Shown: piece after piece, positions 1-64,000 of the stretch
Numbering within the stretch: position 1 is the stretch's first letter
Layout: every line of letters begins with the position of its first letter
Origin: Nitrosarchaeum sp.
Lineage (GTDB): Archaea; Thermoproteota; Nitrososphaeria; Nitrososphaerales; Nitrosopumilaceae
NCBI GenBank assembly: GCA_023265135.1
Contig: JAHFUM010000006.1
Coordinates: 9,232 to 73,231, forward strand
DNA: 64,000 bases
Direction: 5' to 3'
The notes under the pieces: generated by a model
Told to the model about the DNA's origin: nothing
Database searches by the model: none
What the model saw: the letters and a program-made list of their open reading frames with translations, nothing else
Made by a program: the position numbers and the translations under genes

Positions 1-294
1 TCTCTAAAAGAAAAATTGTTTGAGATTTTAGGAGGTAAAACATGTTCTAGTTGTGGATTTAAAGACGAAAGAGCTCTAGGCTTTAATCATATTAACAATG
101 AAGATACATTTGATAGTATAGGAAGAGGAGGATTTGCATCTTCATGGGGTAAGTATATCTCTGAACCAGAATTAGCCAGAAAAGACTTGAGAGTTCTTTG
201 TTTGAATTGTAATGAGATTAGACAACCTCAAACCAAAACTGAATCTAAAAAACCAAAAACGTCAAATAACAAAAGTAGATATTTTCCTAGATGA
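1..294 (+). CDS. HNH-like zinc-binding protein, 5' truncated by window edge
   Basis: The reading frame is open to base 1, so the gene begins outside the window and the TTG at 16 is probably internal. The visible 98 codons hold a CSSCG pair, then a NHINNED segment, then an LCLNCN pair. That order (CxxC, asparagine-histidine, CxxC) is the usual layout of HNH nuclease-type zinc folds in phage, homing or restriction-associated proteins. The tail is lysine-rich. A clear second catalytic histidine is not visible, so it may be a degenerate or purely DNA-binding relative. A nuclease role is inference. Confidence 0.5.
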   Translation, partial: SLKEKLFEILGGKTCSSCGFKDERALGFNHINNEDTFDSIGRGGFASSWGKYISEPELARKDLRVLCLNCNEIRQPQTKTESKKPKTSNNKSRYFPR

Positions 295-358
295 TCTATT
301 AAAAATCACTTTTGAGAATTAATTAACACTTTAATTATAATCATTTATTTTTTAAATT

Positions 359-442
359 ATGAATAATGACTTTAAATCATTAGGGATTAGTCTTATTGTA
401 ATGGTTGGAATAGTTACAATTTATACCGTATTTTTCCGTTAA
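359..442 (+). CDS. 27-residue single-span membrane microprotein
   Basis: An ATG at 359 opens a 27-codon frame. Polar residues MNNDFKS are followed by a continuous hydrophobic stretch (about residues 8-25) ending in an arginine, the profile of one transmembrane helix. It stops with TAA at 440-442, overlapping the last bases of the convergent gene on the other strand. AT-rich sequence upstream could hold a promoter. No function is recognised, and a chance frame cannot be excluded. Confidence 0.4.
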   Translation: MNNDFKSLGISLIVMVGIVTIYTVFFR

Positions 443-720
443 GCCTTTACAATTTCTACATCCTGTCCAAAAATCACAGCTGACACTATTTTGTGTTCTT
501 TATCTATTACTGATTGGATAAAATCTGCAAACACTTCCACCTGAGTTTCATCTTTTAGAAGAATGCTGTGGGCAGACTTATCTTTTAATGCAACAACTAA
601 TTCATTTTCCACTATGTTTAAAATCCTTGTAATGAAAGTCTCATTTGCATCTTTGATGAAAAGCAGACTAGCTAGCTTTTGAGCTTCATATTTATCATCA
701 CAACTAACTCTGATTTTCAT
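439..720 (-). CDS. Conserved-looking small protein co-transcribed with trpS
   Basis: This 93-residue acidic protein has no recognised domain. Its ATG overlaps the stop of trpS by four bases (717-720), so the two genes are almost certainly translated from one message. The sequence alternates charged and hydrophobic residues in a mixed alpha/beta pattern: MKIRVSCDD, a central ELVVALKD strand, and a C-terminal IVSAVIFGQDVEIVKA strand. The tight coupling suggests a translation-related or housekeeping role, but this is inference from position only. Confidence 0.75.
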   Translation of the reverse strand: MKIRVSCDDKYEAQKLASLLFIKDANETFITRILNIVENELVVALKDKSAHSILLKDETQVEVFADFIQSVIDKEHKIVSAVIFGQDVEIVKA

Positions 721-1829
721 TTATTCTCAAAAAGAAATTTATCTATCTGTTCTTTTGCTTTTTCTCTCTTTTCTTGATGAACTGCAAGAAATTCATTTAT
801 TTTTTCAATCAAAATTGCTTTTAATTCTCCAGTTAACATTTTTCCTGATTTATAATCATCATAAATTGACTTCAATTTGTTATCATCTGGTTCAAAGAAT
901 ATTCTGAGATATTGATAGGATACATCAATATCTGGATTACCGCCAAGTTTTCTATGTTGTTCAATATCTGGTTGACCACCAGAAAATGCATGTTTGTTAA
1001 TTTTTTTCTTAACAATATTTGGAGAATCAGTTGTATAGATAGTTCCATTCTCATCAGATGCTGACATTTTTCCGCCTGGTCCAGATAATCCTGGAATCAT
1101 AATATTATGAATTAAAGCTGGTTTTGGTTTTCCAATTTTTTGGGCAATGTCTCTAGTTAATCTAAAATGAGGATCTTGATCAACACCTAAAGGAATCAAA
1201 ACTGGTTTATCTTCAATAAAACAAGGTGCAGATTGTAATGATGTATAAAATATCATGCCAATATTTGTTTCATTTGTAAATCCAAACACAGCTTTTGTAT
1301 TTGAAAAATTAATCTTTTTTGCTACTTGTGCTGCAATTGGATATAGAGTCTGAATATTTTTTGTATTGATGATTATTTTTGTGTTATTTGGTTTAAAACC
1401 TAATGCAATAAAATCAAGTGCATTTTCATACGCAAATTTACCTGTATCTTCTAAAGTAAGTTCTTGTTTAGAGTAAAATTTTTCATCATCTGTAAGTTGA
1501 AAATACATATTTACACCAAATTTGTCTTGAAGCCATTTTGAAAATACCCATGGAACTAAATGACCAATATGCGTATGACCAGATGGTCCTCTTCCAGTGT
1601 ACAAGAAAAATTTTTTGCCTTTATCATAATCGTCTAAAATTCTATTCATATCTCTATGAGAAAAGAAAATTCCCCTTCTTAACATAAAATGGTCCTCACC
1701 CGTGATTTTTTTAATTCTCTTAAGGATTTCAGATGAAATTTTTTCAGTTCCAAACTTTTTGATTAGTTTATCATAATCTATATCCCCTTCAACATGCCAA
1801 GGAGTTACAATAAAGTCGTCAGCTGACAT
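717..1829 (-). CDS. trpS: Tryptophanyl-tRNA synthetase
   Basis: This class I aminoacyl-tRNA synthetase charges tRNA-Trp with tryptophan using ATP. The 370-residue length fits archaeal/eukaryotic-type TrpRS. The HIGH signature is at residues 87-90 within GPSGHTHIGH, and the KMSKS counterpart is KMSAS at 254-258. The Rossmann core lies between them and a helical anticodon-binding region follows. The start ATG at 1829 gives the usual N-terminal extension. It is transcribed divergently from pheS and overlaps the small downstream gene by four bases. Its substrate tRNA-Trp is encoded at 9695-9846. Confidence 0.95.
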   Translation of the reverse strand: MSADDFIVTPWHVEGDIDYDKLIKKFGTEKISSEILKRIKKITGEDHFMLRRGIFFSHRDMNRILDDYDKGKKFFLYTGRGPSGHTHIGHLVPWVFSKWLQDKFGVNMYFQLTDDEKFYSKQELTLEDTGKFAYENALDFIALGFKPNNTKIIINTKNIQTLYPIAAQVAKKINFSNTKAVFGFTNETNIGMIFYTSLQSAPCFIEDKPVLIPLGVDQDPHFRLTRDIAQKIGKPKPALIHNIMIPGLSGPGGKMSASDENGTIYTTDSPNIVKKKINKHAFSGGQPDIEQHRKLGGNPDIDVSYQYLRIFFEPDDNKLKSIYDDYKSGKMLTGELKAILIEKINEFLAVHQEKREKAKEQIDKFLFENK

Positions 1830-1880
1830 TCATTTTGACTTAGGTTAAGGTTTAAAAAGTCTTTTTCAGTCTTTCTGCTG

Positions 1881-3272
1881 TTGTCACAAGTCTTACATGA
1901 AATTGAAAAAAAAATCATCACCTCGCTAAAAGTTAATCCAAAACAGACTCCTGAACAACTTGAAAAATCTACTAGTTTATCCACTGATCAAATTCGAAGA
2001 GGAATGGAATGGCTTAAACTCAAAGAATTAGCTATTGTGAGTGAATCTCAAAGTATCACCCTATCTCTTGGAAAAAACGGATTAGAATCCTTTCACAAAG
2101 GATTGCCAGAAAGAAGATTAATTGATTTACTAAAAAATGAATCAAAAAAATTACAACATCTTCAAAAAGAACTTGGTTCAGTCTTTGGTCCTGCTATTGG
2201 TTTAGCAAGAAAAAATAATTGGATTGATACATCTGAAGATGAAATCACTCTAAAAATTTACCCTTCTGAACTTCCAGGAGAAAAAACTCTAAAACAAATT
2301 GGAGAAAATAAAATTCCTAAAAATGAAGTTGACATTGCTGATTTATCCAGTATTATGAAAAGACCTGATTTTATAATAGAGGATATAATTAAAACAAGAG
2401 AAATATCATTAACAGAAAATGCAGAATCAATTGAAATAACTGCAGGATCATCAAACGCAATTAATGTTGAATCTAAAGTACCTGATGTGTTTGTTGCAAG
2501 AACCCATCCTCTTAAAGATACTATTGACGAAATTCGTGAAATTTTTGTTACATTGGGTTTTACAGAAATTATTGGCAATATGACACAGCCTAGCTTTTGG
2601 AATTTTGATGCATTGTTTACTCCACAAGATCATCCTGCAAGAGAATTGCAAGATACATTTTATCTTGATGGATTGTCTGCAAAAAAAATTGGAACTTCGG
2701 AGCAAATTAGAAAAATCTCTGAATCACACAAAAAAAATTGGCGATATTATTGGGATATAAATGAAGCACGAAAGATGGTTCTTCGAACACATACAACATG
2801 TGTAACTATCAAACATCTTGCAGAAAATAAACCTGATGAAGCCAGATTCTTTTCACTTGGACGAGTATTCAGAAATGAAAAAGTAAGTTACAAACATCTT
2901 GTAGAATTTAATCAGATTGAGGGTGTTGTAGTTGGAAAAAATGCAACTCTACGTGATTTAATGGGAATTCAACGTGAATTTTATCGAAGAATTGGAATTA
3001 CAAAAATAAAATTTTGGCCAACATTTTTCCCTTATACAGAACCATCTCTTCAAACAATGGTGTATAATGACAGATTAGAAAAATGGGTAGAGCTATTCGG
3101 CATGGGTATCTTTAGACCTGAAGTGACAAAACCTCTTGGAATAACTAAGCCTGTTCTAGCTTGGGGTGGAGGTATTGAAAGAATTGCAATGTTGAAATAT
3201 GGATTAGATGATGTTAGAGAATTTTACAGCAATAATCTTAGCTGGTTAAGGAGTGTAACAAAATGCCAGTAG
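1881..3272 (+). CDS. pheS: Phenylalanyl-tRNA synthetase alpha subunit
   Basis: This is the catalytic alpha subunit of the (alpha-beta)2 PheRS. The first 80 or so residues form a winged-helix-like tRNA-binding region. The second half is the class II core: motif 1 around TQPSFWNFDALFTPQDHPAR, motif 2 FFSLGRVFRNE, and motif 3 AWGGGIERIAML. Length is 463 residues, as in archaea. TTG at 1881 is the only plausible start because the next ATG lies far inside the N-terminal domain. It overlaps pheT by ten bases, which indicates translational coupling. Confidence 0.95.
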   Translation: MSQVLHEIEKKIITSLKVNPKQTPEQLEKSTSLSTDQIRRGMEWLKLKELAIVSESQSITLSLGKNGLESFHKGLPERRLIDLLKNESKKLQHLQKELGSVFGPAIGLARKNNWIDTSEDEITLKIYPSELPGEKTLKQIGENKIPKNEVDIADLSSIMKRPDFIIEDIIKTREISLTENAESIEITAGSSNAINVESKVPDVFVARTHPLKDTIDEIREIFVTLGFTEIIGNMTQPSFWNFDALFTPQDHPARELQDTFYLDGLSAKKIGTSEQIRKISESHKKNWRYYWDINEARKMVLRTHTTCVTIKHLAENKPDEARFFSLGRVFRNEKVSYKHLVEFNQIEGVVVGKNATLRDLMGIQREFYRRIGITKIKFWPTFFPYTEPSLQTMVYNDRLEKWVELFGMGIFRPEVTKPLGITKPVLAWGGGIERIAMLKYGLDDVREFYSNNLSWLRSVTKCQ

Positions 3273-4888
3273 TTGAATTATCTTATTCCAGACTCCAAAA
3301 ATTACTTGGAAAAATCTCAAAAAAACAAATTTCTGATTCTCTTCCTTTTCTTGGATTAGATATTGAATATGAAGACAAAGATCTGATCAGAGTAGAATAT
3401 AGTCCCAATAGACCTGATTACTCAACTGATTTAGGAATTGCACTTGGTTTACAGGGATTATTTGGAATTAAATCTGGAGCCATAAAATTAAACATCAGAA
3501 AATCAAATGATTATGCAATTCATGTAGATCCATCTGTCACTAAAATCAGACCGTTTGTAACTGGAATTATTGCAAAAAATGGTAGAATTGATGATAGTAT
3601 AATAAAACAACTAATGGCAATGCAAGAAGATCTTCACTTTGGAATTGGAAGAAAGAGAAAAAAATCCTCTGTAGGAATTCATGATTTGGATAAGATTTCT
3701 TTCCCATTAACTTACACTACTTCTAAAAGAGATCATAAATTTACTCCACTAAACTCTGAAAAGGAATTCACAATATCTGAGATTCTTAATAATACTAAAG
3801 TGGGCCTAGATTATGGAGCCATTCTCGTAAATTCTCCTCAAGTTCCAATTATTTTAGATTCACAAAAACAAACTGTGTCTTTTCCACCAATAATTAATGC
3901 AGCATTAACCACTGTAACAACAAAAACAAGAAACCTCTTTGTTGAAGTTACTGGAATTAACAAAAATGATGCAGAAAATATGCTTTCTGTTGTTGCGACA
4001 ATACTTCAAACTGCTGGATTTGCTCTAGTGGCTACAAAAATTTCTGGTGCTAAAAATACTTCACCGAAATTAGAACAAAAAAATATATCTATTAATTCAG
4101 AACTAATAAATCAAATACTTGGATTGAATCTTACTGGTTCTCAGATTATCGCATCTCTTAAAAAATCACGATTAGATGCTACTTTAAAAGGGAAAAACAT
4201 TGTTTGTGGTGTTCCATCATATCGATTTGATATATTTGGTCAAATGGATTTAGTTGAAGAAGTTGTTCTAGGATATGGAATTCAAAATTTAGTTCCTATC
4301 TTATCTCCATCCCAAACTTTAGGACAAACAAATCAAATATCAATCAAACTAAAATCACTTAGTTTGATTATGATTGGACTTGGATATACAGAAGCACTAA
4401 ATTCAAGCCTTACAAGCAAAAGAGTTCTCTATGAAATGACAAACCGAGAACCAAAGAAAATGATCTCGGTGTTAGATTCAAAAAGTCAAGAACATACAAT
4501 TTTACGTGATTCTATTTTGCCAGGATTATTAGAAAATCTATCAAGAAACATTCATACATCTTATCCTCAAAAAGTATTTGAAACAGGAACTGTTTTTTCT
4601 CAAGGAAATCCAATTGACGAAACAACTAATCTTGCAGTAATCAGCGCACATCAAGAAGCAACTTTTACTGAAATTAAATCTATTTTACAATCTACATTAA
4701 AAACTGGATTTAACTTAGAAGCTGAAATGAAAACTTTTTCCCATCCAACTTTTGAGGAAGGAAGAACAGCTTCAATTTCTGTTAATGGTAAGATTATTGG
4801 GATTATTGGAGAAATTAATTCAAAAATAATTGAAAACTATAAAATACGTGTTCCTATAGTTGGATTTGAAATTTCTCTTTTTGACTAA
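3263..4888 (+). CDS. pheT: Phenylalanyl-tRNA synthetase beta subunit
   Basis: This is the archaeal/eukaryotic-type beta subunit (541 residues), shorter than the bacterial form and without the N-terminal EMAP-like tRNA-binding domain. The start MPVVELSYSRLQKLLG is typical of archaeal PheT. B3/B4 editing and B5 domains (about residues 90-350) are followed by a catalytically inactive class II-like domain (350-541). It pairs with PheS to bind tRNA-Phe and to edit mischarged tyrosine. The ATG lies inside the end of pheS. The 400-base segment after it contains no convincing protein gene. Confidence 0.94.
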   Translation: MPVVELSYSRLQKLLGKISKKQISDSLPFLGLDIEYEDKDLIRVEYSPNRPDYSTDLGIALGLQGLFGIKSGAIKLNIRKSNDYAIHVDPSVTKIRPFVTGIIAKNGRIDDSIIKQLMAMQEDLHFGIGRKRKKSSVGIHDLDKISFPLTYTTSKRDHKFTPLNSEKEFTISEILNNTKVGLDYGAILVNSPQVPIILDSQKQTVSFPPIINAALTTVTTKTRNLFVEVTGINKNDAENMLSVVATILQTAGFALVATKISGAKNTSPKLEQKNISINSELINQILGLNLTGSQIIASLKKSRLDATLKGKNIVCGVPSYRFDIFGQMDLVEEVVLGYGIQNLVPILSPSQTLGQTNQISIKLKSLSLIMIGLGYTEALNSSLTSKRVLYEMTNREPKKMISVLDSKSQEHTILRDSILPGLLENLSRNIHTSYPQKVFETGTVFSQGNPIDETTNLAVISAHQEATFTEIKSILQSTLKTGFNLEAEMKTFSHPTFEEGRTASISVNGKIIGIIGEINSKIIENYKIRVPIVGFEISLFD

Positions 4889-5034
4889 TATTTGATTGAA
4901 TTTTTTGATAGTTTTGTATTCTAAGTTTCTAATTCAATTTTTTCTGTATTTATTTCCATTTCTAATTATGCCTGGAAATCTAACTCCTTTAGAATTCATG
5001 CTCAGTAATTTTGAATTTTAGATGTTACAGTTCA

Positions 5035-5245
5035 ATGGTTTTTAGCATAGCTAAATCTATACTTAAACGCCCAAGAGCAGGCACACAGACGGATTAGGAT
5101 GATGCTGATCGTATTGATACCAATGATTTCTAATTCACCCAGGTGTGCTACAAGATGGGCAACCCCGGTTAGAAAACCCAAGGAGGTTTTGGCTAAAATT
5201 ACCAATGATCTTGCGCGAGTCAGAACCGGGGAACATTTACAAGTT
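5035..5245. ncRNA. Putative structured non-coding RNA between pheT and the EVE gene
   Basis: The 4889-5287 gap has no convincing protein gene, and its second half is clearly richer in G and C than the surroundings. It can fold. CCCCGGTT (5163-5170) pairs with AACCGGGG (5224-5231). Inside, TTAGAAAACC (5169-5178) pairs with GGTTTT (5185-5190) and CTAA (5193-5196) around a six-base loop. A small TTTAGC/GCTAAA hairpin lies at about 5039-5053. ACCAATGAT occurs twice, near 5119 and 5201. An AT-rich ACTTAAAC at about 5060 could be a TATA box for a plus-strand RNA. I looked for RNase P RNA (GAGGAAAGUC, ACAGAA), SRP RNA helix 8 and 5S landmarks and did not find them. The 78-codon antisense frame here is judged a shadow. 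Identity, ends and strand are uncertain. Confidence 0.45.
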
Positions 5246-5287
5246 TTCAAAAACATAAAACACCCCACAATGATATGAACTCTAAAA

Positions 5288-5707
5288 ATGGTAAACTATT
5301 GGTTAGCCAAACAAGAACCTGATGGACCTAGGGGATACAATTTTGAAACTTTAAAAAAAGATAAAAAAACAGTTTGGACTGACGTTCATAATAATCTTGC
5401 ACTAAAATATATGAGAGAAATGAAACGTGGCGATCTTGTTTTGTTTTACCACACTGGTAATGAGAGACAAATGGTTGGTATTATGGAAGTAATTTCAGAA
5501 CCATACTCAAATCCAAAAGAAGATAATAAACGATTCATTGTAGTTGATGTTAAATATAAAAAATCATTAAAACGACCAATCACTTTAGATGAGATAAAAA
5601 AGCAGAAAATATTTCAAAACTGGGAACTTGTTCGTATTTCTAGATTATCTGTAATGCCTGTTCCAAAGCATATTTGGGATACTATTATTGATATTTCTCA
5701 AAACTAA
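5288..5707 (+). CDS. EVE domain protein
   Basis: This 139-residue protein is a stand-alone EVE domain, a PUA-like fold that binds modified bases in RNA or DNA. The family signature is clear: MVNYWLAKQEP at the start, then WTDVHNNLALKYMREMKRGDLVLFYHTG, and the closing motif about WELVRISRLSVMPVPKHIWD. Length matches typical thymocyte nuclear protein 1-type homologues. The gene follows the putative structured RNA directly. The ligand in archaea is unknown, so a role in recognising modified tRNA or rRNA bases is inference. Confidence 0.9.
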   Translation: MVNYWLAKQEPDGPRGYNFETLKKDKKTVWTDVHNNLALKYMREMKRGDLVLFYHTGNERQMVGIMEVISEPYSNPKEDNKRFIVVDVKYKKSLKRPITLDEIKKQKIFQNWELVRISRLSVMPVPKHIWDTIIDISQN

Positions 5708-5755
5708 ATTCGGCATAATCGGTTTATTGATATAGTCGATTCGTTTAATGATTAC

Positions 5756-5995
5756 ATGGCAACAGCTTATGTTTTAATAAACTGTGAACTAGGTTCAGAA
5801 GAAGCTATCATACAGCAACTCAAGGGTCTAGACGGTGTGAAGGAAGTTCATGGTACTTTCGGAGCATATGACATCTTGGCCAAAATTGAATCTGACACTG
5901 TTGAAAAACTCAGAGAAACAATTACTTGGAAAATCAGAAAAATTGAGAAGATTCGATCAACACTAACCCTTATGGGAATAGAAGGCCAATCATAA
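5756..5995 (+). CDS. Lrp/AsnC-type ligand-binding (RAM) domain protein
   Basis: The 79 residues contain only the C-terminal effector-binding half of Lrp/AsnC regulators; no helix-turn-helix precedes it. The pattern AYVLINCELGSEEAIIQQL, GVKEVHGTFGAYDILAKIE and IRKIEKIRSTLTLMGI is the beta-alpha-beta-beta-alpha-beta RAM fold, including the GxYD turn. Such stand-alone proteins usually form decamers or modulate full Lrp proteins by sensing amino acids. The target and ligand cannot be read from the sequence. Confidence 0.9.
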   Translation: MATAYVLINCELGSEEAIIQQLKGLDGVKEVHGTFGAYDILAKIESDTVEKLRETITWKIRKIEKIRSTLTLMGIEGQS

Positions 5996-6013
5996 GCACT
6001 CTTTTTTCTTATC

Positions 6014-6583
6014 ATGATTTTACATTTTATTTTTGTTGTAAAAGAAGAAGATCGTGAAAAACGTAAACTAGAATTTGAATACGTAAAACAAATGGGAAAT
6101 TTTTTCAAAGTTTGGATCAAAGAAAAATTTGGTAAAGAATTTGAAATTCAATGTGATGAATTAATTACAAAACGAAGAAGTATTCTTCAAAAATTAGATA
6201 CACATACACTCCTTAAAGATCATGAACAAAGAGGAACACAAATTTATCATTTCTATCTTTGTCATTTTAAACCATTTTGGACTGATTGCACATGTGAAGG
6301 ATATCATGCTGAAAACTTTGGTATGGTTTGGTGGCAACCTCCAAAAGATCCATCTGACTCATTATTTCTTGCAGAAAAAAATTGTACCACTGTCTCTCAT
6401 GTATTAGCACATGAGCTTTTACGAGCATCAGGACATAAGAAATTCATTGAATCTGTTCATGATGTTTGGACCAAACACTTCTACGATCAATTACATTTTG
6501 AACAATATGGAGCAAACTTTGAAAAAACAGACGGAAAACCAATGTTTCTTACAATCGACACATCAAATCTTAAACCAAAATAA
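6014..6583 (+). CDS. Uncharacterised protein with a degenerate metallopeptidase-like motif
   Basis: No family is recognised for this 189-residue protein. It begins with a beta strand (ILHFIFVVK) followed by a charged helix. It has cysteines at WTDCTCEGYH, and near residue 133 the sequence VLAHELLRASGHKKF. This resembles the metzincin pattern HExxHxxGxxH, but the second histidine is arginine and the spacing to the last histidine is shortened, so catalysis is doubtful. There is no signal peptide. It sits 18 bases after the Lrp-like gene and may share its transcript. A metal-binding role is inference. Confidence 0.7.
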   Translation: MILHFIFVVKEEDREKRKLEFEYVKQMGNFFKVWIKEKFGKEFEIQCDELITKRRSILQKLDTHTLLKDHEQRGTQIYHFYLCHFKPFWTDCTCEGYHAENFGMVWWQPPKDPSDSLFLAEKNCTTVSHVLAHELLRASGHKKFIESVHDVWTKHFYDQLHFEQYGANFEKTDGKPMFLTIDTSNLKPK

Positions 6584-6630
6584 AATCTAGACATTTGAAT
6601 AATTCTAAATACATTTTGTGTAGATTGAGA

Positions 6631-7263
6631 TCAACACTTTGTTACTGAATAAATATTATTTTCAAAATTTGCTGTCTTGAAATCAAGTTTATTTTCAGTA
6701 TCATGCGTTCTGGATTTACTCAAATTTTCAAGCTCAACTAGCGCATCACCTCTAAATCCCACTGATGAACCATAAATTGCATCGCTTAACATAGTTCCAT
6801 GATCTCCTTTCTTAATGTCATCAACCATCTCATAGAATCGTACAGTCTCTTTTTTGTTTACAGGGTTTCCAGTCGCTTTGTTGAATGCAACTGAAATATA
6901 CATTCCATTATTTTTTACAGCAACTGGAATTTTATGATTTGTTCCACTTGCTCCTGGAATTGCCTCATTTACTAAAACCTCACATTTATGATACATGCTG
7001 GATACATACGCATAGAATCTATACTGAGCATATTTTCCTGCATTGTCTTCTTCACATCCGACAAATACTTTGTGTAAAAGTTCTAAAGCGTCATCATTCA
7101 TACTTTGTAATCTATCGTCTATTCTTCCTCTTTCTAGAAGATCCGATTTACATTCTTTTGCAATTAACACTAAAATGAAATCTGGTAAATTATAATTTTT
7201 TAGAGCAGCGACATAAGCACCTGCTTGTGACATTCCGAATTTTGGAAAACCCTTATTGACCAT
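6631..7263 (-). CDS. Uncharacterised 210-residue protein
   Basis: A single open frame runs from a clear ATG (MVNKGFPKFGMSQAGAYVAAL) and codon use is like its neighbours. The first 100 residues look helical. The middle holds predicted beta strands with acidic residues (CEVLVNEAIPG, IPVAVKNNGMYISVAFNKA) followed by a glycine-rich segment. No signal peptide or membrane segment is seen. The strand and acid arrangement would fit a nuclease-like fold, but no complete PD-(D/E)xK motif can be assigned, so no function is given. Confidence 0.7.
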   Translation of the reverse strand: MVNKGFPKFGMSQAGAYVAALKNYNLPDFILVLIAKECKSDLLERGRIDDRLQSMNDDALELLHKVFVGCEEDNAGKYAQYRFYAYVSSMYHKCEVLVNEAIPGASGTNHKIPVAVKNNGMYISVAFNKATGNPVNKKETVRFYEMVDDIKKGDHGTMLSDAIYGSSVGFRGDALVELENLSKSRTHDTENKLDFKTANFENNIYSVTKC

Positions 7264-7419
7264 CTAAACACCCCAATTTAGAATATTTGTAACTCCTCAA
7301 CAATCAATTATTAAGCTGCTTTTAGTTTATAATTGTTAAGAAATTAACACGCCTATCCTGACATTCATTGTAATTTTTGAATTGCAAATATTAAATTCCG
7401 GTAAAATTAACCGCATGAT

Positions 7420-9684
7420 GTGGAAATAGGTACTACTTCTGAATTAGTAACTAGTGTTTACAAAAAATTACAAGAAAATATCCAAAAATATCGAAAAATA
7501 ATCGGAAGACCATTGACACTTACTGAAAAAATACTGGCGGGACATTTTGATCATATCGACGACAAAAACCTAGATGAAGGTAAAAACTATGTCTTCCTAA
7601 TTCCTGATAGAGTAGCATTACAGGATGTAACTGGACAAATGGTGATGTTACAATTTATGCAAGCAGAACTTAAACAAACAGCTTTACCAACAACAGTTCA
7701 CTGTGATCATCTGATACGAGCTCAAGTAGAAGGCGATATTGACATGAAAATTGCTCTTGATGAAAATAATGAAGTTTTCAAGTTTCTTCAATCTGCTGCT
7801 GGTAAATATGGATGTGGTTTTTGGAAACCTGGTGCAGGAATTATCCATCAAGTTGTTCTTGAAAATTATGCGTTTCCTGGTGGATTGATGATTGGCACTG
7901 ATTCTCATACTCCTAATGCGGGTGGCTTAGGAATGATTGCTGTTGGAGTGGGTGGATTAGATGCAGCAGAAACTATGGCTGGAATGCCTTGGGAATTACT
8001 TTATCCTAAAAGAATTGGTGTGAAACTAACTGGAGCACTAAATGGATGGACAGCACCAAAAGATATCATACTCAAAGTAGCTGAAGAATTGACAGTTTCA
8101 GGTGGAACAAATTCTGTTATTGAATACTTTGGAACTGGAACAAATACTATTAGTTGTACTGGAAAAGCCACAATTACCAATATGGGTGCCGAAGTTGGAG
8201 CAACATGTTCTATATTTCCATATGATCAAAGAATGGAAACATATCTGAAATCTACAAATAGAGAAAGAATTGCGGAACTTGCAAATCAGAACAAAGAACT
8301 GCTTGTGGCAGATCCAGAAGTGGAATCCAATCCAGAAAAATTCTTTGATAAAATTATCGAAATTAATCTTTCAGCATTAGAACCACATATTGTTGGACCA
8401 CATACTCCTGATCTAGCAAGACCGATATCTGATTTAGCTAATGATGTAAAATCTAATCAATACGTTGATCAAATATCTGTGGCACTAATTGGAAGTTGCA
8501 CAAATTCATCTTATGAGGATATGTCTAGAGCAGCAAGTTTAGCTGAACAAGCAAAATTAAAAGGCATCAAATCAAAAATTCCTTTGCTAGTCACACCTGG
8601 TTCGGAACAAATTAGAAGTACTATTGAAAGAGACGGACAAATGAATTCACTAAAAGATATTGGAGCTACAGTATTAGCAAATGCATGTGGACCATGTATT
8701 GGTCAATGGAAAAGACCTGAATTACAAAATGATGAAAAAAATACAATTGTAACTACTTTTAATCGAAATTTTCCAGGTCGTAATGATGGCCACAGAAACA
8801 CTCTGAATTTTATTGGTAGTCCTGAAATGATCATTGCACTTGCCTTAGGAGGTAGACTTTCATTTAATCCTCTAAAAGATGAGTTGACTGCAGCAGATGG
8901 AACAAAATTTAAACTTGAACCGCCAAAACCAGCTCCTGAAGTTCCAAAAAATGGATTTATGATACCTAGAGGAATTTTTGTTTCTCCACCTGAAAATTCG
9001 AGTGATATTGAAGTGATAATTGATCCAACTAGCAAAAGACTTCAACGTTTAGAACCATTTTCCAAGTGGGATGGAAAAGACTTTGAAGATATACCAATAA
9101 TGGTAAAGGCAAAAGGAAAATGCACCACTGATCACATATCTCCTGCTGGTGCTTGGTTGTCCCTTCGAGGCCATATTGATAACCTCAGTGATAATATGCT
9201 CTTAGGTGCTGTCAATTCATTTAATGATGAAATTGGTAAAGGAAAGAACATCTTAAATGGTCAACTAGAATCTTTTTCAAAAATTGCTAGACAGTATAAA
9301 GAAAAAGGAATGAGATGGGTAATCATTGGTGATAGTAATTACGGGGAGGGAAGTAGTAGAGAACACGCTGCAATGACTCCAAGATATTTGGGATGTGCAG
9401 CTGTAATTACAAAAAGTCTTGCCAGAATACACGAAACAAACTTGAAAAAACAAGGAATTCTAGCGTTGACTTTTAGTAATCCCGATGATTACAATAAGAT
9501 CCTAGAAGATGATAGACTTAGTCTTATTGGATTGAATAATCTAGAACAACACAAACCTGTTAGATGTATCATTAAACACAAAGATGGAACAAAAGATGAA
9601 ATTTCTCTGAATCATTCTTACAATAAATCTCAAATAGAGTGGTTCAAAGATGGTTCTGCATTAAATGTTTTAAGAAATAAATAA
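7420..9684 (+). CDS. acn: Aconitate hydratase
   Basis: This enzyme interconverts citrate and isocitrate through cis-aconitate in the TCA cycle. The 754-residue protein has the mitochondrial-type domain order: three N-terminal alpha/beta domains, a linker, and a swivel domain. The [4Fe-4S] ligands are visible as Cys360 (GSCTNSSYEDM) and Cys423 and Cys426 (ACGPCIGQW). The swivel domain shows GDSNYGEGSSREHAAM. GTG at 7420 is the chosen start; nearby ATG codons are out of frame. The tRNA-Trp gene follows on the opposite strand ten bases after the stop. Confidence 0.95.
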   Translation: MEIGTTSELVTSVYKKLQENIQKYRKIIGRPLTLTEKILAGHFDHIDDKNLDEGKNYVFLIPDRVALQDVTGQMVMLQFMQAELKQTALPTTVHCDHLIRAQVEGDIDMKIALDENNEVFKFLQSAAGKYGCGFWKPGAGIIHQVVLENYAFPGGLMIGTDSHTPNAGGLGMIAVGVGGLDAAETMAGMPWELLYPKRIGVKLTGALNGWTAPKDIILKVAEELTVSGGTNSVIEYFGTGTNTISCTGKATITNMGAEVGATCSIFPYDQRMETYLKSTNRERIAELANQNKELLVADPEVESNPEKFFDKIIEINLSALEPHIVGPHTPDLARPISDLANDVKSNQYVDQISVALIGSCTNSSYEDMSRAASLAEQAKLKGIKSKIPLLVTPGSEQIRSTIERDGQMNSLKDIGATVLANACGPCIGQWKRPELQNDEKNTIVTTFNRNFPGRNDGHRNTLNFIGSPEMIIALALGGRLSFNPLKDELTAADGTKFKLEPPKPAPEVPKNGFMIPRGIFVSPPENSSDIEVIIDPTSKRLQRLEPFSKWDGKDFEDIPIMVKAKGKCTTDHISPAGAWLSLRGHIDNLSDNMLLGAVNSFNDEIGKGKNILNGQLESFSKIARQYKEKGMRWVIIGDSNYGEGSSREHAAMTPRYLGCAAVITKSLARIHETNLKKQGILALTFSNPDDYNKILEDDRLSLIGLNNLEQHKPVRCIIKHKDGTKDEISLNHSYNKSQIEWFKDGSALNVLRNK

Positions 9685-9694
9685 TATTCTAACG

Positions 9695-9846
9695 TGGGGC
9701 CGACCGGAATCGAACCGGCGACCTACGGGTCACTACAGCTCCAAACTTACATCATCCGTGAGTCAGTTTAGCTTAGTTTACCTTTGGAGCCCTTAGCGGT
9801 GATCTATCGTATGCACTGTCGCCCTACCAGGCTAGGCTACGACCCC
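9695..9846 (-). tRNA. tRNA-Trp (anticodon CCA) with two predicted introns
   Basis: On the minus strand a 152-base gene begins GGGGTCG and ends CGGCCCC plus discriminator A. A D arm (GCC...GGC), a T arm (GCCGG-TTCGATT-CCGGT) and an AGGTC variable loop are present. A standard cloverleaf is recovered only by removing two insertions. One of 25 bases (9793-9817) splits the 5' strand of the anticodon stem. One of 53 bases (9730-9782) follows loop CTCCAAA after position 37/38. The spliced stem is then ACGGG/CCCGT and the product 74 bases. Exact splice points can slide by a base or two. The anticodon lies at 9785-9787. The intron pair TTTGGAGC can base-pair with the anticodon loop. Splicing would need the archaeal endonuclease and RtcB (21487-22935). 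Confidence 0.88.
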
Positions 9847-9936
9847 ACGAACAAGAATGATATGGACTAGAATTTTAAGTTATTTTAACCAAGATTTATT
9901 TGCGATTGACCTTGATCTACATCCGTTAAGACAAAT

Positions 9937-10470
9937 ATGGTAAAACCAATTATTTTAGTACTAGCAGCAATTCCTGCTATCGTTGCAATTTTAATTGTTA
10001 TTCCATTAATCACGAGATCTGATATTCCATACTCTGCAGCTAATCCAAACGATGTAATTGAAATTGAGTATGCAAAATATCAATTAAAGAAAATATCTTT
10101 TGGTGTAACAGAAAGAATTGGAGCACAAAAAACTGAAATTCTAATAATTAAAAATGACGGAGAAATAAAATACACTGTTACTGAAGATGGTTATCCAAAA
10201 CCAGATATTAGTTCACATCTGGATAATCAAAAACTTCGTACATTAAAAGCCCTGATTAAAGAAACTGGTTTTATCTCAATTCCTTCTGAATCGTTTCCAA
10301 TACGTGATAATGTAACCGATTTTCAAAAATCAAATATCAAAATTACTCTAAATGGAAGAATTAATCAAATTAACTGGCCAGAACAAAATGCAACTGATAA
10401 ATTCATACCTCCAATAATTTCTATGGTGGAATCTCAACTTGATAAAATTGCAGAACAAATTAGTAAATAG
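9937..10470 (+). CDS. Membrane-anchored exported protein of unknown function
   Basis: The 177-residue protein starts with a signal anchor (residues about 4-24, rich in Ile, Leu, Val and Ala). The rest is a soluble domain with repeating beta strands (KKISFGVTERIG, TEILIIKNDGEIKYTVTEDG, IKITLNGRINQINWPEQN) and a C-terminal helix. This places it outside the cytoplasmic membrane, tethered at the N-terminus. It resembles no family I can name. The gene is 30 bases upstream of pdxS but is probably unrelated to vitamin B6 synthesis. Confidence 0.8.
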   Translation: MVKPIILVLAAIPAIVAILIVIPLITRSDIPYSAANPNDVIEIEYAKYQLKKISFGVTERIGAQKTEILIIKNDGEIKYTVTEDGYPKPDISSHLDNQKLRTLKALIKETGFISIPSESFPIRDNVTDFQKSNIKITLNGRINQINWPEQNATDKFIPPIISMVESQLDKIAEQISK

Positions 10471-10500
10471 GTACAAATAGTCTTTGATAAAACTCTGAAT

Positions 10501-11469
10501 ATGATTCCACTTTCAGGCGAAAGAACTGATGCACACGGAATAATTAAAGAAAAATCTGATTCTGGAGTTATTTTACGTGGAACCTCGACTCTAAAACGAG
10601 GTTTTGCACATATGCTAAAAAATGGCGTGGTAATGGACGTTACTACCGTAGAACAAGCTCAAATTGCAGAAGATGCAGGAGCTGTATCGGTTATGGTTTT
10701 AGATAAGCTACCATCTGATGTAAGAAAAGCGGGTGGAGTTGCACGAACTGCAAGTATTAGAATTATTGAAGATATTATGGATTCAGTAACAATCCCCGTA
10801 ATGGCAAAATGTAGAATTGGTCATGTCTATGAAGCTAAAGTGCTAGAAGAAACTGATGTAGATATGATAGATGAATCCGAAGTTTTGACACCAGCTGATG
10901 AAAACCATCACATTTGGAAGTGGGATTTTACAACTCCTTTTGTTAATGGAGCAAGATCGTTATCTGAAGCATTACGACGAATTGAAGAAGGAGCTGCAAT
11001 GATAAGAACTAAAGGAGAACCCGGTACAGGAAATGTAGCCGAAGCAGTTACTCATATCAAAAAAGTTAATGATGAATTAAGAACAATAAAAGCTATCTAT
11101 GATTCTGGTGATAATCAAGATCTGGTTAGAATGGCAAGAGAATTCAAAGTATCTTATGATTTAGTTGAAGAGACTGCAAAACTTGGAAGATTGCCTGTTG
11201 TTAATTTCGCAGCAGGAGGAATAGCAACTCCTGCAGACGCTGCATATTTAATGTCTCTTGGTTGTGATGGAATTTTTGTAGGATCTGGAATCTTTAATGC
11301 AGATGATGCTAAAGAAAGAGCAAGAGCTATTGTATTGGCGACTACTTTCTGGAATGAATCAGAAAAAGTGAAAGAAGCACAAAAAATGATCGATGAGAGA
11401 CAATCGATGTTAGGATTAGATGTTAAAACTCTGGAATTAAGAATGCAAGAGCGTGGAAGTTCTGCATGA
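10501..11469 (+). CDS. pdxS: Pyridoxal 5'-phosphate synthase, synthase subunit
   Basis: PdxS builds PLP from ribose 5-phosphate, glyceraldehyde 3-phosphate and ammonia delivered by PdxT. The 322-residue TIM barrel shows family segments including [31 protein letters not shown], the phosphate-binding [15 protein letters not shown] and [12 protein letters not shown]. Lysines for the covalent intermediates lie in the first and in the AKCRIGH segments. It overlaps pdxT by four bases, so the two subunits are made in a coupled way. Confidence 0.96.
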
Positions 11470-12092
11470 GTCTCATTGTTGGAGTTTTCGCAATTCAGGG
11501 TGATGTATATGAAAATATTTCGTCTACAAAGACTGCACTAAAAGAGTTAGGTGTAGAAGGAACAGTTTTAGGTGTTAAAACTGCTGAGGATGTTTCAAAA
11601 CTTGATGGTTTGATTATTCCAGGTGGGGAAAGTACTACTATCGGTCAACTTTCTCTTGTGAATAGTTCTCTTAAGACGATAAAGGAAAAAATTGAACATG
11701 GAATGCCTGTATTGGGAATATGTGCTGGTATGATTATGCTCTCAAAAACAGCTAATGATCGTATTATTGGAAAAACAGATCAACCTCTTTTAGATTTGCT
11801 TGACATTAAATTAGAAAGAAACTCTTTTGGAAGACAAAAAGAATCATTTGAAACAGACGTTTCTATGGCTTCTATTAATATTCCAAAATTTGATGGTGTT
11901 TTTATCAGAGCTCCGTCTGTTTCTGACGTTGGTTCTGGTGTAGAGGTTTTGGCAAAATTTAATGAAAAAATAGTCGCTGTAAAAAAAGGCAATATGATAG
12001 GCGTTGCATTTCATCCCGAATTAACAAAAGATGTTTCTTTACACAAATATTTTGTAAATTTGATCAAGAAATCAAAAACTGGTCAAATATGA
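11466..12092 (+). CDS. pdxT: Pyridoxal 5'-phosphate synthase, glutaminase subunit
   Basis: This class I glutamine amidotransferase supplies ammonia to PdxS. The 208-residue protein shows [13 protein letters not shown], the nucleophile elbow [13 protein letters not shown] with the catalytic cysteine, and the C-terminal His/Glu pair in [11 protein letters not shown]. The start ATG overlaps the pdxS stop, matching the usual pdxST operon. The following 155 bases before valS are AT-rich and hold nothing recognisable. Confidence 0.95.
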
Positions 12093-12247
12093 TAAATTAA
12101 TAATAATTTCTTTCTGTTGTATCGGTATTTTTTAAAAATAAAAACAAGTTTTGTTTTATTTAGTGTGTCACTAATTGGAAAAATTAATTTCAAAACATGT
12201 GCTAAAAATAAATCTAGTTACTGGAATTATGTGTATGGGATTTAGGC

Positions 12248-14569
12248 TCAATTATCTGCTAAATTATGCATAGATTTCAAGTCATTTTTGAATGATTCTA
12301 GTTTTTCTGGAACCGTTATTATAATTGAATCTTTTAATGAAAGATTTTTAGCCTTTTTTTCATTCCACACTTTGGAATTAAATTCTGTTATATTTTTTGT
12401 CATTTCACTTTGATTGTATTTTGATTCGGTTTTTACTTGGAGTTGTTTATGAATACTTTCTGATGAATACAAAGTTTTCCAAAGATATTCCGTGATAAAC
12501 GGAGTAATAGGTGCTAATAATTTTAAAATTGTTGATAATGTTTTATGTAATGTGTATATTGCACCATCTCTTTCTTCATCCGTAAAACCAATTCCATATG
12601 CTCGTGCTTTAACCATTTCAATATAATGTGCAGCAAAAAGATTCCAAGTAAACTCTCTTATTGCAATTGCAGGAATGAAGAAATTATATTCATCATATCC
12701 TTTTTTACATTCTTTAATTAAATCATCTAATTCTGATAATATCCATTTATCTGTGGCTGTTGGAATTCCTGATTCAATTACTGGAAAACTAGACAAAAAT
12801 CTTGAAACATTCCATAGTTTGCTGAGAAACTTTTTTGTCGATTCAATTTTTTGTTCATTACATCTAAAATCATATCCATGATTGATTTCACTTGCACTCC
12901 AAAATCTAAAAGTGTCTGCTCCAAATTGTTCAATTACTGGTAAAGGATCAATTGCATTTCCTTTACTCTTACTCATTTTCATTCCTTTTTCATCAAGACC
13001 ATATCCCATTATCCATGCTTCAGACCATGGTTTCTTTCCAGTAAGTTGCTCACATCTAAGAAGTGTATAGTATAACCATGTTCTTACAATATCTTTTGCT
13101 TGGGGGCGAATTGCTGTAGGGTACACTTTATTGAAAAATTCTTGGTCTTTGTTAAATTTACTAACAAAAAGAGGTGAAACACTAGAATCCATCCATGTAT
13201 CAAATGTTCTTTCTTCTCCTACAAATTCAGTAGTTCCACACTTAGAACACAGACTAATAGGACATTTTTCCATCCATGGTTTATAGTACTTTCCAGGCTC
13301 AGGGACGTGAGGTTCAGAACAATTTTTACAATACCAAATGGGAATCTCAGTGCCATAATACCGTCTTCTTGATATTGGCCAATCGATATTGATTGACTCT
13401 AACCAATTCATCAAGATCTGTTTATGCATAGCAGGATAAAATGTAATTTCATTTCCCAATTTTTTCATCTTTTCAATTGACTCTTTTTGTTTTAGATAAT
13501 ATTCCTCCATAGGAATTATTTCAATTGGATTTTTACTTCGTTCAGATACTGGAGTTCTATGAATTGTATCTTCAATTTTTTCTATTAACCCTTTATTTTC
13601 CAAATCCTCAATAATTTTTGCCCGTGCTTGTTTTGGTTTCAATCCAACATAATCTCCAGCAGCATACGTCATTTTTCCATCTAATCCGATTGCAACAATT
13701 TCTTCTAACTCAAATTCTCTAAATAATGCCACATCATTTTGATCACCATAACTACATACCATGACTGCACCAGAACCGAATTCCTGATGAGCTGAATGAT
13801 GTGTTTTTAGTTCAACCTCTACATTAGTAATTGGTACAATCACTTTTTTTCCGATATATTTTGTATATCTTTCATCCTCTGGATTCACAATTATAGTTTT
13901 ACATGCACAAAGAAGTTCTGGTCTAGTACTTGCAATGATTATCTCTTTATTTGCATCCTTGATTTGAAATTTTATATAAACCAGTTTAGTTGGTAAATCT
14001 TCATATGTAATTTCTGCATCTGCAATAGTTGTACCTGACACCCAATCATAATTATTTGGTCTATTTGCAAGATACACTTGCCCTTTTTTCCACAGTTCAA
14101 TAAATGTGGATTGTGTTAACGTTCTATATTCTTCAGAATCTGTTCTATAATAATTGGAGAAATCTCCGCTAATTCCTAAACTTTTCATGATTAAAATCAT
14201 TTCGTCTTCCAAGTCATCCAATGCAGCTCTGCATAATTTTAGAAATTCACCTCTTTCAGTTTCACGCATTCTGATATTGTGTTTTTTTTCTGTGTAAATC
14301 TCCACAGGGAGACCGTTCCTATCAATTCCTATTGGAAAATATACATTCTTACCTGCCATTCTTGCAGTACGTGCTATCATATCAATTTGAGAATAATGTG
14401 CTGCTGCACCTATGTGCCACGGTCTACCTGATGGATATGGAGGAGGTGTATCTATTGTAAAATTATCTTCCTTTGGTACAAATTCATAAATTTTTTCATT
14501 TACCCATTGTCTGAGAATCTCTCTTTCTAATTCTGGGTTCCAAGCTTTTTCTACAATTTTTGGTTCCAT
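12248..14569 (-). CDS. valS: Valyl-tRNA synthetase
   Basis: This class I synthetase attaches valine to tRNA-Val. Its 773 residues include the HIGH region TPPPYPSGRPWHIGA, a CP1 editing domain (about 190-330, with STRPELL and the acidic GSGAVMVCSYGDQND segment), the ISRRRYYGTEIPIWYC block, FDTWMDSSVSP, and KMSKS in KGMKMSKSKGNAIDP. CKNC and CSKC pairs suggest zinc sites. The HIGH loop differs from bacterial ValRS, but ISRRR and DTWMDSS favour valine over isoleucine or leucine. A short coiled C-terminus is present. It shares direction with the two pterin-type genes upstream. Confidence 0.88.
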   Translation of the reverse strand: MEPKIVEKAWNPELEREILRQWVNEKIYEFVPKEDNFTIDTPPPYPSGRPWHIGAAAHYSQIDMIARTARMAGKNVYFPIGIDRNGLPVEIYTEKKHNIRMRETERGEFLKLCRAALDDLEDEMILIMKSLGISGDFSNYYRTDSEEYRTLTQSTFIELWKKGQVYLANRPNNYDWVSGTTIADAEITYEDLPTKLVYIKFQIKDANKEIIIASTRPELLCACKTIIVNPEDERYTKYIGKKVIVPITNVEVELKTHHSAHQEFGSGAVMVCSYGDQNDVALFREFELEEIVAIGLDGKMTYAAGDYVGLKPKQARAKIIEDLENKGLIEKIEDTIHRTPVSERSKNPIEIIPMEEYYLKQKESIEKMKKLGNEITFYPAMHKQILMNWLESINIDWPISRRRYYGTEIPIWYCKNCSEPHVPEPGKYYKPWMEKCPISLCSKCGTTEFVGEERTFDTWMDSSVSPLFVSKFNKDQEFFNKVYPTAIRPQAKDIVRTWLYYTLLRCEQLTGKKPWSEAWIMGYGLDEKGMKMSKSKGNAIDPLPVIEQFGADTFRFWSASEINHGYDFRCNEQKIESTKKFLSKLWNVSRFLSSFPVIESGIPTATDKWILSELDDLIKECKKGYDEYNFFIPAIAIREFTWNLFAAHYIEMVKARAYGIGFTDEERDGAIYTLHKTLSTILKLLAPITPFITEYLWKTLYSSESIHKQLQVKTESKYNQSEMTKNITEFNSKVWNEKKAKNLSLKDSIIITVPEKLESFKNDLKSMHNLADN

Positions 14570-14576
14570 TTTTTAA

Positions 14577-15392
14577 CTATCTTGAAATATTTGCAATAAT
14601 ATGAGAACCCTTGTTATATCCTTCGTAAATGTAAACTCCAACAGCTTCTACATTTTGAGGTAATTTTGGAGCAAGCAGTTTGATTATTTCACTTGAAAGA
14701 TTTTCAACAGTAGCTTCTCCTTCTAAGAGATATGCTGTATTTTTTGGAACTTGAATGTCAAACATTCCTTTTGGTCCATCAAATTGAATTTGATAGTGAG
14801 ACTCATCTTCTCTTTTCAGATACTTTCTGTTAATGAAAAATTTATGATCAAACACTGCGACCACTTCTTTTATAATTTTTTTTGCAATTCCAAAATCTAC
14901 CAATAAATTATCTTTCATTTGTCCAACCAATTCAACCATTACTGAAGATGTATGCCCATGTAAAATAGAACATTTCTCTACCAGGGGAAGAATATGTGCA
15001 TAATCAAATGAAAATGACGGATCTTCTAGAAATATTGATCCTGTTTGAGGTGTCTTATCATAGAATACGATATCTTGCAATTCTTTAATTTGTGCAGTAT
15101 ATTTAGGATGTCCTATGGCCATCACTTTTTCTTCAGGTAGATTTTCTTTGATTTCATTATATTTTTTTATATCTTCCTCATTATCTATTATTTCTATCAA
15201 GCCCTTCTTTGTTTTAAAATCAACAGTTACAGAACTCCCATTTTTTAATGATAGTCTATAATCATATTCGTAATCCTCATCAAGAAACGATAGCATTTGT
15301 GCTATTGTCAATTCAGTTCTAGTTCTCATTAGATTACCTTTTTTGTCAATATATCTAAAATCCGAATCTAGAATAGTGGGACTTGAAGTCAT
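14577..15392 (-). CDS. PTPS/QueD-family protein with an extra N-terminal domain
   Basis: The C-terminal half (about 125-271) is a 6-pyruvoyltetrahydropterin synthase/QueD-type fold: FSFDYAH with the first zinc histidine, CSILHGHTSSVMVEL with catalytic cysteine and two zinc histidines, LLVDFGIAKKIIKEVV, FDHKF, and late glutamates. The N-terminal 115 residues (TELTIAQMLSFLDEDYEYD, SVTVDFKTKKGLIEII) are extra and recall TnsA or PD-(D/E)xK-like folds. The enzyme could act in pterin or 7-deazaguanine synthesis. The phhB-like gene lies 80 bases upstream on the same strand, favouring pterin metabolism. Which product it makes is not clear. Confidence 0.8.
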   Translation of the reverse strand: MTSSPTILDSDFRYIDKKGNLMRTRTELTIAQMLSFLDEDYEYDYRLSLKNGSSVTVDFKTKKGLIEIIDNEEDIKKYNEIKENLPEEKVMAIGHPKYTAQIKELQDIVFYDKTPQTGSIFLEDPSFSFDYAHILPLVEKCSILHGHTSSVMVELVGQMKDNLLVDFGIAKKIIKEVVAVFDHKFFINRKYLKREDESHYQIQFDGPKGMFDIQVPKNTAYLLEGEATVENLSSEIIKLLAPKLPQNVEAVGVYIYEGYNKGSHIIANISR

Positions 15393-15472
15393 GTAAAGTC
15401 AACTGGCTTAGCTCTGTATATAAATTCTGTAACGCATAAAACTAGAAAATTATTTTATTCCGTAATTTGAAA

Positions 15473-15751
15473 TTATTCTAATGAATTTAAAATTTTAGCT
15501 AGATTGATATCATTCTGAGTAATCCCTCCAGCATCATGAGTTGTTAAATCTACTACTACCTTGTTGTAGACATTAAACCATTCAGGATGATGATTCATTT
15601 TTTCTATGTGCATTGCAGCCCTTGTCATGAACCCAAATGCTTGATTAAAATCATCAAATTCAAATTCTTTATGGATTTTATTATTTACAACTGACCATCC
15701 TCCCAGGTTTTTTAATTCATTAGCTATAGATTCAGATGATAATTTCATCAT
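15473..15751 (-). CDS. Pterin-4a-carbinolamine dehydratase-like protein
   Basis: The 92 residues match the PCD/DCoH family: [26 protein letters not shown], then [20 protein letters not shown] with the catalytic histidines, then [20 protein letters not shown]. Known members dehydrate 4a-hydroxytetrahydropterin or assist molybdopterin and other pterin enzymes. It is transcribed towards the PTPS-like gene, so the pair probably works in pterin chemistry. ATG at 15751 was chosen; the next one downstream (15748) is equally possible. Confidence 0.93.
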
Positions 15752-15840
15752 AATTTTATATTTAAATTGCTAAATTAATAGTTAGATGTCTAAATCAGAG
15801 CTGTTTTACATTGTAAAGGACATGATACTAAGTGAATAAA

Positions 15841-16587
15841 ATGAAAAAAGAACTACTTGATAAAATTCAAAATTCTATCAAAGAAAACATAGTCGAAAAG
15901 AAAATTGGCATTGCATTTTCTGGTGGTGTTGACAGTACACTTATCTCAAAAATTTGTTCAGATCTAGGGTATTATGTAACCTTATTGACTATTGGTTTTT
16001 CAGAATCACATGACATCTTATTTGCAAAAGAAGTTAATCAACAATTAAAACTAGTTCATCATGTTTTAGAAATTGATGCTCTAACTTTTCAAGATGTAGC
16101 TATCAAAATAAACCAAACAATAAAGACAGACAATCTCTCTTGGAATGAAAATTGTATTGCATTTTATTATGTATCTAAACTAGCAAAAAGTTTGGGAATT
16201 AATATTGTTGTGACTGCAAATGGGATCGATGAATTATTCTGTGGGTATGATACTTATAGAACAGCTATAGGTGGAGGAGAATCAAAAGTTCTTGAAGTAA
16301 TGAATTCAAAACTAGATAATGAAATTAAAATGATGAAAGCAGTTAATCAAGTTGCATCTGAATTTGATGTTAAAATTATTCAACCTTTACTGTCTTCTGA
16401 TTTTGTACAATTTGCTAAAACTATTCCTATATCTGAAAAAATTCATGATTCTGAAGATCTACTTAGGAAACACATTATACGAAAATTAGCAAGAGATGTG
16501 GGAGTTCCAGAAATTTCATACTCAAAAAGAAAAAAAGCACTTCAATATGGTTCTAAAATTCACAAAACATTATTAAAATTTAGATAA
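15841..16587 (+). CDS. Stand-alone asparagine synthetase-type ATP pyrophosphatase
   Basis: About 248 residues form only the C-terminal synthetase domain of asparagine synthetase B. The PP-loop FSGGVDSTLISKI, the NENCIAFYYVSKLA segment and the ANGIDELFCGYDTY motif (usual form GDGADE/GSGADE) are present. The N-terminal glutaminase domain is missing, so ammonia must come directly or from a partner. It could adenylate a carboxylate other than aspartate. ATG at 15841 is preferred to GTG at 15832. The 3' end overlaps the convergent purB by eight bases. Confidence 0.85.
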   Translation: MKKELLDKIQNSIKENIVEKKIGIAFSGGVDSTLISKICSDLGYYVTLLTIGFSESHDILFAKEVNQQLKLVHHVLEIDALTFQDVAIKINQTIKTDNLSWNENCIAFYYVSKLAKSLGINIVVTANGIDELFCGYDTYRTAIGGGESKVLEVMNSKLDNEIKMMKAVNQVASEFDVKIIQPLLSSDFVQFAKTIPISEKIHDSEDLLRKHIIRKLARDVGVPEISYSKRKKALQYGSKIHKTLLKFR

Positions 16588-17941
16588 ATTTTTTGACTGT
16601 GTCTCTAACCAATTTGTTAACATTACTAATGATTAATGGAGATGCTCCCAAATGTTTTTCTGGAGAAAATATTGAATCAATTTCTTTTTTTGTAAGTTTT
16701 GTCGAAAATGCCTTATCATTTTTAATCGCATCGATATATTGAATATCTTTATCCTTTGCTTCAAAGGCAACTCTTTGTACGTCTCTATATGCAATAAATC
16801 TTGGAACTCCTTTTCTAATCAATGCCTCTAAAACAAACTCTGCAAATATTTGCCCCTTTGTAATATACAGATTATCTATAATTTTTCTCTCATTTACAAT
16901 TAGATTTAAAATTATTTTAGTCATGGTTTCTAACATTTCATCAACTAAAATGGCTGCTGTAGGAAGTACAAATCTCTCATTTGCTGAATTTGAAAGATCT
17001 CGTTCATGCCACAATGGAATGTTTTCAAACGATATTGCTATTTGACTGCGTAATATTTTAGATAACGATGAAACTCTCTCACTTTTAATGGGGTTTCTCT
17101 TTACTGGAACTGCACTGCTTCCCATTTGACCTTTCTTGAATTGTTCAGCAACTTCACAGATTTCAGTTCTTTGCAAATTTCTAATTTCAATGGCAATTTT
17201 TTCCAAAGTTGCACCAATTAGTGCTAATTCAAATACATATTCTGCATATCTTTCTCTGGGAACTATCTGTGTAGTTACATCTGCTGGAAAAAGATTCAAT
17301 CGTTTTGCAACTCGTTTTTGAACTTCAAGTGATTTTATACCCATCAATGATCCTGTTCCAACCACTCCCAGTGTTTTACAAATCAAAACTCTTTTCTTAA
17401 TTTCTTCAATTCTCTCTACATGTTTTGCCATTTCTGCTGCCCAATTTGCAAATTTTAATCCAAATGAAATTATACTAGCATGTTGGCCATGCGTTCTACC
17501 AACTGCTGGAATTTTACCGTGTTGAATTGCTCTTTTTACTAATAGTAATGCCATTTTTGCAACTTTAGGTTCAATGATTTGTAACGCATCTCTCATTTGC
17601 ATGGAATTGCTGGTATCCACCAAATCATTACTTGTTAACCCATAGTGAATCCATGGTCGTGCATCTTTTGTGCATTTTTCACTTAATGATTCTACCAGTG
17701 CAGCTGTATCGTGATCACTTTTTGCTTCTAACTCTTTGATTCTTTTTACAGTAATTTTTCCTGACATTGCAGCATTATGAATTATTCTGCCTATCGATTT
17801 TGGAATAATCCCAATTTCGCTTTGTGATATTGCAGCTGTACCTTCAATTTCTAATTGATAATTTACTTTTTTTTGCTCACTAAAAATATCCATCATTTCT
17901 TTAGTACCATAACGTCCACTATCTATCGGTAAAATTGCCAA
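16580..17941 (-). CDS. purB: Adenylosuccinate lyase
   Basis: PurB cleaves SAICAR to AICAR and adenylosuccinate to AMP in purine synthesis. The 453-residue protein is all-helical with the superfamily signature GSSAVPVKRNPIKSE, the active-site TSNDLVDT and VGRTHGQHASIIS segments, and DLSNSANERFVLPTA. It starts at ATG 17941 with MAILPIDSGRYGT. Its partner enzyme PurA is at 37001-38002. It overlaps the convergent synthetase-like gene by eight bases. Confidence 0.96.
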   Translation of the reverse strand: MAILPIDSGRYGTKEMMDIFSEQKKVNYQLEIEGTAAISQSEIGIIPKSIGRIIHNAAMSGKITVKRIKELEAKSDHDTAALVESLSEKCTKDARPWIHYGLTSNDLVDTSNSMQMRDALQIIEPKVAKMALLLVKRAIQHGKIPAVGRTHGQHASIISFGLKFANWAAEMAKHVERIEEIKKRVLICKTLGVVGTGSLMGIKSLEVQKRVAKRLNLFPADVTTQIVPRERYAEYVFELALIGATLEKIAIEIRNLQRTEICEVAEQFKKGQMGSSAVPVKRNPIKSERVSSLSKILRSQIAISFENIPLWHERDLSNSANERFVLPTAAILVDEMLETMTKIILNLIVNERKIIDNLYITKGQIFAEFVLEALIRKGVPRFIAYRDVQRVAFEAKDKDIQYIDAIKNDKAFSTKLTKKEIDSIFSPEKHLGASPLIISNVNKLVRDTVKKFI

Positions 17942-18112
17942 TGATTACTCTCTTAAAACATCGAAAATAAATCTACTTCTTTGCCCACATTTTGTGCATA
18001 TAATGCGGTCATAAATGGTACTATTGCCTAAAATTATTGGAGATCGATCTTTTTTACTGGAAAAGAGTTTAGAACTTACTCCAAATTAGATAAAAATATG
18101 AAGAAGGATATG

Positions 18113-18703
18113 CTAGACATTGTTTTTTTCGTTATACCCACCTTCAATATCTGATTTGGAAGTATCATTTACATTTTCATTGATGCCTTCTTGCATAGTA
18201 ATTAACAATTTACCTGTAATTGCGTCTATGTTAATCTCGTAGAACTGTCCATTTTTTGTAACATCTACTGAGTATATTGGGTTACCATATTTTCCTTCAA
18301 GTGAAATAGATTTGATGTCAGATATCTTTGCAGAGATAGAACTTGCTGCTATTGATTCTGCGCGTATTTGAGTTATGTAGTTAGAATCTGCAAACTTTGG
18401 TTCAATTGATTTACCTTCGTCTGCACTTTCAGCTTCAAACATATTGTTATCACTTCCACCTTTTGCTTCAAGATCTTCATAATCTTCAATTGCCACTAAT
18501 CCATCATTATGAGGTGAAATTGGTATTGAAGTTGTTTGGTCTTGATAAATGGTCTTTGAAGGATTCATTGATGTTGCAAATGTATTATTTACTACAAAAA
18601 CGCCAGCAATTTCATGAGTAGATACAAAGTGATACAGAACTCCTGTAGATAACATCAAAAATGCCATTGAGATTATGGCTGATTTCATTGCTTTTGATTT
18701 CAT
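18113..18703 (-). CDS. Exported PepSY-domain protein
   Basis: An N-terminal signal or anchor (residues about 9-26, AIISMAFLMLSTGVLYHFV) is followed by a low-complexity serine, glutamate and aspartate-rich linker. A C-terminal PepSY-like domain (about 115-175) reads SISAKISDIKSISLEGKYGNPIYSVDVTKNGQFYEINIDAITGKLL. PepSY domains are small extracytoplasmic modules often associated with peptidase inhibition. The tail is polar. A TATA-like ATTATATAC lies upstream on the minus strand near 18725-18735. The substrate or partner is unknown. Confidence 0.82.
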   Translation of the reverse strand: MKSKAMKSAIISMAFLMLSTGVLYHFVSTHEIAGVFVVNNTFATSMNPSKTIYQDQTTSIPISPHNDGLVAIEDYEDLEAKGGSDNNMFEAESADEGKSIEPKFADSNYITQIRAESIAASSISAKISDIKSISLEGKYGNPIYSVDVTKNGQFYEINIDAITGKLLITMQEGINENVNDTSKSDIEGGYNEKNNV

Positions 18704-18877
18704 GATTTGTATAAGTAAAATTGTATATAATAGATTACTATCGTTTTTAAAAATTGAGAATGGAAGATATTAATTAAATCCTGTCTTTTTTGATAGAACT
18801 TGAGATTTTTCACAGTTTAAAAGATTGGGATGTAATTTGGAAAATCAGTTTTATAACTCGATTCAAATATTGAATTC

Positions 18878-19609
18878 ATGGCAGAAGTGACAATATTTGT
18901 AGCTCTAATTGCTGGCCTAGGATCATTTGTTGCTCCCTGTATATTGCCAATGATTCCAGCTTTTCTTGCATACATATCAGGTACTACAGTAACAGAACTT
19001 GGTTCTAAAAGTGGCTCTGTCATCTCAATTAACAGAACAGGCATAATTCTAAATACAATATTTTTTGTGCTGGGATTTTCAGTTGTATTTTCAGCTTTGG
19101 GTGTTTTGATTAATAGCGTTCTATCAAATACTGCTGCCGACATATCACAAAGTCTAAACTATATTGGAGGAATAATCATCATCGCATTTGGAGTATTCTT
19201 GTTATTATCAACAAAGATTAGGGCACTAAATGTAGAAAAGAAATTTTTCCCGAATAGAAAAAAATCTAGTTATCCATTATCATTTGTATTTGGTCTTGCT
19301 TTTGCAGCTGGATGGACTCCATGTGTGGGTCCTATACTTGGAACGATTCTAACTTTGGCTGCAACTACTCCGTCAGTATCATTTCATTTACTTCTTGCAT
19401 ATTCTATGGGATTAGGAATTCCATTTATTCTAATGGGAATATTTTTCTCAAGAGCAACAAGAATAATTCGAGCGATGAGTAAACATCTAAAATATTATAA
19501 TTTAATTCTAGGTGGATTTATCATAGTTTTGGGAATTCTAGTATTTACAAATCAACTTGCATACATTGCAAATTTTCCACTTCTAAATAATCTGGTATTG
19601 TTAGGTTGA
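18878..19609 (+). CDS. CcdA/DsbD-type thiol-disulfide membrane protein
   Basis: The 243-residue protein has six or seven membrane helices. It carries the two conserved cysteine sites of CcdA, in GSFVAPCILPMIPAFLAYISG (helix 1) and AAGWTPCVGPILGTILTLA (helix 4). These shuttle electrons from cytoplasmic thioredoxin across the membrane. It is followed four bases later by an exported thioredoxin-like gene, so the pair forms a reductant-delivery system for extracytoplasmic proteins or haem-protein maturation. ATG at 18878 was chosen. Confidence 0.93.
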   Translation: MAEVTIFVALIAGLGSFVAPCILPMIPAFLAYISGTTVTELGSKSGSVISINRTGIILNTIFFVLGFSVVFSALGVLINSVLSNTAADISQSLNYIGGIIIIAFGVFLLLSTKIRALNVEKKFFPNRKKSSYPLSFVFGLAFAAGWTPCVGPILGTILTLAATTPSVSFHLLLAYSMGLGIPFILMGIFFSRATRIIRAMSKHLKYYNLILGGFIIVLGILVFTNQLAYIANFPLLNNLVLLG

Positions 19610-19613
19610 TTAG

Positions 19614-20738
19614 ATGAAATCAGAAATAAAGACTCCATTAATTTTAGGACTAGTAATTTTAGCTGCTGTGATTGTTGTCAGTCTTTCATTATCTGTGTTA
19701 GATTCACACTCACAACAAACTCTTGGAAACATATCAGATGAATCTAAAACATCAAATGCTGAACAAAAAATTAGCAAACTGGGATACAAAAAAGCACCTG
19801 AATTGGTAGGAATTTCAGGATACATCAACACATTACCTGATGAACTACAAAAGAAAATACATAATCATGTTGTACTTTATGATATTTGGACGTATAGCTG
19901 CATTAACTGTGTCAGAACTCTTCCATTTATCACAGCGTGGGATGAAAAATACTCCGATCAGGGTTTATTGATAATCGGCATTCATTCCCCTGAATTTGAA
20001 TTTGAAAAAGACATTGAAAATGTAAAGACCGCTGTTACAAAATATGGAATTCATTATCCAGTGGTATTAGACAATGATAAAAAAACTTGGGATGCATTTG
20101 AAAACAATTACTGGCCAAGAAAATACATTGCAGATTATGAAGGATACATCAGATATGATCATATTGGCGAAGGAGGATATGATGAAACAGAAAAAGTTAT
20201 TCAGAAACTTCTCAAAGAGAGATCAGATTCTATGGGAATGAACATGACAGTAAGCGGAGAATTAATTCAGGTAAATGAATTTGAGCATTCACTTACTATG
20301 ACTCCAGAATTATATTTTGGGTACAATTTTGCATCTGGGAGAAATCAACTAGGAAATTCAGAGGGATTCATTCCAAATCAAAATGTTACATATGCCACAC
20401 CTGAATCACTTACTCTTCATCACTTTTACTTGGATGGAACTTGGACTAATTTAGAAGGTAGTATGAGACTAGTTTCAGATTCTGGTCGGATTGTTTTACC
20501 GTACAGTGGTAAAGAAGTGAATATAGTAACAGGTGGAGAAGCAAACTTGAAAATATTACTTGATGGAAAATTAATCACATCTGAAACTGCAGGAGAAGAT
20601 GTAGATACAAATGGACAAGTGCATACACATTATTCAGGTCTATACAATATTGTTAAAACAAACAAATCCGAACAACACACACTTGAAATTGTTGTAAATA
20701 ATCCAGGATTTGAGATGTTTACATTCACATTTGGCTGA
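19614..20738 (+). CDS. DipZ/TlpA-like membrane-anchored thioredoxin with C-terminal beta domain
   Basis: The protein begins with a membrane anchor (residues 9-28). Residues about 60-200 are a thioredoxin fold with the motif WTYSCINCVRTLPF (Cys96 and Cys99). The rest (about 220-374) is the beta-rich domain found at the C-terminus of DipZ-type proteins (LTLHHFYLDGTWTNLEGSM, VNIVTGGEANLKILLDGK). It should act outside the membrane as a disulfide reductase or isomerase that receives electrons from the CcdA-like protein encoded four bases upstream. The target proteins are unknown; the local cysteine-rich exported protein at 59.7-60.9 kb is one candidate by inference. Confidence 0.92.
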   Translation: MKSEIKTPLILGLVILAAVIVVSLSLSVLDSHSQQTLGNISDESKTSNAEQKISKLGYKKAPELVGISGYINTLPDELQKKIHNHVVLYDIWTYSCINCVRTLPFITAWDEKYSDQGLLIIGIHSPEFEFEKDIENVKTAVTKYGIHYPVVLDNDKKTWDAFENNYWPRKYIADYEGYIRYDHIGEGGYDETEKVIQKLLKERSDSMGMNMTVSGELIQVNEFEHSLTMTPELYFGYNFASGRNQLGNSEGFIPNQNVTYATPESLTLHHFYLDGTWTNLEGSMRLVSDSGRIVLPYSGKEVNIVTGGEANLKILLDGKLITSETAGEDVDTNGQVHTHYSGLYNIVKTNKSEQHTLEIVVNNPGFEMFTFTFG

Positions 20739-20797
20739 GAAAAAAATCATAACAAATAAAACATTATGAGTTTTCTTTGTAACTATTTTATGTATTG

Positions 20798-20965
20798 TTA
20801 TATGCAACAGATAGATTTTTTAAAGTCTTCTGAATCTCTTTCAAAATCACATTCCTTACATATCTGCCAGCTTCTTTTTCTCAGTATTGTGAAAGAAGCA
20901 TCATAGCTTATAGAATACATCTTTCCGCTACAGAATGGACATTGTAAAGGTATGTCGATTTTCAT
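20798..20965 (-). CDS. 55-residue zinc-ribbon protein
   Basis: A short frame from ATG at 20965 encodes a single zinc ribbon: QCPFCSGKMY in the first knuckle, a 20-residue beta-rich spacer (SISYDASFTILRKRSWQ), then ICKECDFERD. The protein ends with SICCI. There is no signal peptide. It stands alone between the redox pair and rtcB. Small zinc ribbons of this form are frequent in archaea and often bind nucleic acid or partner proteins; no specific role can be assigned. Confidence 0.75.
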   Translation of the reverse strand: MKIDIPLQCPFCSGKMYSISYDASFTILRKRSWQICKECDFERDSEDFKKSICCI

Positions 20966-21152
20966 CGATTGCAATTTACGCTCTTTTGATTATAAGGCGC
21001 GCGTAGAACTGATAAATCATCCATAAAATCGACTCTGGAAATGGCTTGTTTTTAATCATTATTTATTGTATGATTAATGCGGAAAATGGAAATTATTGTT
21101 ATATGTGATTAATTTTTATAAATATGAAAAAATTTAGAAATTAAAAATTTAA

Positions 21153-21329
21153 TTAACTTTCTTTTATATGTGATTTTATTTTTGCTACAATCTCGGGGGT
21201 AATCTTCATGTCTTTATGTTTTTCTTTGGCATGTTCTGCAATTTTTTTCATCAACTCTTCTTCTGTTTTTGCAGTTGTAGACCATTTGCATTCAGACCCT
21301 ACATCTGCACATCTAATACTTTTTGTCAT
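21153..21329 (-). CDS. Small DUF1059-family protein
   Basis: The preferred start is the ATG at 21329, giving 58 residues; the longer upstream extension is AT-rich and unlike protein. The sequence MTKSIRCADVGSECKWSTTAKTEEELMKKIAEHAKEKH matches the DUF1059 pattern of two cysteines, a tryptophan and a C-terminal helix with HAKEKH. These proteins are small, soluble and may bind a metal through the Cys and His residues. Function is unknown in the family. Confidence 0.85.
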   Translation of the reverse strand: MTKSIRCADVGSECKWSTTAKTEEELMKKIAEHAKEKHKDMKITPEIVAKIKSHIKES

Positions 21330-21486
21330 AGCCGAACTTGTTTTTGAAATATTTAAACAATTAGTAACAAATATTTGAAAACAAAAAGAATTTAAAACTA
21401 ATCTTTTAAATTTTCTTTTCTCAATTTGCAGCAACAAAACTTACTGATGATTTAAATTGGCTTGAGGTAAAATTTCACCATTCCTT

Positions 21487-22935
21487 ATGAATTCTATAGC
21501 TCCTAAAAAAATTGGAGAAAATCAATATCTTATTGAAGCAGACTCTAATCTTGGAATGAAAGTCCCAGTAATGATCTATGCCGATGAAGAATTACTACAG
21601 AAAATGTTAACCGATAGAACAATCATGCAGGCAAAAAATGTTGCAACCATACCTGGAATAGTAGGTCATAGTGTAGTCTTACCTGATGGTCACGAAGGAT
21701 ATGGATTTCCTGTAGGAGGTGTTGCAGCTATGGATGCTGAGGAAGGTATGATTAGTCCTGGCGGTGTAGGTTATGATATCAATTGTGGTGTCCGATTACT
21801 TCGCTCAAATTTAACTGAAAAAGATGTTCGTGCAAAACTAAATGAATTGGTAACTGATCTTTTCAGTTCAATTCCTTCGGGTGTTGGTTCTAAAGGAGCA
21901 GTAAAGCTAAGTCATTCTCAACTTGATGAAGTTCTCGTACGAGGTGTGGACTGGGCAATAAATAATGGATACGGTTCATCAAATGATGCTGACGTTTGTG
22001 AGGAAAATGGACAAATAAAAAATGCTGATCCGAATAAAGTTTCAGACAAAGCAAGACAAAGAGGTGCACCTCAACTGGGCAGTCTTGGTTCTGGAAATCA
22101 TTTTCTTGAAGTACAAAAAGTATCTGAAATTCATGATGAAGAAGCAGCAAAAAGAATGGGAATTAAAGAAGGAACTATTACAATTTTAATTCATTGCGGT
22201 TCTCGTGGATTTGGTCATCAAGTATGTAGTGATTATTTGAGAATATCTGAACAGTCTATGGAAAAATATGATATTCATTTAGCAGACAGAGAACTTGCAT
22301 GTGTTCCAAATACCTCTGAGGAAGGTGAATCATATAGAAAGGCAATGTTTGCAGCATTAAATTTTGCATGGAGTAATAGACAAATGATTACTCATTGGAC
22401 AAGAAAATCTTTTGAACGAGTTTTTAATCAAACGGAATCTGATCTTGATATGAGTTTAGTTTATGACGTTGCTCACAACATAGCTAAAGTTGAAAAACAC
22501 AAAGTTGAAGGTAAGGAAAGAAAACTTGTGGTTCATAGAAAAGGTGCCACACGCGCATTCCCTGCTAATCGAGATGAAGTTCCATTAAAATATCGAGATC
22601 TTGGGCAGCCTGTTTTTATTCCAGGATCAATGGGAACTGCCAGTTGGATATTACTTGGACAGCCAAATTCCATGAATTTGAGCTTTGGATCAACTGCTCA
22701 TGGTGCAGGTAGAACAATGTCTAGATCCAAAGCAAGAAGAGATTTCACAGAAGAAAATGTTAGAAAATCCCTTAGTGATAAGGGCATATTTATCAAGGCA
22801 TTAACACGTGATGGAGTTGTGGAAGAAACTCCTCAAGCATACAAGGACGTTGATGCAGTTGTCAATGTTTCTCATAATCTTGGAATAGCCACTAAAGTAG
22901 CAAAATTGGTGCCTATAGGTGTGATAAAAGGTTGA
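21487..22935 (+). CDS. rtcB: RNA-splicing ligase RtcB
   Basis: RtcB joins tRNA halves after intron removal by linking a 2',3'-cyclic phosphate to a 5'-OH with GTP and manganese. The 482-residue protein carries VVLPDGHEGYGFPVGGVAA, the metal cysteine in GVGYDINCGVRLL, GSGNHFLEVQ, IHCGSRGFGHQV, and FGSTAHGAGRTMSRSKA with the guanylated histidine. No intein interrupts it. It is the expected processing partner for the intron-containing tRNA-Trp in this window. Its stop overlaps the TTG of the next gene. Confidence 0.97.
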   Translation: MNSIAPKKIGENQYLIEADSNLGMKVPVMIYADEELLQKMLTDRTIMQAKNVATIPGIVGHSVVLPDGHEGYGFPVGGVAAMDAEEGMISPGGVGYDINCGVRLLRSNLTEKDVRAKLNELVTDLFSSIPSGVGSKGAVKLSHSQLDEVLVRGVDWAINNGYGSSNDADVCEENGQIKNADPNKVSDKARQRGAPQLGSLGSGNHFLEVQKVSEIHDEEAAKRMGIKEGTITILIHCGSRGFGHQVCSDYLRISEQSMEKYDIHLADRELACVPNTSEEGESYRKAMFAALNFAWSNRQMITHWTRKSFERVFNQTESDLDMSLVYDVAHNIAKVEKHKVEGKERKLVVHRKGATRAFPANRDEVPLKYRDLGQPVFIPGSMGTASWILLGQPNSMNLSFGSTAHGAGRTMSRSKARRDFTEENVRKSLSDKGIFIKALTRDGVVEETPQAYKDVDAVVNVSHNLGIATKVAKLVPIGVIKG

Positions 22936-23348
22936 GTGCAGAAGACTCTGAACTTGAAAGATTAAAGGCAAAAAGACTTGCAGAAATGCAACAAAATATT
23001 TCCACTCAACAAAAAATAGATAAATCTACAAATGATCAACAACCAAAAGTAACAAAACATCCAAGAGACATTCTTGTTGAATATCTGGGATTTAGAGGTC
23101 TTGAAGTATTAACAAATGCAGAATTTCAATTTCCAAATGATACAAAAATGGTTGTAGAAAAATTGGCCGAACTTATTACGTCTGGGGAAATCGCTGAAAA
23201 AATTGACGGTGGAAAATTATTGATGTTATTTAGATCAATAGGTCTTAACATAAGAATGGAAACTAAGATCAACGTTGAACAAGACGGAAAGTTTGTATCA
23301 TTATCTGATAAATTAAGTAGTCACTCATCAGATGATGGCGATGAATAG
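22932..23348 (+). CDS. PDCD5-like DNA-binding protein
   Basis: The 138-residue protein has the PDCD5/TFAR19 arrangement. A charged coiled N-terminal helix (DSELERLKAKRLAEMQQN) leads to a helical core, ILVEYLGFRGLEVLTNAEFQFPNDTKMVVEKLAEL, ITSGEIAEKIDGGKLLMLFRSIG. A disordered acidic tail follows. Archaeal homologues bind double-stranded DNA. The TTG start overlaps the rtcB stop by four bases and the 3' end touches the next gene, so it sits in a three-gene operon. Confidence 0.82.
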   Translation: MSAEDSELERLKAKRLAEMQQNISTQQKIDKSTNDQQPKVTKHPRDILVEYLGFRGLEVLTNAEFQFPNDTKMVVEKLAELITSGEIAEKIDGGKLLMLFRSIGLNIRMETKINVEQDGKFVSLSDKLSSHSSDDGDE

Positions 23349-23659
23349 TGAATACTATTTTTGAAGTGAGCTCAAAAAATTATGGTGATGATTTACTTTT
23401 GATAAAAAAAACACTGTCTCATATGGAAACTCTAGTTGGTAGTTATAACGGATATTCTCTTAGTGAACCATCTTCAAAATTTGGATGGACTTTTTTCAAA
23501 TTATCTTTTAACTCTAATCTACGAAATGGGATTGAAGAAAAATTTGCAGATATGTTAAACAAATACAAATTGAACAACCAATCTCAAAAATTTACCCAAT
23601 TCATTGCAGATTATTTTCAGACTAAAGGTTGTAACGTCAAAATTAAGATGTTGGACTAG
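23348..23659 (+). CDS. Uncharacterised 103-residue protein in the rtcB operon
   Basis: GTG at 23348 shares a base with the stop of the PDCD5-like gene, so translation is coupled. The sequence shows beta strands and amphipathic helices ([39 protein letters not shown]). There is no cysteine pair, signal or membrane segment. It overlaps the convergent rpS11 by four bases. No family was recognised, though context suggests an RNA- or DNA-linked housekeeping role. Confidence 0.75.
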
Positions 23660-24132
23660 ACTCTTCTTCCTCTTTTTCCACCTTTCTTTCTGGTGGTATC
23701 GTGAGGTATTGGTGTCACATCATCTATTCTCCCAATTTTAAATCCCCCTCTTGCCAAAGCTCTGATTGCAGCTTGTGCACCTGGACCTGGTACTCTGGAG
23801 CCTACTCCGCCAACAGCTCGTACTCTAATATGAAATCCTGTGAATCCTTTTGTATGTGCAACTTCTACGACTGCATTTGCAGCTTTCATTGCAGCAAAAG
23901 GTGATGATTCGTATCTGTCTGCATTAACATGAACTCCACCTGAACTAATAGAAACTGTCTCTCCACCTGTTAAATCAGTCATGTGAATAATTGTATTATT
24001 GTAACTACTGTAAATATGCGCAATTCCCCATTTTTCAGGCCCTTCTGATTTTGTCTCTGGCCTGGATTTGGCTTGAACTTCATGTTTTTCCTCTTCTATG
24101 GGTTTTTCAATCTCGGCTTCAACTTCTGACAA
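23656..24132 (-). CDS. Small-subunit ribosomal protein S11 (uS11)
   Basis: The 158-residue protein is archaeal S11: [107 protein letters not shown]. It lines the platform of the 30S subunit near 16S helix 45. TTG at 24132 is the only available start. It creates an acidic N-terminal extension of about 33 residues. A TATA-like TTTTTTAAACC lies about 25 bases upstream. No other ribosomal gene is adjacent. Confidence 0.97.
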
Positions 24133-24560
24133 TGTCTACAAACATCCTAAGGGGTTTAAAAAACATTGATTTTTTGAATCAGCCTTACGTTGAGCATCTT
24201 GACTTCATTATTGCTCAAATACTATGTTTTGTTTGCTCTTGTATGGTGTCAATCCTTTGGTTGGCAATAGGCATTGCAATCACCTCTGCATTACTAGGTT
24301 CGGTAGTTTTTGAATTTTTGATCCAACACAAGTCTTCTGTAAGTGCATTAGAAGAAAAATGTGAAAAAATTGCTAAAGAGGGATTCCAAATACATGTTTC
24401 ATATCCTGATCTTCCACCAGATCAACTTCCTACAGCTGATATGAACAGATTGCAGTATCTTGATGAAATGTGGATTAATGATTGTGTTTCTGGATTGCCC
24501 GCTGAATCAGTTTTCAATATAATTCAAAAAGTAGATCATGATTTTCACTCTGGAGAATAA
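24132..24560 (+). CDS. Membrane protein with cytoplasmic helical tail
   Basis: The protein has a hydrophobic region at residues about 25-60 ([39 protein letters not shown]) long enough for one or two membrane helices. A soluble acidic tail ([44 protein letters not shown]) follows. ATG at 24132 would overlap the divergent rpS11 start, so TTG at 24174 is a serious alternative, giving a protein 14 residues shorter. No family is recognised. Confidence 0.7.
24151..24163 (-). promoter_or_regulatory. Putative TATA box for rpS11
   Basis: On the minus strand the sequence TTTTTTAAACC is centred about 25 bases before the TTG start of rpS11. This is the spacing expected for a nearly leaderless archaeal transcript. 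Seen by eye only. Confidence 0.4.
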
Positions 24561-24561
24561 T

Positions 24562-25515
24562 TTATTTTCTAAAGTGATGCCATCCTAAATCTTTTAAACG
24601 AATTTTTTTTTCTTGTTTTTCAAGAAATACTCCTTTACCTTTAGTTACATAACCTATTTCAATTATAGGTGTTTTTAATAATAAAGCATTTTTCTTAATT
24701 AATAATTTATTTTTCTTCGAAGCAGTAAATACAAATTCATATTCTTCACCACCATGAAATACTAAATCATTTGGATCTATTTTGTTTGATTTAGCAAATT
24801 CTAATAGATCTTTTCTTGTTGGAATGTTATTTATGATGAATTTGCATTTACTTTGATTTGCCATTTCATTTAATGTAGTGGAAAGTCCATCACTAGAATC
24901 CATTGATGATGAGAAATAATTTTTATTTTTTACTCCAAAATCTAATTTTGGGCTTGGGTTAACGACTGATTTTATTGCTTTTTTCACAAAATTATTCGTG
25001 CCTCTTTTTCTTTCAAATAATATCTTAAAACCTGACGCAGTATATCCAAATGGGCCTGTTACAAATATTGTGTCTCCTATTTTTGCCCCTTTTCTTCTTA
25101 CTAACTTGTTTGCTGTTCCAAATATGGATATGTTGATAACAATTTCTTTTCCTTCATTTGTATCGCCTCCTAAAATTCTAATGTTGAACTCATCAGACGC
25201 ATGTTTTAGTCCTTTAGATATTTCGTTGATTTTTGTACGCGAAATCATCTTTGGTAAATTTATTGATATCATTCCATATTGAGGTTTTACTCCTTTTGCA
25301 GCAAAATCACTAACGCAAGCTACAATACTTTTTCTTGCAGCATCGGTCATTTTCATATTTGAGGGCATATCTGTACTCTGAACAAACGTATCTGTCTTTG
25401 CTACAATTTGTGTCCTCCCAATTTTGAAAATCTCCACATCTTCTGAAACAAATTTTTTATTTCCAAATCCGTCTTGAAAAATTTTGATTATTGCTGATTC
25501 ATTTAATATGGTCAT
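24562..25515 (-). CDS. thiL: Thiamine-monophosphate kinase
   Basis: ThiL phosphorylates thiamine monophosphate to thiamine pyrophosphate. The 317-residue PurM-type ATPase shows VAKTDTFVQSTDMP with the metal aspartates, CVSDFAAKGVKPQYGMISI, GGDTNEGKEIVINI, MDSSDGLSTTLNEM and FHGGEEYEFVFTA. It starts inside the end of the phosphohexomutase gene (17-base overlap), so the two are cotranscribed. N- and C-terminal domains are complete. Confidence 0.94.
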   Translation of the reverse strand: MTILNESAIIKIFQDGFGNKKFVSEDVEIFKIGRTQIVAKTDTFVQSTDMPSNMKMTDAARKSIVACVSDFAAKGVKPQYGMISINLPKMISRTKINEISKGLKHASDEFNIRILGGDTNEGKEIVINISIFGTANKLVRRKGAKIGDTIFVTGPFGYTASGFKILFERKRGTNNFVKKAIKSVVNPSPKLDFGVKNKNYFSSSMDSSDGLSTTLNEMANQSKCKFIINNIPTRKDLLEFAKSNKIDPNDLVFHGGEEYEFVFTASKKNKLLIKKNALLLKTPIIEIGYVTKGKGVFLEKQEKKIRLKDLGWHHFRK

Positions 25516-26839
25516 AACATTGCTTCACTAATTCTAATGTGTTTTTCACAATTTTCTTACATTTATCTACATTATTTGATTCTGCTGAAATTCTAATGAT
25601 ATCTTCTGTATTTGATTTTCTGATCAAAACCCAACTATCTTCATCTATTATTCCTTTAATTCCGTCTTGAGTGATAACTTCAGAATATTCTTTTACAAAT
25701 CTATTGGAGACTTCTTCAATGACTCTATCATGAAAAACTGAATCAATTGCAATTTTCTCTCTTTGCTGCACATAACTTTCCATAAAATCTAATATTTCAT
25801 TAAATTTTGAATTTCCTAACATAGAAGCTATGAGACCACTTGTAAGAATTCCTTCTCTACAGTAATTAAATTCTGGTAAAATAAAACCACCACTACTTCC
25901 TTCTCCTCCTGCCTGAGCGTTTGTTTTTAACATCAAATCTATCACGTTTGCTTCACCGACTTTTGATCTCAGAACATTTCCTCCTTTCTCTTTGATGAAT
26001 TTTTCAACTGAAATACTTGTATCTATACTTAATACAAATTTCTTATATCCTAATTCCAAAGCTTTTGCAACTCCTAAACCTAATGTTACATCTGGAGTCT
26101 GTTTTTTTCCTTTACTTACAACCACTAGACGATCTCCATCTAAATCAAAAGCAAATCCTATTCCTTTTACGGATGTCGATGCAATCAAATCTGATAATTT
26201 ATCTGCAGTTGGGTCAGGACCTCTAGTACAATTATTCACATTTTCATTAATTACCTTCACTTTGCACCCTAATTGTATTAACAAATTCGGGGCAAAATCT
26301 TTTGCAGCCCCTCCACCTATATCAATAACTATCTCTGGATGATTTTCTATCATTCCTATCAGTTCTTTTGCATCTTCTAGGTATGATGATGTAATTTGTT
26401 CTTCAATTCCGATTTTTGATTTTAAAATTTCTTGATCTTCAATGATTCTTGGTAATTCTTTTTCATTAATTCCTCTTCCATTTATGATAAATTTTATTCC
26501 ATTCCATTCTAATGGATTGTGTGATGAAGTAATTACTAATCCTGCTCCATATTTCCTCGATTCACGAAAAACAACTGGAGTTGGCACAGTTTCTAAATTG
26601 AACACATTTATCCCATTTTTCATTAATGCTGCAGATGCAGTTTCTTTGATCATTGCTCCTGATGGTCTTGTGTCTTTACCGATCACACATTTCTTAGATT
26701 CAATTAAGGATGAAAAATTATTACAAAACTGTAATGTGTCTTTTAGATTAAAGTCATCACCAAATACGCCTCTAATCCCAGAAATTGTTTTCTTCATTTG
26801 TTCCAACTCGGAAAGACTTTTTATTAACTCTGATGGCAT
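25499..26839 (-). CDS. Phosphohexomutase (phosphoglucosamine or phosphomannomutase family)
   Basis: This 446-residue alpha-D-phosphohexomutase isomerises a hexose 1- and 6-phosphate. The catalytic serine loop is ITSSHNPLEWNGIKFI, the metal loop FDLDGDRLVVV, and the sugar loop GGEGSSGGFI. The C-terminal phosphate-binding domain has IRISAESNNVDKC. The GGEGSSG loop and the archaeal context favour a GlmM-type phosphoglucosamine mutase, but PMM/PGM activity cannot be excluded. tRNA-Thr begins 12 bases upstream on the other strand. Confidence 0.9.
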   Translation of the reverse strand: MPSELIKSLSELEQMKKTISGIRGVFGDDFNLKDTLQFCNNFSSLIESKKCVIGKDTRPSGAMIKETASAALMKNGINVFNLETVPTPVVFRESRKYGAGLVITSSHNPLEWNGIKFIINGRGINEKELPRIIEDQEILKSKIGIEEQITSSYLEDAKELIGMIENHPEIVIDIGGGAAKDFAPNLLIQLGCKVKVINENVNNCTRGPDPTADKLSDLIASTSVKGIGFAFDLDGDRLVVVSKGKKQTPDVTLGLGVAKALELGYKKFVLSIDTSISVEKFIKEKGGNVLRSKVGEANVIDLMLKTNAQAGGEGSSGGFILPEFNYCREGILTSGLIASMLGNSKFNEILDFMESYVQQREKIAIDSVFHDRVIEEVSNRFVKEYSEVITQDGIKGIIDEDSWVLIRKSNTEDIIRISAESNNVDKCKKIVKNTLELVKQCYDHIK

Positions 26840-26850
26840 AACCGAAAAGT

Positions 26851-26924
26851 GCCTTGGTAGCTCAGCCTGGTAGAGCGAACGCCTCGTAAGCGTTAGGTCG
26901 TGGGGTCAGAGCCCACCCGAGGCT
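26851..26924 (+). tRNA. tRNA-Thr (anticodon CGT)
   Basis: A 74-base cloverleaf has acceptor GCCTTGG/CCGAGGC with discriminator T, a D arm GCTC...GAGC, an anticodon arm AACGC-CTCGTAA-GCGTT, variable loop AGGTC and T arm GTGGG-GTCAGAG-CCCAC. The anticodon CGT is at 26885-26887. No intron is present and CCA is not encoded. U73 fits archaeal tRNA-Thr. Confidence 0.97.
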
Positions 26925-26972
26925 TATCTTGTATTAATTTTTAAAACTGTATTGATCTTTGTAATAATATTT

Positions 26973-27050
26973 TTAGTCATCTAATGCTTCGATATCTGTT
27001 TCTAATTCTTTTCCTAAACCTTCCCACCATTGTTTTGTCACGTTTGTCAT
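26973..27050 (-). CDS. 25-residue acidic microprotein
   Basis: A frame of 25 codons with ATG at 27050 encodes MTNVTKQWWEGLGKELETD followed by IEALDD. A double tryptophan is followed by an acidic amphipathic helix. The codon pattern looks protein-like and the frame fills the space after tRNA-Thr. At this size a chance frame is possible and no homologue is known to me. Confidence 0.35.
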   Translation of the reverse strand: MTNVTKQWWEGLGKELETDIEALDD

Positions 27051-27137
27051 ATTCCCCTTCTAATTACCTTAAATTCTCCTTTATAGATCTGTCGATTGAT
27101 CCGTATTTGATCATTTCATAACATAATATGAAATCCA

Positions 27138-27326
27138 CTAATTCTTTTTTTCTTGTTTTTCCCTTTTCTTTTTTCTGTAAATGATTATCAATAAAGCTCC
27201 TACTGCACATACCCAAAACAAGGGTGATAGTCCTGAAGTAATTGAGATAGAACCCAATGCCCCAACAAAAGATAATATCATTATCCCAATCAAAATTAAT
27301 CCTATTATTTCCAGAATCTTGCTCAT
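27138..27326 (-). CDS. Small two-span membrane protein
   Basis: The preferred start is the ATG at 27326, giving 62 residues; the upstream extension of the frame overlaps the next divergent gene. Two hydrophobic stretches (LEIIGLILIGIMILSFVGAL and LFWVCAVGALLIIIYR) form a helical hairpin, followed by a lysine-rich cytoplasmic tail KKKREKQEKKN. No family is recognised. The opposite-strand frame over the same bases is considered a shadow. Confidence 0.6.
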   Translation of the reverse strand: MSKILEIIGLILIGIMILSFVGALGSISITSGLSPLFWVCAVGALLIIIYRKKKREKQEKKN

Positions 27327-27384
27327 AATTTTTCTATTATTGCTTAAATCAAAAAGATATATGGTTTTGTAAGTCATACGATTT

Positions 27385-27597
27385 ATGGATAAATATCTCA
27401 CGGTGGTTATGATTTTCCTTATTGTTACAATACCAATAGCATTCATAACGCCTGCTACTGGGACAATTCGAGAACATCCTCTAATTCCGCTATTCTATGC
27501 CTCAATTGGTGGTATTATTATAATTATTCTTTATAGCTCATATAAAGAAAGAAAGCAAAAACAAAAAGATAACGTAAAAAGAAGATCTAAAAAATAA
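27385..27597 (+). CDS. Small two-span membrane protein
   Basis: This 70-residue protein mirrors the divergent neighbour in design: two membrane helices (LTVVMIFLIVTIPIAFIT and PLFYASIGGIIIIILYSSY) and a basic C-terminal tail (KERKQKQKDNVKRRSKK). The two genes share a 58-base divergent control region. The stop lies two bases before the end of the convergent HTH gene. Function unknown. Confidence 0.65.
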   Translation: MDKYLTVVMIFLIVTIPIAFITPATGTIREHPLIPLFYASIGGIIIIILYSSYKERKQKQKDNVKRRSKK

Positions 27598-27599
27598 AT

Positions 27600-27881
27600 T
27601 TAAAGTTCTAATCCAAAGGATTCTGCAATACCTGCAAATTTTGCGTAAGATTGCAAATACTGTCTTCCTTTTTCAGTTATTACAAATGTGTTTTTGTTAT
27701 CAAATTCTATTTTATTAATTAATCCGGAGCCTGTTAGATTTTCCAAAAATTTTGATAATCTTGAATGTGAAAGATTTGCCTTTGTTAACAGTGATGTTGT
27801 TTTGATACCTTGCTGACCTGATTGTTCTGTAGCAGTTAAAAGATCTGCAACTATCTGCATACTTGTTCTATAGGTAACCAT
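27600..27881 (-). CDS. Winged-helix transcription regulator
   Basis: The 93-residue protein is a single winged helix-turn-helix of the archaeal HTH_45/ArsR-like type. MVTYRTSMQIVADLLTATE (helix 1), TTSLLTKANLSHSRLSKFLENLTGSGLI (helix-turn-helix) and a wing IEFDNKNTFVITEKGRQYL are visible. A C-terminal helix probably mediates dimerisation. It is paralogous to the regulator at 34780-35067, with the same RTxMxII and ANxSHSRxS segments. Targets unknown. Confidence 0.92.
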   Translation of the reverse strand: MVTYRTSMQIVADLLTATEQSGQQGIKTTSLLTKANLSHSRLSKFLENLTGSGLINKIEFDNKNTFVITEKGRQYLQSYAKFAGIAESFGLEL

Positions 27882-27966
27882 ACGCTGTTAAGCATAAAAC
27901 CGAGATATAAGGGTATTACTACTAATTCAGATCAGATAAATACGCTCTAATCCGCTTTTTGTTATA

Positions 27967-28551
27967 ATGCAATCCAAAACTCCCAATCCTTGGTTTGATG
28001 ATTTTATGGGCGTTGCGTATCGTTACTATGATCTTAGAATGAATGTGGTACCTCTGTTTGCAGATAGGAAAGAAGCTTCAACTATTTGGCATGATACAAT
28101 ACATTGGTGGCTAGATTCATCAATTAAAATTAGGTTTGTTGAGATCGAAGATGATTATTGGATCATAATTGGTTCTGATTCTCAGCGACCAGAATCTAAT
28201 TTCTCATTCTTTAAGATTTTACAGAAGTCAGAAAATTATGAACGATTCAAAAAAGGACATGGCGGTGAGGCATATTTGAGATTGGGCGTCTATTCAAAAA
28301 AATTTCGAAAGGATGTAAAAAATGACATATTATGTGATTGTGGACATGCAGCAGAGGATCACGATGAAGGGGACAACGATGTGTGTCTGTACAACGAATG
28401 TAACTGTAAAAAATTTTCTAGTTTTCAGGTAAATTTACTAAAAAGAAAAAAAACTATCACCGACATTGCATTTCTTGATGAAAAAAATGTAAAACAAGAT
28501 CCCCTTGCATGGAACTGTCTTTATGTTAACAAATATTCGAAATCTTCTTAA
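27967..28551 (+). CDS. Uncharacterised protein with cysteine/histidine cluster
   Basis: The 194-residue protein begins with aromatic-rich helices (PWFDDFMGVAYRYYDLRMN, ASTIWHDTIHWWLDSS). Near residues 120-150 it carries the cluster CDCGHAAEDHDEGDNDVC, followed by YNECNCKKF, a likely zinc-binding knuckle. The part before it includes a DDYWIIIGSD strand. No signal peptide. I do not recognise the family and the role is not assigned. Confidence 0.72.
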   Translation: MQSKTPNPWFDDFMGVAYRYYDLRMNVVPLFADRKEASTIWHDTIHWWLDSSIKIRFVEIEDDYWIIIGSDSQRPESNFSFFKILQKSENYERFKKGHGGEAYLRLGVYSKKFRKDVKNDILCDCGHAAEDHDEGDNDVCLYNECNCKKFSSFQVNLLKRKKTITDIAFLDEKNVKQDPLAWNCLYVNKYSKSS

Positions 28552-28556
28552 TTCTA

Positions 28557-28718
28557 TTATTCCTTATTTACTCTAACATGATCTCCTGGATAATGTTTAT
28601 CGATCTTTTTTGAATAACATTTTCCACAAAGTGGACCTTTAATCCCCCACTCTTCCATTGGATTGAAGTGTAAAGATATTTTACTACTGCAAATTGTACA
28701 TTTTTCTTTAGATCCCAA
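28557..28718 (-). CDS. 53-residue zinc-ribbon protein (TTG start)
   Basis: In a frame different from the longer overlapping minus-strand frame, TTG at 28718 opens MGSKEKCTICSSKISLHF, then NPMEEWGIKGPLCGKCYSKK, ending HYPGDHVRVNKE. Two CxxC knuckles 23 residues apart make a credible treble-clef or zinc ribbon. The alternative 67-codon frame has no such signature and is taken as a shadow. It converges with the preceding gene, with six bases between stops. Role unknown. Confidence 0.65.
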   Translation of the reverse strand: MGSKEKCTICSSKISLHFNPMEEWGIKGPLCGKCYSKKIDKHYPGDHVRVNKE

Positions 28719-28816
28719 AGTGATTTTGGTCTCTTTAATCTATATAAAAAAGATTCTGGATTTAGGAACATGTTTGAAAAATCATGTTAAATAATACTGA
28801 TTTATAGGAATTCTAG

Positions 28817-28877
28817 GTAGGTAGTCTGACCAATGTAAACCTCCTGCAAATTTTTACTTGGTTGGACTTCTACCTAC
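28817..28877. repeat. Imperfect inverted repeat downstream of the AIPR gene
   Basis: GTAGGTAG (28817-28824) pairs with CTACCTAC (28870-28877), and inside it ACCAA (28829-28833) pairs with TTGGT (28858-28862). The loop is about 24 bases. The hairpin ends nine bases after the stop of the AIPR gene, so it could act as a terminator, a small RNA, or a remnant of a mobile element. Confidence 0.55.
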
Positions 28878-28885
28878 TTTGAAAT

Positions 28886-30637
28886 TTAAAACAAGTTGTT
28901 TGCAAGTTTTTTCAAGACTAAAATTTCTTCTTCTTCTTGCCTTATTTTTTTGTCTACAACCCTAAGCATTGAATCATTCCATACATATTGTGAGAAGAAA
29001 TTGTGCTTTGTATTGGCTAATTCTATTTCATCATCTACAACAGTATCTTCTAAAAATTTTGTCACTACAACATCTGCAATTTTTAAAATTCTGGAATTCA
29101 ACTTAAAACTACGAAATATTGGTTCTATTTTTCTCACATCACTTTTAAAATCACCTCTGGTTTCTAGGATTTTTTTATGTAAAATTCTAAAATAAACTCC
29201 GACATAAAACAAAGTTGCATATCTTTTAGTTTTATGCCCACCTTGTTTTCCATACTTTAATGTCTTTTTCGCATATTCTTTGACAAGATATGGATAAAGT
29301 AAAATTCTGTAATCATCTTTTAAATTATCATTGAATACATCGTCATATTTACTTCCTCTAGGAAGAAATTGAGCCGGAGAACTATATGCTTCAGTAGGTC
29401 TCTGCTCAATTCCAGCTACAAGAGCTTGAATAGCATCTTTTGCCACAATTACTTTTTTGTGATTATCTGGAAGATACTCATTGTATATGGAATCTCCTTC
29501 ATATTCTGACTGTTTTGATTTTGATTTCGTATCAAATGATCCTGCCTGAATTTCATAGAAATACCCACAATTCTTTAATTGTGATTTGATAGATTTATGA
29601 AAATCCATTAATGAAACAAGATCTTTTCCTCTAACTGAATTTTGGGAATTTCTGTATTTTGTAATGTTATTTTGTTCTTGCTCGTCATCTGCTTTGATTA
29701 TAGTGACTGTCATAGAACCATCCATGTTTTTAGTTCGTTTCGAATGATCAAGGATTGAATTAGATGTCTGTGCACCATTTACAATTTGTGGTGCAAAAAG
29801 TTCAATAATATTATCTCCTAACTCTTCAAAATCACTAACTACTATTGTAATTCCATTATTGTAATAGAAGAATTTTCCTGGATTGCTCTGAAGTGTTTCT
29901 CGTAATCCTTTGTTTACTGTTGTCTTAAATTGCATCCATTGTCTAATGTTTGATTCAAAAACATAATCTCTATTCTTACTCACAAATTCAGTTAGTTCTC
30001 TCAATTTCAAAATCCCTAGGATTGTATTTTCGTGTCTAAGCATTCTTTCTAATCTTATTGATGATCTTTTTCCAGCTGCAGGTTTTTTTATCCTCTCCCA
30101 TAATTTTTGAATGATTTTTTCAATGTCTATAATTTCTATAAGATCGTCTTGATACTCAACTTTTTGATCTGTCACATAACAACATTTTATTTTTAAATTT
30201 TTTTCCTTGATTTTTGTAACAAGTTGCGCCAATTCTGGCCTCATTTTTGACACATCTTTTCCCAGCAAACGTTTTGCATCTTCTTTGAATTTTGCAATAG
30301 CTTCAAATGAATGAGAAGTACCATATTTTGATTGAAATAGACGAATAGTGTTATCTGAAAAATCTACAGGAAGATATGCATCGATACCAAGATCATTTGC
30401 ACCATCGACAATTGCATCCGCTGCATCATCTTCTGTAGCCTCAAAAACTCGTGTAAGAACCCATTGAAGAAAATTATTTCCTTTTTCCACCTCATTTTTT
30501 GAATTTTCAGTATATTCTTGTATGCTTCCCTTGACATTTTCTGAAAATCCTTCTAATGGAATACTGGAATTTTTTTGAGTTAACAGAGTATGTGAGCCTG
30601 GAATATACTCTAACAATCCATTCCCGTTTTGAATCAC
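28886..30637 (-). CDS. AIPR-family abortive infection phage resistance protein
   Basis: The 583-residue protein matches the AIPR family. A nuclease-like N-terminal part (residues about 58-170) has DGANDLGIDAY and LFQSKY, which fit the D-x-GID ... QxK core of PD-(D/E)xK enzymes. The AIPR signature follows: NPGKFFYYNNGITIV (about 253-266) and PQIVNGAQTSNSI (283-295). A helical C-terminal region completes it. GTG at 30637 was chosen. Family members protect cells against phages or act in restriction-like systems. No partner gene or toxin-antitoxin pair is seen next to it, so it appears to be a single-gene system. Confidence 0.88.
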   Translation of the reverse strand: MIQNGNGLLEYIPGSHTLLTQKNSSIPLEGFSENVKGSIQEYTENSKNEVEKGNNFLQWVLTRVFEATEDDAADAIVDGANDLGIDAYLPVDFSDNTIRLFQSKYGTSHSFEAIAKFKEDAKRLLGKDVSKMRPELAQLVTKIKEKNLKIKCCYVTDQKVEYQDDLIEIIDIEKIIQKLWERIKKPAAGKRSSIRLERMLRHENTILGILKLRELTEFVSKNRDYVFESNIRQWMQFKTTVNKGLRETLQSNPGKFFYYNNGITIVVSDFEELGDNIIELFAPQIVNGAQTSNSILDHSKRTKNMDGSMTVTIIKADDEQEQNNITKYRNSQNSVRGKDLVSLMDFHKSIKSQLKNCGYFYEIQAGSFDTKSKSKQSEYEGDSIYNEYLPDNHKKVIVAKDAIQALVAGIEQRPTEAYSSPAQFLPRGSKYDDVFNDNLKDDYRILLYPYLVKEYAKKTLKYGKQGGHKTKRYATLFYVGVYFRILHKKILETRGDFKSDVRKIEPIFRSFKLNSRILKIADVVVTKFLEDTVVDDEIELANTKHNFFSQYVWNDSMLRVVDKKIRQEEEEILVLKKLANNLF

Positions 30638-30710
30638 AATTTTTCTAATATGTTATATATTTAGAGAATTTGGTAATTACATAATAACTCAGTTCTATAT
30701 GTGATGTAAT

Positions 30711-31133
30711 TTGGAAAGAAAAAAAATCATAATAGCCTCAATCATTGTAATGATCTTAGGAATAGCATCAGGCGTTGTAATTTTATCACAAAATTCTCAT
30801 CTTGGTCAAGATCCTGATGCACATAAAACTATCAAAGGTGATGTTGTAATGTCTACAAAAGTATCCCGACCAGGGTGTGAAAAAACTGATTCATGTTATA
30901 CTCCATCTAAATTTGTAATCAAACAAGGCAATTCAGTTACTTGGGTAAATCAAGATGTTGCATTTCATAGTGTTACTTCTGGTCATTATGGTGAACCGAG
31001 TGGGCTTTTTGATAGTGGATATTTAGATCCTGAGGGATCATTCACATTTAATTTTAAAAATATTGGAACTTATGATTATTTTTGTACGTTACATCCTTGG
31101 ATGAAGGGAACTGTAATTGTTGAATTGACATAA
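30711..31133 (+). CDS. Exported blue copper (cupredoxin) protein
   Basis: TTG at 30711 opens 140 residues with a signal anchor (IIIASIIVMILGIASGVVIL). A plastocyanin/azurin-type domain follows: FVIKQGNSVTWVNQDVAFHSV supplies the first histidine, and YDYFCTLHPWMKGTVIVEL gives Cys, His and Met copper ligands. A GCEKTDSCYTP cysteine pair may be a disulfide. Small cupredoxins are numerous in ammonia-oxidising archaea, where they serve extracytoplasmic electron transfer. The partner is not shown here. Confidence 0.93.
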   Translation: MERKKIIIASIIVMILGIASGVVILSQNSHLGQDPDAHKTIKGDVVMSTKVSRPGCEKTDSCYTPSKFVIKQGNSVTWVNQDVAFHSVTSGHYGEPSGLFDSGYLDPEGSFTFNFKNIGTYDYFCTLHPWMKGTVIVELT

Positions 31134-31142
31134 AATACTTGA

Positions 31143-31214
31143 AGGTACCCGAGGGAGTCGAACCCCCTTGTATAAGCTTTGCAGGCTCACGCATAACCGT
31201 TCTGCCAGAGTACC
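31143..31214 (-). tRNA. tRNA-Cys (anticodon GCA)
   Basis: The minus strand gives a 72-base cloverleaf: acceptor GGTACTC/GGGTACC with discriminator U, D arm GCA...TGC, anticodon arm TGAGC-CTGCAAA-GCTTA, T arm GGGGG-TTCGACT-CCCTC. U73 is normal for tRNA-Cys. No intron and no encoded CCA are seen. It lies between the cupredoxin and histone genes. Confidence 0.96.
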
Positions 31215-31259
31215 GTTTTGAAAAATATGAAATGAATAATTAAACTCTTTAGATTAAAA

Positions 31260-31478
31260 TTAAATAAATGGTTTTGAAGCAAGTTTGACATCTTCTGCTT
31301 TTACTGTTTTTCTTCCTGCATGAGAAGCCATATCCACTGCACTCTTTGCGATACTATTAGCCAATTCTTCAATTATTCCTCTCAATTCTTCTGCTGATTC
31401 ATCACTAACTCTCTCCGCACCTGCTTTTTTCAAAATTCTATACATTGCTGAAATACCGAGTTCTGATGATTTCATCAA
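31260..31478 (-). CDS. Archaeal histone
   Basis: The 72-residue protein is a single histone fold: helix 1 [17 protein letters not shown], helix 2 [30 protein letters not shown], and helix 3 with [11 protein letters not shown]. The RKTVKAEDV segment is the archaeal histone signature. It lacks eukaryotic-type tails. It would wrap DNA as dimers or longer polymers. ATG at 31478 is followed by another ATG, so the start may move by one codon. Confidence 0.97.
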
Positions 31479-31568
31479 TTTTTCTTTTCTTTTTTCTGAT
31501 AAAAGATTGTGAGTTAAAAAATATCACCAAGGAATCGATTTATACAGACTATTTTGAAAGTTGAAGCA

Positions 31569-32324
31569 ATGACTTGGTTATATGATTCTCATATTCATTT
31601 ATCCGATCTAGAGTATCAATATGATTTAGATTATATAATTAAGGGAATGGAAAGTATAAAAATTAAAGCTTGTTGTGTTTCAATGGATACAATAACCTCT
31701 AAAAAAACTTTGGAGCTTGGAAAAAAGAGCAAACTTGTCTTACCTTTTATTGGAATTCATCCAGAAAGAACAAACGATGATCTAGAATTGATGATAGAAC
31801 TAATCAGTGAAAATCGCCAACATATCTCTGGTATTGGAGAGATTGGACTGGATCCTACATTTGTAAAATCTAGTGAGGATAACAAAAAACAGATCTATTT
31901 TTTTGAAAAGTTTCTCTCTCTGGCGGAAAAATTCAAAAAACCAGTTTCAATTCATTCACGAAAAAGTCTCGATGATATATTTTCTATAATGACTTCTTAT
32001 GATACTAAACATGCGTTACTCCATTGGTTTGATGGAAGCAAAAAACAACTTCAAAAAGCCATGGACATGGATTTTTTTGTTTCATATGGTCCTGTAATGA
32101 TTTATGCTAGTGATAAACAGATGTTATTATCTAAAACATCTGAGGCAAAAATTCTCGTTGAAACAGACGGTCCCGTTAAATTCTCAAAATGCTTTGATAT
32201 GAAATCTGGACAAATTAGTTTTATTCCAAGTGTTGTGTTTTGTGCTTCAAAAATACTTGGTAAATCATACGATGAAATGGCTTCATTATTAGAAGAAAAT
32301 TCAAAGTCATTCCTTCGAATATAG
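31569..32324 (+). CDS. TatD-family metal-dependent hydrolase/DNase
   Basis: ATG at 31569 is preferred to TTG at 31554, giving 251 residues that begin MTWLYDSHIHLSD with the HxH metal motif. Other conserved sites are LPFIGIHPE, GIGEIGLD (Glu), SIHSRKS (His), HWFDG (His) and ETDGPVK (Asp), the TIM-barrel ligands of TatD proteins. Relatives are 3'-5' exonucleases for DNA or RNA, or aminoacyl hydrolases. It precedes rps17e by 31 bases. Confidence 0.9.
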   Translation: MTWLYDSHIHLSDLEYQYDLDYIIKGMESIKIKACCVSMDTITSKKTLELGKKSKLVLPFIGIHPERTNDDLELMIELISENRQHISGIGEIGLDPTFVKSSEDNKKQIYFFEKFLSLAEKFKKPVSIHSRKSLDDIFSIMTSYDTKHALLHWFDGSKKQLQKAMDMDFFVSYGPVMIYASDKQMLLSKTSEAKILVETDGPVKFSKCFDMKSGQISFIPSVVFCASKILGKSYDEMASLLEENSKSFLRI

Positions 32325-32325
32325 G

Positions 32326-32334
32326 TATAAAAAA
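32326..32334 (+). promoter_or_regulatory. Putative TATA box for the S17e gene
   Basis: TATAAAAAA at 32326-32334 is about 26 bases before the ATG at 32356. That is ideal archaeal TATA spacing for a leaderless message, even though it lies right after the tatD stop. Confidence 0.5.
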
Positions 32335-32355
32335 CCCTAATTCATTACATCAGGA

Positions 32356-32679
32356 ATGGATAGAATTAAGCGTCTTTCTTACGAAGTACTAGAAGACCAC
32401 AAGCCAAAATTTGGAGAAGATTTTGCTGATAATAAAAAAGTACTAGACCAAATTGCTATAATTCGTTCAAAAGGACTAAAAAATGAAATTGCGGGTTACA
32501 TTACAAAATTTATTAAAAAAGAAATTCGTGAAGAAAAAGCAAAACAATCTCAAATTGAATCTTCTAAACTTGAAAATTATACCTTGGAAGAAAAAATTTC
32601 TGAAGATGACGATGTCATTAGGGATCAAGCTATTGAAATAATATCTGAATCAGAATCAAGTGAAATTCCAGAAGAATAA
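32356..32679 (+). CDS. Ribosomal protein S17e (eS17)
   Basis: The first 57 residues (MDRIKRLSYEVLEDHKPKF, NKKVLDQIAIIRSKGLKNEIAGYITKFI) match archaeal eS17. The KGLKNEIAGYITK segment corresponds to the family's SKRLRNKIAGYVTHL. After it comes a lysine- and glutamate-rich coiled tail and an acidic serine-rich end (ISESESSEIPEE) not found in most archaeal eS17 proteins. The gene stands alone with its own TATA box. Confidence 0.9.
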   Translation: MDRIKRLSYEVLEDHKPKFGEDFADNKKVLDQIAIIRSKGLKNEIAGYITKFIKKEIREEKAKQSQIESSKLENYTLEEKISEDDDVIRDQAIEIISESESSEIPEE

Positions 32680-32728
32680 ACCATAACAAAACAAACAGTT
32701 AATCTTTAACATTTTTGGTGATACATAT

Positions 32729-33502
32729 ATGATAACGATAAAACTTGTGGGAGGAGCAAAAAAGTCATTTTCTACTGATAAATTAGAAATTGACGAATCT
32801 AATATCTCCATTCAAGAACTTCTTGTTCTACTCTTGGAACTAAAGCCTGCTAACACTCCAAACTTAGATGTTGAAAATATCTTGATAGCAATAAATGGTG
32901 TTGATTCATCTGCTATGGAAGGAAAACTGACTAAAATAAAAGACGATGATATTGTTAGTATCATTCCTGTTATTCATGGAGGTTCTCCTAAAAGACTACT
33001 TTTCAATATTTCCAACAAATTAATTCAAGTGATTGAAATTCAAGGTCAAACACAAACCGATGTTACTTACCTTGATTCCCTCAGAAAGCAATTCCTTGGA
33101 ATTAAACTTCAAGCAATTTCGAGCAATTTTATTTTAAATAATTATCACCTCAAAAAAATTATATCACTATCTATTTCTTCTGAAAAAAATGATATATTAC
33201 TTTCAAACAAATTTGAAATGGATATTTTAATGCGTTTTGCTATTTCATCACAAATTTCTTCTGCAATTAACTCTGCTGGAATCAAACCAAAACAAAATTT
33301 CATACTGATTTGTCTTGGAAATAAAAAAATATTGGATAAACTTTACACCGAATTGAGTTCTATGTCTGTTAAAATATTCTCCAAAGACAATACTCTATTT
33401 ATAAAAAAATATTTTAAGATAACCGATAAACAACTAGATGTAGTTTTATCAAAATATCCTCTTGAAGACATATTAATAGAAAAAGCTGCTATTTTATTCT
33501 GA
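32729..33502 (+). CDS. MoaD/Urm1-like domain fused to a Cgi121 (KEOPS) domain
   Basis: Residues 1-85 have the ubiquitin-like beta-grasp fold of MoaD/ThiS/Urm1: MITIKLVGGAKKSF, ILIAINGVDS, and KDDDIVSIIPVIHGG, ending in Gly-Gly at 84-85. Residues about 120-257 look like Cgi121, the KEOPS subunit: LDSLRKQFLGIKLQAISSNFI, MRFAISSQISSAINSAGIK, FILICLGNKKILD. Cgi121 helps deliver tRNA for t6A formation at A37. The fusion links a sulfur-carrier or protein-modifier module with t6A machinery. It converges with THUMP and Sua5/YrdC genes, the latter making the t6A precursor. GGTGAT upstream may be the ribosome-binding site. Confidence 0.78.
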   Translation: MITIKLVGGAKKSFSTDKLEIDESNISIQELLVLLLELKPANTPNLDVENILIAINGVDSSAMEGKLTKIKDDDIVSIIPVIHGGSPKRLLFNISNKLIQVIEIQGQTQTDVTYLDSLRKQFLGIKLQAISSNFILNNYHLKKIISLSISSEKNDILLSNKFEMDILMRFAISSQISSAINSAGIKPKQNFILICLGNKKILDKLYTELSSMSVKIFSKDNTLFIKKYFKITDKQLDVVLSKYPLEDILIEKAAILF

Positions 33503-34015
33503 TATACTTCTCTTAGTTTTTTCTACGCTCAAAATATCTTCTTTTTTGACAATTGAAATTCCTGTTTTATTTCCCAACACTTCGATTAGTATGATTTTGT
33601 CGGGAAATTCTAACGATACTTTATTCTTAATTTTTTTTGCTACTGTAGAAATTAATTCCTGACTTGAAATGCTTGAATTTCTCTTCTCAATTGATATCCT
33701 GTACGATTCACCATTAGAGATTAATTGGATTAAATCTGAAATTCCATCTTCAATACTCTCAATCTTGGTTTCTGTAATTTTTTGAATGGGAATTATTCTG
33801 AGGCAATATCTTATGCACCATGGTTCATCTAATAGCATATCTTTGATTTTTTTTACAACATCTATTGGATCCAATTTTGTTTCAGCAGTTAAAATTCCAG
33901 ACATGTTTGTGATAGTTACCATTGATTCTAAATCCCCCAATTTTTCTAAAATACCCGTCAATTCTTGCCTGGTTTCTGATTCTAAATGTCTAGCACATGT
34001 AATTATTAGATTCAA
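33494..34015 (-). CDS. THUMP-domain RNA-binding protein
   Basis: The 173-residue protein is essentially one THUMP domain: NLIITCARHLESETRQEL, MSGILTAETKLDPIDVVKKIKDML, CIRYCLRIIPIQKITETKIESI, SYRISIEKRNSSISSQELI, VLGNKTGISIV. THUMP modules bind tRNA acceptor ends and normally occur with methyltransferase, deaminase or thiouridylase domains. Here it stands alone, like Tan1/THUMPD1, which assists ac4C formation. It overlaps the Sua5 gene by four bases. Confidence 0.9.
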   Translation of the reverse strand: MNLIITCARHLESETRQELTGILEKLGDLESMVTITNMSGILTAETKLDPIDVVKKIKDMLLDEPWCIRYCLRIIPIQKITETKIESIEDGISDLIQLISNGESYRISIEKRNSSISSQELISTVAKKIKNKVSLEFPDKIILIEVLGNKTGISIVKKEDILSVEKTKRSISE

Positions 34016-34611
34016 AGCATCTTCAAGATCTCTTTTCGTGTTAAAACTCCTTCTCTATGAATTTTCAATTTTCCTTCATTAAATTCAATTATTGTAGATT
34101 CTCCCACACTTGTTATTGTTCCACCATCTAAAAAAAGATCAAAATCTTGGATATTTTGATAACACTCTTGTGGATCTCTAAATGGACCCGTTCCAGAAAC
34201 ATTTGCACTTGTTCCAATTACGAAATTACATTTTTTTAAAAGTTCTAATGCACATTGATGCTTTGGAACTCTAATTGCAATTTTATCGTCCACATTTAAT
34301 GATGCTTTGAGGTTTTCATCTGTCAATTTTAGAATCAAAGTCAGCGGTCCTGGCCAAATCTTCTGTGCAATCTTTTCTGAATTTTTGTCAAATTCTACAA
34401 TTTTTGCAGCAGTATCTTTTGAAAAAGCTAAAATTGGAAGTGATTTTGAAATTACCCTCGATTTGATTTTGTAAATTTTTTGAACTGCTTTTTTATCATA
34501 TGGATTACAACCAATTCCATACACCGTATCAGTTGGGAAAACAATCACACCTCCATCTTTGATAGTCTTACTTGCTTTTTCAATACCTTCTTTATCGCAC
34601 TTTACTTTCAA
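34012..34611 (-). CDS. Threonylcarbamoyl-AMP synthase (Sua5/YrdC)
   Basis: The 199-residue protein makes L-threonylcarbamoyladenylate from threonine, bicarbonate and ATP for the universal t6A tRNA modification. It has the YrdC fold: GGVIVFPTDTVYGIGCNPYD, YKIKSRVISKSLPILAFS, WPGPLTLILK, DKIAIRVPKH, IGTSANVSGTGPF and STIIEFNEGKLKIHREG. There is no C-terminal Sua5 domain. It is cotranscribed with the THUMP gene and faces the Cgi121-containing gene. Confidence 0.94.
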   Translation of the reverse strand: MKVKCDKEGIEKASKTIKDGGVIVFPTDTVYGIGCNPYDKKAVQKIYKIKSRVISKSLPILAFSKDTAAKIVEFDKNSEKIAQKIWPGPLTLILKLTDENLKASLNVDDKIAIRVPKHQCALELLKKCNFVIGTSANVSGTGPFRDPQECYQNIQDFDLFLDGGTITSVGESTIIEFNEGKLKIHREGVLTRKEILKML

Positions 34612-34693
34612 TTACATTATTCGTATTCTTTTCTTTAATTATTCATTTACATTTGAATAAGTTTTTTAATGAATAAAAATTCCTAATCATCGA

Positions 34694-34783
34694 ATGTCTG
34701 ATCCCTCATCTGAATACGAAGATACAGATTTTCAAGATGATTTTGATGATGATATGGATAAATTTGATGAAGCAGAAGACTAA
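34694..34783 (+). CDS. 29-residue highly acidic microprotein
   Basis: ATG at 34694 encodes MSDPSSEYEDTDFQDDFDD and DMDKFDEAED, almost entirely aspartate, glutamate, serine and phenylalanine. An AT-rich TTTTTTAATGAATAAAAA lies just upstream and could hold a TATA element. The stop overlaps the end of the convergent HTH gene by four bases. It could be a DNA mimic or chaperone partner, but only its composition is visible. Confidence 0.45.
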   Translation: MSDPSSEYEDTDFQDDFDDDMDKFDEAED

Positions 34784-35067
34784 ATTGTTAGACCAAAATT
34801 ATCTGCAAAAGTTGTAAATGTATAATATGCTTGAAGAAATTCTCGTCCTGATTGACTTATTCTGTATTTATTTGAACCCTGCGTATCTACTTGTTCTAAT
34901 AATCCCTGTGATACCAGTGTCTTCAAAATTCTGGAAATTCTAGAATGGGAAATGTTTGCCTTTCTAATAAGATAAGTTACTGTAGCACCTTCTTCATCTT
35001 GGAGATCATCACGTGTAGTAGACAATATATCCCCAATTATTTTCATATGTGTTCTATATTCAACCAT
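34780..35067 (-). CDS. Winged-helix transcription regulator, paralogue of 27600-27881
   Basis: The start is placed at ATG 35067, giving 95 residues, because the upstream extension is unlike the family. The sequence MVEYRTHMKIIGDILSTTRDD, YLIRKANISHSRISRILKTL, then VSQGLLEQVD and KYRISQSGREFL shows the winged helix-turn-helix and wing. It matches the other regulator of this window closely in the recognition helix. The C-terminal helix FTTFADNFGLTI also resembles its FAGIAESFGLEL. Confidence 0.9.
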   Translation of the reverse strand: MVEYRTHMKIIGDILSTTRDDLQDEEGATVTYLIRKANISHSRISRILKTLVSQGLLEQVDTQGSNKYRISQSGREFLQAYYTFTTFADNFGLTI

Positions 35068-35191
35068 GTCTATCCCTGTATACGTAATTTTGTAATTTCT
35101 ATGAGAGTGGGTTGATATTTTCCAATATACTAAAAAGATAAAAGAATTTGACAAATTTTGATTTTGTAATTAATTTGAGCCTAAAAACTAA

Positions 35192-35833
35192 TTATTCAAA
35201 ATCATCATCAAATTTTATCTTAGTTAACGGAATTTTACTTACTGGAACAAACAAAGCAATCAAACCAACAATTTTGATAACTAAAGAAACTGAATACAAA
35301 ATAGATTCTGGAAATACAAAAGAATACCATCCTAAAAATTCTCCAAAAGCTAACAACGCCAATCCGACTGCTACTGATATAGCTCCTTTATTTTTATTTT
35401 CAAAATATGATAATGTTGTTTCAATTGCTCCATAAGCCAGTAAAATAAATGAAACAGATCTAAAGATGTGTTCTATTTGTACAGACGACACTAAGAATAA
35501 TGGAAAAATTCCAATAGATCTGAAATATCTTGATTTTGGAAAAAATGATTTAATGCTATGTGAAAATGCTATAAAGAAATATCCTACTGTTTGAATGATA
35601 ATTCCTAAAGTCTGGATCCATCTTTCTATATTGCCTGATTTTATTAAAAAATCTTCTAACATGTATCCTGTCCATATTACAAAAAATCCGATACTAATTG
35701 AAAAGAATGCAATTGTTAATCTAAATAATGTAGGGCTACCTGTATTTCTAAATCCAATTAGTGACATAATTCCTATTGCAAGGCCTACCAAAAATCCAAC
35801 TAAATTTAATATATTTTCTAATAGAAATTCCAA
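35192..35833 (-). CDS. Polytopic membrane protein, about seven helices
   Basis: The 213-residue protein has about seven hydrophobic segments, beginning with ILNLVGFLVGLAIGIMSLIG and ending with IVGLIALFVPVSKI. Short loops contain occasional charges; a PEGF-like conserved transport motif is not seen. The C-terminus is acidic (KIKFDDDFE). The layout recalls archaeal seven-helix sensor or MASE-like modules without the output domain. No function is assigned. Confidence 0.75.
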   Translation of the reverse strand: MEFLLENILNLVGFLVGLAIGIMSLIGFRNTGSPTLFRLTIAFFSISIGFFVIWTGYMLEDFLIKSGNIERWIQTLGIIIQTVGYFFIAFSHSIKSFFPKSRYFRSIGIFPLFLVSSVQIEHIFRSVSFILLAYGAIETTLSYFENKNKGAISVAVGLALLAFGEFLGWYSFVFPESILYSVSLVIKIVGLIALFVPVSKIPLTKIKFDDDFE

Positions 35834-35893
35834 TGATGTTTAACAATTAATCGATCTAATTATTTTAATCTGCTGAATGATTTAACTATCCTG

Positions 35894-36103
35894 TTAATCC
35901 CATTCGTCTAATGATCCTGCAGATTGACCTTCAGTACTACCAGCATAATCTCCAAGTATATCTGAATATGTCGATTCATTATGTGCAACAAATTTAACAT
36001 ATTCACCATAACTCATATCTAAATCACAGTTTTCACATTTTACAAAAGAAAAATCCATTGACAATTCTGCAGTTTTCTTACATTTTGGACATTTAATCTT
36101 CAT
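35894..36103 (-). CDS. Small zinc-ribbon protein
   Basis: The 69-residue protein opens MKIKCPKCKKTAELSMDFSF and continues VKCENCDLDMSYGEYVKF, a classic two-knuckle zinc ribbon. An acidic, glycine- and serine-rich tail (GDYAGSTEGQSAGSLDEWD) follows. It is transcribed away from the YggX-like gene at 36181; the two zinc-finger genes share a 77-base divergent region. Probably nucleic-acid or protein binding; unassigned. Confidence 0.85.
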   Translation of the reverse strand: MKIKCPKCKKTAELSMDFSFVKCENCDLDMSYGEYVKFVAHNESTYSDILGDYAGSTEGQSAGSLDEWD

Positions 36104-36180
36104 ACTTTATTTCGTAATAATTATCTATTATTGCTTTACATTCAATAAAAGATAAAAGGAGTTCTTTTTTGTTACTATCT

Positions 36181-36462
36181 ATGAATAGAACTTGTACAAA
36201 ATGTAAAAACTCAATTCTTGATAATGAGGTACTCGATGTAGTTGCTGAAAAATATCCTGTTTGTAACAAGTGCTGGGCAGAATGGAAAGAGTACAGAGTA
36301 ATGGTAATGAATGAAATGCGACTCGATATGTCTATGTTAGATCATAGGAAATTATTAAAAAAACATGAAAAAATCTTTGCAGGTGTTCTTTCTCCTGAAG
36401 GAGAAATAGTTGACTATGCTAATGAAGATAATAGAAAACCTGATAAACCTCCAGACGCTTAA
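36181..36462 (+). CDS. Zinc-finger protein with YggX-like (iron trafficking-type) domain
   Basis: ATG at 36181 is preferred, giving 93 residues. The first part has a zinc ribbon (CTKCKNSILDNEV, PVCNKCWAEW). Residues about 33-70, WAEWKEYRVMVMNEMRLDMS, then MLDHRKLLKKHEKIFAG, resemble the helical core of bacterial YggX (EWxxxQTMLINExRLN...). In bacteria YggX limits iron-driven oxidative damage. A metal-related role is possible but remains inference. The 3' end overlaps the next convergent gene by four bases. Confidence 0.75.
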   Translation: MNRTCTKCKNSILDNEVLDVVAEKYPVCNKCWAEWKEYRVMVMNEMRLDMSMLDHRKLLKKHEKIFAGVLSPEGEIVDYANEDNRKPDKPPDA

Positions 36463-36920
36463 ATCTTCAAGTATTTTTTTGCGTTATCTGGTATAACTAT
36501 CATTATTTTTCTTTTTCTCTCTATATCAAGATCATTAATTATTTTCTTGATCGTTTGTGAAAGGATCTCTTTTTTTCCTTCATCTAATGTTAAGAAAATT
36601 TCTAATATCCCATCTAAATTAAACACAATTAATTTTTGGGGTGATTCAGAAATCTCATTAATATATCCTGAAAATAACTCATTTCGCTGTTCTTCTGCCA
36701 GTGTAGTTAAGATTTCTAACCATGTCTTGAAAAGTTTTGCAAAATTTGGAAAAGGGATTGTAGGTCCAGCTTCCAGAGCATTATTGATGATTTCTTTTTT
36801 ATCTACATCAGACATTGAGAAAAATTCCATCATTCTTTTTTTCAAAACAGGTATTCTAAGAAAATCTGGAAGATTTGCCAAGATCACTATGATATTTCCT
36901 GCATAATTTGGTTCTGTCAA
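36459..36920 (-). CDS. Uncharacterised helical protein
   Basis: The 153-residue protein looks all-helical and acidic, with repeated hydrophobic helices (IIVILANLPDFLRIPVLKKRM, FAKLFKTWLEILTTLAEEQR, IIKKIINDLDIERKRKIMIV). It lacks signal, membrane or metal-binding motifs. Helix pairing suggests a HEAT- or ARM-like scaffold, but no repeats can be aligned confidently. Confidence 0.7.
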   Translation of the reverse strand: MTEPNYAGNIIVILANLPDFLRIPVLKKRMMEFFSMSDVDKKEIINNALEAGPTIPFPNFAKLFKTWLEILTTLAEEQRNELFSGYINEISESPQKLIVFNLDGILEIFLTLDEGKKEILSQTIKKIINDLDIERKRKIMIVIPDNAKKYLKI

Positions 36921-36971
36921 CGATCAATTCTATTTCTAATTTAGTATTAAATCATCTGACAACACTTCAGC

Positions 36972-36980
36972 TTAAATAAA
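36972..36980 (+). promoter_or_regulatory. Putative TATA box for purA
   Basis: TTAAATAAA at 36972-36980 is about 25 bases before the purA ATG at 37001, as expected for a leaderless archaeal message. Confidence 0.45.
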
Positions 36981-37000
36981 CGGAATTAAAGTTCGAAAAT

Positions 37001-38002
37001 ATGACTTCAACTGTTGTTGTTGGTGGATTTTTTGGAGATGAAGGCAAAGGAAAGATTATTTCATATCTTGCCATGAAAGATAATCCAAAAATTATTGTTC
37101 GTGGTGGAGCTGGTCCAAATGCAGGTCATACAATTAGGGATGGTGATAAAACTTACAAAGTCAGAATGTTACCAAGCGGATTTTTGAATAAAAATGCAAA
37201 AGTTATGATTGGCCCAGGAGTTGTAATTAATCCATCTATTTTATTAAAAGAGATACAAGATTTTGATGCATCCGGGCGTTCATTTATTGACAAACATTGT
37301 GGGATTATTGAAGAAAGTCATCTATCTCGTGATTCCAAGGGTGAATTAAAAGAAAAGATTGGCAGTACTGGTTCTGGCACTGGTCCTGCAAATGCAGATA
37401 GAGCCATGAGAGTTTTAAAATTAGCAAAGGATATCGACTCTTTGTCTTCATTGATTGTAGATGTTCCTGCTGAAATAAACTCTGCACTTTCTCTAAATCA
37501 AAATGTATTGGTTGAAGGAACTCAAGGCACATTTTTATCTTTATGGCATGGAACGTATCCTTATGTAACTTCAAAAGATGTTACTGCTTCTGGAATTTGT
37601 GCTGATGTTGGACTGGGACCAAAAAAAGTCGATGAAGTAATCGTTGTATTCAAATCATATGTTACACGTGTTGGTACTGGGCCGTTAGCTAAAGAGCTTA
37701 CTCTTGCAGAGGCTGAAAGTAAAGGTTGGTCTGAATTTGGAACTGTAACTGGTAGGCAAAGACGTGCAGCTGATTTTGATTTTGAATTAGCTAGGCGTGC
37801 AATAATGCTCAATAGTGCAACTCAAATTGCAATAACAAAACTAGATGTAATATTTCCAGAATGTACAGGTAAAACATCTTTTAACGAACTTTCTAAAGAC
37901 GCACAATCATTCATAAAAAACATTGAAGATAAATTAAACACGCCTGTAACAATAATTGGAACAGGACCAGCTATCAATGAAATCATTGACAGAAGAAAAT
38001 AG
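37001..38002 (+). CDS. purA: Adenylosuccinate synthetase
   Basis: PurA joins IMP and aspartate using GTP to form adenylosuccinate. It has FFGDEGKGKI (P-loop), RGGAGPNAGHTI, STGSGTGPANADR, EGTQGTFLSLWHGTYPYVTS, and GTVTGRQRRAADFD. At 333 residues it is the short archaeal form, lacking about 100 residues of the bacterial enzyme. ATG at 37001 with its own TATA box. Its product is the substrate of PurB at 16580-17941. Confidence 0.96.
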   Translation: MTSTVVVGGFFGDEGKGKIISYLAMKDNPKIIVRGGAGPNAGHTIRDGDKTYKVRMLPSGFLNKNAKVMIGPGVVINPSILLKEIQDFDASGRSFIDKHCGIIEESHLSRDSKGELKEKIGSTGSGTGPANADRAMRVLKLAKDIDSLSSLIVDVPAEINSALSLNQNVLVEGTQGTFLSLWHGTYPYVTSKDVTASGICADVGLGPKKVDEVIVVFKSYVTRVGTGPLAKELTLAEAESKGWSEFGTVTGRQRRAADFDFELARRAIMLNSATQIAITKLDVIFPECTGKTSFNELSKDAQSFIKNIEDKLNTPVTIIGTGPAINEIIDRRK

Positions 38003-38051
38003 GCTGGAAAATTTTGAGTAAGTTTAATTTAGTATAACACAAAAAATAATC

Positions 38052-38714
38052 GTGGATAAATTACCTCGTTACATTCAAGTTTCTTCCACGCTAGAGTTTT
38101 CTAGATTAGTTTGTGCTCTTGAGCGTGCACCACGTGTATCCTTTCTTCATGAACATAATGGCCAAAAAGTTTTATCGGTTCAAATGGATGTATTGAAAGA
38201 AAAACCAATTGTGTATTATACTCCGTTTGAACACAGCGGTCATTACATTTGTTATGGGTTAAAAGGAGGAAAAGAGGAATCTGAAATTGTAAATTCCACA
38301 TCTGATGCAAGTAAATTGTATTCTCCTATTGTAAGAATAAAATCACTTCCAGATGCTTTAAAACCTGGAAATGGAACTGCTGACAGATATTTGCCTATTG
38401 AGCTTGAAGATCTATCTAGTCTTGCAAAGCTTACTTGGGGTTTTGAAGAAGTACCATTTCCGTTGTTCTTGTTCCCACATACTGATAAATGGCTTGTTGG
38501 AGTTTTTATGAATTTTAATGAAGAAGGAACTTCTTATTTTTGTCATGTTGTTCTTGATTCTGATCCTGAAAAACCATTCTTGAAATTTACAACCAATAAT
38601 GATGCTGAACCGTCGTTTGTAGAAAACCCCTCTGAACATGGTTATTCATACATCAAAATTATAAAACTAAAAGAAACACATCCCTTAGTTGATTATGGAC
38701 ACCTTCAGAACTAG
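38052..38714 (+). CDS. Uncharacterised protein upstream of pyrF
   Basis: The 220-residue protein begins with GTG at 38052 (MDKLPRYIQVSSTLEFSRLV) and has alternating beta strands and short helices (KPIVYYTPFEHSGHYICYGL, FPLFLFPHTDKWLVGVFMNF, SYFCHVVLDSD). It has no signal peptide or metal motif. Its last 20 bases overlap pyrF, so the genes are coupled. No family was recognised and a role in pyrimidine synthesis is only suggested by position. Confidence 0.75.
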   Translation: MDKLPRYIQVSSTLEFSRLVCALERAPRVSFLHEHNGQKVLSVQMDVLKEKPIVYYTPFEHSGHYICYGLKGGKEESEIVNSTSDASKLYSPIVRIKSLPDALKPGNGTADRYLPIELEDLSSLAKLTWGFEEVPFPLFLFPHTDKWLVGVFMNFNEEGTSYFCHVVLDSDPEKPFLKFTTNNDAEPSFVENPSEHGYSYIKIIKLKETHPLVDYGHLQN

Positions 38715-39435
38715 ACTTTCTCAAATCTCAAAAAAGAATGGTAAAATTATTCTTGCCAATGACTATGACTCATCTGTACATAATTTAGAGGCAAAAACCA
38801 TACAGAACATAAAAAATTTACATCCATATCTATGTGGAATTAAACTAAATTTTCATTTACTATTGCCTCTAGGGTTCAAAGAAATTTCTAAAATCAATAA
38901 AACTGCTCATGAATATGGACTACAAACAATTGCTGACATAAAATTAAATGATATTGGAAATACAAATAAAGTTACTACAGATCATCTTTGGAATTTAGGT
39001 TTTGACGCAGTAATTGTTAATCCTATTATGGGATTAGATAGTCTAAAGCAATTGGTAAAATCTTCTCATAAGGAAAAAAAAGGAGTAATAACGTTATGTC
39101 ATATGAGCGCACCTGAGGCCAAATTATCATATGATATGGAAATCAAAATGGGTAAAAAACAGCAACTCTATCAATTATTCTTAGATTGGGCTATTGCCTC
39201 TAAAGTTGATGGAATTATAGCTGGTGCAACATTTCCTGAAATCATTCACTATTGTAATAAAAAAGTAAGTAGAAAATTAGATATTTTTTCACCAGGCATT
39301 GGCACACAAGGAGGAAGTGCTAAAAAAGTCATCCAAGCTGGCACTGACTATCTGATTGTAGGCAGAACAATACTTAATGACAAAAACCCTCTAATTATTT
39401 TAAAAGAATTACATATGCAAAGTTTTGTTAAGTAA
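38695..39435 (+). CDS. pyrF: Orotidine 5'-phosphate decarboxylase
   Basis: PyrF decarboxylates OMP to UMP. The TIM barrel shows KIILANDYD (first Asp), CGIKLNFHLLLPLG, ADIKLNDIGNTN with the catalytic Lys-Asp pair, HMSAPEA, IAGATFPEII and FSPGIGTQGGSAKKVIQAGTDYLIVGRTI. The order resembles the archaeal subclass. ATG at 38695 is preferred to TTG at 38689. Its 3' end overlaps the convergent Nudix gene by 27 bases. Confidence 0.93.
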   Translation: MDTFRTRLSQISKKNGKIILANDYDSSVHNLEAKTIQNIKNLHPYLCGIKLNFHLLLPLGFKEISKINKTAHEYGLQTIADIKLNDIGNTNKVTTDHLWNLGFDAVIVNPIMGLDSLKQLVKSSHKEKKGVITLCHMSAPEAKLSYDMEIKMGKKQQLYQLFLDWAIASKVDGIIAGATFPEIIHYCNKKVSRKLDIFSPGIGTQGGSAKKVIQAGTDYLIVGRTILNDKNPLIILKELHMQSFVK

Positions 39436-39834
39436 TGATCTTGATTTAGTTAAAATTGATTTTGCGTTATCAAATGTTGTTTTCTCCATAGCTGTTTGAT
39501 AATCCATCCAAGTATAATCCAAATGCTCATGTGAAATTGAAACTTCTTTACTTTTTGTCTCTGCTAAGTAAAAGACAACTTTCTTATGAACTAATTCTCC
39601 CTGATATTGAAAATTATATTCTATCCATTCCTCAAAATCGTCTAAAAACACAATATCTGTTATCCCTGTCTCTTCACGTGTTTCTCTTATAGCTGTCTGA
39701 TGAGATGACTCACCTTTTTCCATTTTACCTTTAACAAAATCCCAATGTCCTGATGGATAATGTAATAGCAAAAATAAAATTTTTGAATTATCTTTTCTAA
39801 ATAATACTATGCCTGCAGATGTTTCTTCTATCAT
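39409..39834 (-). CDS. Nudix hydrolase, diadenosine tetraphosphatase-like
   Basis: The 141-residue protein has the complete Nudix box GKMEKGESSHQTAIRETREETGI, preceded by AGIVLFRKDNSKILFLLLHYPSGHWDFVKG. The WDFVKGK and Glu positions fit the bis(5'-nucleosyl)-tetraphosphatase group, so Ap4A or a similar dinucleotide is a likely substrate. It has no signal. It lies 15 bases downstream of the cis-prenyltransferase gene on the same strand. Confidence 0.92.
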   Translation of the reverse strand: MIEETSAGIVLFRKDNSKILFLLLHYPSGHWDFVKGKMEKGESSHQTAIRETREETGITDIVFLDDFEEWIEYNFQYQGELVHKKVVFYLAETKSKEVSISHEHLDYTWMDYQTAMEKTTFDNAKSILTKSRSLLNKTLHM

Positions 39835-39849
39835 TCAATATCATCCAGA

Positions 39850-40641
39850 TTATTTACCTAATCTTCTTTTTCTTTCTTGGAATGTTCTGATAGCCCTCAT
39901 CAAATCAATCTTCCTGAATTCAGGCCAAAATATGTCCATAAAAATCAATTCACTATACGCACTTTGCCACATGAGAAACCCACTTAGTCTTTTTTCACCA
40001 GATGTTCTTAAAATCATATCTGGTGATGATTGAGGTAAATATGATGTGTATAAGTTGGATTCAATTTCTTTTTTACTGATATCATTAACATCGAGTGATC
40101 CTTCTTTGATCTTTTCAGCTATTTTTTTCACAGCATCCACTAATTCATTTTGTCCTCCATATGCTAATGCAATATTTAGAAAGTGTTCATCATAATTTTT
40201 TGTTGCATCATCTAATCGTTTTAACACTTCTTTAATTGAATCCGGTAACAATTCAATTCTACCAATCCCTTTGACTCGCATTTTATTTTTATGAATTCTA
40301 GTATCATTGTACAGTTTTTCCAATCTAATGCGAATTAATTCATAAAGATGTTCTAATTCCTCATCATCTCTATCTAGATTTTCAGCAGAAAGAGCATACA
40401 AAGTAATTATTTTAATATCTAATTCTTCGCACCAATCAAGAAGATTTTCTACTGCGTCTGCGCCCTTCCAGTGACCGTCTTTTGGAACAGTGAGATGTCT
40501 TTTTGCCCATCTTCTGTTTCCATCTAAAATTAAGGCAAGGTGATTTGGAATATCCCCTCCACGTATTTCACTTTCAAGTCTTTTTGAATAAATCCTGTAT
40601 AATCCAGATAGCTGAAATATGGTGTCTTTTATCTTGTTAAT
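39850..40641 (-). CDS. Isoprenyl diphosphate synthase (UppS-type cis-prenyltransferase), start codon unclear
   Basis: The enzyme condenses isopentenyl diphosphate units in cis to make the polyprenyl carrier used for surface glycans. The signature IPNHLALILDGNRRWAKRH, then DWCEELDIKIITLYALSAENL, ALAYGGQNELVDAVKKIA, PDMILRTSGEKRLSGFLMWQ and ELIFMDIFWPEF are all present. An ATG/GTG/TTG-only reading starts at TTG 40401, which would remove the catalytic Asp in LILDGNRRW. The frame actually continues upstream to a stop at 40681-40683 without any ATG, GTG or TTG. ATT at 40641 (INKIKDTIFQLSGLYRIYSK) gives a normal 263-residue length and is my best guess. Confidence 0.83.
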   Translation of the reverse strand: MNKIKDTIFQLSGLYRIYSKRLESEIRGGDIPNHLALILDGNRRWAKRHLTVPKDGHWKGADAVENLLDWCEELDIKIITLYALSAENLDRDDEELEHLYELIRIRLEKLYNDTRIHKNKMRVKGIGRIELLPDSIKEVLKRLDDATKNYDEHFLNIALAYGGQNELVDAVKKIAEKIKEGSLDVNDISKKEIESNLYTSYLPQSSPDMILRTSGEKRLSGFLMWQSAYSELIFMDIFWPEFRKIDLMRAIRTFQERKRRLGK

Positions 40642-40724
40642 GTCTAATCCCCACTGATAATTGACGGTCTCTAGCTGATATCAGTGTTTTTCAGAAATAT
40701 AGTATTGCACAGATATTTCTTTAT

Positions 40725-41873
40725 TTAGTCTGAAATCATCTCTTGACGTTTATGCTTTCTATATTTTTTAAAGAGAATAGTGGCTGAGATTAAGGTAGCT
40801 GCCAGACCTGCTAACAAAGGTGGAACGAGTGTAATTGAATCAACGCCGGGATTCATAATAATAATAATAAATTGAGATGTAATAGGATACAACGCACCAA
40901 GAACTATGATTCTTAAAACATCACTAATTTGTCTTGGAACTCCTCCTATCCAATTACTTAGTAGTACTCCTGCAAAAATTGCACCCAATCCCATCCATAA
41001 TATTGGTAATGCTCCTGTAACAAATTGACCAATTATTATTTTATCTGAAAATATTGTTAGCAGGTCTGAATCTTTTTCTACCAATTTTTGATCAACTGAA
41101 TTAATTCCAGCTGGAACCGATGACAAAATCAACAAAATACCTGCAACCATTGTAAATATTCTGATAAATCCCATGGGTGTGGGTTTCGTCAAATTCGCCC
41201 ATGCTCTATCTATATCAAAAGCTCTAATTAAAAATGCTGCACCTAAAATGCTTACTAGTACTGCAAATATCTCTGCAGTATATCCAAAAATTGTTGCAAT
41301 TCCTCCAATCAACAAAAGTATTCCTGGAACTCCCAAGAAAAATTTAGAATATTTTGAATCATATGCTAACATTTTAAGATATTTTCCAAATACTGCATAG
41401 GAATATTCTACACTTCTACTTACTTTCATTACGACCCTTTGAACTGAAACAACTGGTAATACATTTTGAATAACTGGAATTACACTCTCATCATCTTCTC
41501 CGTCTGACACAATAACTGCTCCGTTTGCAGAAAACACCTCTAAAATCTTCTTTATTTCAATTAAAATTTTTTCATCTGCCTGTACTCCTCTTTCTTTAAT
41601 TCCAGCTACAATTACTACTTCAACTTGATATCCCTTACTTATCAAATCCTCATATGTTTTAATTGCAGAAAACATTGAATTAGAATCAGCGTCTTCTGGA
41701 TCCTCTAATGCGAATCTCTGTGCTGCATCAATACAAGCATCTCTGCCAATAACTGGCGTCATAATGCCTGCTTTTTCACCAATGTCATTATCTCTATCAA
41801 CACAAATTACTAGTAACTTGTTAGCCGTGGACGCATTGACCTCCTTTTCTACCTTGTCAGAGCTCTGAGACAT
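40725..41873 (-). CDS. DUF373 membrane protein
   Basis: The 382-residue protein has a soluble N-terminal domain (about 20-150: LLVICVDRDNDIGEKAGIMTPV, VEVVIVAGIKERGVQADE, NGAVIVSDGEDDESVIPVI). Six or seven membrane helices follow (FLGVPGILLLIGGIATIFG ... LVPPLLAGLAATLISATILF). This is the archaeal DUF373 architecture, whose function is unknown. The N-terminal Asp-rich strands suggest nucleotide or metal binding. The C-terminus is short and basic. Confidence 0.92.
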   Translation of the reverse strand: MSQSSDKVEKEVNASTANKLLVICVDRDNDIGEKAGIMTPVIGRDACIDAAQRFALEDPEDADSNSMFSAIKTYEDLISKGYQVEVVIVAGIKERGVQADEKILIEIKKILEVFSANGAVIVSDGEDDESVIPVIQNVLPVVSVQRVVMKVSRSVEYSYAVFGKYLKMLAYDSKYSKFFLGVPGILLLIGGIATIFGYTAEIFAVLVSILGAAFLIRAFDIDRAWANLTKPTPMGFIRIFTMVAGILLILSSVPAGINSVDQKLVEKDSDLLTIFSDKIIIGQFVTGALPILWMGLGAIFAGVLLSNWIGGVPRQISDVLRIIVLGALYPITSQFIIIIMNPGVDSITLVPPLLAGLAATLISATILFKKYRKHKRQEMISD

Positions 41874-41948
41874 TCTTTTTCTAAATGTCGAATTGCTTTT
41901 TAATGATTTCCAACTTTTAAAAATATTATAATTCGGTTTTGAGCCTAG

Positions 41949-42437
41949 TTATGGTCTTGACTCATCAGATTTTTTGACTAATTCTTGCGACTCTGATTTT
42001 AACTGCTCTATTTTTTGCAAAATTTCCTCACTTATCTGACCATCTTTTAACATGTTTGCTGCGACTTTAGTTTCTACTATGTATGAGTTGAATTTTTTTA
42101 AAGCCTCCATGTAACTAATGTAGCTATCTTGCCATTCTTTTGGTGGTTTAGATGTTACAAACTCACTAATTTGACCAGTAACTTGTGTTGATGTCACTTC
42201 AGTTATTTTAATAAAATCAGTAGGAGACGTCTTTCCATCTAAAAGATTCTGAAATTCTGTTTCAATAGATTCTCTTAAAACTTGATGAATTTTTTTTACC
42301 CCATCAAGATAATTTTCATAATCTGATACTACCAAGGTTGTTGGATTATTCTGAGGTATGACCCAAAAGAGGAAACTGACAGCTGTAATTGCCACTAAAA
42401 TAATTACTGTAATTATAACCCCTTTTTTAGATGCCAT
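41949..42437 (-). CDS. Exported helical protein with N-terminal anchor
   Basis: The 162-residue protein has a signal anchor at residues 5-27 (GVIITVIILVAITAVSFLFWVIP) and then an extracytoplasmic helical region (YENYLDGVKKIHQVLRES, SYISYMEALKKFNSYIVE, EEILQKIEQLKSESQELVKK) likely to be a coiled coil or helical bundle. No cysteines, metal motif or known domain. Function unknown. Confidence 0.78.
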   Translation of the reverse strand: MASKKGVIITVIILVAITAVSFLFWVIPQNNPTTLVVSDYENYLDGVKKIHQVLRESIETEFQNLLDGKTSPTDFIKITEVTSTQVTGQISEFVTSKPPKEWQDSYISYMEALKKFNSYIVETKVAANMLKDGQISEEILQKIEQLKSESQELVKKSDESRP

Positions 42438-42688
42438 TTTGATATCTTACAAAATGGGTGTTTATAACTGGTAAACCTTCCAAAATATGGACTCTTATTG
42501 AATAAATGTTAAAAAAAATCAATCCAAACACAATTCTTATCATAAATATTAAAGAAATCGCAATATTCGTTGAAATTTTTTAGAAAACTTCATTTTTGAC
42601 ATATTAAAAAATTTACACACATCTAGTCTATAGTTAAATAATTTTCACAGGCTCTTCCTAAATACCAGCGAGTAAGACATTTTCTAGA

Positions 42689-42832
42689 ATGGTAGAAGCA
42701 TATTGCGTAAAATGCAGAGCTAAAAGGGAAGTCAAAGATCCCAAAGAAACTAAACTAAAAAACGGACGTCCTGCTGTAAAAGGCACATGTCCTAAATGTG
42801 GAACTAATGTCTTCCGAATAGGAAAGATGTAG
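42689..42832 (+). CDS. 47-residue zinc-binding protein (DUF5679-type)
   Basis: ATG at 42689 encodes MVEAYCVKCRAKREVKDPK, then ETKLKNGRPAVKGTCPKCGT, NVFRIGKM. CVKC and CPKC knuckles with the KNGRPAVKG turn fit the small DUF5679 zinc ribbon known in archaea. It is too short for many gene finders. It is followed after 67 bases by aIF2-beta, in the same direction as the translation and topoisomerase run. Probably nucleic-acid binding. Confidence 0.85.
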   Translation: MVEAYCVKCRAKREVKDPKETKLKNGRPAVKGTCPKCGTNVFRIGKM

Positions 42833-42899
42833 ACCAACAAATCCACACGATTTCTCTTTTTCAAAAACCAATATAGGGTACAGTATACACAATTTTTCA

Positions 42900-43322
42900 G
42901 TGACTAAATCCGATTATGAACACATGCTAAAGAGAATTCAAACTAAATTGGGTGATACTAAAAAAGCACCTACTGCAAGATTTGAACTTCCGGTAGTTGA
43001 TGTTATGTGGGAAGGCCAAAAAACTTTCTTACGTAATTTCTCAGAATTTCCAAAAATTCTTCGTCGAGACCCTGATAAAGTTTTACAATACCTCTCTAAA
43101 GAATTTGCAGTTCCAGCCGAACGATTAGGTGATAAAGCAATGTTTGTAGGAAGAAGAGCTCCCGACGATTTTACTCGACTCTTCCAAATTTATGTTAAAG
43201 ATTATTTGGAATGCCATACTTGTAAAAGTCCTGATACTAAGATTCTAAAAGAAAACCGAATCTCATTTTTGAAATGTGAAGCATGCGGTGCAAAATCCAC
43301 TCTAAAAGGCAAATATGCATAA
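42900..43322 (+). CDS. Translation initiation factor aIF2 subunit beta
   Basis: This is the beta subunit of the heterotrimeric factor that brings Met-tRNAi to the ribosome. The 140 residues show an N-terminal gamma-binding helix (SDYEHMLKRIQTKLG), a core DKVLQYLSKEFAVPAERLGDKAMFVGR, and the C-terminal zinc ribbon CHTCKSPDTKIL with KCEACGAKS. GTG at 42900 gives the family length. Its stop shares one base with the next gene. Confidence 0.96.
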   Translation: MTKSDYEHMLKRIQTKLGDTKKAPTARFELPVVDVMWEGQKTFLRNFSEFPKILRRDPDKVLQYLSKEFAVPAERLGDKAMFVGRRAPDDFTRLFQIYVKDYLECHTCKSPDTKILKENRISFLKCEACGAKSTLKGKYA

Positions 43323-43618
43323 TGCTATTCTCAGTTAAAGTTACTGAATACCAAAAAAATATTATGCTAAATATCTGTGATGCAGATCTTATTGGAAAAA
43401 ATATATCCCAAAATGAATTGATTATCACAATAAGTAAGAGCTATTATGGTGATCAAATAATTAAAAAAAATGAAGCTAAAAAACTACTTGAAACTTCATC
43501 AATAATTAACATGGTTGGAAAAAATACTATATCACTTTCATTAGAACTTGGAATCGGTTCTGAAAATGGTGTAAAAAGAATTTCTGGAGTGCCGTTTCTG
43601 ATTGTTTTTAAGATGTAA
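43322..43618 (+). CDS. DUF424 protein
   Basis: ATG at 43322 is chosen because the upstream part of the frame overlaps aIF2-beta. The 98-residue protein fits DUF424: MLFSVKVTEYQKNIMLNICDADLIGK, EAKKLLETSSIINMVGKNTISLSLE, RISGVPFLIVFKM. The family often travels with aIF2-beta, as here with a one-base overlap, suggesting a translation or RNA role. Function unknown. Confidence 0.88.
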   Translation: MLFSVKVTEYQKNIMLNICDADLIGKNISQNELIITISKSYYGDQIIKKNEAKKLLETSSIINMVGKNTISLSLELGIGSENGVKRISGVPFLIVFKM

Positions 43619-43745
43619 TGCATTTAAATTACAAATAAAGAATTAAATTAGTTGATTATATGAAAACATTCGTTTCTAAATACAAACATGATCGGAAATC
43701 TCTTTTATCTAGTATTTGCAATGATGTTCATTGTCTGATGATATA

Positions 43746-44555
43746 ATGTCCGACGATATAATGTCTGATGATTTGTTATATGATGATCTAAGTAGAAAAT
43801 TAGAATCAAAAGTTGATAACAAATTAATTTCTAAATCTAAAAAAGGGGGTTTGGAAGATGGATTCAAAAAAGGTAAGGTGATCAATGAAGTCTTAGACAA
43901 ACCTACAGTGATGACTCTTTACAAGATGATCACGGATCATGTCATTGCATATGTTAACGGTCCTGTAAGTGCAGGAAAAGAATCCGTTCTCTTCTGGGGA
44001 GTTGATGAAAAAAATAATGATGTTGCATTAAAAATCTATTTGATAAGCACCTCGAATTTTAAAAAAAGAGAACAATACATAACAGGAGATCCACGATTTG
44101 CTAAATTGAAAAAAGGAACAAAAAATCTTATTTATCTATGGGCAAAAAAGGAGCATAGAAATTTGTCCCAGTGCTACAAATGTGGAATTCCAGTCCCAAG
44201 ACCTCTTTATTTGTCAAATAACGTGCTTGCCTTGGACTTTATTGGTGAAAATGGCTCGCCTGCTAAGATTTTACTTGAATCTGAAGTCGATGAAAATGAC
44301 TATGTCCAGGCAATCTCAATAATTACACGGCTTTATCAAAAAGCTAAACTTGTTCATGGGGACTATTCTGAATATAATATTTTTAAAACTCCAAAAGGGT
44401 TGGTTCTTTTTGATCTTGGCTCTGCAGTTGATCTAAGACACCCTAATGCTCAAGAATTTCTTAAAAGAGATATTAATAATATCACTCGATTCTTTTCTAA
44501 AAGGGGAATTTCTGTTGAAGATCCAACTAAAATATTTGAGGATATCGTGAAATGA
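43746..44555 (+). CDS. RIO1-type serine/threonine kinase
   Basis: RIO1 is an atypical kinase/ATPase that helps late maturation of the small ribosomal subunit. Visible are the nucleotide loop VNGPVSAGKESVLFWG, the ALKIY lysine, LVHGDYSEYNIF catalytic loop and LVLFDLGSAVDL metal loop. The N-terminus is a tandem repeat of MSDDI, so TTG 43731, ATG 43746 and ATG 43761 are all in frame; 43746 is used here. It overlaps the Pno1/Dim2-like gene, another small-subunit factor, by four bases. Confidence 0.95.
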   Translation: MSDDIMSDDLLYDDLSRKLESKVDNKLISKSKKGGLEDGFKKGKVINEVLDKPTVMTLYKMITDHVIAYVNGPVSAGKESVLFWGVDEKNNDVALKIYLISTSNFKKREQYITGDPRFAKLKKGTKNLIYLWAKKEHRNLSQCYKCGIPVPRPLYLSNNVLALDFIGENGSPAKILLESEVDENDYVQAISIITRLYQKAKLVHGDYSEYNIFKTPKGLVLFDLGSAVDLRHPNAQEFLKRDINNITRFFSKRGISVEDPTKIFEDIVK

Positions 44556-45124
44556 GCTTTGAAAAAATACTTCGAATTCCAAATGAAAGAATAGCCGTCT
44601 TAATTGGTAAGTCTGGAAATGTTAAATCTAAGATTGAACAACTCTGTTATGTTACTTTAGATATAGATGGCGAAACTGGTGAAGTTTTTATCAAATCTAG
44701 TGGTGATGTTGAGGACATTCAGCCCTTCAAAGCTATGGAGATTGTTACAGCAATAGGTAGAGGATTCTCTCCTGAAAATGCATTGAGTTTACTACAGGGG
44801 GAAAATGCATTGCATGTGATAGATTTAAGAGAATTTGCAGGAAAATCTAATTCAAATATTGAAAGGATAAAAGGGAGAATTATAGGAGAAGGTGGTAAGG
44901 CAAGAAAAAATATGGAAAATTTAACTGGAACTCATATCTCTGTTTATGGAAAGACTGTTTCAATAATTGGCGATACTAGTAAACTAAGATTGGTTGTAGA
45001 TGCAATATCTTCAATATCCAATGGTAGCATTCATGGTGCAGTTTACAACAAATTAGAAGCAGCAAACAGAAAAAATAAACAAGAAAAAATGCAATTATGG
45101 GAAAATCAAGATGTCTTCTATTAA
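44552..45124 (+). CDS. KH-domain ribosome assembly protein (Pno1/Dim2-like)
   Basis: The 190-residue protein has two KH domains: IAVLIGKSGNVKSKIEQL (GKSG loop), and IKGRIIGEGGKARKNMENLTGTHISVYG (second KH with GEGG loop). This matches archaeal homologues of Pno1/Dim2, which bind the 3' end of pre-16S rRNA. It is coupled to RIO1 upstream and overlaps top6B by 14 bases, so ribosome assembly and topoisomerase genes share one transcript. Confidence 0.94.
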   Translation: MSFEKILRIPNERIAVLIGKSGNVKSKIEQLCYVTLDIDGETGEVFIKSSGDVEDIQPFKAMEIVTAIGRGFSPENALSLLQGENALHVIDLREFAGKSNSNIERIKGRIIGEGGKARKNMENLTGTHISVYGKTVSIIGDTSKLRLVVDAISSISNGSIHGAVYNKLEAANRKNKQEKMQLWENQDVFY

Positions 45125-46955
45125 AGAAAAATTTAATCAAATCTCACCAAGTGAGTTTTTTTATAGAAATAGAGATTTAGCTGGCTTTAGCAATCCTACC
45201 AGATCATTATACACTGCTGTAAGAGAATTTGTAGAAAACTCTTTAGATGCATGTGATCAGAAAGGAATTTTTCCAGATGTTCACATGTCGATAAAAGCAG
45301 TAGATCCAGAAAAACCAGACCCAAAACAATACATTCTAACTGTAAAAGACAATGGACCAGGAATAGAATCTAAACACGTACCATTAGCCTTTGGAACTGT
45401 GCTTTATGGCTCCAAATTTGGATTAAAACAGGCACGAGGCATGTTTGGTCTTGGAGCAACCATGGCAATTCTATATGGTCAGATAACAACAAACAAACCT
45501 GTTTTAGTCAAAAGTTCAACTGATGGAAAAATGCAAGACGAATTTGAATTGTTATTGGATATTCAAAAAAATAAACCAGTTATTCTAAAACATACTACCA
45601 AAGAGGTAACCAAAAGAGGTCTTTCTGTCAGTATCTGTCTTGAAGGAGATTATGCAAAAGCAGGTTCAAAAATTAAAGATTATGTCTATGAAACATCTTT
45701 GATTACCCCATATGCAACAATAACTTTTGATGATCCAAAGGGAGAAAAATTCCATTATTCTAAAATTGTAAATGAAATGCCACCTGCACCAACAATAATT
45801 AGACCTCATGCACATGGTATTGATGTTGAAACAATAAGACGAATGATGGTTGATGCCCAATTTGAAATTCCAAACATTGATGATGCAATGGTTGAAAAAG
45901 TTAGAAAAGATTTGGGGTTGGCAAAAAGTAATCTTGCATTCACTGGAATAATGGATAAAGCAAAAAAACGTTGGAAAACTCTTTCTAGACCTGTGAGAGT
46001 TGTAATTTCTTTGATGTCTTTTCTGAAAATGGATTTTGAAAAACTAAATAAAATTAGAATTGAAGATATTGATGTTCCAAATAAAAAATTATACTATTGG
46101 GATTTTGGTGATTCACAATCAAAATCAGTTGATATGGATCCTGAAAGTCAATACTACAAACAATTGATTGGTACTGTACAAGGAGAAACATTGACTGCCT
46201 TTTTGACAAAAAGGTTTCAAAGAATAGGACCATCAACTGCTGTTAAATTTGCAGAATTTGCCGGTTTCAAACCAGAAAAAAGAATGGGTTCAATGACTAA
46301 TGAAGAGTTGGTAAAGCTAAGCGACTCACTTCAAAAATTTGAAGATTTTCTTTCACCAGATCCAAGTTGTTTAGCCCCACTAGGAGAAGAACCTCTCGAA
46401 AAAGGAATAAAGAAATTTTTTAAACCTGATTTTTGTGCAGTAATTCAGCGTCCAGCTTCAGCTTACTCCGGATTTCCATTTATTGTGGAAATGGGTATTG
46501 CGTATGGTGGTGAAATACGCCCAGGTGGTCCACACGTTTATCGATACGCCAATAGAATTCCGTTACTTTATGATGAGGGAAGTGATGTCGTTTTAAAAGT
46601 TGTAAACGATACTGATTGGGTTAGATATAAAGTCAAAGGGGAACCGCCATTTGTTATAGTGACTCATATTTGTTCTACTCGAATACCTTACAAAACAGTT
46701 GGAAAGGAAAATGTAGCAGACAGACAAGAAATAGAACGTGAATTAAGATTAGGATTGCAGTTTTTGTCTAGAAAACTTGCTGCATACATGTCCAAGAGAG
46801 GCCAAGCTGAGATGGCAAAAAAGAGAGCCAATCTTTATGCAAAATATCTTCCATTAATTGCACAATTTTGTACAGAACTTGCTGGAAAGACTAAAGAGCC
46901 AAATTATAAGAAATTGTTAGAAGAGGAGATCATAGTTGACGACCAACAAAGTTAA
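45111..46955 (+). CDS. top6B: DNA topoisomerase VI subunit B
   Basis: Top6B supplies the GHKL ATPase of the type IIB topoisomerase that relaxes supercoils and decatenates DNA. Motifs are REFVENSLDACDQ (N box), KDNGPGIE (G1), ARGMFGLGATMAILYG (G2), and a transducer with the switch lysine region. Length 614 residues includes the H2TH domain (about 230-300). The gene overlaps both neighbours (14 bases with the KH gene, 20 bases with top6A). Confidence 0.96.
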   Translation: MSSIKEKFNQISPSEFFYRNRDLAGFSNPTRSLYTAVREFVENSLDACDQKGIFPDVHMSIKAVDPEKPDPKQYILTVKDNGPGIESKHVPLAFGTVLYGSKFGLKQARGMFGLGATMAILYGQITTNKPVLVKSSTDGKMQDEFELLLDIQKNKPVILKHTTKEVTKRGLSVSICLEGDYAKAGSKIKDYVYETSLITPYATITFDDPKGEKFHYSKIVNEMPPAPTIIRPHAHGIDVETIRRMMVDAQFEIPNIDDAMVEKVRKDLGLAKSNLAFTGIMDKAKKRWKTLSRPVRVVISLMSFLKMDFEKLNKIRIEDIDVPNKKLYYWDFGDSQSKSVDMDPESQYYKQLIGTVQGETLTAFLTKRFQRIGPSTAVKFAEFAGFKPEKRMGSMTNEELVKLSDSLQKFEDFLSPDPSCLAPLGEEPLEKGIKKFFKPDFCAVIQRPASAYSGFPFIVEMGIAYGGEIRPGGPHVYRYANRIPLLYDEGSDVVLKVVNDTDWVRYKVKGEPPFVIVTHICSTRIPYKTVGKENVADRQEIERELRLGLQFLSRKLAAYMSKRGQAEMAKKRANLYAKYLPLIAQFCTELAGKTKEPNYKKLLEEEIIVDDQQS

Positions 46956-48042
46956 AGATCGTAAGAAAAAAGCAAATGAAAAGCAGCAAAACATTATTGA
47001 TGCACTAAAAGATCATGGTGCCAAAGTCTACGGCGATTTAGATAATGGACAATTCCCAAAATTTTCTATTCCCAGCAGATCTGTCAGTAATATCGTATAT
47101 GACAAAAAGATTCGACAATATATTTTGGGAAACTCTGCTGCACTTAGAAGTTCTAGAAATTCTTCTCAATTAAGATCGTTTACACAATTAATGTGGTTGG
47201 CATTTTTTGCCAACAGATTAACACATGAAAAAAAATCATCTACATTAAGAGATGTCTATTATTCATCTCAAGCATTCGAAATTGAATTTGAAGATCAATC
47301 AGAGTCAGATAATATTATTGTCGATTTGGAAGCTATATTATCAAAACCTCGTGAAGATTTCCATATATTTCCAGAAGAGAGAAGTTCAATTTTTGGAGAT
47401 TTGAATATAGAATATACAATTCCTGGTTATGAGGGTAAAAAGATGAATCTTTCTAATCATCCTGATGGATACGCCATAGGTCCTAGCTTGACTACTGCGG
47501 AATTAGTAGACACAAGCGCTGAAATTGTAATTGCTATTGAGAAAGGTGGTCTATTTACAAGATTTGTAGAAGAACAGGTTGATAAGAAATTCAAATCTAT
47601 CATAATTAATACTGGAGGACAAGCACCCCGTTCTACAAGAACTCTTTTAAAAAGACTACATGATGAATTGGGATTACCTGTAATTGTTCTCACAGACGGT
47701 GATGTGTACGGAGAACATATTGCAATGGTAATAAAATCTGGGTCTGCAAATGCTGCACATCTAAGAGAGCTGACTGTTCCTGACGCAAAATGGGTTGGTG
47801 TATGGGCTACAGATATTGAAAAATTTAAACTTCCTACAATTCCTATGACTGAATCTGACATTAAACGATGTTATGATTTACAAAGTGATCCGCGATATCA
47901 AGAAGGCATATGGAAAAAAGAATTGGATGTATTTCTTAAAATAAAAAGAAAAGCTGAATTAGAAGCATTTTCAAAATATGGCTTGACAAACATTACTGAA
48001 AAGTATCTTCCACAAAAATTAGAACTTGCAAAAAGTCTCTAG
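46936..48042 (+). CDS. top6A: DNA topoisomerase VI subunit A
   Basis: This is the Spo11-like cleavage subunit. The catalytic tyrosine is in the winged-helix domain within LRDVYYSSQAFE. The Toprim domain begins VIAIEKGGLFTRFVEE and contains LTDGDVYGEHIA. The 368-residue length is normal. Start TTG at 46936 lies inside top6B, so the two subunits are made together. Its end meets the convergent Hsp20-like gene with no gap. Confidence 0.97.
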   Translation: MTTNKVKDRKKKANEKQQNIIDALKDHGAKVYGDLDNGQFPKFSIPSRSVSNIVYDKKIRQYILGNSAALRSSRNSSQLRSFTQLMWLAFFANRLTHEKKSSTLRDVYYSSQAFEIEFEDQSESDNIIVDLEAILSKPREDFHIFPEERSSIFGDLNIEYTIPGYEGKKMNLSNHPDGYAIGPSLTTAELVDTSAEIVIAIEKGGLFTRFVEEQVDKKFKSIIINTGGQAPRSTRTLLKRLHDELGLPVIVLTDGDVYGEHIAMVIKSGSANAAHLRELTVPDAKWVGVWATDIEKFKLPTIPMTESDIKRCYDLQSDPRYQEGIWKKELDVFLKIKRKAELEAFSKYGLTNITEKYLPQKLELAKSL

Positions 48043-48564
48043 TTATTTTATTCTTAGTGTAAGGACACCGTTTCTATATTTGAAATCCGCAATTTGCATT
48101 TGATTTGAACCTTCAATTGGGACTTCTTTTGAAAAACCTCCAGAACCGCGAATGTACAAAATACCGTCAATTAATCTGACTGCTATCTTATCTTCTGGTC
48201 CTGGTACTTCGGCTACAAAGACAAAATCGCCTTCTCCTTTGATAAGATCATAAACCCAATTCTTTGTTTCTTGCTCTCTTACATTGTATGCTGGTTTTTG
48301 ATCTTTAGTCATTTTCTTTAGAACATGAACCCAATAAAACATTGTAATTGCAGCAGCTCCAATTAGAATAAAACTGACAAATCCTGAACCTGCTCTTTGA
48401 GTCATTATGTAAATTATTCCAAGAAATAAAACTGCCATGATTGGAATTACAAAATTTAATGATTGTTCATTTGAATATGTTCCCTTGTAACTTGCCAAGT
48501 AGTTCAAATTGACTTTGACCAAATATAAAGTCTCTTTGAAAATTGGTGATATCGCATAAACCAA
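48043..48564 (-). CDS. Membrane protein with C-terminal Hsp20-like (alpha-crystallin) domain
   Basis: The N-terminal part has two membrane helices (FVIPIMAVLFLGIIYIMTQ and FVSFILIGAAAITMFYWVHVL). After a linker comes a beta-sandwich segment VYDLIKGEGDFVFVAEVPGP, IAVRLIDGILYIRGSG, FSKEVPI and FKYRNGVLTLRIK, the hallmarks of a small heat-shock protein or CS-type domain, including the GVLTLRI strand. A membrane-tethered Hsp20 is unusual. The start TTG at 48564 is the longest choice. Confidence 0.82.
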   Translation of the reverse strand: MVYAISPIFKETLYLVKVNLNYLASYKGTYSNEQSLNFVIPIMAVLFLGIIYIMTQRAGSGFVSFILIGAAAITMFYWVHVLKKMTKDQKPAYNVREQETKNWVYDLIKGEGDFVFVAEVPGPEDKIAVRLIDGILYIRGSGGFSKEVPIEGSNQMQIADFKYRNGVLTLRIK

Positions 48565-48638
48565 ACGCGTAAAAAGACAGGCAATTTGATTATCTCAAGT
48601 TAATACAAAATTTAGAAATTTATTTGAGAAAATTCTTA

Positions 48639-49385
48639 TCATAGTTGAGTACTTTTTTTGAACATCAAAGTTCCAATTGATATCAAACAAATGGATATTC
48701 CAAGCAGTACTAAAAAATCTATGATTAGACCTGTGTTGGTTATTCCTACAAGCGAACCTCTGATTCCGTCTATCCCATAGCTGAGCGGATCGAGATAAGA
48801 AATCGCCCTCATGGCATCTGGTACATTGTTGAGCGGAAATAGTGCACCTGAGAGAAGAAAAATAGGCATCACAAGAAATGACATTATCATCTGGAATCCC
48901 TCCATGCTCTTCATTCTGGATGCTATGATCAAACCCATAGCAACAAATGAAATAGCTATTAGAATCATAAACGGAATCGCGATAAAAGTTCCAATCCCAA
49001 ACTCTATGAAACCTAGTGCACTTGATATTCCCAGTACTATTAGACCGTTTATTGTTGCAATAGTTGCACCACCAAAAGTTTTACCAAGAACTATACTCGA
49101 TCTGGAAACTGGGGCAACTAAAATCTCCTTCATAAAACCGAATTGTCTGTCATAGATAACAGATATTCCAGAAAAGATTGAAGTGAACAAAATTATCATG
49201 CCAATTATTCCAGGAGCAAGAAATCCTATGTAAGGTAATCCTGGTATGTTAATTGAAGATGAGAAACCAAAACCTAGTATGAACAACCAGATAAACGGCA
49301 TTGCAAGACTGCTTATTATTCTTGAACGAGCTCTAACGAACTTTACCATTTCTCTTAGCCAAACTGTGTAAATGTCCTGAAACAT
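48639..49385 (-). CDS. ABC-2 type exporter permease
   Basis: ATG at 49385 overlaps the ATPase stop by one base (TAATG), giving 248 residues. Six membrane helices are visible, with the ABC-2 signature region around LVAPVSRSSIVLGKTFGG, and later MSFLVMPIFLLSGALFPLNN and AISYLDPLSYGIDGIRG. The pattern matches DrrB-like permeases for drug, lipid or polysaccharide export. It works with the ATPase encoded upstream. The substrate is unknown. Confidence 0.94.
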   Translation of the reverse strand: MFQDIYTVWLREMVKFVRARSRIISSLAMPFIWLFILGFGFSSSINIPGLPYIGFLAPGIIGMIILFTSIFSGISVIYDRQFGFMKEILVAPVSRSSIVLGKTFGGATIATINGLIVLGISSALGFIEFGIGTFIAIPFMILIAISFVAMGLIIASRMKSMEGFQMIMSFLVMPIFLLSGALFPLNNVPDAMRAISYLDPLSYGIDGIRGSLVGITNTGLIIDFLVLLGISICLISIGTLMFKKSTQL

Positions 49386-50368
49386 TATTTTTTGCCCCAC
49401 TGATTCATCATTGATTTCATTTGATCAGCAGTATCAGCTTCCTGCTCTCTGATGGTTCTACCCGTAAAATGTATGAATACATCTTCAAGTGAGGGTCGGA
49501 TCATATGTACAGAATCTATTTTTATTCCCGCTTCAGAAGATGCTTTGAGAATGTCTGGAATTGCAGAACCCCCATCTGCAACAGTGACATTCAGATAACC
49601 GTCAAATTTTTTCTTTTCTTTAATCCACTCAAATTTTAGAATTTTATCTAACTTATCCGATTCACGTGTTTCTATTTTTAATATATCCCCACCCATCACA
49701 TTTTTCATGTTTTCAGGAGTGTCAAGTGCAATTATCTTTCCGTGATCTATTATGGCAATTCTATCGCACAAATAATCCGCCTCCTCCATATAATGAGTCG
49801 TCAGTATGATGGTTAACCCATCATCTTTGTTCAATTTTTGTATGTAATCCCAAATGCCTCTTCTGGTTTGAGGGTCGAGTCCCAAAGTGGGCTCATCCAA
49901 AAATAGAATCTTTGGATGATGCATGAGGCCACGTGCAATTTCGAGTCTTCGCTTCATTCCTCCAGAATAAGTTTTGATTTGAAATTTTGCTTTATCTTCA
50001 AGTCCAACTAATTTCAAAACTTCTTCTATTCTTTTTGACATCAAATCTTTTTGCATATGATACATTCTTCCATGAAATTCCAGATTTTCTTTACCTGTAA
50101 GTTCATCATCCAGACTTGGATCTTGAAAGACTACTCCGATAGATTTTCTAACTGAATCTTGATTAACAATATCGATATTATTTACAGTAGCACTACCTGA
50201 AGTAGGTATCATCATCGTTGCTAGCATATTCAATGTAGTTGATTTTCCAGCACCATTAGGGCCTAAAAGTCCAAAGAGCTCCCCTTCTTTGATCTCCAAA
50301 TTTATAGAATCCACTGCAATGAATTTTCCGAATTTCTTCGTTAAGTTTTTTATCTTAATAGCGGACAT
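49385..50368 (-). CDS. ABC transporter ATP-binding protein (DrrA-like)
   Basis: The 327-residue ATPase has Walker A (GLLGPNGAGKSTTLN), Q-loop (VFQDPSLDDELT), signature (KTYSGGMKRRLEIARGL), Walker B (ILFLDEPTLGLDPQ) and switch histidine (ILTTHYMEEA). A C-terminal extension (IKIDSVHMIRPSLEDVFIHFTGR) is typical of DrrA-type exporters. The permease gene follows with a one-base overlap, so they form one exporter. Confidence 0.96.
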   Translation of the reverse strand: MSAIKIKNLTKKFGKFIAVDSINLEIKEGELFGLLGPNGAGKSTTLNMLATMMIPTSGSATVNNIDIVNQDSVRKSIGVVFQDPSLDDELTGKENLEFHGRMYHMQKDLMSKRIEEVLKLVGLEDKAKFQIKTYSGGMKRRLEIARGLMHHPKILFLDEPTLGLDPQTRRGIWDYIQKLNKDDGLTIILTTHYMEEADYLCDRIAIIDHGKIIALDTPENMKNVMGGDILKIETRESDKLDKILKFEWIKEKKKFDGYLNVTVADGGSAIPDILKASSEAGIKIDSVHMIRPSLEDVFIHFTGRTIREQEADTADQMKSMMNQWGKK

Positions 50369-50609
50369 TACAAAAATATTTTATTCAGATTCTTCATATA
50401 TTTCCCAGCATTTTTGAATATCTTGTACGTTTTATCGTTTACTCATAATTGTTTATTTTGATAGTATTTTTTCAATTAAGATAAAACTAATCTTTTCATA
50501 TATCAAAATTTAGTATAATCAACAAGAAACTATCATGTAATGGAAATTTTGGTTGACAAATGATAGCAAGTCTCTAGTTTTTATTACCATTTTTTTGAAA
50601 TTCATCTAA

Positions 50610-50837
50610 ATGACTAGTGATGATAAAACTGGCAAACTAACTTTGCAAGAAATAATTTTAAAAGGCTCTATTATTGCAGCAATTGTCACAATTCCATCTA
50701 TTGTCACTTTTTTGATTGCTTGGAAAATTCTTGATAATTTGATACAGGCAGCAATCATAGGTGCTGTAATTCACTTTATTGCGATGGGATTCTCACTGAA
50801 AATATCAAAGAAATTATCAGTGAGGAGAAATTCATAA
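50610..50837 (+). CDS. Small two-span membrane protein
   Basis: The 75-residue protein has two hydrophobic stretches (IIAAIVTIPSIVTFLIAWKIL and LIQAAIIGAVIHFIAMGFSL) with a charged N-terminus (TSDDKTGKLTLQ) and a basic end (KISKKLSVRRNS). No family is recognised. It is the first gene of a short plus-strand run (50610-51930). The 240-base region before it, upstream of the ABC ATPase gene, shows nothing beyond AT-rich sequence. Confidence 0.7.
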   Translation: MTSDDKTGKLTLQEIILKGSIIAAIVTIPSIVTFLIAWKILDNLIQAAIIGAVIHFIAMGFSLKISKKLSVRRNS

Positions 50838-50867
50838 TCTTTTATTTGACCAAGTTTTATTTTAAAC

Positions 50868-51224
50868 ATGATGGACATATCTAAAATTGAAAAAGATCTA
50901 ATTTCGGAAATAAAATTAGAGCCACTGCAAGCAAAAGTTTTTCTTTTAGTAACATGTCACGGGAAAATGTCTCCACATACCATTGCAGAAAATCTAAAAA
51001 TTTCAACTGACGATGCTCTGAATACCGCAAAGGCACTTATGAAATTGGGTGCTTTCATAGATATCTCTGCAACTGAATTTGAGGCAATGCATCCTAGATT
51101 TACTGCTGTAAACATGTATAGAAAATTATGTGAGCGAGAAAATATTGAATTTAAAAGAAATAAAATTGTGGACAATATAGGAGCGATTCTTGAAAAATCA
51201 TATGACGATGCAAGAACTAAATAA
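50868..51224 (+). CDS. Winged-helix (TrmB-like) regulator
   Basis: The 118-residue protein starts MMDISKIEKDLISEIKLEP and has the helix-turn-helix QAKVFLLVTCHGKMSPHTIAENL, STDDALNTAKALMKLGAFID, as in TrmB-type DNA-binding domains. The following EAMHPRFTAVNMYRKLCER resembles the end of that domain in archaeal regulators. It lacks a sugar-binding C-terminal domain. Its target could be the small neighbouring genes. ATG at 50868 has a second ATG directly after. Confidence 0.8.
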   Translation: MMDISKIEKDLISEIKLEPLQAKVFLLVTCHGKMSPHTIAENLKISTDDALNTAKALMKLGAFIDISATEFEAMHPRFTAVNMYRKLCERENIEFKRNKIVDNIGAILEKSYDDARTK

Positions 51225-51246
51225 TCCTAATGTTTTGTGAACAGCA

Positions 51247-51645
51247 TTGAGTATTGATACTGAATCATGTAAACATCAACCTGTGTATTTTGGTGTAGTC
51301 AACATCAACATAGCTGAAAGAACTATAGGTTCAGTTGATGTATGGCGGTGCGGTGTTTGTAAAAAACGATTTTGTGAGGAAAAACAGCTAGGAATTGAAG
51401 AATTGGCAGATTTGGTAGGAATGCCAAAAATTGATCCGGATGCAAAATGGGGCGTTAGTGTATGTAAATTACAACAAGGAAAATACAAATGGAAATTAAT
51501 CAGAATTAAAGAAAATTCTGAAATTAAACATGAATGTTTAGATGAACAAATTATTTCACTTAAAGTAAAAAATTTCAAAGTTGAAGATGATAGCCATTGG
51601 AGCTTTTTGATAGATGATAATGTCAACAAGGCTGTAGAAATCTAA
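51247..51645 (+). CDS. Uncharacterised protein with cysteine pair
   Basis: TTG at 51247 opens 132 residues. The only motif is WRCGVCKKRFCEEKQLG, a CxxC pair plus a third cysteine, and an earlier CKHQ, together suggesting one zinc site. Beta-rich segments (VYFGVVNINIAERTIGSVDV, YKWKLIRIKENSEI) surround it. It ends directly before the next ATG. Function unknown. Confidence 0.65.
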   Translation: MSIDTESCKHQPVYFGVVNINIAERTIGSVDVWRCGVCKKRFCEEKQLGIEELADLVGMPKIDPDAKWGVSVCKLQQGKYKWKLIRIKENSEIKHECLDEQIISLKVKNFKVEDDSHWSFLIDDNVNKAVEI

Positions 51646-51930
51646 ATGAATCTTAAAGTTCACATTAATAATGTTCATGGAAGCCAGATGGCAGCTAAAA
51701 TAACTGGTATCTTTACTATTGATACTCATTCTTTTAGATTCAGCGCAATTGCATTTGGACGAATTGGAGGTCAAAACATAGGTGCAAAAATTTCCAAAAT
51801 CACTGAAAAAGAGCTGGAGAAACTCGGGTATAATGTAGATGAAGTAATTACTATTTTACAATCAAATCTTCTTCAAGGTGATCTTACTTTGCCAGAAGGA
51901 TTGAAAAGAGAATCTTTTGTAGACGATTAA
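51646..51930 (+). CDS. Uncharacterised 94-residue protein
   Basis: ATG at 51646 follows the previous stop codon immediately. The sequence [59 protein letters not shown], then [20 protein letters not shown] shows strands followed by helices. There is no metal or membrane motif. It overlaps the convergent mtnP by four bases. No family recognised. Confidence 0.7.
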
Positions 51931-52718
51931 AATTCAGCTTCTTCTAAAGCCCTTGCACATGAGCAACCTCTTGATTTTGGAATTTGACTGATTAAATCTG
52001 TAAGAACTTTTTTTGTTCTCTCTACATTTTTTGATAGTGTCTCCAAAACTTCCTTGGCAGTAACCGGTTTTTCTGCCCATACGTCGTAATCTGTAACTGT
52101 TGAAATTGATGCATAACACATTTGAGCTTCTCTTGCAAGTTGACATTCTGGAACTAGAGTCATTCCAATAATGTCTGCTCCTGTAGTTCTGTAAAATTTT
52201 GATTCAGCTTTGGTAGAAAATCTTGGACCTTCAATGCAAACATATGTACAATCTTTATGGATATGGAGATTTTGTTCCTTTGCAACTTTTGTAATTGATG
52301 ATTGCAATTCTGGACAAAATGGGTCAGCTACAGAAATATGAATGACTCTTCTGTTTTCAGAAAATGAACCGTTTCTTGATTTGGTGAAATCTATGAATTG
52401 GGTAGGCAATGCGAAATGTCCTGGCTCTATATCTTCTTTCAAACTTCCAACTGCTGAAGGCGCAATAATTCTTGTAATGCCTAACTCTTTGAATGCCCAA
52501 ATATTGGCTTTGTAATTAATCAAATGTGGAGGAATGGCATGTTTTTTTCCATGTCTTGGTAAAAATGCAATCTTTCTTCCTTTGAAATTTCCAATCGTGA
52601 TTGAATCAGATGGTTTCCCAAATGGTGTATCTATTGTGACTTCTATTGAATTTTCAAGTATTCCTGAATCATAAATTCCAGTTCCACCAAAAATTCCAAT
52701 TTCTACATCTTTTTCCAT
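51927..52718 (-). CDS. mtnP: S-methyl-5'-thioadenosine phosphorylase
   Basis: This purine phosphorylase-family enzyme splits 5'-methylthioadenosine with phosphate into adenine and methylthioribose 1-phosphate. Signatures are [79 protein letters not shown] and VTDYDVWAE. Length 263. A C-terminal CSCA motif, typical of archaeal MTAPs, is present. The adenine phosphoribosyltransferase gene overlaps at its start, so adenine can be reused. Confidence 0.95.
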
Positions 52719-53230
52719 TAGTATCTTACCAATGATTTACAGTTGTATTGATTGATACCTTTCATTCCGTTTAGTTCGGTTAATTCTATTATGAATGCGA
52801 ATCCTGTAACTTTGCCACCTACTTTTTCTATTAATTTTGCAGATGCTTTTGCAGTTCCACCAGTTGCAAGTAAATCATCACAAATCAGGATTTTTTGTCC
52901 TTTGCTGATAAGGTCTTTCTGAATTTCGATTGTATCTTGACCGTATTCAATTTTGTATGACAGTTTAGTAGTTTTGCCTGGGAGTTTTCCTGCTTTTCTA
53001 ATCATGATCATTCCTTTGTTGTATCTAGTAGCTAATACACAAGCCAGTAAGAATCCTCTGGATTCTATGCCTGCAAATAAATCGACATCTTTGGGATGAA
53101 AATATTTTGAAAACTCATCTGCAATAAATGACAATGCTGATGGATCTTTTAATATTGGACTGAAATCTCGAAATAATATTCCTTTTTTAGGAAAATTTGG
53201 GAAGTCTAGTATTTTTTCTTTAAGATTCAT
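52718..53230 (-). CDS. apt: Adenine phosphoribosyltransferase
   Basis: Apt makes AMP from adenine and PRPP. The 170 residues include the PRPP-binding loop [50 protein letters not shown] and the flexible-loop [21 protein letters not shown]. Its ATG at 53230 heads a two-gene operon with mtnP (1-base overlap), which releases adenine. The large exported gene lies 39 bases upstream on the same strand. Confidence 0.96.
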
Positions 53231-53269
53231 ATCTTGAATTCAAAATAGGTGGAATAAAATTGTTTGAAG

Positions 53270-55441
53270 TTATTTTATAATAAAAGTTGTTTCAGCAGTA
53301 TTTTGTGCATCTTTTGCTTTGAAAGTATATGTTCCAGGGATCGTATCTTTTGGAATAAACCATGGTTGTTTAATTTCTCCTTTGCCTGAGGCAGGAAATG
53401 TCAGTGTATCGATTACATTGCCACTTGATGATATGATTTCAATTTTTACTGTTTGAAGTGCGTTAATTACTTTAATATCCAGACTTTTTCCGAATCCTGG
53501 AATTTCTATGCCTTGAACGACAGAAATTACAAGCCCTTCTTCTTTAGCTACTACCACTTCAAACTCAATCTTGTCGAAATTTGAACCGCTTTGAGCATCA
53601 ATTGTCCATGTGCCTGGTTTTGCTTTAGAGGGCACTCTTAATCCGACATCCTCAATTTTTCCTTTTTTATCTGAAAATGTTTCTGCCTTTTTCCATTCGT
53701 TTCCATCAGGGTCAATCAATGAGATTGTGATGAGTGCATTTGGATTTGTTTCTCCTAAAACTAAAATTGGTTCTCCTGGTAAATATTCTAATTTTGTAGT
53801 ACTTATTTTAATGTCTCCAGATCCTGTTTGTAATCCAACTGTAAATACTGCGGACGTTTTTGTTGAACCTTTATTGACAACAATTGTGTATACTCCAGAT
53901 GGATATCCGTTAAGATCCAAGATGTAATTTTTCTTTCCATCTTGCTCTAGTGTAATGGGAATTACACTGCTACCATCTGCAAATACTTTTGGTTTATCTG
54001 ATGGATCGATAACTAGCATACTTAGTTTATCTGATGGTTTTCCAGATAATGATATGGTTGCATTTTCTATAGACTTGTAATTTAATTTATCAAATTCTAC
54101 ATTTATTGGAATTGAAGGAAGTTCTCCCAATCCCACAAAAGCAAATTCTTTCTGTCCATCTTGTGAAGCAATCAGTGTCCACGTGCCCTCTTTGTCCACG
54201 TTTGCTACTGTTGGATATTCAATTTCAACAATTCCTGACTCATTAACTTGAATGACATCTGAAAATTTTTCATCTCCGAGTGGATCTTTTAAAATTATTT
54301 CTAATGCTTTGTTTGGTAGTGCAGTACCATTAAATTTTATAGTTTCTCCAGGAAAAAATTCTAGATTAATTGGCGTTATGATAATTGACTTGGATGATTC
54401 TATGATCCAAGATGCTGAAATTTCGTCTCTACCATCAGAAATAACTGCACTATATCTTCCAAATGGCGCATCTACAGGCACTATGATTGGCTCAACATTC
54501 CATTCTCCTTTAGAATCTACTTTTGCAGTTCTTGTGTTGATAACTTTTTCATCTGCATCTTTGATTGTTGCAGTAATTCCACTATTGGGTTGAGCTGTGC
54601 CTGAAACTTCTATAAAGTCACCTCTGTGCAATATTTTTGGAATTCCTTTGATTGTAAGTTTTGTATTTTCAGTAGGTGGTATTCTGCTTTCTGCTTCTCC
54701 TATTCTTAGACTGATCTTCTTTTCATGTCCTGCTTTATCTTTAATAGAAAAATCAACTCTGTCAGCTTTTTGATCTTCTGGAATTTTTACCGTACTGATA
54801 AAAAAACCATTTTGATCTGATTCAAAAGTTCCAATTTTGTTTGTATTTATGTAAAAATCGAATTGTTGCAGTGCTCCAAAATTATCTCCCGTAACTCTAA
54901 TTGTCGAACCAACGTTTGGTTTATCTGGAATTAATCTAAATACCGAGTCAGATAAAATTCCATCACCTGAATTTTCCTCTGTCTGATTTTTGATATCGAT
55001 TGGCTTTGGTAATTCTTTTGGAATAGTTTTTGCAGTTTCAATGAGTTTTTCGTTTTTACCAAGTGCTTTCCAATTTACTTCAGGCTTTACCTTATCTGTC
55101 TTGATCCCAATTTTAATAGATTCTCCAGGTTTGACAGATTCTGAAGATGTGAAAACTATGACTCCCTGAGGTGTTTTTTCACCACTCCAACCACTCTCTG
55201 TTTTAAACGATTTAAAATTAGTTCCGCTGTCTAACCAAATTCTAAATGTACTTACATCTTCATTCCCATTATTTGTAAATTCAATGATGGTAGTTTCTTC
55301 ATATGAAAAACTTTTTGCATTAACTGTTTCTGTAGCATATGCATTAATTGGAATGATAATTGCTACTGTTAAACATAATAGAACTAAGGGAAGGAAAACT
55401 CCTCTCACAGAGGACTTGCTCATACGCTCAAGTTTCTTCAT
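53270..55441 (-). CDS. Large exported protein with repeated immunoglobulin-like domains
   Basis: The 723-residue protein has a signal peptide (hydrophobic VFLPLVLLCLTVAIIIPINAYA). Several beta-sandwich-like modules of about 90 residues follow, with recurring segments such as FFPGETIKFNGTALPNKALE, LPGEPILVLGETNPNALITI and HRGDFIEVSGTAQPNSGI, each ending in GTW- or GVYT-type strands. It is therefore an extracellular or S-layer-associated protein. ATG at 55441 or 55423 can serve as start. No transmembrane anchor at the C-terminus is seen. Function is unknown; adhesion or cell-surface structure is inference. Confidence 0.85.
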   Translation of the reverse strand: MKKLERMSKSSVRGVFLPLVLLCLTVAIIIPINAYATETVNAKSFSYEETTIIEFTNNGNEDVSTFRIWLDSGTNFKSFKTESGWSGEKTPQGVIVFTSSESVKPGESIKIGIKTDKVKPEVNWKALGKNEKLIETAKTIPKELPKPIDIKNQTEENSGDGILSDSVFRLIPDKPNVGSTIRVTGDNFGALQQFDFYINTNKIGTFESDQNGFFISTVKIPEDQKADRVDFSIKDKAGHEKKISLRIGEAESRIPPTENTKLTIKGIPKILHRGDFIEVSGTAQPNSGITATIKDADEKVINTRTAKVDSKGEWNVEPIIVPVDAPFGRYSAVISDGRDEISASWIIESSKSIIITPINLEFFPGETIKFNGTALPNKALEIILKDPLGDEKFSDVIQVNESGIVEIEYPTVANVDKEGTWTLIASQDGQKEFAFVGLGELPSIPINVEFDKLNYKSIENATISLSGKPSDKLSMLVIDPSDKPKVFADGSSVIPITLEQDGKKNYILDLNGYPSGVYTIVVNKGSTKTSAVFTVGLQTGSGDIKISTTKLEYLPGEPILVLGETNPNALITISLIDPDGNEWKKAETFSDKKGKIEDVGLRVPSKAKPGTWTIDAQSGSNFDKIEFEVVVAKEEGLVISVVQGIEIPGFGKSLDIKVINALQTVKIEIISSSGNVIDTLTFPASGKGEIKQPWFIPKDTIPGTYTFKAKDAQNTAETTFIIK

Positions 55442-55522
55442 CTCTCAATTAAACCTTAAAGGATATTTTACTGCTTTTGTATTTGTAATGGCGGTACTTT
55501 TCATTAGCAAACTTCTTTAATC

Positions 55523-57616
55523 TTAAACTCTGGCCCTTTGAAATTTAGCCAAATCTGACTTTGTAAGAACATTCTGATACTGTCGTATTCTTTCAGCAAT
55601 TAATCTGTATAATGATCTAAATTGGTCCTTGGTTTTATCTGACAAGAAATCTGTCTCTTCTAAGGTGATTTTTTCACAAATATATCGTGTTATTTCTTCA
55701 TTGTCGAATTGACCCCAATAGTCATCCCTGTGATCCTCCCAAATTTTTTTCAAACTCTCCAAAACTCCTTTCCTTTCCTTTGAGGTAACATCGCGAGGGA
55801 TGAGATTTGAATAACCCTCTTTTCTCAATCTAATTTCATATGTTTGATTAACAGCATACAGATAATCTTCTAGAACCATATAATCCTCAATTGACTCTAA
55901 ATTCTTTCCTTCTCTCTCAAAAAATATTGTTTGAATTGGTGAGAATTCATTTGATACTAACTGAGCTGAAATTTGTTTAGATTCTTCTGAATTATCCAAT
56001 AAAATAAATGTCCTATACCCATGATTTCTGTAAAAAATTGCTAGAGGTAATACTGAATTTTTGTTGTATGCAGCTACCACATTTAGTGGATTCATTGAAA
56101 TATTTGGATCTTGTAAAAATTTATCAAAAGCATTTAGGTACATTGCATCAGACATTGTTTCTACAATTATCACTGGTCTGGAATTAGTTCCAATCTCTCT
56201 GTCTACAATCGATTCAACTAATCCTCTGGATAAACCGTATAGAATAGGAGTTAGAGTTTTATCATCTGCATTCCAGTAATCATAAAAAATTTTACTAAGA
56301 TGTTTTCGTTTATCTAATTCTACTACCAGTAAGTTTCCAGGTGTGTAATCAAAAATCATGAATGGTGAATGAGTAGCATACAAAACTTGATTTGATCCTG
56401 CCAAATTCTTCAATAAATCTGAAATTCCTCTCTGCTGTGTAGGGTGAAGATTTCTTGCAGGCTCGTCAAGAAGCAATATGGCTTCTTTTAACTCAGCCCT
56501 TTGTGTCTCTGCTGCAAAGTTTACAATAAAAGAAAATGTCCATTTGAATCCCTCAGCTCTTCTATTTAACAAACCTGTATTTGTTACAGTTCCATCACGA
56601 TGAATGTCTGAAATTACAACACTCATAATATTTCCTGGATTGTATCTCAAATCAACATGGATTGGGTCTCCTTTCCATGCTGGATTTAATTTCTTAGTTA
56701 ATCTGTTACTTGCAGTATTGAGAAGTTTGATGCATTTTGATGGTGTACCTTTGACTTCATCTAGTGCTTTAATGTCCAATTCTGCTAAATAGAAAAGATT
56801 TCTTACAGTTTCAGCCTTGTCAAATTCCTCAACAAATTCAATGGAATTTGCCCACTCTCCTTTTTCCTCTCGAAGATATTCATTTAGATTGATATTGCCG
56901 TAGATTTTTTTGTAATCTGAAAAATATACAAAACGAGGATGCAATTCTGATGCAATAAAGTTATCCAAAGCTGATTTTTCACTCTCTCCACTTAGAAGTT
57001 TAGAAAACTGATTTTCAGGACTTTCATAGATCTTTTCCCACTCTTCGATAACTTTTGGTTCTTGTACTGCAATTACGTGGAATTGATTGCTAAATTCTGC
57101 CATTCCACTATCGAAGACTTCCTGATTTTTCGGTGAAGGACCTTCAAATAATCTTGTATCAATTTGAATTCTAAGATGATTTGGAATTGTATCTAAAAAA
57201 TTTAATATTTGTTTTGAAAAATTTTCCCAAGAGTTTATCTCTCTATTTTTCTCTTCACTAATTTGAATATCTTCAAATTCATATTGGACTTTGGGTTTTT
57301 TATTAGTTCTAAATAATTTTATTCTCTTTATTTCAGGCAAACCCGGAAATGCTTGTTTAAGTAATCTGATTTCATTTGAACTTAATTCAAAATCTCCTTC
57401 TGCTAGTATGACTTCTCCTTTGAGTTCTTCTGATAGTTCATCACAAAGATCTAATTCTGAAACCCTCTCATCCCTATTCAATAAAGTCAGTGCTTGAAGA
57501 ATTGTTGTTTTTCCACTCTCATTTCTTCCAACAAAAGCTGCTAAATCACCAACCGTAATTTCGCCGGAATCATGAATGCAACGATATGCTCTAACTCTAA
57601 ATTTTCTAAGTCGCAT
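55523..57616 (-). CDS. OLD-family ATP-dependent nuclease
   Basis: The 697-residue protein combines a RecF-like ABC ATPase with a Toprim nuclease domain. Walker A is FVGRNESGKTTIL (residues 28-40), the later ATPase part has ILLLDEPARNLHPTQQRGI and NQVLYATHSPFM, and the Toprim region begins RPVIIVETMSDAMYLN with FILLDNSEESK. This is a class 1 OLD protein without a UvrD-like gaj partner next to it. OLD proteins are associated with phage defence and DNA processing. The gene is isolated between the surface-protein and an exported gene. Confidence 0.9.
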   Translation of the reverse strand: MRLRKFRVRAYRCIHDSGEITVGDLAAFVGRNESGKTTILQALTLLNRDERVSELDLCDELSEELKGEVILAEGDFELSSNEIRLLKQAFPGLPEIKRIKLFRTNKKPKVQYEFEDIQISEEKNREINSWENFSKQILNFLDTIPNHLRIQIDTRLFEGPSPKNQEVFDSGMAEFSNQFHVIAVQEPKVIEEWEKIYESPENQFSKLLSGESEKSALDNFIASELHPRFVYFSDYKKIYGNINLNEYLREEKGEWANSIEFVEEFDKAETVRNLFYLAELDIKALDEVKGTPSKCIKLLNTASNRLTKKLNPAWKGDPIHVDLRYNPGNIMSVVISDIHRDGTVTNTGLLNRRAEGFKWTFSFIVNFAAETQRAELKEAILLLDEPARNLHPTQQRGISDLLKNLAGSNQVLYATHSPFMIFDYTPGNLLVVELDKRKHLSKIFYDYWNADDKTLTPILYGLSRGLVESIVDREIGTNSRPVIIVETMSDAMYLNAFDKFLQDPNISMNPLNVVAAYNKNSVLPLAIFYRNHGYRTFILLDNSEESKQISAQLVSNEFSPIQTIFFEREGKNLESIEDYMVLEDYLYAVNQTYEIRLRKEGYSNLIPRDVTSKERKGVLESLKKIWEDHRDDYWGQFDNEEITRYICEKITLEETDFLSDKTKDQFRSLYRLIAERIRQYQNVLTKSDLAKFQRARV

Positions 57617-57720
57617 CTAGCAATATTTAGTCGGCTCCGATTTAACTCATTCGTCATATTTATCACAAGCATTGGAATTTTGCTAAATAGATATAAGGGA
57701 ATTACAGCTGAAAAAACGAA

Positions 57721-58179
57721 ATGGCAACTGGATTGGCATATGTTGTATTTATTTTGCCTATTGTACTTTCAATTGCTTTTGGCTCTATAGTTATGGCAGA
57801 TGTTCTTCAATCACCTGACAGAAAACTAAACATGTGGCCTGCTGACACAGACACCCTAAATCATGATAAATCAATTAAGATAATTGGATTGGAAAAACAG
57901 TATCTTGTTTCCACGCCAATTGAATTACAGGTGAAAATAGATAACTCTGTTTTTGATTGCGGTGATCTATATGTCACCATTTACTCTGAAAAACACACAG
58001 TAATTACACAAAGTGGATTTTTCAAGCAATGTTTTGTTCAAAATAACGCCCTTTTGCCTATTGACGATGAGTTTTCTGAAAAAATAGATGCTCCCGGGGA
58101 ATATGAGTTAGTCGTGAAAATGAGCGATCCAAATCAAAAGAGTAGTATATCAGCAAGTGAAAAATTTACTATTAAATAG
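57721..58179 (+). CDS. Exported beta-sandwich protein of unknown function
   Basis: The 152-residue protein starts with a signal anchor (GLAYVVFILPIVLSIAFGSIVM). A beta-rich domain follows: IKIIGLEKQYLVSTPIELQVKI, CGDLYVTIYSEKHTVITQSG, EYELVVKMSDPNQK. The middle has a cysteine pair (FDCG and FKQCF) that may form a disulfide. The IELQVKI and GEYELVVKM strands resemble an Ig-like fold. No specific role is seen. Confidence 0.82.
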   Translation: MATGLAYVVFILPIVLSIAFGSIVMADVLQSPDRKLNMWPADTDTLNHDKSIKIIGLEKQYLVSTPIELQVKIDNSVFDCGDLYVTIYSEKHTVITQSGFFKQCFVQNNALLPIDDEFSEKIDAPGEYELVVKMSDPNQKSSISASEKFTIK

Positions 58180-58228
58180 GAATGAAATCATGTATGATTA
58201 GGAGTTATATTAAAAATTAGGTGATTTG

Positions 58229-59074
58229 ATGGCAAAGAAAAAAGATAAACTATCTGAGGATATGGCAATACAAGAATCTAAAGAAAAGAAACCAACAAAG
58301 GAACTAGCTAAAGAAAAAAAACCAGCAAAGGAACTAGCTAAAGAAAAGAAACCAACAAAAGAGATAGTCAAAGAAAAAAAACCAGCAAAGGAACTAGCTA
58401 AAGAAAAGAAACCAACAAAAGAGATAGTCAAAGAAAAGAAACCAACAAAGGAACTAGCTAAAGAAAAGAAACCAACAAAAGAGATAGTCAAAGAAAAGAA
58501 ACCAACAAAGGAACTAGCTAAAGAAAAGAAACCAACAAAGGAACTAGCTAAAGAAAAGAAACCAACAAAAAAAGAACCACTGCCTAAAGAAAAAAAGCTA
58601 ACAAAGAAAGAACTGGAAGAAATTAAAAAAGAAGCTGAAAAAACATTAGAAGAAGAATTAGAAGAACAACTAACTGACGAAGAGATTGAAAATTTCCAAA
58701 TTGAGAAAGTTGACATGGAAAGACTCACAAACAAAATCTGTGATGTTTTAGCCGAACGTGAATCTCAAGGAATGTTTCAAAGTGAATTATGGAAAAAACT
58801 TAAACTTACAAGTAGAGATGGTTCTAGACTTGCATTAAAACTAGAAAGAATGGGAACTATTTACAGAGAAAAGATTCTAGACAAAGGCCGTTGGACATAC
58901 AAATTAATTCTTAAAAAGACACCCATTAGCACTCTGTCAATTGAGAATGCGCCTTGCCTTGTTTGTCCTGTGGAACAAAAGTGTTCACTTGAAGGAGAAA
59001 TCAGTCCTCGTAATTGTCAATTTATTGAAGACTGGGTACTTGCTGACATGAAAAAACCTGCGAAAGTCAAATGA
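58229..59074 (+). CDS. RPC34-like transcription/RNA polymerase subunit homologue
   Basis: ATG at 58229 gives 281 residues. The first 17 residues are followed by ten 10-residue repeats (KEKKPTKELA-like), then a lysine- and glutamate-rich helix. Residues about 170-235 form a winged helix (MERLTNKICDVLAERESQ, LWKKLKLTSRDGSRLALKLERM). The C-terminal motif APCLVCPVEQKC ... ISPRNC has cysteines at 243, 246, 252 and 263. A winged helix plus this iron-sulfur type motif is the pattern of RPC34/RPC6, known in Crenarchaeota and Thaumarchaeota. Its precise role in archaeal transcription is not established here. It overlaps ftsJ by four bases. Confidence 0.87.
   Translation: MAKKKDKLSEDMAIQESKEKKPTKELAKEKKPAKELAKEKKPTKEIVKEKKPAKELAKEKKPTKEIVKEKKPTKELAKEKKPTKEIVKEKKPTKELAKEKKPTKELAKEKKPTKKEPLPKEKKLTKKELEEIKKEAEKTLEEELEEQLTDEEIENFQIEKVDMERLTNKICDVLAERESQGMFQSELWKKLKLTSRDGSRLALKLERMGTIYREKILDKGRWTYKLILKKTPISTLSIENAPCLVCPVEQKCSLEGEISPRNCQFIEDWVLADMKKPAKVK
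58280..58579 (+). repeat. Ten in-frame 30-bp tandem repeats
   Basis: Ten nearly identical 30-base units encode KEKKPTKELA, KEKKPAKELA, KEKKPTKEIV or KEKKPTKKEP variants. The T-A and ELA-EIV changes alternate in a patchwork. The tract lies in the N-terminus of the RPC34-like gene and also creates a long false frame on the opposite strand. Confidence 0.97.
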
Positions 59075-59664
59075 AGCTTATAGATGCACGACGAGATCAA
59101 TATCGAAAATTAGCTCACGAACAAGGATTTCGAAGTAGGGCTGCGTACAAACTCAAACAACTAAATCATTCTTATCGAATAATTGGACCTGGATTTTATG
59201 TTCTTGATTTGGGGTGTGCGCCTGGTGGTTGGACTCAAATGGCAGTCAAATTGGTCGGCAACAAAGGCAAGGTCATGGGTATTGATACATCATATGTAGA
59301 AGAAATTCCTGGGGCTCATATTATTAGAGAAAATATTGAAAACGAGTTTACAGTTGATGAAATTTTATCTTATTTTGAAAGAAAAGTTAATGCTGTAATA
59401 TGTGATCTTTCTCCACAAATTACTGGTAACTGGACTGTTGATCACGCAATACAAATTTCATTGAATTATGAATGTGCAAAAATTATGGACAAAGTTTTAA
59501 TGCATAGAGGAAATGCAATCTTCAAAGTTTTTGACGGGGAATACTCGATGGAATTTAAGGACTATATCAAAAAAAAATTTGCAAGAATAAATCTTACAAA
59601 GCCTGAAGCAAGCAGAAAACAAAGCAGTGAATTATACTATGTCTGCTTGGGATTTACTGGCTGA
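59071..59664 (+). CDS. FtsJ/RrmJ-type 2'-O-ribose methyltransferase
   Basis: The 197-residue SAM-dependent enzyme methylates 23S rRNA (or tRNA) ribose. Motifs are YKLKQLNHSYRI, VLDLGCAPGGWTQMAV (SAM site), ICDLSPQITGNW, and IFKVFDGEYSMEF, with the K-D-K-E catalytic tetrad expected in RRAAYKL, VICDLS, IFKVF and SRKQSSELYYV. The tail SSELYYVCLGFTG is encoded by a segment duplicated 1.4 kb downstream. The start overlaps the RPC34-like gene. Confidence 0.94.
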   Translation: MKLIDARRDQYRKLAHEQGFRSRAAYKLKQLNHSYRIIGPGFYVLDLGCAPGGWTQMAVKLVGNKGKVMGIDTSYVEEIPGAHIIRENIENEFTVDEILSYFERKVNAVICDLSPQITGNWTVDHAIQISLNYECAKIMDKVLMHRGNAIFKVFDGEYSMEFKDYIKKKFARINLTKPEASRKQSSELYYVCLGFTG

Positions 59665-59705
59665 TCTTCGAAGACTGATTATTTCATTTATACTGGTGTT
59701 TATTC
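59614..59705 (+). repeat. Direct repeat copy A at the ftsJ 3' end
   Basis: This 92-base segment encodes the ftsJ C-terminus and 41 bases beyond its stop. It is roughly 85% identical, in aligned columns, to 61032-61120. On the minus strand it preserves a decayed relative of the trm1 tail (PVNPKQ followed by T and stop), out of frame with the part before it by a two-base loss. Confidence 0.85.
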
Positions 59706-59710
59706 AGTTT

Positions 59711-60916
59711 TCAAATTAACGGGCTGTTTTCAAGACTTGCGTTGAGGCATGTTTCAGAATATTTTTGATTTTCTGCTTTGGCACACTCTTGCTGCCTAAA
59801 TTCATCACTCGAATCTTTGGATAACAGTATGATCCATTTTCCTATTCCATCATAACAATCATTTTTAAACTCAGTAGGCAAAGATTTGCAAAATGAAAAT
59901 CCTTTGTCTGTATTTGTCCCGCCATTTACCATCGTTAAAAGCATCCCTTTTAGACAATAGCTGTGGTACTCTGATTTTTGACCGTCTGTGCAAAATCGAA
60001 CAGCATCATTTACATTATTTTTAATATCTGATTCCAGCTCCCTTCCAAATCCGTAATAACAATACTTGATCATCTCTTGAGGTACTATTTTGTCACAATC
60101 ATCAAAGGTCTTTTTTATGTAACCATCGTTAAGTCGGGCAAGATATGACACATGATAGTGATAACAAGCAGGTGCTCTTTTAGGGTCTACGGCATCACAA
60201 GGATAAAAAATATCATCCTTATCAAAGTCACCTTTTCCTGTTTCAAAGTAATCAACTTCGTTTTGCATAAAGATTCCTTTTGAGCAGCTTAACTGTTCGA
60301 TTTCTCCATCAAATTCATCACATCTTTTTACTGCGGATAAAACATCGTTTGGATATACTTGTGACAAACCATGACCAAGTCCATGCAGACACTGCCAATG
60401 TTCAATGTAGTTAGGATTTTCTCCAGTTCTTGGACAAATGGCTTTCAGGTCAAGATCTTCTGGTCCCTTGCCGTGAAATTGCTCTGATAACAAATAATTT
60501 TCAATTACACCATGAAATATTCCTCCACCACAAACTTGATCAGAATACGAGAGTGCTTCAGTAACATTTCCGAGATATGCATAAAACCACATTCCCATGT
60601 GGTGAGCCAATTCATGACAAGAATATTTTTTGCTATAAAGTTTAAGGGTATCATCGAATGTTTCAACGATTTTCTTTTTTTCCGAGACTTGAGAAATAGA
60701 TTGTAATGACATTACTGCACAATGTACGTCTTCTTTGCAGTTTTCTAAGATTTGAGGTGCAAATGGTTTGTCAGAATAAAGTTGGAAATTTTCCTGTTCT
60801 ACCATTATAGGTTTTTCAAAAATCTGACCTCCACCAGATAGAAATAAAAAGTAAATCGCCGAAACTGAAACTCCCACTAGGAGTAAAAGGGATGATTTTT
60901 TTTTAGTAAACTTCAA
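59711..60916 (-). CDS. Exported cysteine- and histidine-rich repeat protein
   Basis: TTG at 60916 opens 401 residues with a signal anchor (SLLLLVGVSVSAIYFLFL). The rest contains 18 cysteines spread in a regular way. At least seven times a cysteine is followed by a glycine-aromatic turn: CGGGIFHGVIE, CLHGLGHGLSQ, CSKGIFMQNE, CYHYHVSYLA, CYYGFGREL, CLKGMLLTM, CYDGIGKWI. Near residue 100 lies CHELAHHMG. This points to about seven or eight tandem helical repeats of roughly 40 residues with conserved cysteines, outside the cell. The HExxH-like CHELAHH could bind zinc. It is flanked by direct repeats of the ftsJ/trm1 junction, so it was inserted there. The function is unknown. Confidence 0.85.
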   Translation of the reverse strand: MKFTKKKSSLLLLVGVSVSAIYFLFLSGGGQIFEKPIMVEQENFQLYSDKPFAPQILENCKEDVHCAVMSLQSISQVSEKKKIVETFDDTLKLYSKKYSCHELAHHMGMWFYAYLGNVTEALSYSDQVCGGGIFHGVIENYLLSEQFHGKGPEDLDLKAICPRTGENPNYIEHWQCLHGLGHGLSQVYPNDVLSAVKRCDEFDGEIEQLSCSKGIFMQNEVDYFETGKGDFDKDDIFYPCDAVDPKRAPACYHYHVSYLARLNDGYIKKTFDDCDKIVPQEMIKYCYYGFGRELESDIKNNVNDAVRFCTDGQKSEYHSYCLKGMLLTMVNGGTNTDKGFSFCKSLPTEFKNDCYDGIGKWIILLSKDSSDEFRQQECAKAENQKYSETCLNASLENSPLI

Positions 60917-61031
60917 TAATCTGGTAAAAGTCTGTGTCCTTTTAATTTTAACTAAAATAAATTCATTTTAAATCAAAATTGGACAATATTGTTTTTTATT
61001 ATCATCCAATAATCCTGACAAATCAACTTGT

Positions 61032-61120
61032 AGAAAAAAGCAGTGAATTGCACTATTGTTTGGGATTTACTGGCATATCTGAGAAGATTTTGATTATTTC
61101 ATTTATGTTGGCATTTGTTC
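61032..61120 (+). repeat. Direct repeat copy B at the trm1 3' end
   Basis: This 89-base copy encodes, on the plus strand, a remnant of the FtsJ tail (SSELHYCLGFTG, one codon shorter) without a gene around it. On the minus strand it encodes the true Trm1 C-terminus (DMPVNPKQ stop). It matches 59614-59705. Confidence 0.85.
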
Positions 61121-62216
61121 TAAAACCTGTAGGACAAAATGAAGTTGGACTAGCTAAATATCCATTCTTTTGTAAATTTTTTATTGCGTCTTCTAATTTT
61201 GGAGGGGATGCTTTCATTTTTGAAGCAATTTCATCAAGTGTAACGTAAATTCCAGGCATTTCAGATTCTGCAAGACACTTTTGCAATGTTTTTTCACAAA
61301 CTTTGTCTACCGTTAGTTCTGGTATTTTTAAAATCATACTTTCTACAAATTCCTTGTCAAAAATATTGTCAATCCACAATGGTCCCCCTACACTGATTTT
61401 TGATTTACACAATTCACATTCATTGCTTTGTTCATGTGTTATTTTTCTATGGCCGCAGTTTTTACAATGTAATATGTATCCTATATTCTCTTTTTGATCC
61501 TGTCTGATGAGAACTCGTACATATGTTCTGTAATAATGCATGTTGCTTTCTGCAAATAACGGAACAATTTCCACACCTAATCTTCCTGCGACCATCCTCA
61601 GACATCCTAAAATTAATCGAATTGCCATCTCATTGCCATATTCGACTCTTATTGGAACTCCGCCATACTTTCTCTTGCATGCACTTTGGTAAAGCCCGTT
61701 TAGCACCTGAAGATCCGTGGCTGTAGTAGAGAGAATTCCACCATGCATGGTAGCCCTTATTGCACAATCAAAAAACTGTGATGAAGACCCAAACGGATCA
61801 ATGTCTATAATTGAGCCTCTTTCCCCACCTGTTGAATATTTGCTAAAAAATCTACATACTTCTAATTCGGAATATTCTATATTTTTTAAATTGTTTAACT
61901 GTGCTGAATACTCTGCTAATTTTAATGCCGTTGGATTTAGATCATTGATCACTACCTTGTCAACTTTTAATTCATTTGCAACTCGTAATCCTCTGATGCC
62001 TACTCCTGATAATCCCTCCAAAAATATTTTTGGTCCTGCAAAATTTTTCAGAAAAGCTCCGTATGCAATTATAGAATAATCTCTGTTCAGTCTTGCTCTT
62101 GGATTGAAAAATGCCGGTTCTTTTGGTGGAACTTTGTCTGTCATTGATTTTTTTGGCACCCATACTTTTGTTTGCCCTTCGGTAATTTCCTGGAACGTTT
62201 CATCTGGAATTTGCAA
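61053..62216 (-). CDS. trm1: tRNA (guanine26-N2)-dimethyltransferase Trm1
   Basis: Trm1 dimethylates G26 of many tRNAs. The 387 residues have a SAM-binding Rossmann core: PAFFNPRARLNRDYSII, FLEGLSGVGIRGLRVANEL, VVINDLNPTALKLAEYSA, IDIDPFGSSSQFFDCAI and STTATDLQVLNG. A zinc site (LHCKNCGHRK, CELCKSK) and C-terminal winged domain follow. Its last codons lie in the duplicated segment. ATG at 62216 faces rnhB across a short divergent gap. Confidence 0.95.
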   Translation of the reverse strand: MQIPDETFQEITEGQTKVWVPKKSMTDKVPPKEPAFFNPRARLNRDYSIIAYGAFLKNFAGPKIFLEGLSGVGIRGLRVANELKVDKVVINDLNPTALKLAEYSAQLNNLKNIEYSELEVCRFFSKYSTGGERGSIIDIDPFGSSSQFFDCAIRATMHGGILSTTATDLQVLNGLYQSACKRKYGGVPIRVEYGNEMAIRLILGCLRMVAGRLGVEIVPLFAESNMHYYRTYVRVLIRQDQKENIGYILHCKNCGHRKITHEQSNECELCKSKISVGGPLWIDNIFDKEFVESMILKIPELTVDKVCEKTLQKCLAESEMPGIYVTLDEIASKMKASPPKLEDAIKNLQKNGYLASPTSFCPTGFRTNANINEIIKIFSDMPVNPKQ

Positions 62217-62277
62217 TTGTTATTCTGTATTTGCTTTACCTATAACGGTTTAATACGTGTGTTCTAAGACAGAAGCG

Positions 62278-62898
62278 ATGCAAATTTGTGGAGTTGATGA
62301 TGCTGGACGCGGCTCCATGTTGGGGCCTCTTGTGATTGCAGGAATATCTTTGGAGAAAACCAATATTCACAAACTATCTTTATTGGGTGTTAAAGACTCA
62401 AAGCAACTATCTCCAAAATCAAGAGAGGAACTTTATAAAAAAATAATTATTCTAGTGGATGACTATTACGTTGCAAAAATTTCTCCAAAATCCATTGACG
62501 CCAGTGTCAAGAAACATGGTCTCAATCATCTTGAAGCCAAATACATGGCAAAAGTTATCTCAAAATTAAATCCAGATATTTCATACGTTGATTCATGCGA
62601 CGTTAATCCACAAAGATTTGGAAAAGAAATTGCAAAATTATCCAATAACAAAATAAAATCATATCACCATGCAGACAGTAGGTTTGTTGTAGTTTCTGCT
62701 GCATCTATAATTGCCAAAGTCACCCGAGATAGAGCGATAGACAAACTCCGGAAAAACCATGATTTGGGAAGTGGGTATCCGTCTGACTCTAAAACCATTA
62801 ATTTTGTCAAATCATATTATGAGAAAAACCATATACTTCCCGTTTTTGTGCGTAAAAGTTGGAAGCCGACCCAAAAAATACTAAATAAATCACTTTAG
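62278..62898 (+). CDS. rnhB: Ribonuclease HII
   Basis: RNase HII cuts RNA in DNA hybrids and removes single ribonucleotides. The 206 residues begin at ATG 62278 with MQICGVDDAGRGSMLGPLVIAGISL (two metal residues). The later acidic residues lie in ISYVDSCDVNP and HHADSRFVVVSAASIIAKVTRDR, and HDLGSGYPSD follows. The GTG at 62257 is a less likely start. The end overlaps the convergent fibrillarin gene by nine bases. Confidence 0.95.
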   Translation: MQICGVDDAGRGSMLGPLVIAGISLEKTNIHKLSLLGVKDSKQLSPKSREELYKKIIILVDDYYVAKISPKSIDASVKKHGLNHLEAKYMAKVISKLNPDISYVDSCDVNPQRFGKEIAKLSNNKIKSYHHADSRFVVVSAASIIAKVTRDRAIDKLRKNHDLGSGYPSDSKTINFVKSYYEKNHILPVFVRKSWKPTQKILNKSL

Positions 62899-63564
62899 AA
62901 ACTTTGCAATTACCATTGCATGATCTTTATCATACGGAAGAAGGTCAATTACTTGCAATATCTCAAAATGGACTTTCATCTTTTCTATTTCTTCATCAAC
63001 TATTCTTCTTGGGGATTTTGTAACGTCGATACTTCTTGTTTTTATTACTAGAAAGAAATAACCTTCTTTTTTGAGATACATTTTACAATTTTCTATTGCG
63101 ATATTTGTTTGATCAGGCTGTGCAATGTCTACATATACAACATCCACTTTGCCAAACACTGAAAAATATTCTTTTGGTTTTCTTGCATCTTGTAAAATTG
63201 GAATTATATTTGATCTGTGTGATGCAACTCTGTCTAAAAAATCTCTTGCCACTCTACTTGCATGTTCAACTCCAAAAATAATTCCTGTAGGTCCAACTAT
63301 ATCTGAAATGTGACTAACAGTTGTACCAGTTGATACTCCTAAATACAGTACAGTTGATTTTTTTTTAAATGGAAATATTTCCAATCCATTCATTATTGCA
63401 GCAGCTAATTTGCTTCTAAATGGATCCCATGATCTGTATTCAATTCCTTTTTTTGTGATTAATTTTTCGCCGTACACTTGATTTCCGACAACAAAATTTT
63501 CAGTGGCTAGTTTTTTTTCACCGTCTGAGTTTATCCAAAAAAATTCATAATTATCTTCTTTCAA
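62890..63564 (-). CDS. flpA: Fibrillarin-like rRNA/tRNA 2'-O-methyltransferase
   Basis: Fibrillarin is the catalytic subunit of box C/D sRNPs. TTG at 63564 gives 224 residues beginning MKEDNYEFFWINSDGEKKLA, which fits the family. Further motifs are EYRSWDPFRSKLAAAI, VLYLGVSTGTTVSHISDIVG (SAM site), GVEHASRVARDFL, VYVDIAQPDQTNIA and FLVIKTRSIDV. A longer frame exists upstream to 63987, but its first 141 codons read a repeat tract that also codes in another frame, so they are rejected. The TTG overlaps the stop of the upstream gene. Confidence 0.92.
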   Translation of the reverse strand: MKEDNYEFFWINSDGEKKLATENFVVGNQVYGEKLITKKGIEYRSWDPFRSKLAAAIMNGLEIFPFKKKSTVLYLGVSTGTTVSHISDIVGPTGIIFGVEHASRVARDFLDRVASHRSNIIPILQDARKPKEYFSVFGKVDVVYVDIAQPDQTNIAIENCKMYLKKEGYFFLVIKTRSIDVTKSPRRIVDEEIEKMKVHFEILQVIDLLPYDKDHAMVIAKFLK

Positions 63565-64000
63565 ACTTCGTTCTCTTTTTATTTTTATTTGCCTTAGAGT
63601 CTGTTCTTTCTCTATAGTTTTTATTTTCTCTTTTAGCACCAGAACTTTCTCTTCTAGATTCTCCACCTTCCCTTCTGCCACCAGTACTTTCTCTTCTAGA
63701 ATCAGTACCACTCTCTCTTCTTCTGAAATCTCCACCTTCCCTTCTGCCACCAGTACTTTCTCTTCTAGAATCAGTACCACTCTCTCTTCTTCTGAAATCC
63801 CCACCTTCACGTCTAGGTTCTCTTTCTTCTCTTCTTCTGAAATCTCCTCCCTCTCTTCTAGAATCAGTACCACTCTCTCTTCTTCTGAAATCCCCACCTT
63901 CACGTCTGCCACCGAAACTTTCCCTTCTGCCACCCGTTCTCTCCCTTCTGAAATCCCCACCTTCACGTCTAGGTTCTCTTTCTTCACGTTTGAATAATTC
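63551..64000 (-). CDS. 3' end of an arginine/glycine-rich repeat protein, possibly Nop5
   Basis: A frame from the right edge runs 149 codons to TAA at 63551-63553. It encodes an RG- and RE-rich tail with near-repeats of RREGGDFRRRESGTDSRRE and RRESTGGRREGG, ending NKKRTKFERR. The start is beyond the window. Archaeal fibrillarin is usually preceded by nop5 (Nop56/58), and a repeat-rich basic tail on that protein would fit, but this is inference. It overlaps fibrillarin by 14 bases, so the two would be translated together. Low-complexity composition makes confirmation by sequence alone impossible. Confidence 0.6.
   Translation of the reverse strand, partial: ELFKREEREPRREGGDFRRERTGGRRESFGGRREGGDFRRRESGTDSRREGGDFRRREEREPRREGGDFRRRESGTDSRRESTGGRREGGDFRRRESGTDSRRESTGGRREGGESRRESSGAKRENKNYRERTDSKANKNKKRTKFERR
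63640..63990 (-). repeat. Imperfect tandem repeat tract upstream of fibrillarin
   Basis: Copies of units such as GGTGGAGATTTCAGAAGAAG and AGTGGTACTGATTCTAGAAG recur at intervals of 30-70 bases on the minus strand. All copies keep two reading frames open: the arginine-glycine frame and an acidic valine-rich frame that joins fibrillarin. Confidence 0.9.

Follow-up and report, generated by a model that had tools for sequence, protein, structure and literature searches.

The 64,000-nucleotide stretch of Nitrosarchaeum sp. DNA analyzed here (the window) carries, at positions 59711-60916 on the reverse strand, a single open frame with a TTG start that encodes a protein of 401 amino acids, predicted to be exported. 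As read by eye, its N-terminus has a short charged stretch followed by a hydrophobic segment at about residues 9-26 (60839-60892, reverse strand), in agreement with the membrane anchor proposed in the first-pass annotation of this DNA, and the frame holds exactly 18 cysteines, as had been counted there. The gene has a G+C content of 35.7% versus 32.6% for the window and is the one match in its own genome, both by single-protein search and by family profile. It is flanked by an FtsJ-family methyltransferase gene (59071-59664, forward strand) and a Trm1-family gene (61053-62216, reverse strand), neither of which suggests a function for it, and no copper gene was recognized beside it in the window. 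The surrounding DNA also contains a 30-bp tandem repeat (58278-58569) that encodes KEKKPTKELAKE-like repeats within the ORF preceding the FtsJ gene, tandem repeats (63625-63985) in the 5' part of an ORF at 62890-63987 on the reverse strand whose C-terminal half appears fibrillarin-like by eye, and an AAA_15 ATPase of the OLD/AbiEii-like kind (55523-57616).

The cysteines are arranged as nine pairs (60/66, 100/129, 161/176, 199/211, 240/251, 274/286, 309/321, 343/354, and 378/390), the last six of which mark helical repeats at residues 199-390 (59747-60322, reverse strand), as delimited by pair co-occurrence and the helices of an AlphaFold2 model. An internal repeat is evident from the spacing, with seven CxxG motifs where composition shuffles average 1.34 (one of 20000 shuffles reached seven), ten instances of cysteines 33-36 residues apart where random placement gives 2.6 on average (none of 20000 as often), and six instances of a spacing of 11-12 residues against a mean of 1.45 (33 of 20000 as often). 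The first-pass annotation had described at least seven segments of the form C-x-x-G-aromatic about 40 residues apart; the seven CxxG motifs are there, but an aromatic residue follows only one of them (CYYGF at 286), the other six being followed by I, L, I, Q, M, and I, and the period is about 35 residues instead. The repeat unit is better seen as a cysteine pair of which the second member opens a long helix.

Conservation was assessed in 48 family members with less than 80% identity to one another. The pairs 161/176, 199/211, 240/251, 274/286, and 309/321 are kept in all 48, 343/354 is kept in 47 (one gap), and 378/390 in 37 (11 gaps); Cys60 and Cys66 are both present in 30 members, both absent in one, and represented by Cys66 alone in three, the remainder being gapped. 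Cys100 and Cys129 occur together in 43 members and are both missing from five, which have two other cysteines nearby, and neither is ever found singly. Joint keeping or loss is how structural disulfides behave, and from this pattern in the alignment we infer that the pairs are probably disulfide bonded. No two cysteines of the protein are four apart (CxxxC) or three apart (CxxC), and hence it has no CxxCH.

Five histidines are held by three motifs. CHELAHHMG, already noted in the first-pass annotation, occupies residues 100-108 (60593-60619, reverse strand) with Cys100, His101, His105, and Gly108, its two conserved histidines being present in 48/48 members and Cys100 in 43/48. CGGGIFHG at residues 129-136 (60509-60532, reverse strand) contributes Cys129, His135, and Gly136, and CLHGLGHG at residues 176-183 (60368-60391, reverse strand) contributes Cys176, His178, and His182; His135, His178, and His182 are each found in 48/48 members and in 80/80 of a wider diverse set. 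All five histidines are kept in every one of the 48 nonredundant members and in 79 of the wider 80, very divergent array copies included, the lone exception being an N-terminally short ORF with gaps at H101 and H105. One repeat further on, FMQN at residues 216-219 (60260-60271, reverse strand) has Met217 in 46/48 and Asn219 in 48/48 members. Among the 80, position 217 is Met in 72 and otherwise N (n = 3), H (n = 2), D, I, or S (n = 1 each), mostly residues able to bind metal. Arg292 is present in 45/48 members, and the five histidines, Asn219, and Arg292 persist at about 25% identity, a strictness that supports a metal or active site at the histidines. An HExxH metalloprotease was rejected, as Glu102 is not conserved and the commonest residue at position 102 is R, in 22% of the 48.

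The position six residues after the second cysteine of the units is taken by H135, H182, M217, Ser (in the unit at 251), and R292, and the AlphaFold2 model has H135, H182, M217, and R292 in the long helices 128-147, 170-187, 205-226, and 280-298, respectively. In helix-pair solenoids, equivalent repeat positions stand side by side, and one common histidine site would therefore be the natural reading. A disulfide-stapled scaffold and a metal site had been put forward as alternatives for this protein; the family data favor both at once, a cysteine staple together with a histidine site.

AlphaFold2, run with 48 sequences, modeled the whole protein as a helical superhelix (pLDDT 86.7, pTM 0.85; 301 of 401 residues at 90 or above, residues 1-40 below 50) and the core of residues 78-264 with a pLDDT of 91.3 and a pTM of 0.88, in line with the helical-repeat character first suggested for it. 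Foldseek found no match in the PDB at E up to 0.001 with either the whole or the core model, and the highest Z scores from VIA were 8.1 (a designed repeat, matched over residues 264-397) and 7.0 (AlkD2), which is within the range of unrelated helical repeats. The model thus predicts with confidence a helical repeat superhelix without a recognized relative, which we do not claim as a new fold.

No profile covering the protein was found in any library tested, as expected from the original remark that no named family has this layout. For the 48 nonredundant members, Pfam-A gave three chance-level families only (best E 0.03) and NCBIfam one chance-level match (E 0.0085), PHROGs matched none of four proteins, the family profile found nothing better than E 0.6 among all PDB sequences, and the single-protein PDB search gave one chance match (E 1.1). 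One weak Pfam match in the 80 (E 6e-4) and the NCBIfam match in the 48 (E 0.0085), both to sulfur oxygenase reductase, are attributed to chance. Viral carriage was rejected, as patterns built on the single protein found no match in viral_contigs and PHROGs was equally negative for the four proteins, and a plasmid search gave two distant matches, the first bacterial relatives found. A literature search, which is weak evidence of absence, returned no title or abstract start describing the domain. Neither of the two outcomes named in the first-pass annotation as refuting, a known domain family over the whole protein or the lack of an internal repeat, was obtained. These results support the description of the gene product as an exported helical-repeat protein without a named family.

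A short-pattern scan of 84,980 species genomes gave 177 relatives among 230 matched stretches. By record titles, the best 80 of the 177, which were kept, come from archaea (ammonia-oxidizing Nitrosopumilaceae, Nitrosocosmicus, and Woesearchaeota) and from bacteria (Nitrospira, Binatota, Actinomycetota, Chloroflexota, Gemmatimonadota, many Patescibacteria lineages, and a Deinococcales bin). Single taxon labels may be wrong because many relatives are metagenome bins; a complete Nitrospira defluvii chromosome is among the relatives. This broad, unnamed family matches nothing in the libraries tested, yet it is present in both archaea and bacteria and its five histidines are almost invariant. Among sampled genomes, the family was matched in 43/400 of the window's class, in 9/198 of the phylum of the actinobacterial locus, in 9/192 of that of the Parcubacteria locus, and in 1/201 of that of the Chloroflexi locus (the centre genome alone), where each count includes the centre genome and the phylum names were inferred from locus titles.

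Within the window's own genus the distribution is patchy, with matches in 3 of 16 listed genomes, one having a fragment and one a long form. The protein of the window is a short form, and the long forms in other genomes of its taxonomic family (L012-L028) have about 490-530 amino acids; in these, calcium-type TSP_3 repeats precede the Cys-His core, and the C-terminus is extended by an additional part. Two Patescibacteria genomes of about 1 Mb (G1312 and G1309; L157-L161) have at least nine and at least six family genes, respectively, mostly in tandem arrays; some array genes have cupredoxin domains, and a free cupredoxin gene lies alongside. A relative in another archaeal genome (L005, L174) has an in-frame stop, and the gene may be decaying there.

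Domain fusions point to a recurrent link of the family with copper, which the first-pass annotation had not foreseen. They were surveyed in 80 full-length ORFs with less than 80% identity, a set that is not random and was partly hand-picked for long frames or arrays. Pfam (E up to 0.01) identified Cupredoxin_1 in 12, Cytochrome_CBB3 in seven, CopC in three, and CopD in one. By motif reading, 17 have a cupredoxin-like domain with WPASxxHPxH (15 N-terminal and two C-terminal) and seven a CxxCH cytochrome c, in a fused N-terminal domain only; motif and open-frame reading left 53 of the 80 without any of these fused domains (L115 counted as CopCD). The 47 nonredundant loci of a single genome scan gave eight cupredoxin and seven cytochrome c fusions. 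CopC-CopD fusions were seen in L070, L072, and L115-L118, and in the last four the family domain is preceded by CopC and by a membrane part of several helices resembling CopD; Pfam recognized CopC but not CopD in L116 and L118, and both in L072 in the same ORF as the family match. A Woesearchaeota ORF of 878 amino acids (L079, 2186-4819) contains the domain twice in tandem, with a cupredoxin at the C-terminus.

All 17 fused cupredoxin segments have an H-x-H near their end, in contrast to the C-x-x-H of the window's own cupredoxin (30711-31133). Because electron-carrying cupredoxins have Cys at this place, the fused segments resemble domains that bind copper more than ones that carry electrons. 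In a quick tree of 85 domains, the cytochrome fusions group in one clade (support 100) that also includes unfused members, the three CopCD fusions fall in a second clade (support 99), and the cupredoxin fusions are scattered among unfused rows in several sub-clades. When labels were counted on this tree with the 58 unfused rows ignored, one change per fusion type sufficed, so that independent origins of the cupredoxin fusions are not established. With copper importers, copper-binding domains, and cytochromes as fusion partners of its members, the family probably handles copper outside the membrane.

Gene neighborhoods were also compared. Twenty regions around archaeal relatives, read by eye, showed no steady copper neighbor; four short forms (L177-L180) share an HTH regulator gene at a distance of about 0.2 kb, and another kind of HTH gene is near several long forms. 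For the bacterial loci, 188 of 212 short-listed ORFs were scanned (122/148 in the first batch, plus two annotated Kitasatospora genes replacing overlapping ORFs, and 64/64 in the second), and the top 25 families per scan were mostly housekeeping, with DsbD_TM (n = 2), Cupredoxin_1 (n = 2), and Caa3_CtaG (n = 1) among them. After the copy on the Kitasatospora plasmid comes a gene with the annotation cytochrome c oxidase assembly protein, of the CtaG type.

According to the available passages of one paper, ammonia-oxidizing archaea rely heavily on copper, and Nitrosopumilus maritimus has been inferred to use a chaperone other than CopC (PMC7785015). In Bacillus subtilis, YcnJ consists of CopC, CopD, and YtkA (PMC12154828); its function depends on the residues with which the CopC and CopD parts bind copper, whereas the YtkA part assists in loading the CuA site (PMC13344008), as stated in the accessible parts of these sources. 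The former, in the same parts, leaves the site of Cu(II) reduction on import open (PMC12154828). Like the YtkA domain of YcnJ and like CtaK, the present domain is extracytoplasmic, with a proposed part in copper handling or loading, and in some members only (L070, L072, and L115-L118) it is also C-terminal to CopC-CopD (available passages of PMC12154828 and PMC13344008). It differs from YtkA (PF13115) in that none of the 48 members has a Pfam match to it and the family model is all-helical with cysteine pairs and five histidines. The same Pfam library does detect YtkA in the host's own CopC-CopD protein, a CopC-CopD-YtkA protein of 928 amino acids encoded on another contig (C21, L191, 16-2799, reverse strand) that ends in a virginiamycin-lyase-like propeller. 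The passages on YcnJ, together with the different domain in the place of YtkA, lead us to propose copper transfer for the histidine site, and the fusions of CopC and CopD with the domain are a direct, testable candidate for how copper reaches CopD.

Helicobacter Hcp has a layout of disulfide-tethered helix-turn-helix repeats outside the cytosol. A similar tethering outside the cytosol is found in human COA7, which in the available part of its description is a mitochondrial helical-repeat assembly factor with five disulfides that binds heme, works with the copper chaperones SCO1 and SCO2, and reduces their disulfides. The Sel1-like repeats of Hcp and COA7 (PF08238) had no Pfam match in the 48 members (E up to 0.1) or the 80 ORFs (E up to 0.01), and the cysteines are 11-12 residues apart in the family protein versus mostly 8-9 in COA7 in that part of the source. 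The cysteine period of 33-36 and the joint conservation of the pairs would fit Sel1-type disulfides, which link neighboring helices at a period near 36. Neither COA7 nor Hcp is among the structural matches listed for either model, which excludes nothing. By analogy only, and without a sequence or profile link, COA7 suggests that a stapled solenoid could do such work.

CopC and cupredoxin domains are beta folds. Both are exported copper binders found fused to the family domain, but the domain itself is helical and matches neither profile. The iron-linked EfeO is a cupredoxin fused to an imelysin-type helical metal domain in the envelope, and no imelysin family is among the Pfam matches of the 80 family proteins. 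Csp copper-storage proteins are cysteine-rich four-helix bundles with CxxxC motifs. They share many cysteines, a relation to copper, and presence in ammonia-oxidizing archaea with the family (available passages of PMC7785015), whereas the family protein is without CxxxC spacing and is modeled as an exported repeat solenoid instead of a four-helix bundle. From c-type cytochromes it differs in having no CxxCH in its own domain, the motif occurring only in the fused domain of 7/80.

We propose, with a probability of roughly one in two, that the protein is an exported, membrane-anchored copper handler in which a stapled scaffold and a histidine-rich metal site bind copper and pass it on. Up to nine disulfides would staple the helices into a curved solenoid, and the long helices of the first repeats would present the five invariant histidines, with the usually conserved methionine one repeat on, as a single site. 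This site may take copper from an extracytoplasmic donor, be it CopC, a cupredoxin domain of the His type, or ions in solution, and may hold it; an attached cytochrome c domain, where there is one, could perhaps set the oxidation state. From the site the copper could move on to copper enzymes or to an importer in the membrane, for example CopD. What is new is the family itself, together with its motif and predicted arrangement, copper handling being a known kind of process.

Some observations weigh against this reading: 53/80 members have none of the fused domains, the fused set was in part selected by hand, and no copper gene was recognized next to the gene in the window or, by eye, next to its archaeal relatives in the 20 regions. 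The strictness of the histidine set is more like that of an enzyme than of a simple carrier, which counts against the carrier reading and keeps an enzyme as its main rival. The His5-Met cluster would then be the catalytic center of a copper-dependent, perhaps dicopper, extracytoplasmic oxidoreductase such as a Cu(II) reductase or an oxidase, with fused cytochrome c giving or taking electrons and CopC-CopD or cupredoxin loading the copper. The near-invariance of the histidines, Asn219, and Arg292 at such low identity and the seven cytochrome c fusions speak for it, but no substrate or partner enzyme was seen and the H-x-H of the fused cupredoxins looks like that of binders, and we consider it rather unlikely, if worth keeping in view. 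More doubtful still is a wider formulation, that the family is an undescribed class of extracytoplasmic copper redox enzyme, with a dicopper-capable His5-Met center in a stapled solenoid where cytochrome c electrons would reduce or site-load copper for import by CopD and for copper enzymes, common to ammonia-oxidizing archaea, Nitrospira, and Patescibacteria, and amplified to nine or more genes in a single Patescibacteria genome (about 1 Mb).

Five histidines and a methionine could also bind zinc, iron, or heme, in an enzyme or a sensor, and COA7, in the available part of its description, is a stapled helical-repeat protein that binds heme; the fusions to CopC, CopD, and cupredoxin point to copper, however, HExxH is not conserved, and the protein has no CxxCH, which makes another metal or heme improbable. 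Very unlikely is a thiol-disulfide partner, a COA7-like reducer of copper-chaperone disulfides in which the cysteines are the working part. CcdA, TlpA, or DsbA-like genes do occur within 3 kb of family genes in L083, L086, L094, L099 (by similarity), and L160, where DsbA-like and DsbD-like genes (by eye, the second without a Pfam match) directly precede two family genes, but such genes may simply serve a protein rich in disulfides. Most cysteine pairs are invariant and repeat-spaced like structural disulfides, there is no CxxC motif, and the five histidines would be left unexplained. The CcdA and DipZ-like pair offered at the outset as a reduction route does exist in the window (18878-19609, forward strand, DsbD_TM E 1.3e-12; 19614-20738, forward strand, TlpA/DipZ-like, Thioredoxin_10 E 2.7e-31), but at about 40 kb from the family gene its link to it is weak. 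Least probable is a non-metal scaffold for surface display or protein binding, a common use of helical solenoids that would fit the joining of the domain to TSP_3 repeats in long forms (L014), as the five histidines in 79/80 are hard to explain without chemistry.

For the copper handler that we favor, oxidase assembly as the only role was weakened by the occurrence of COX1, which is over the cut-off in 9/192 Patescibacteria genomes and in 2/9 family-bearing ones (P = 0.059); as seven of these nine are without COX1, delivery to a heme-copper oxidase cannot be the sole role. Cupredoxin is present in 121/192 of the same genomes, so widespread that per-genome presence is uninformative there. In a Ryanbacteria bin (L089, 2451-3575), a beta-propeller-like exported protein, as read by eye, is encoded about 1 kb upstream of paired family genes.
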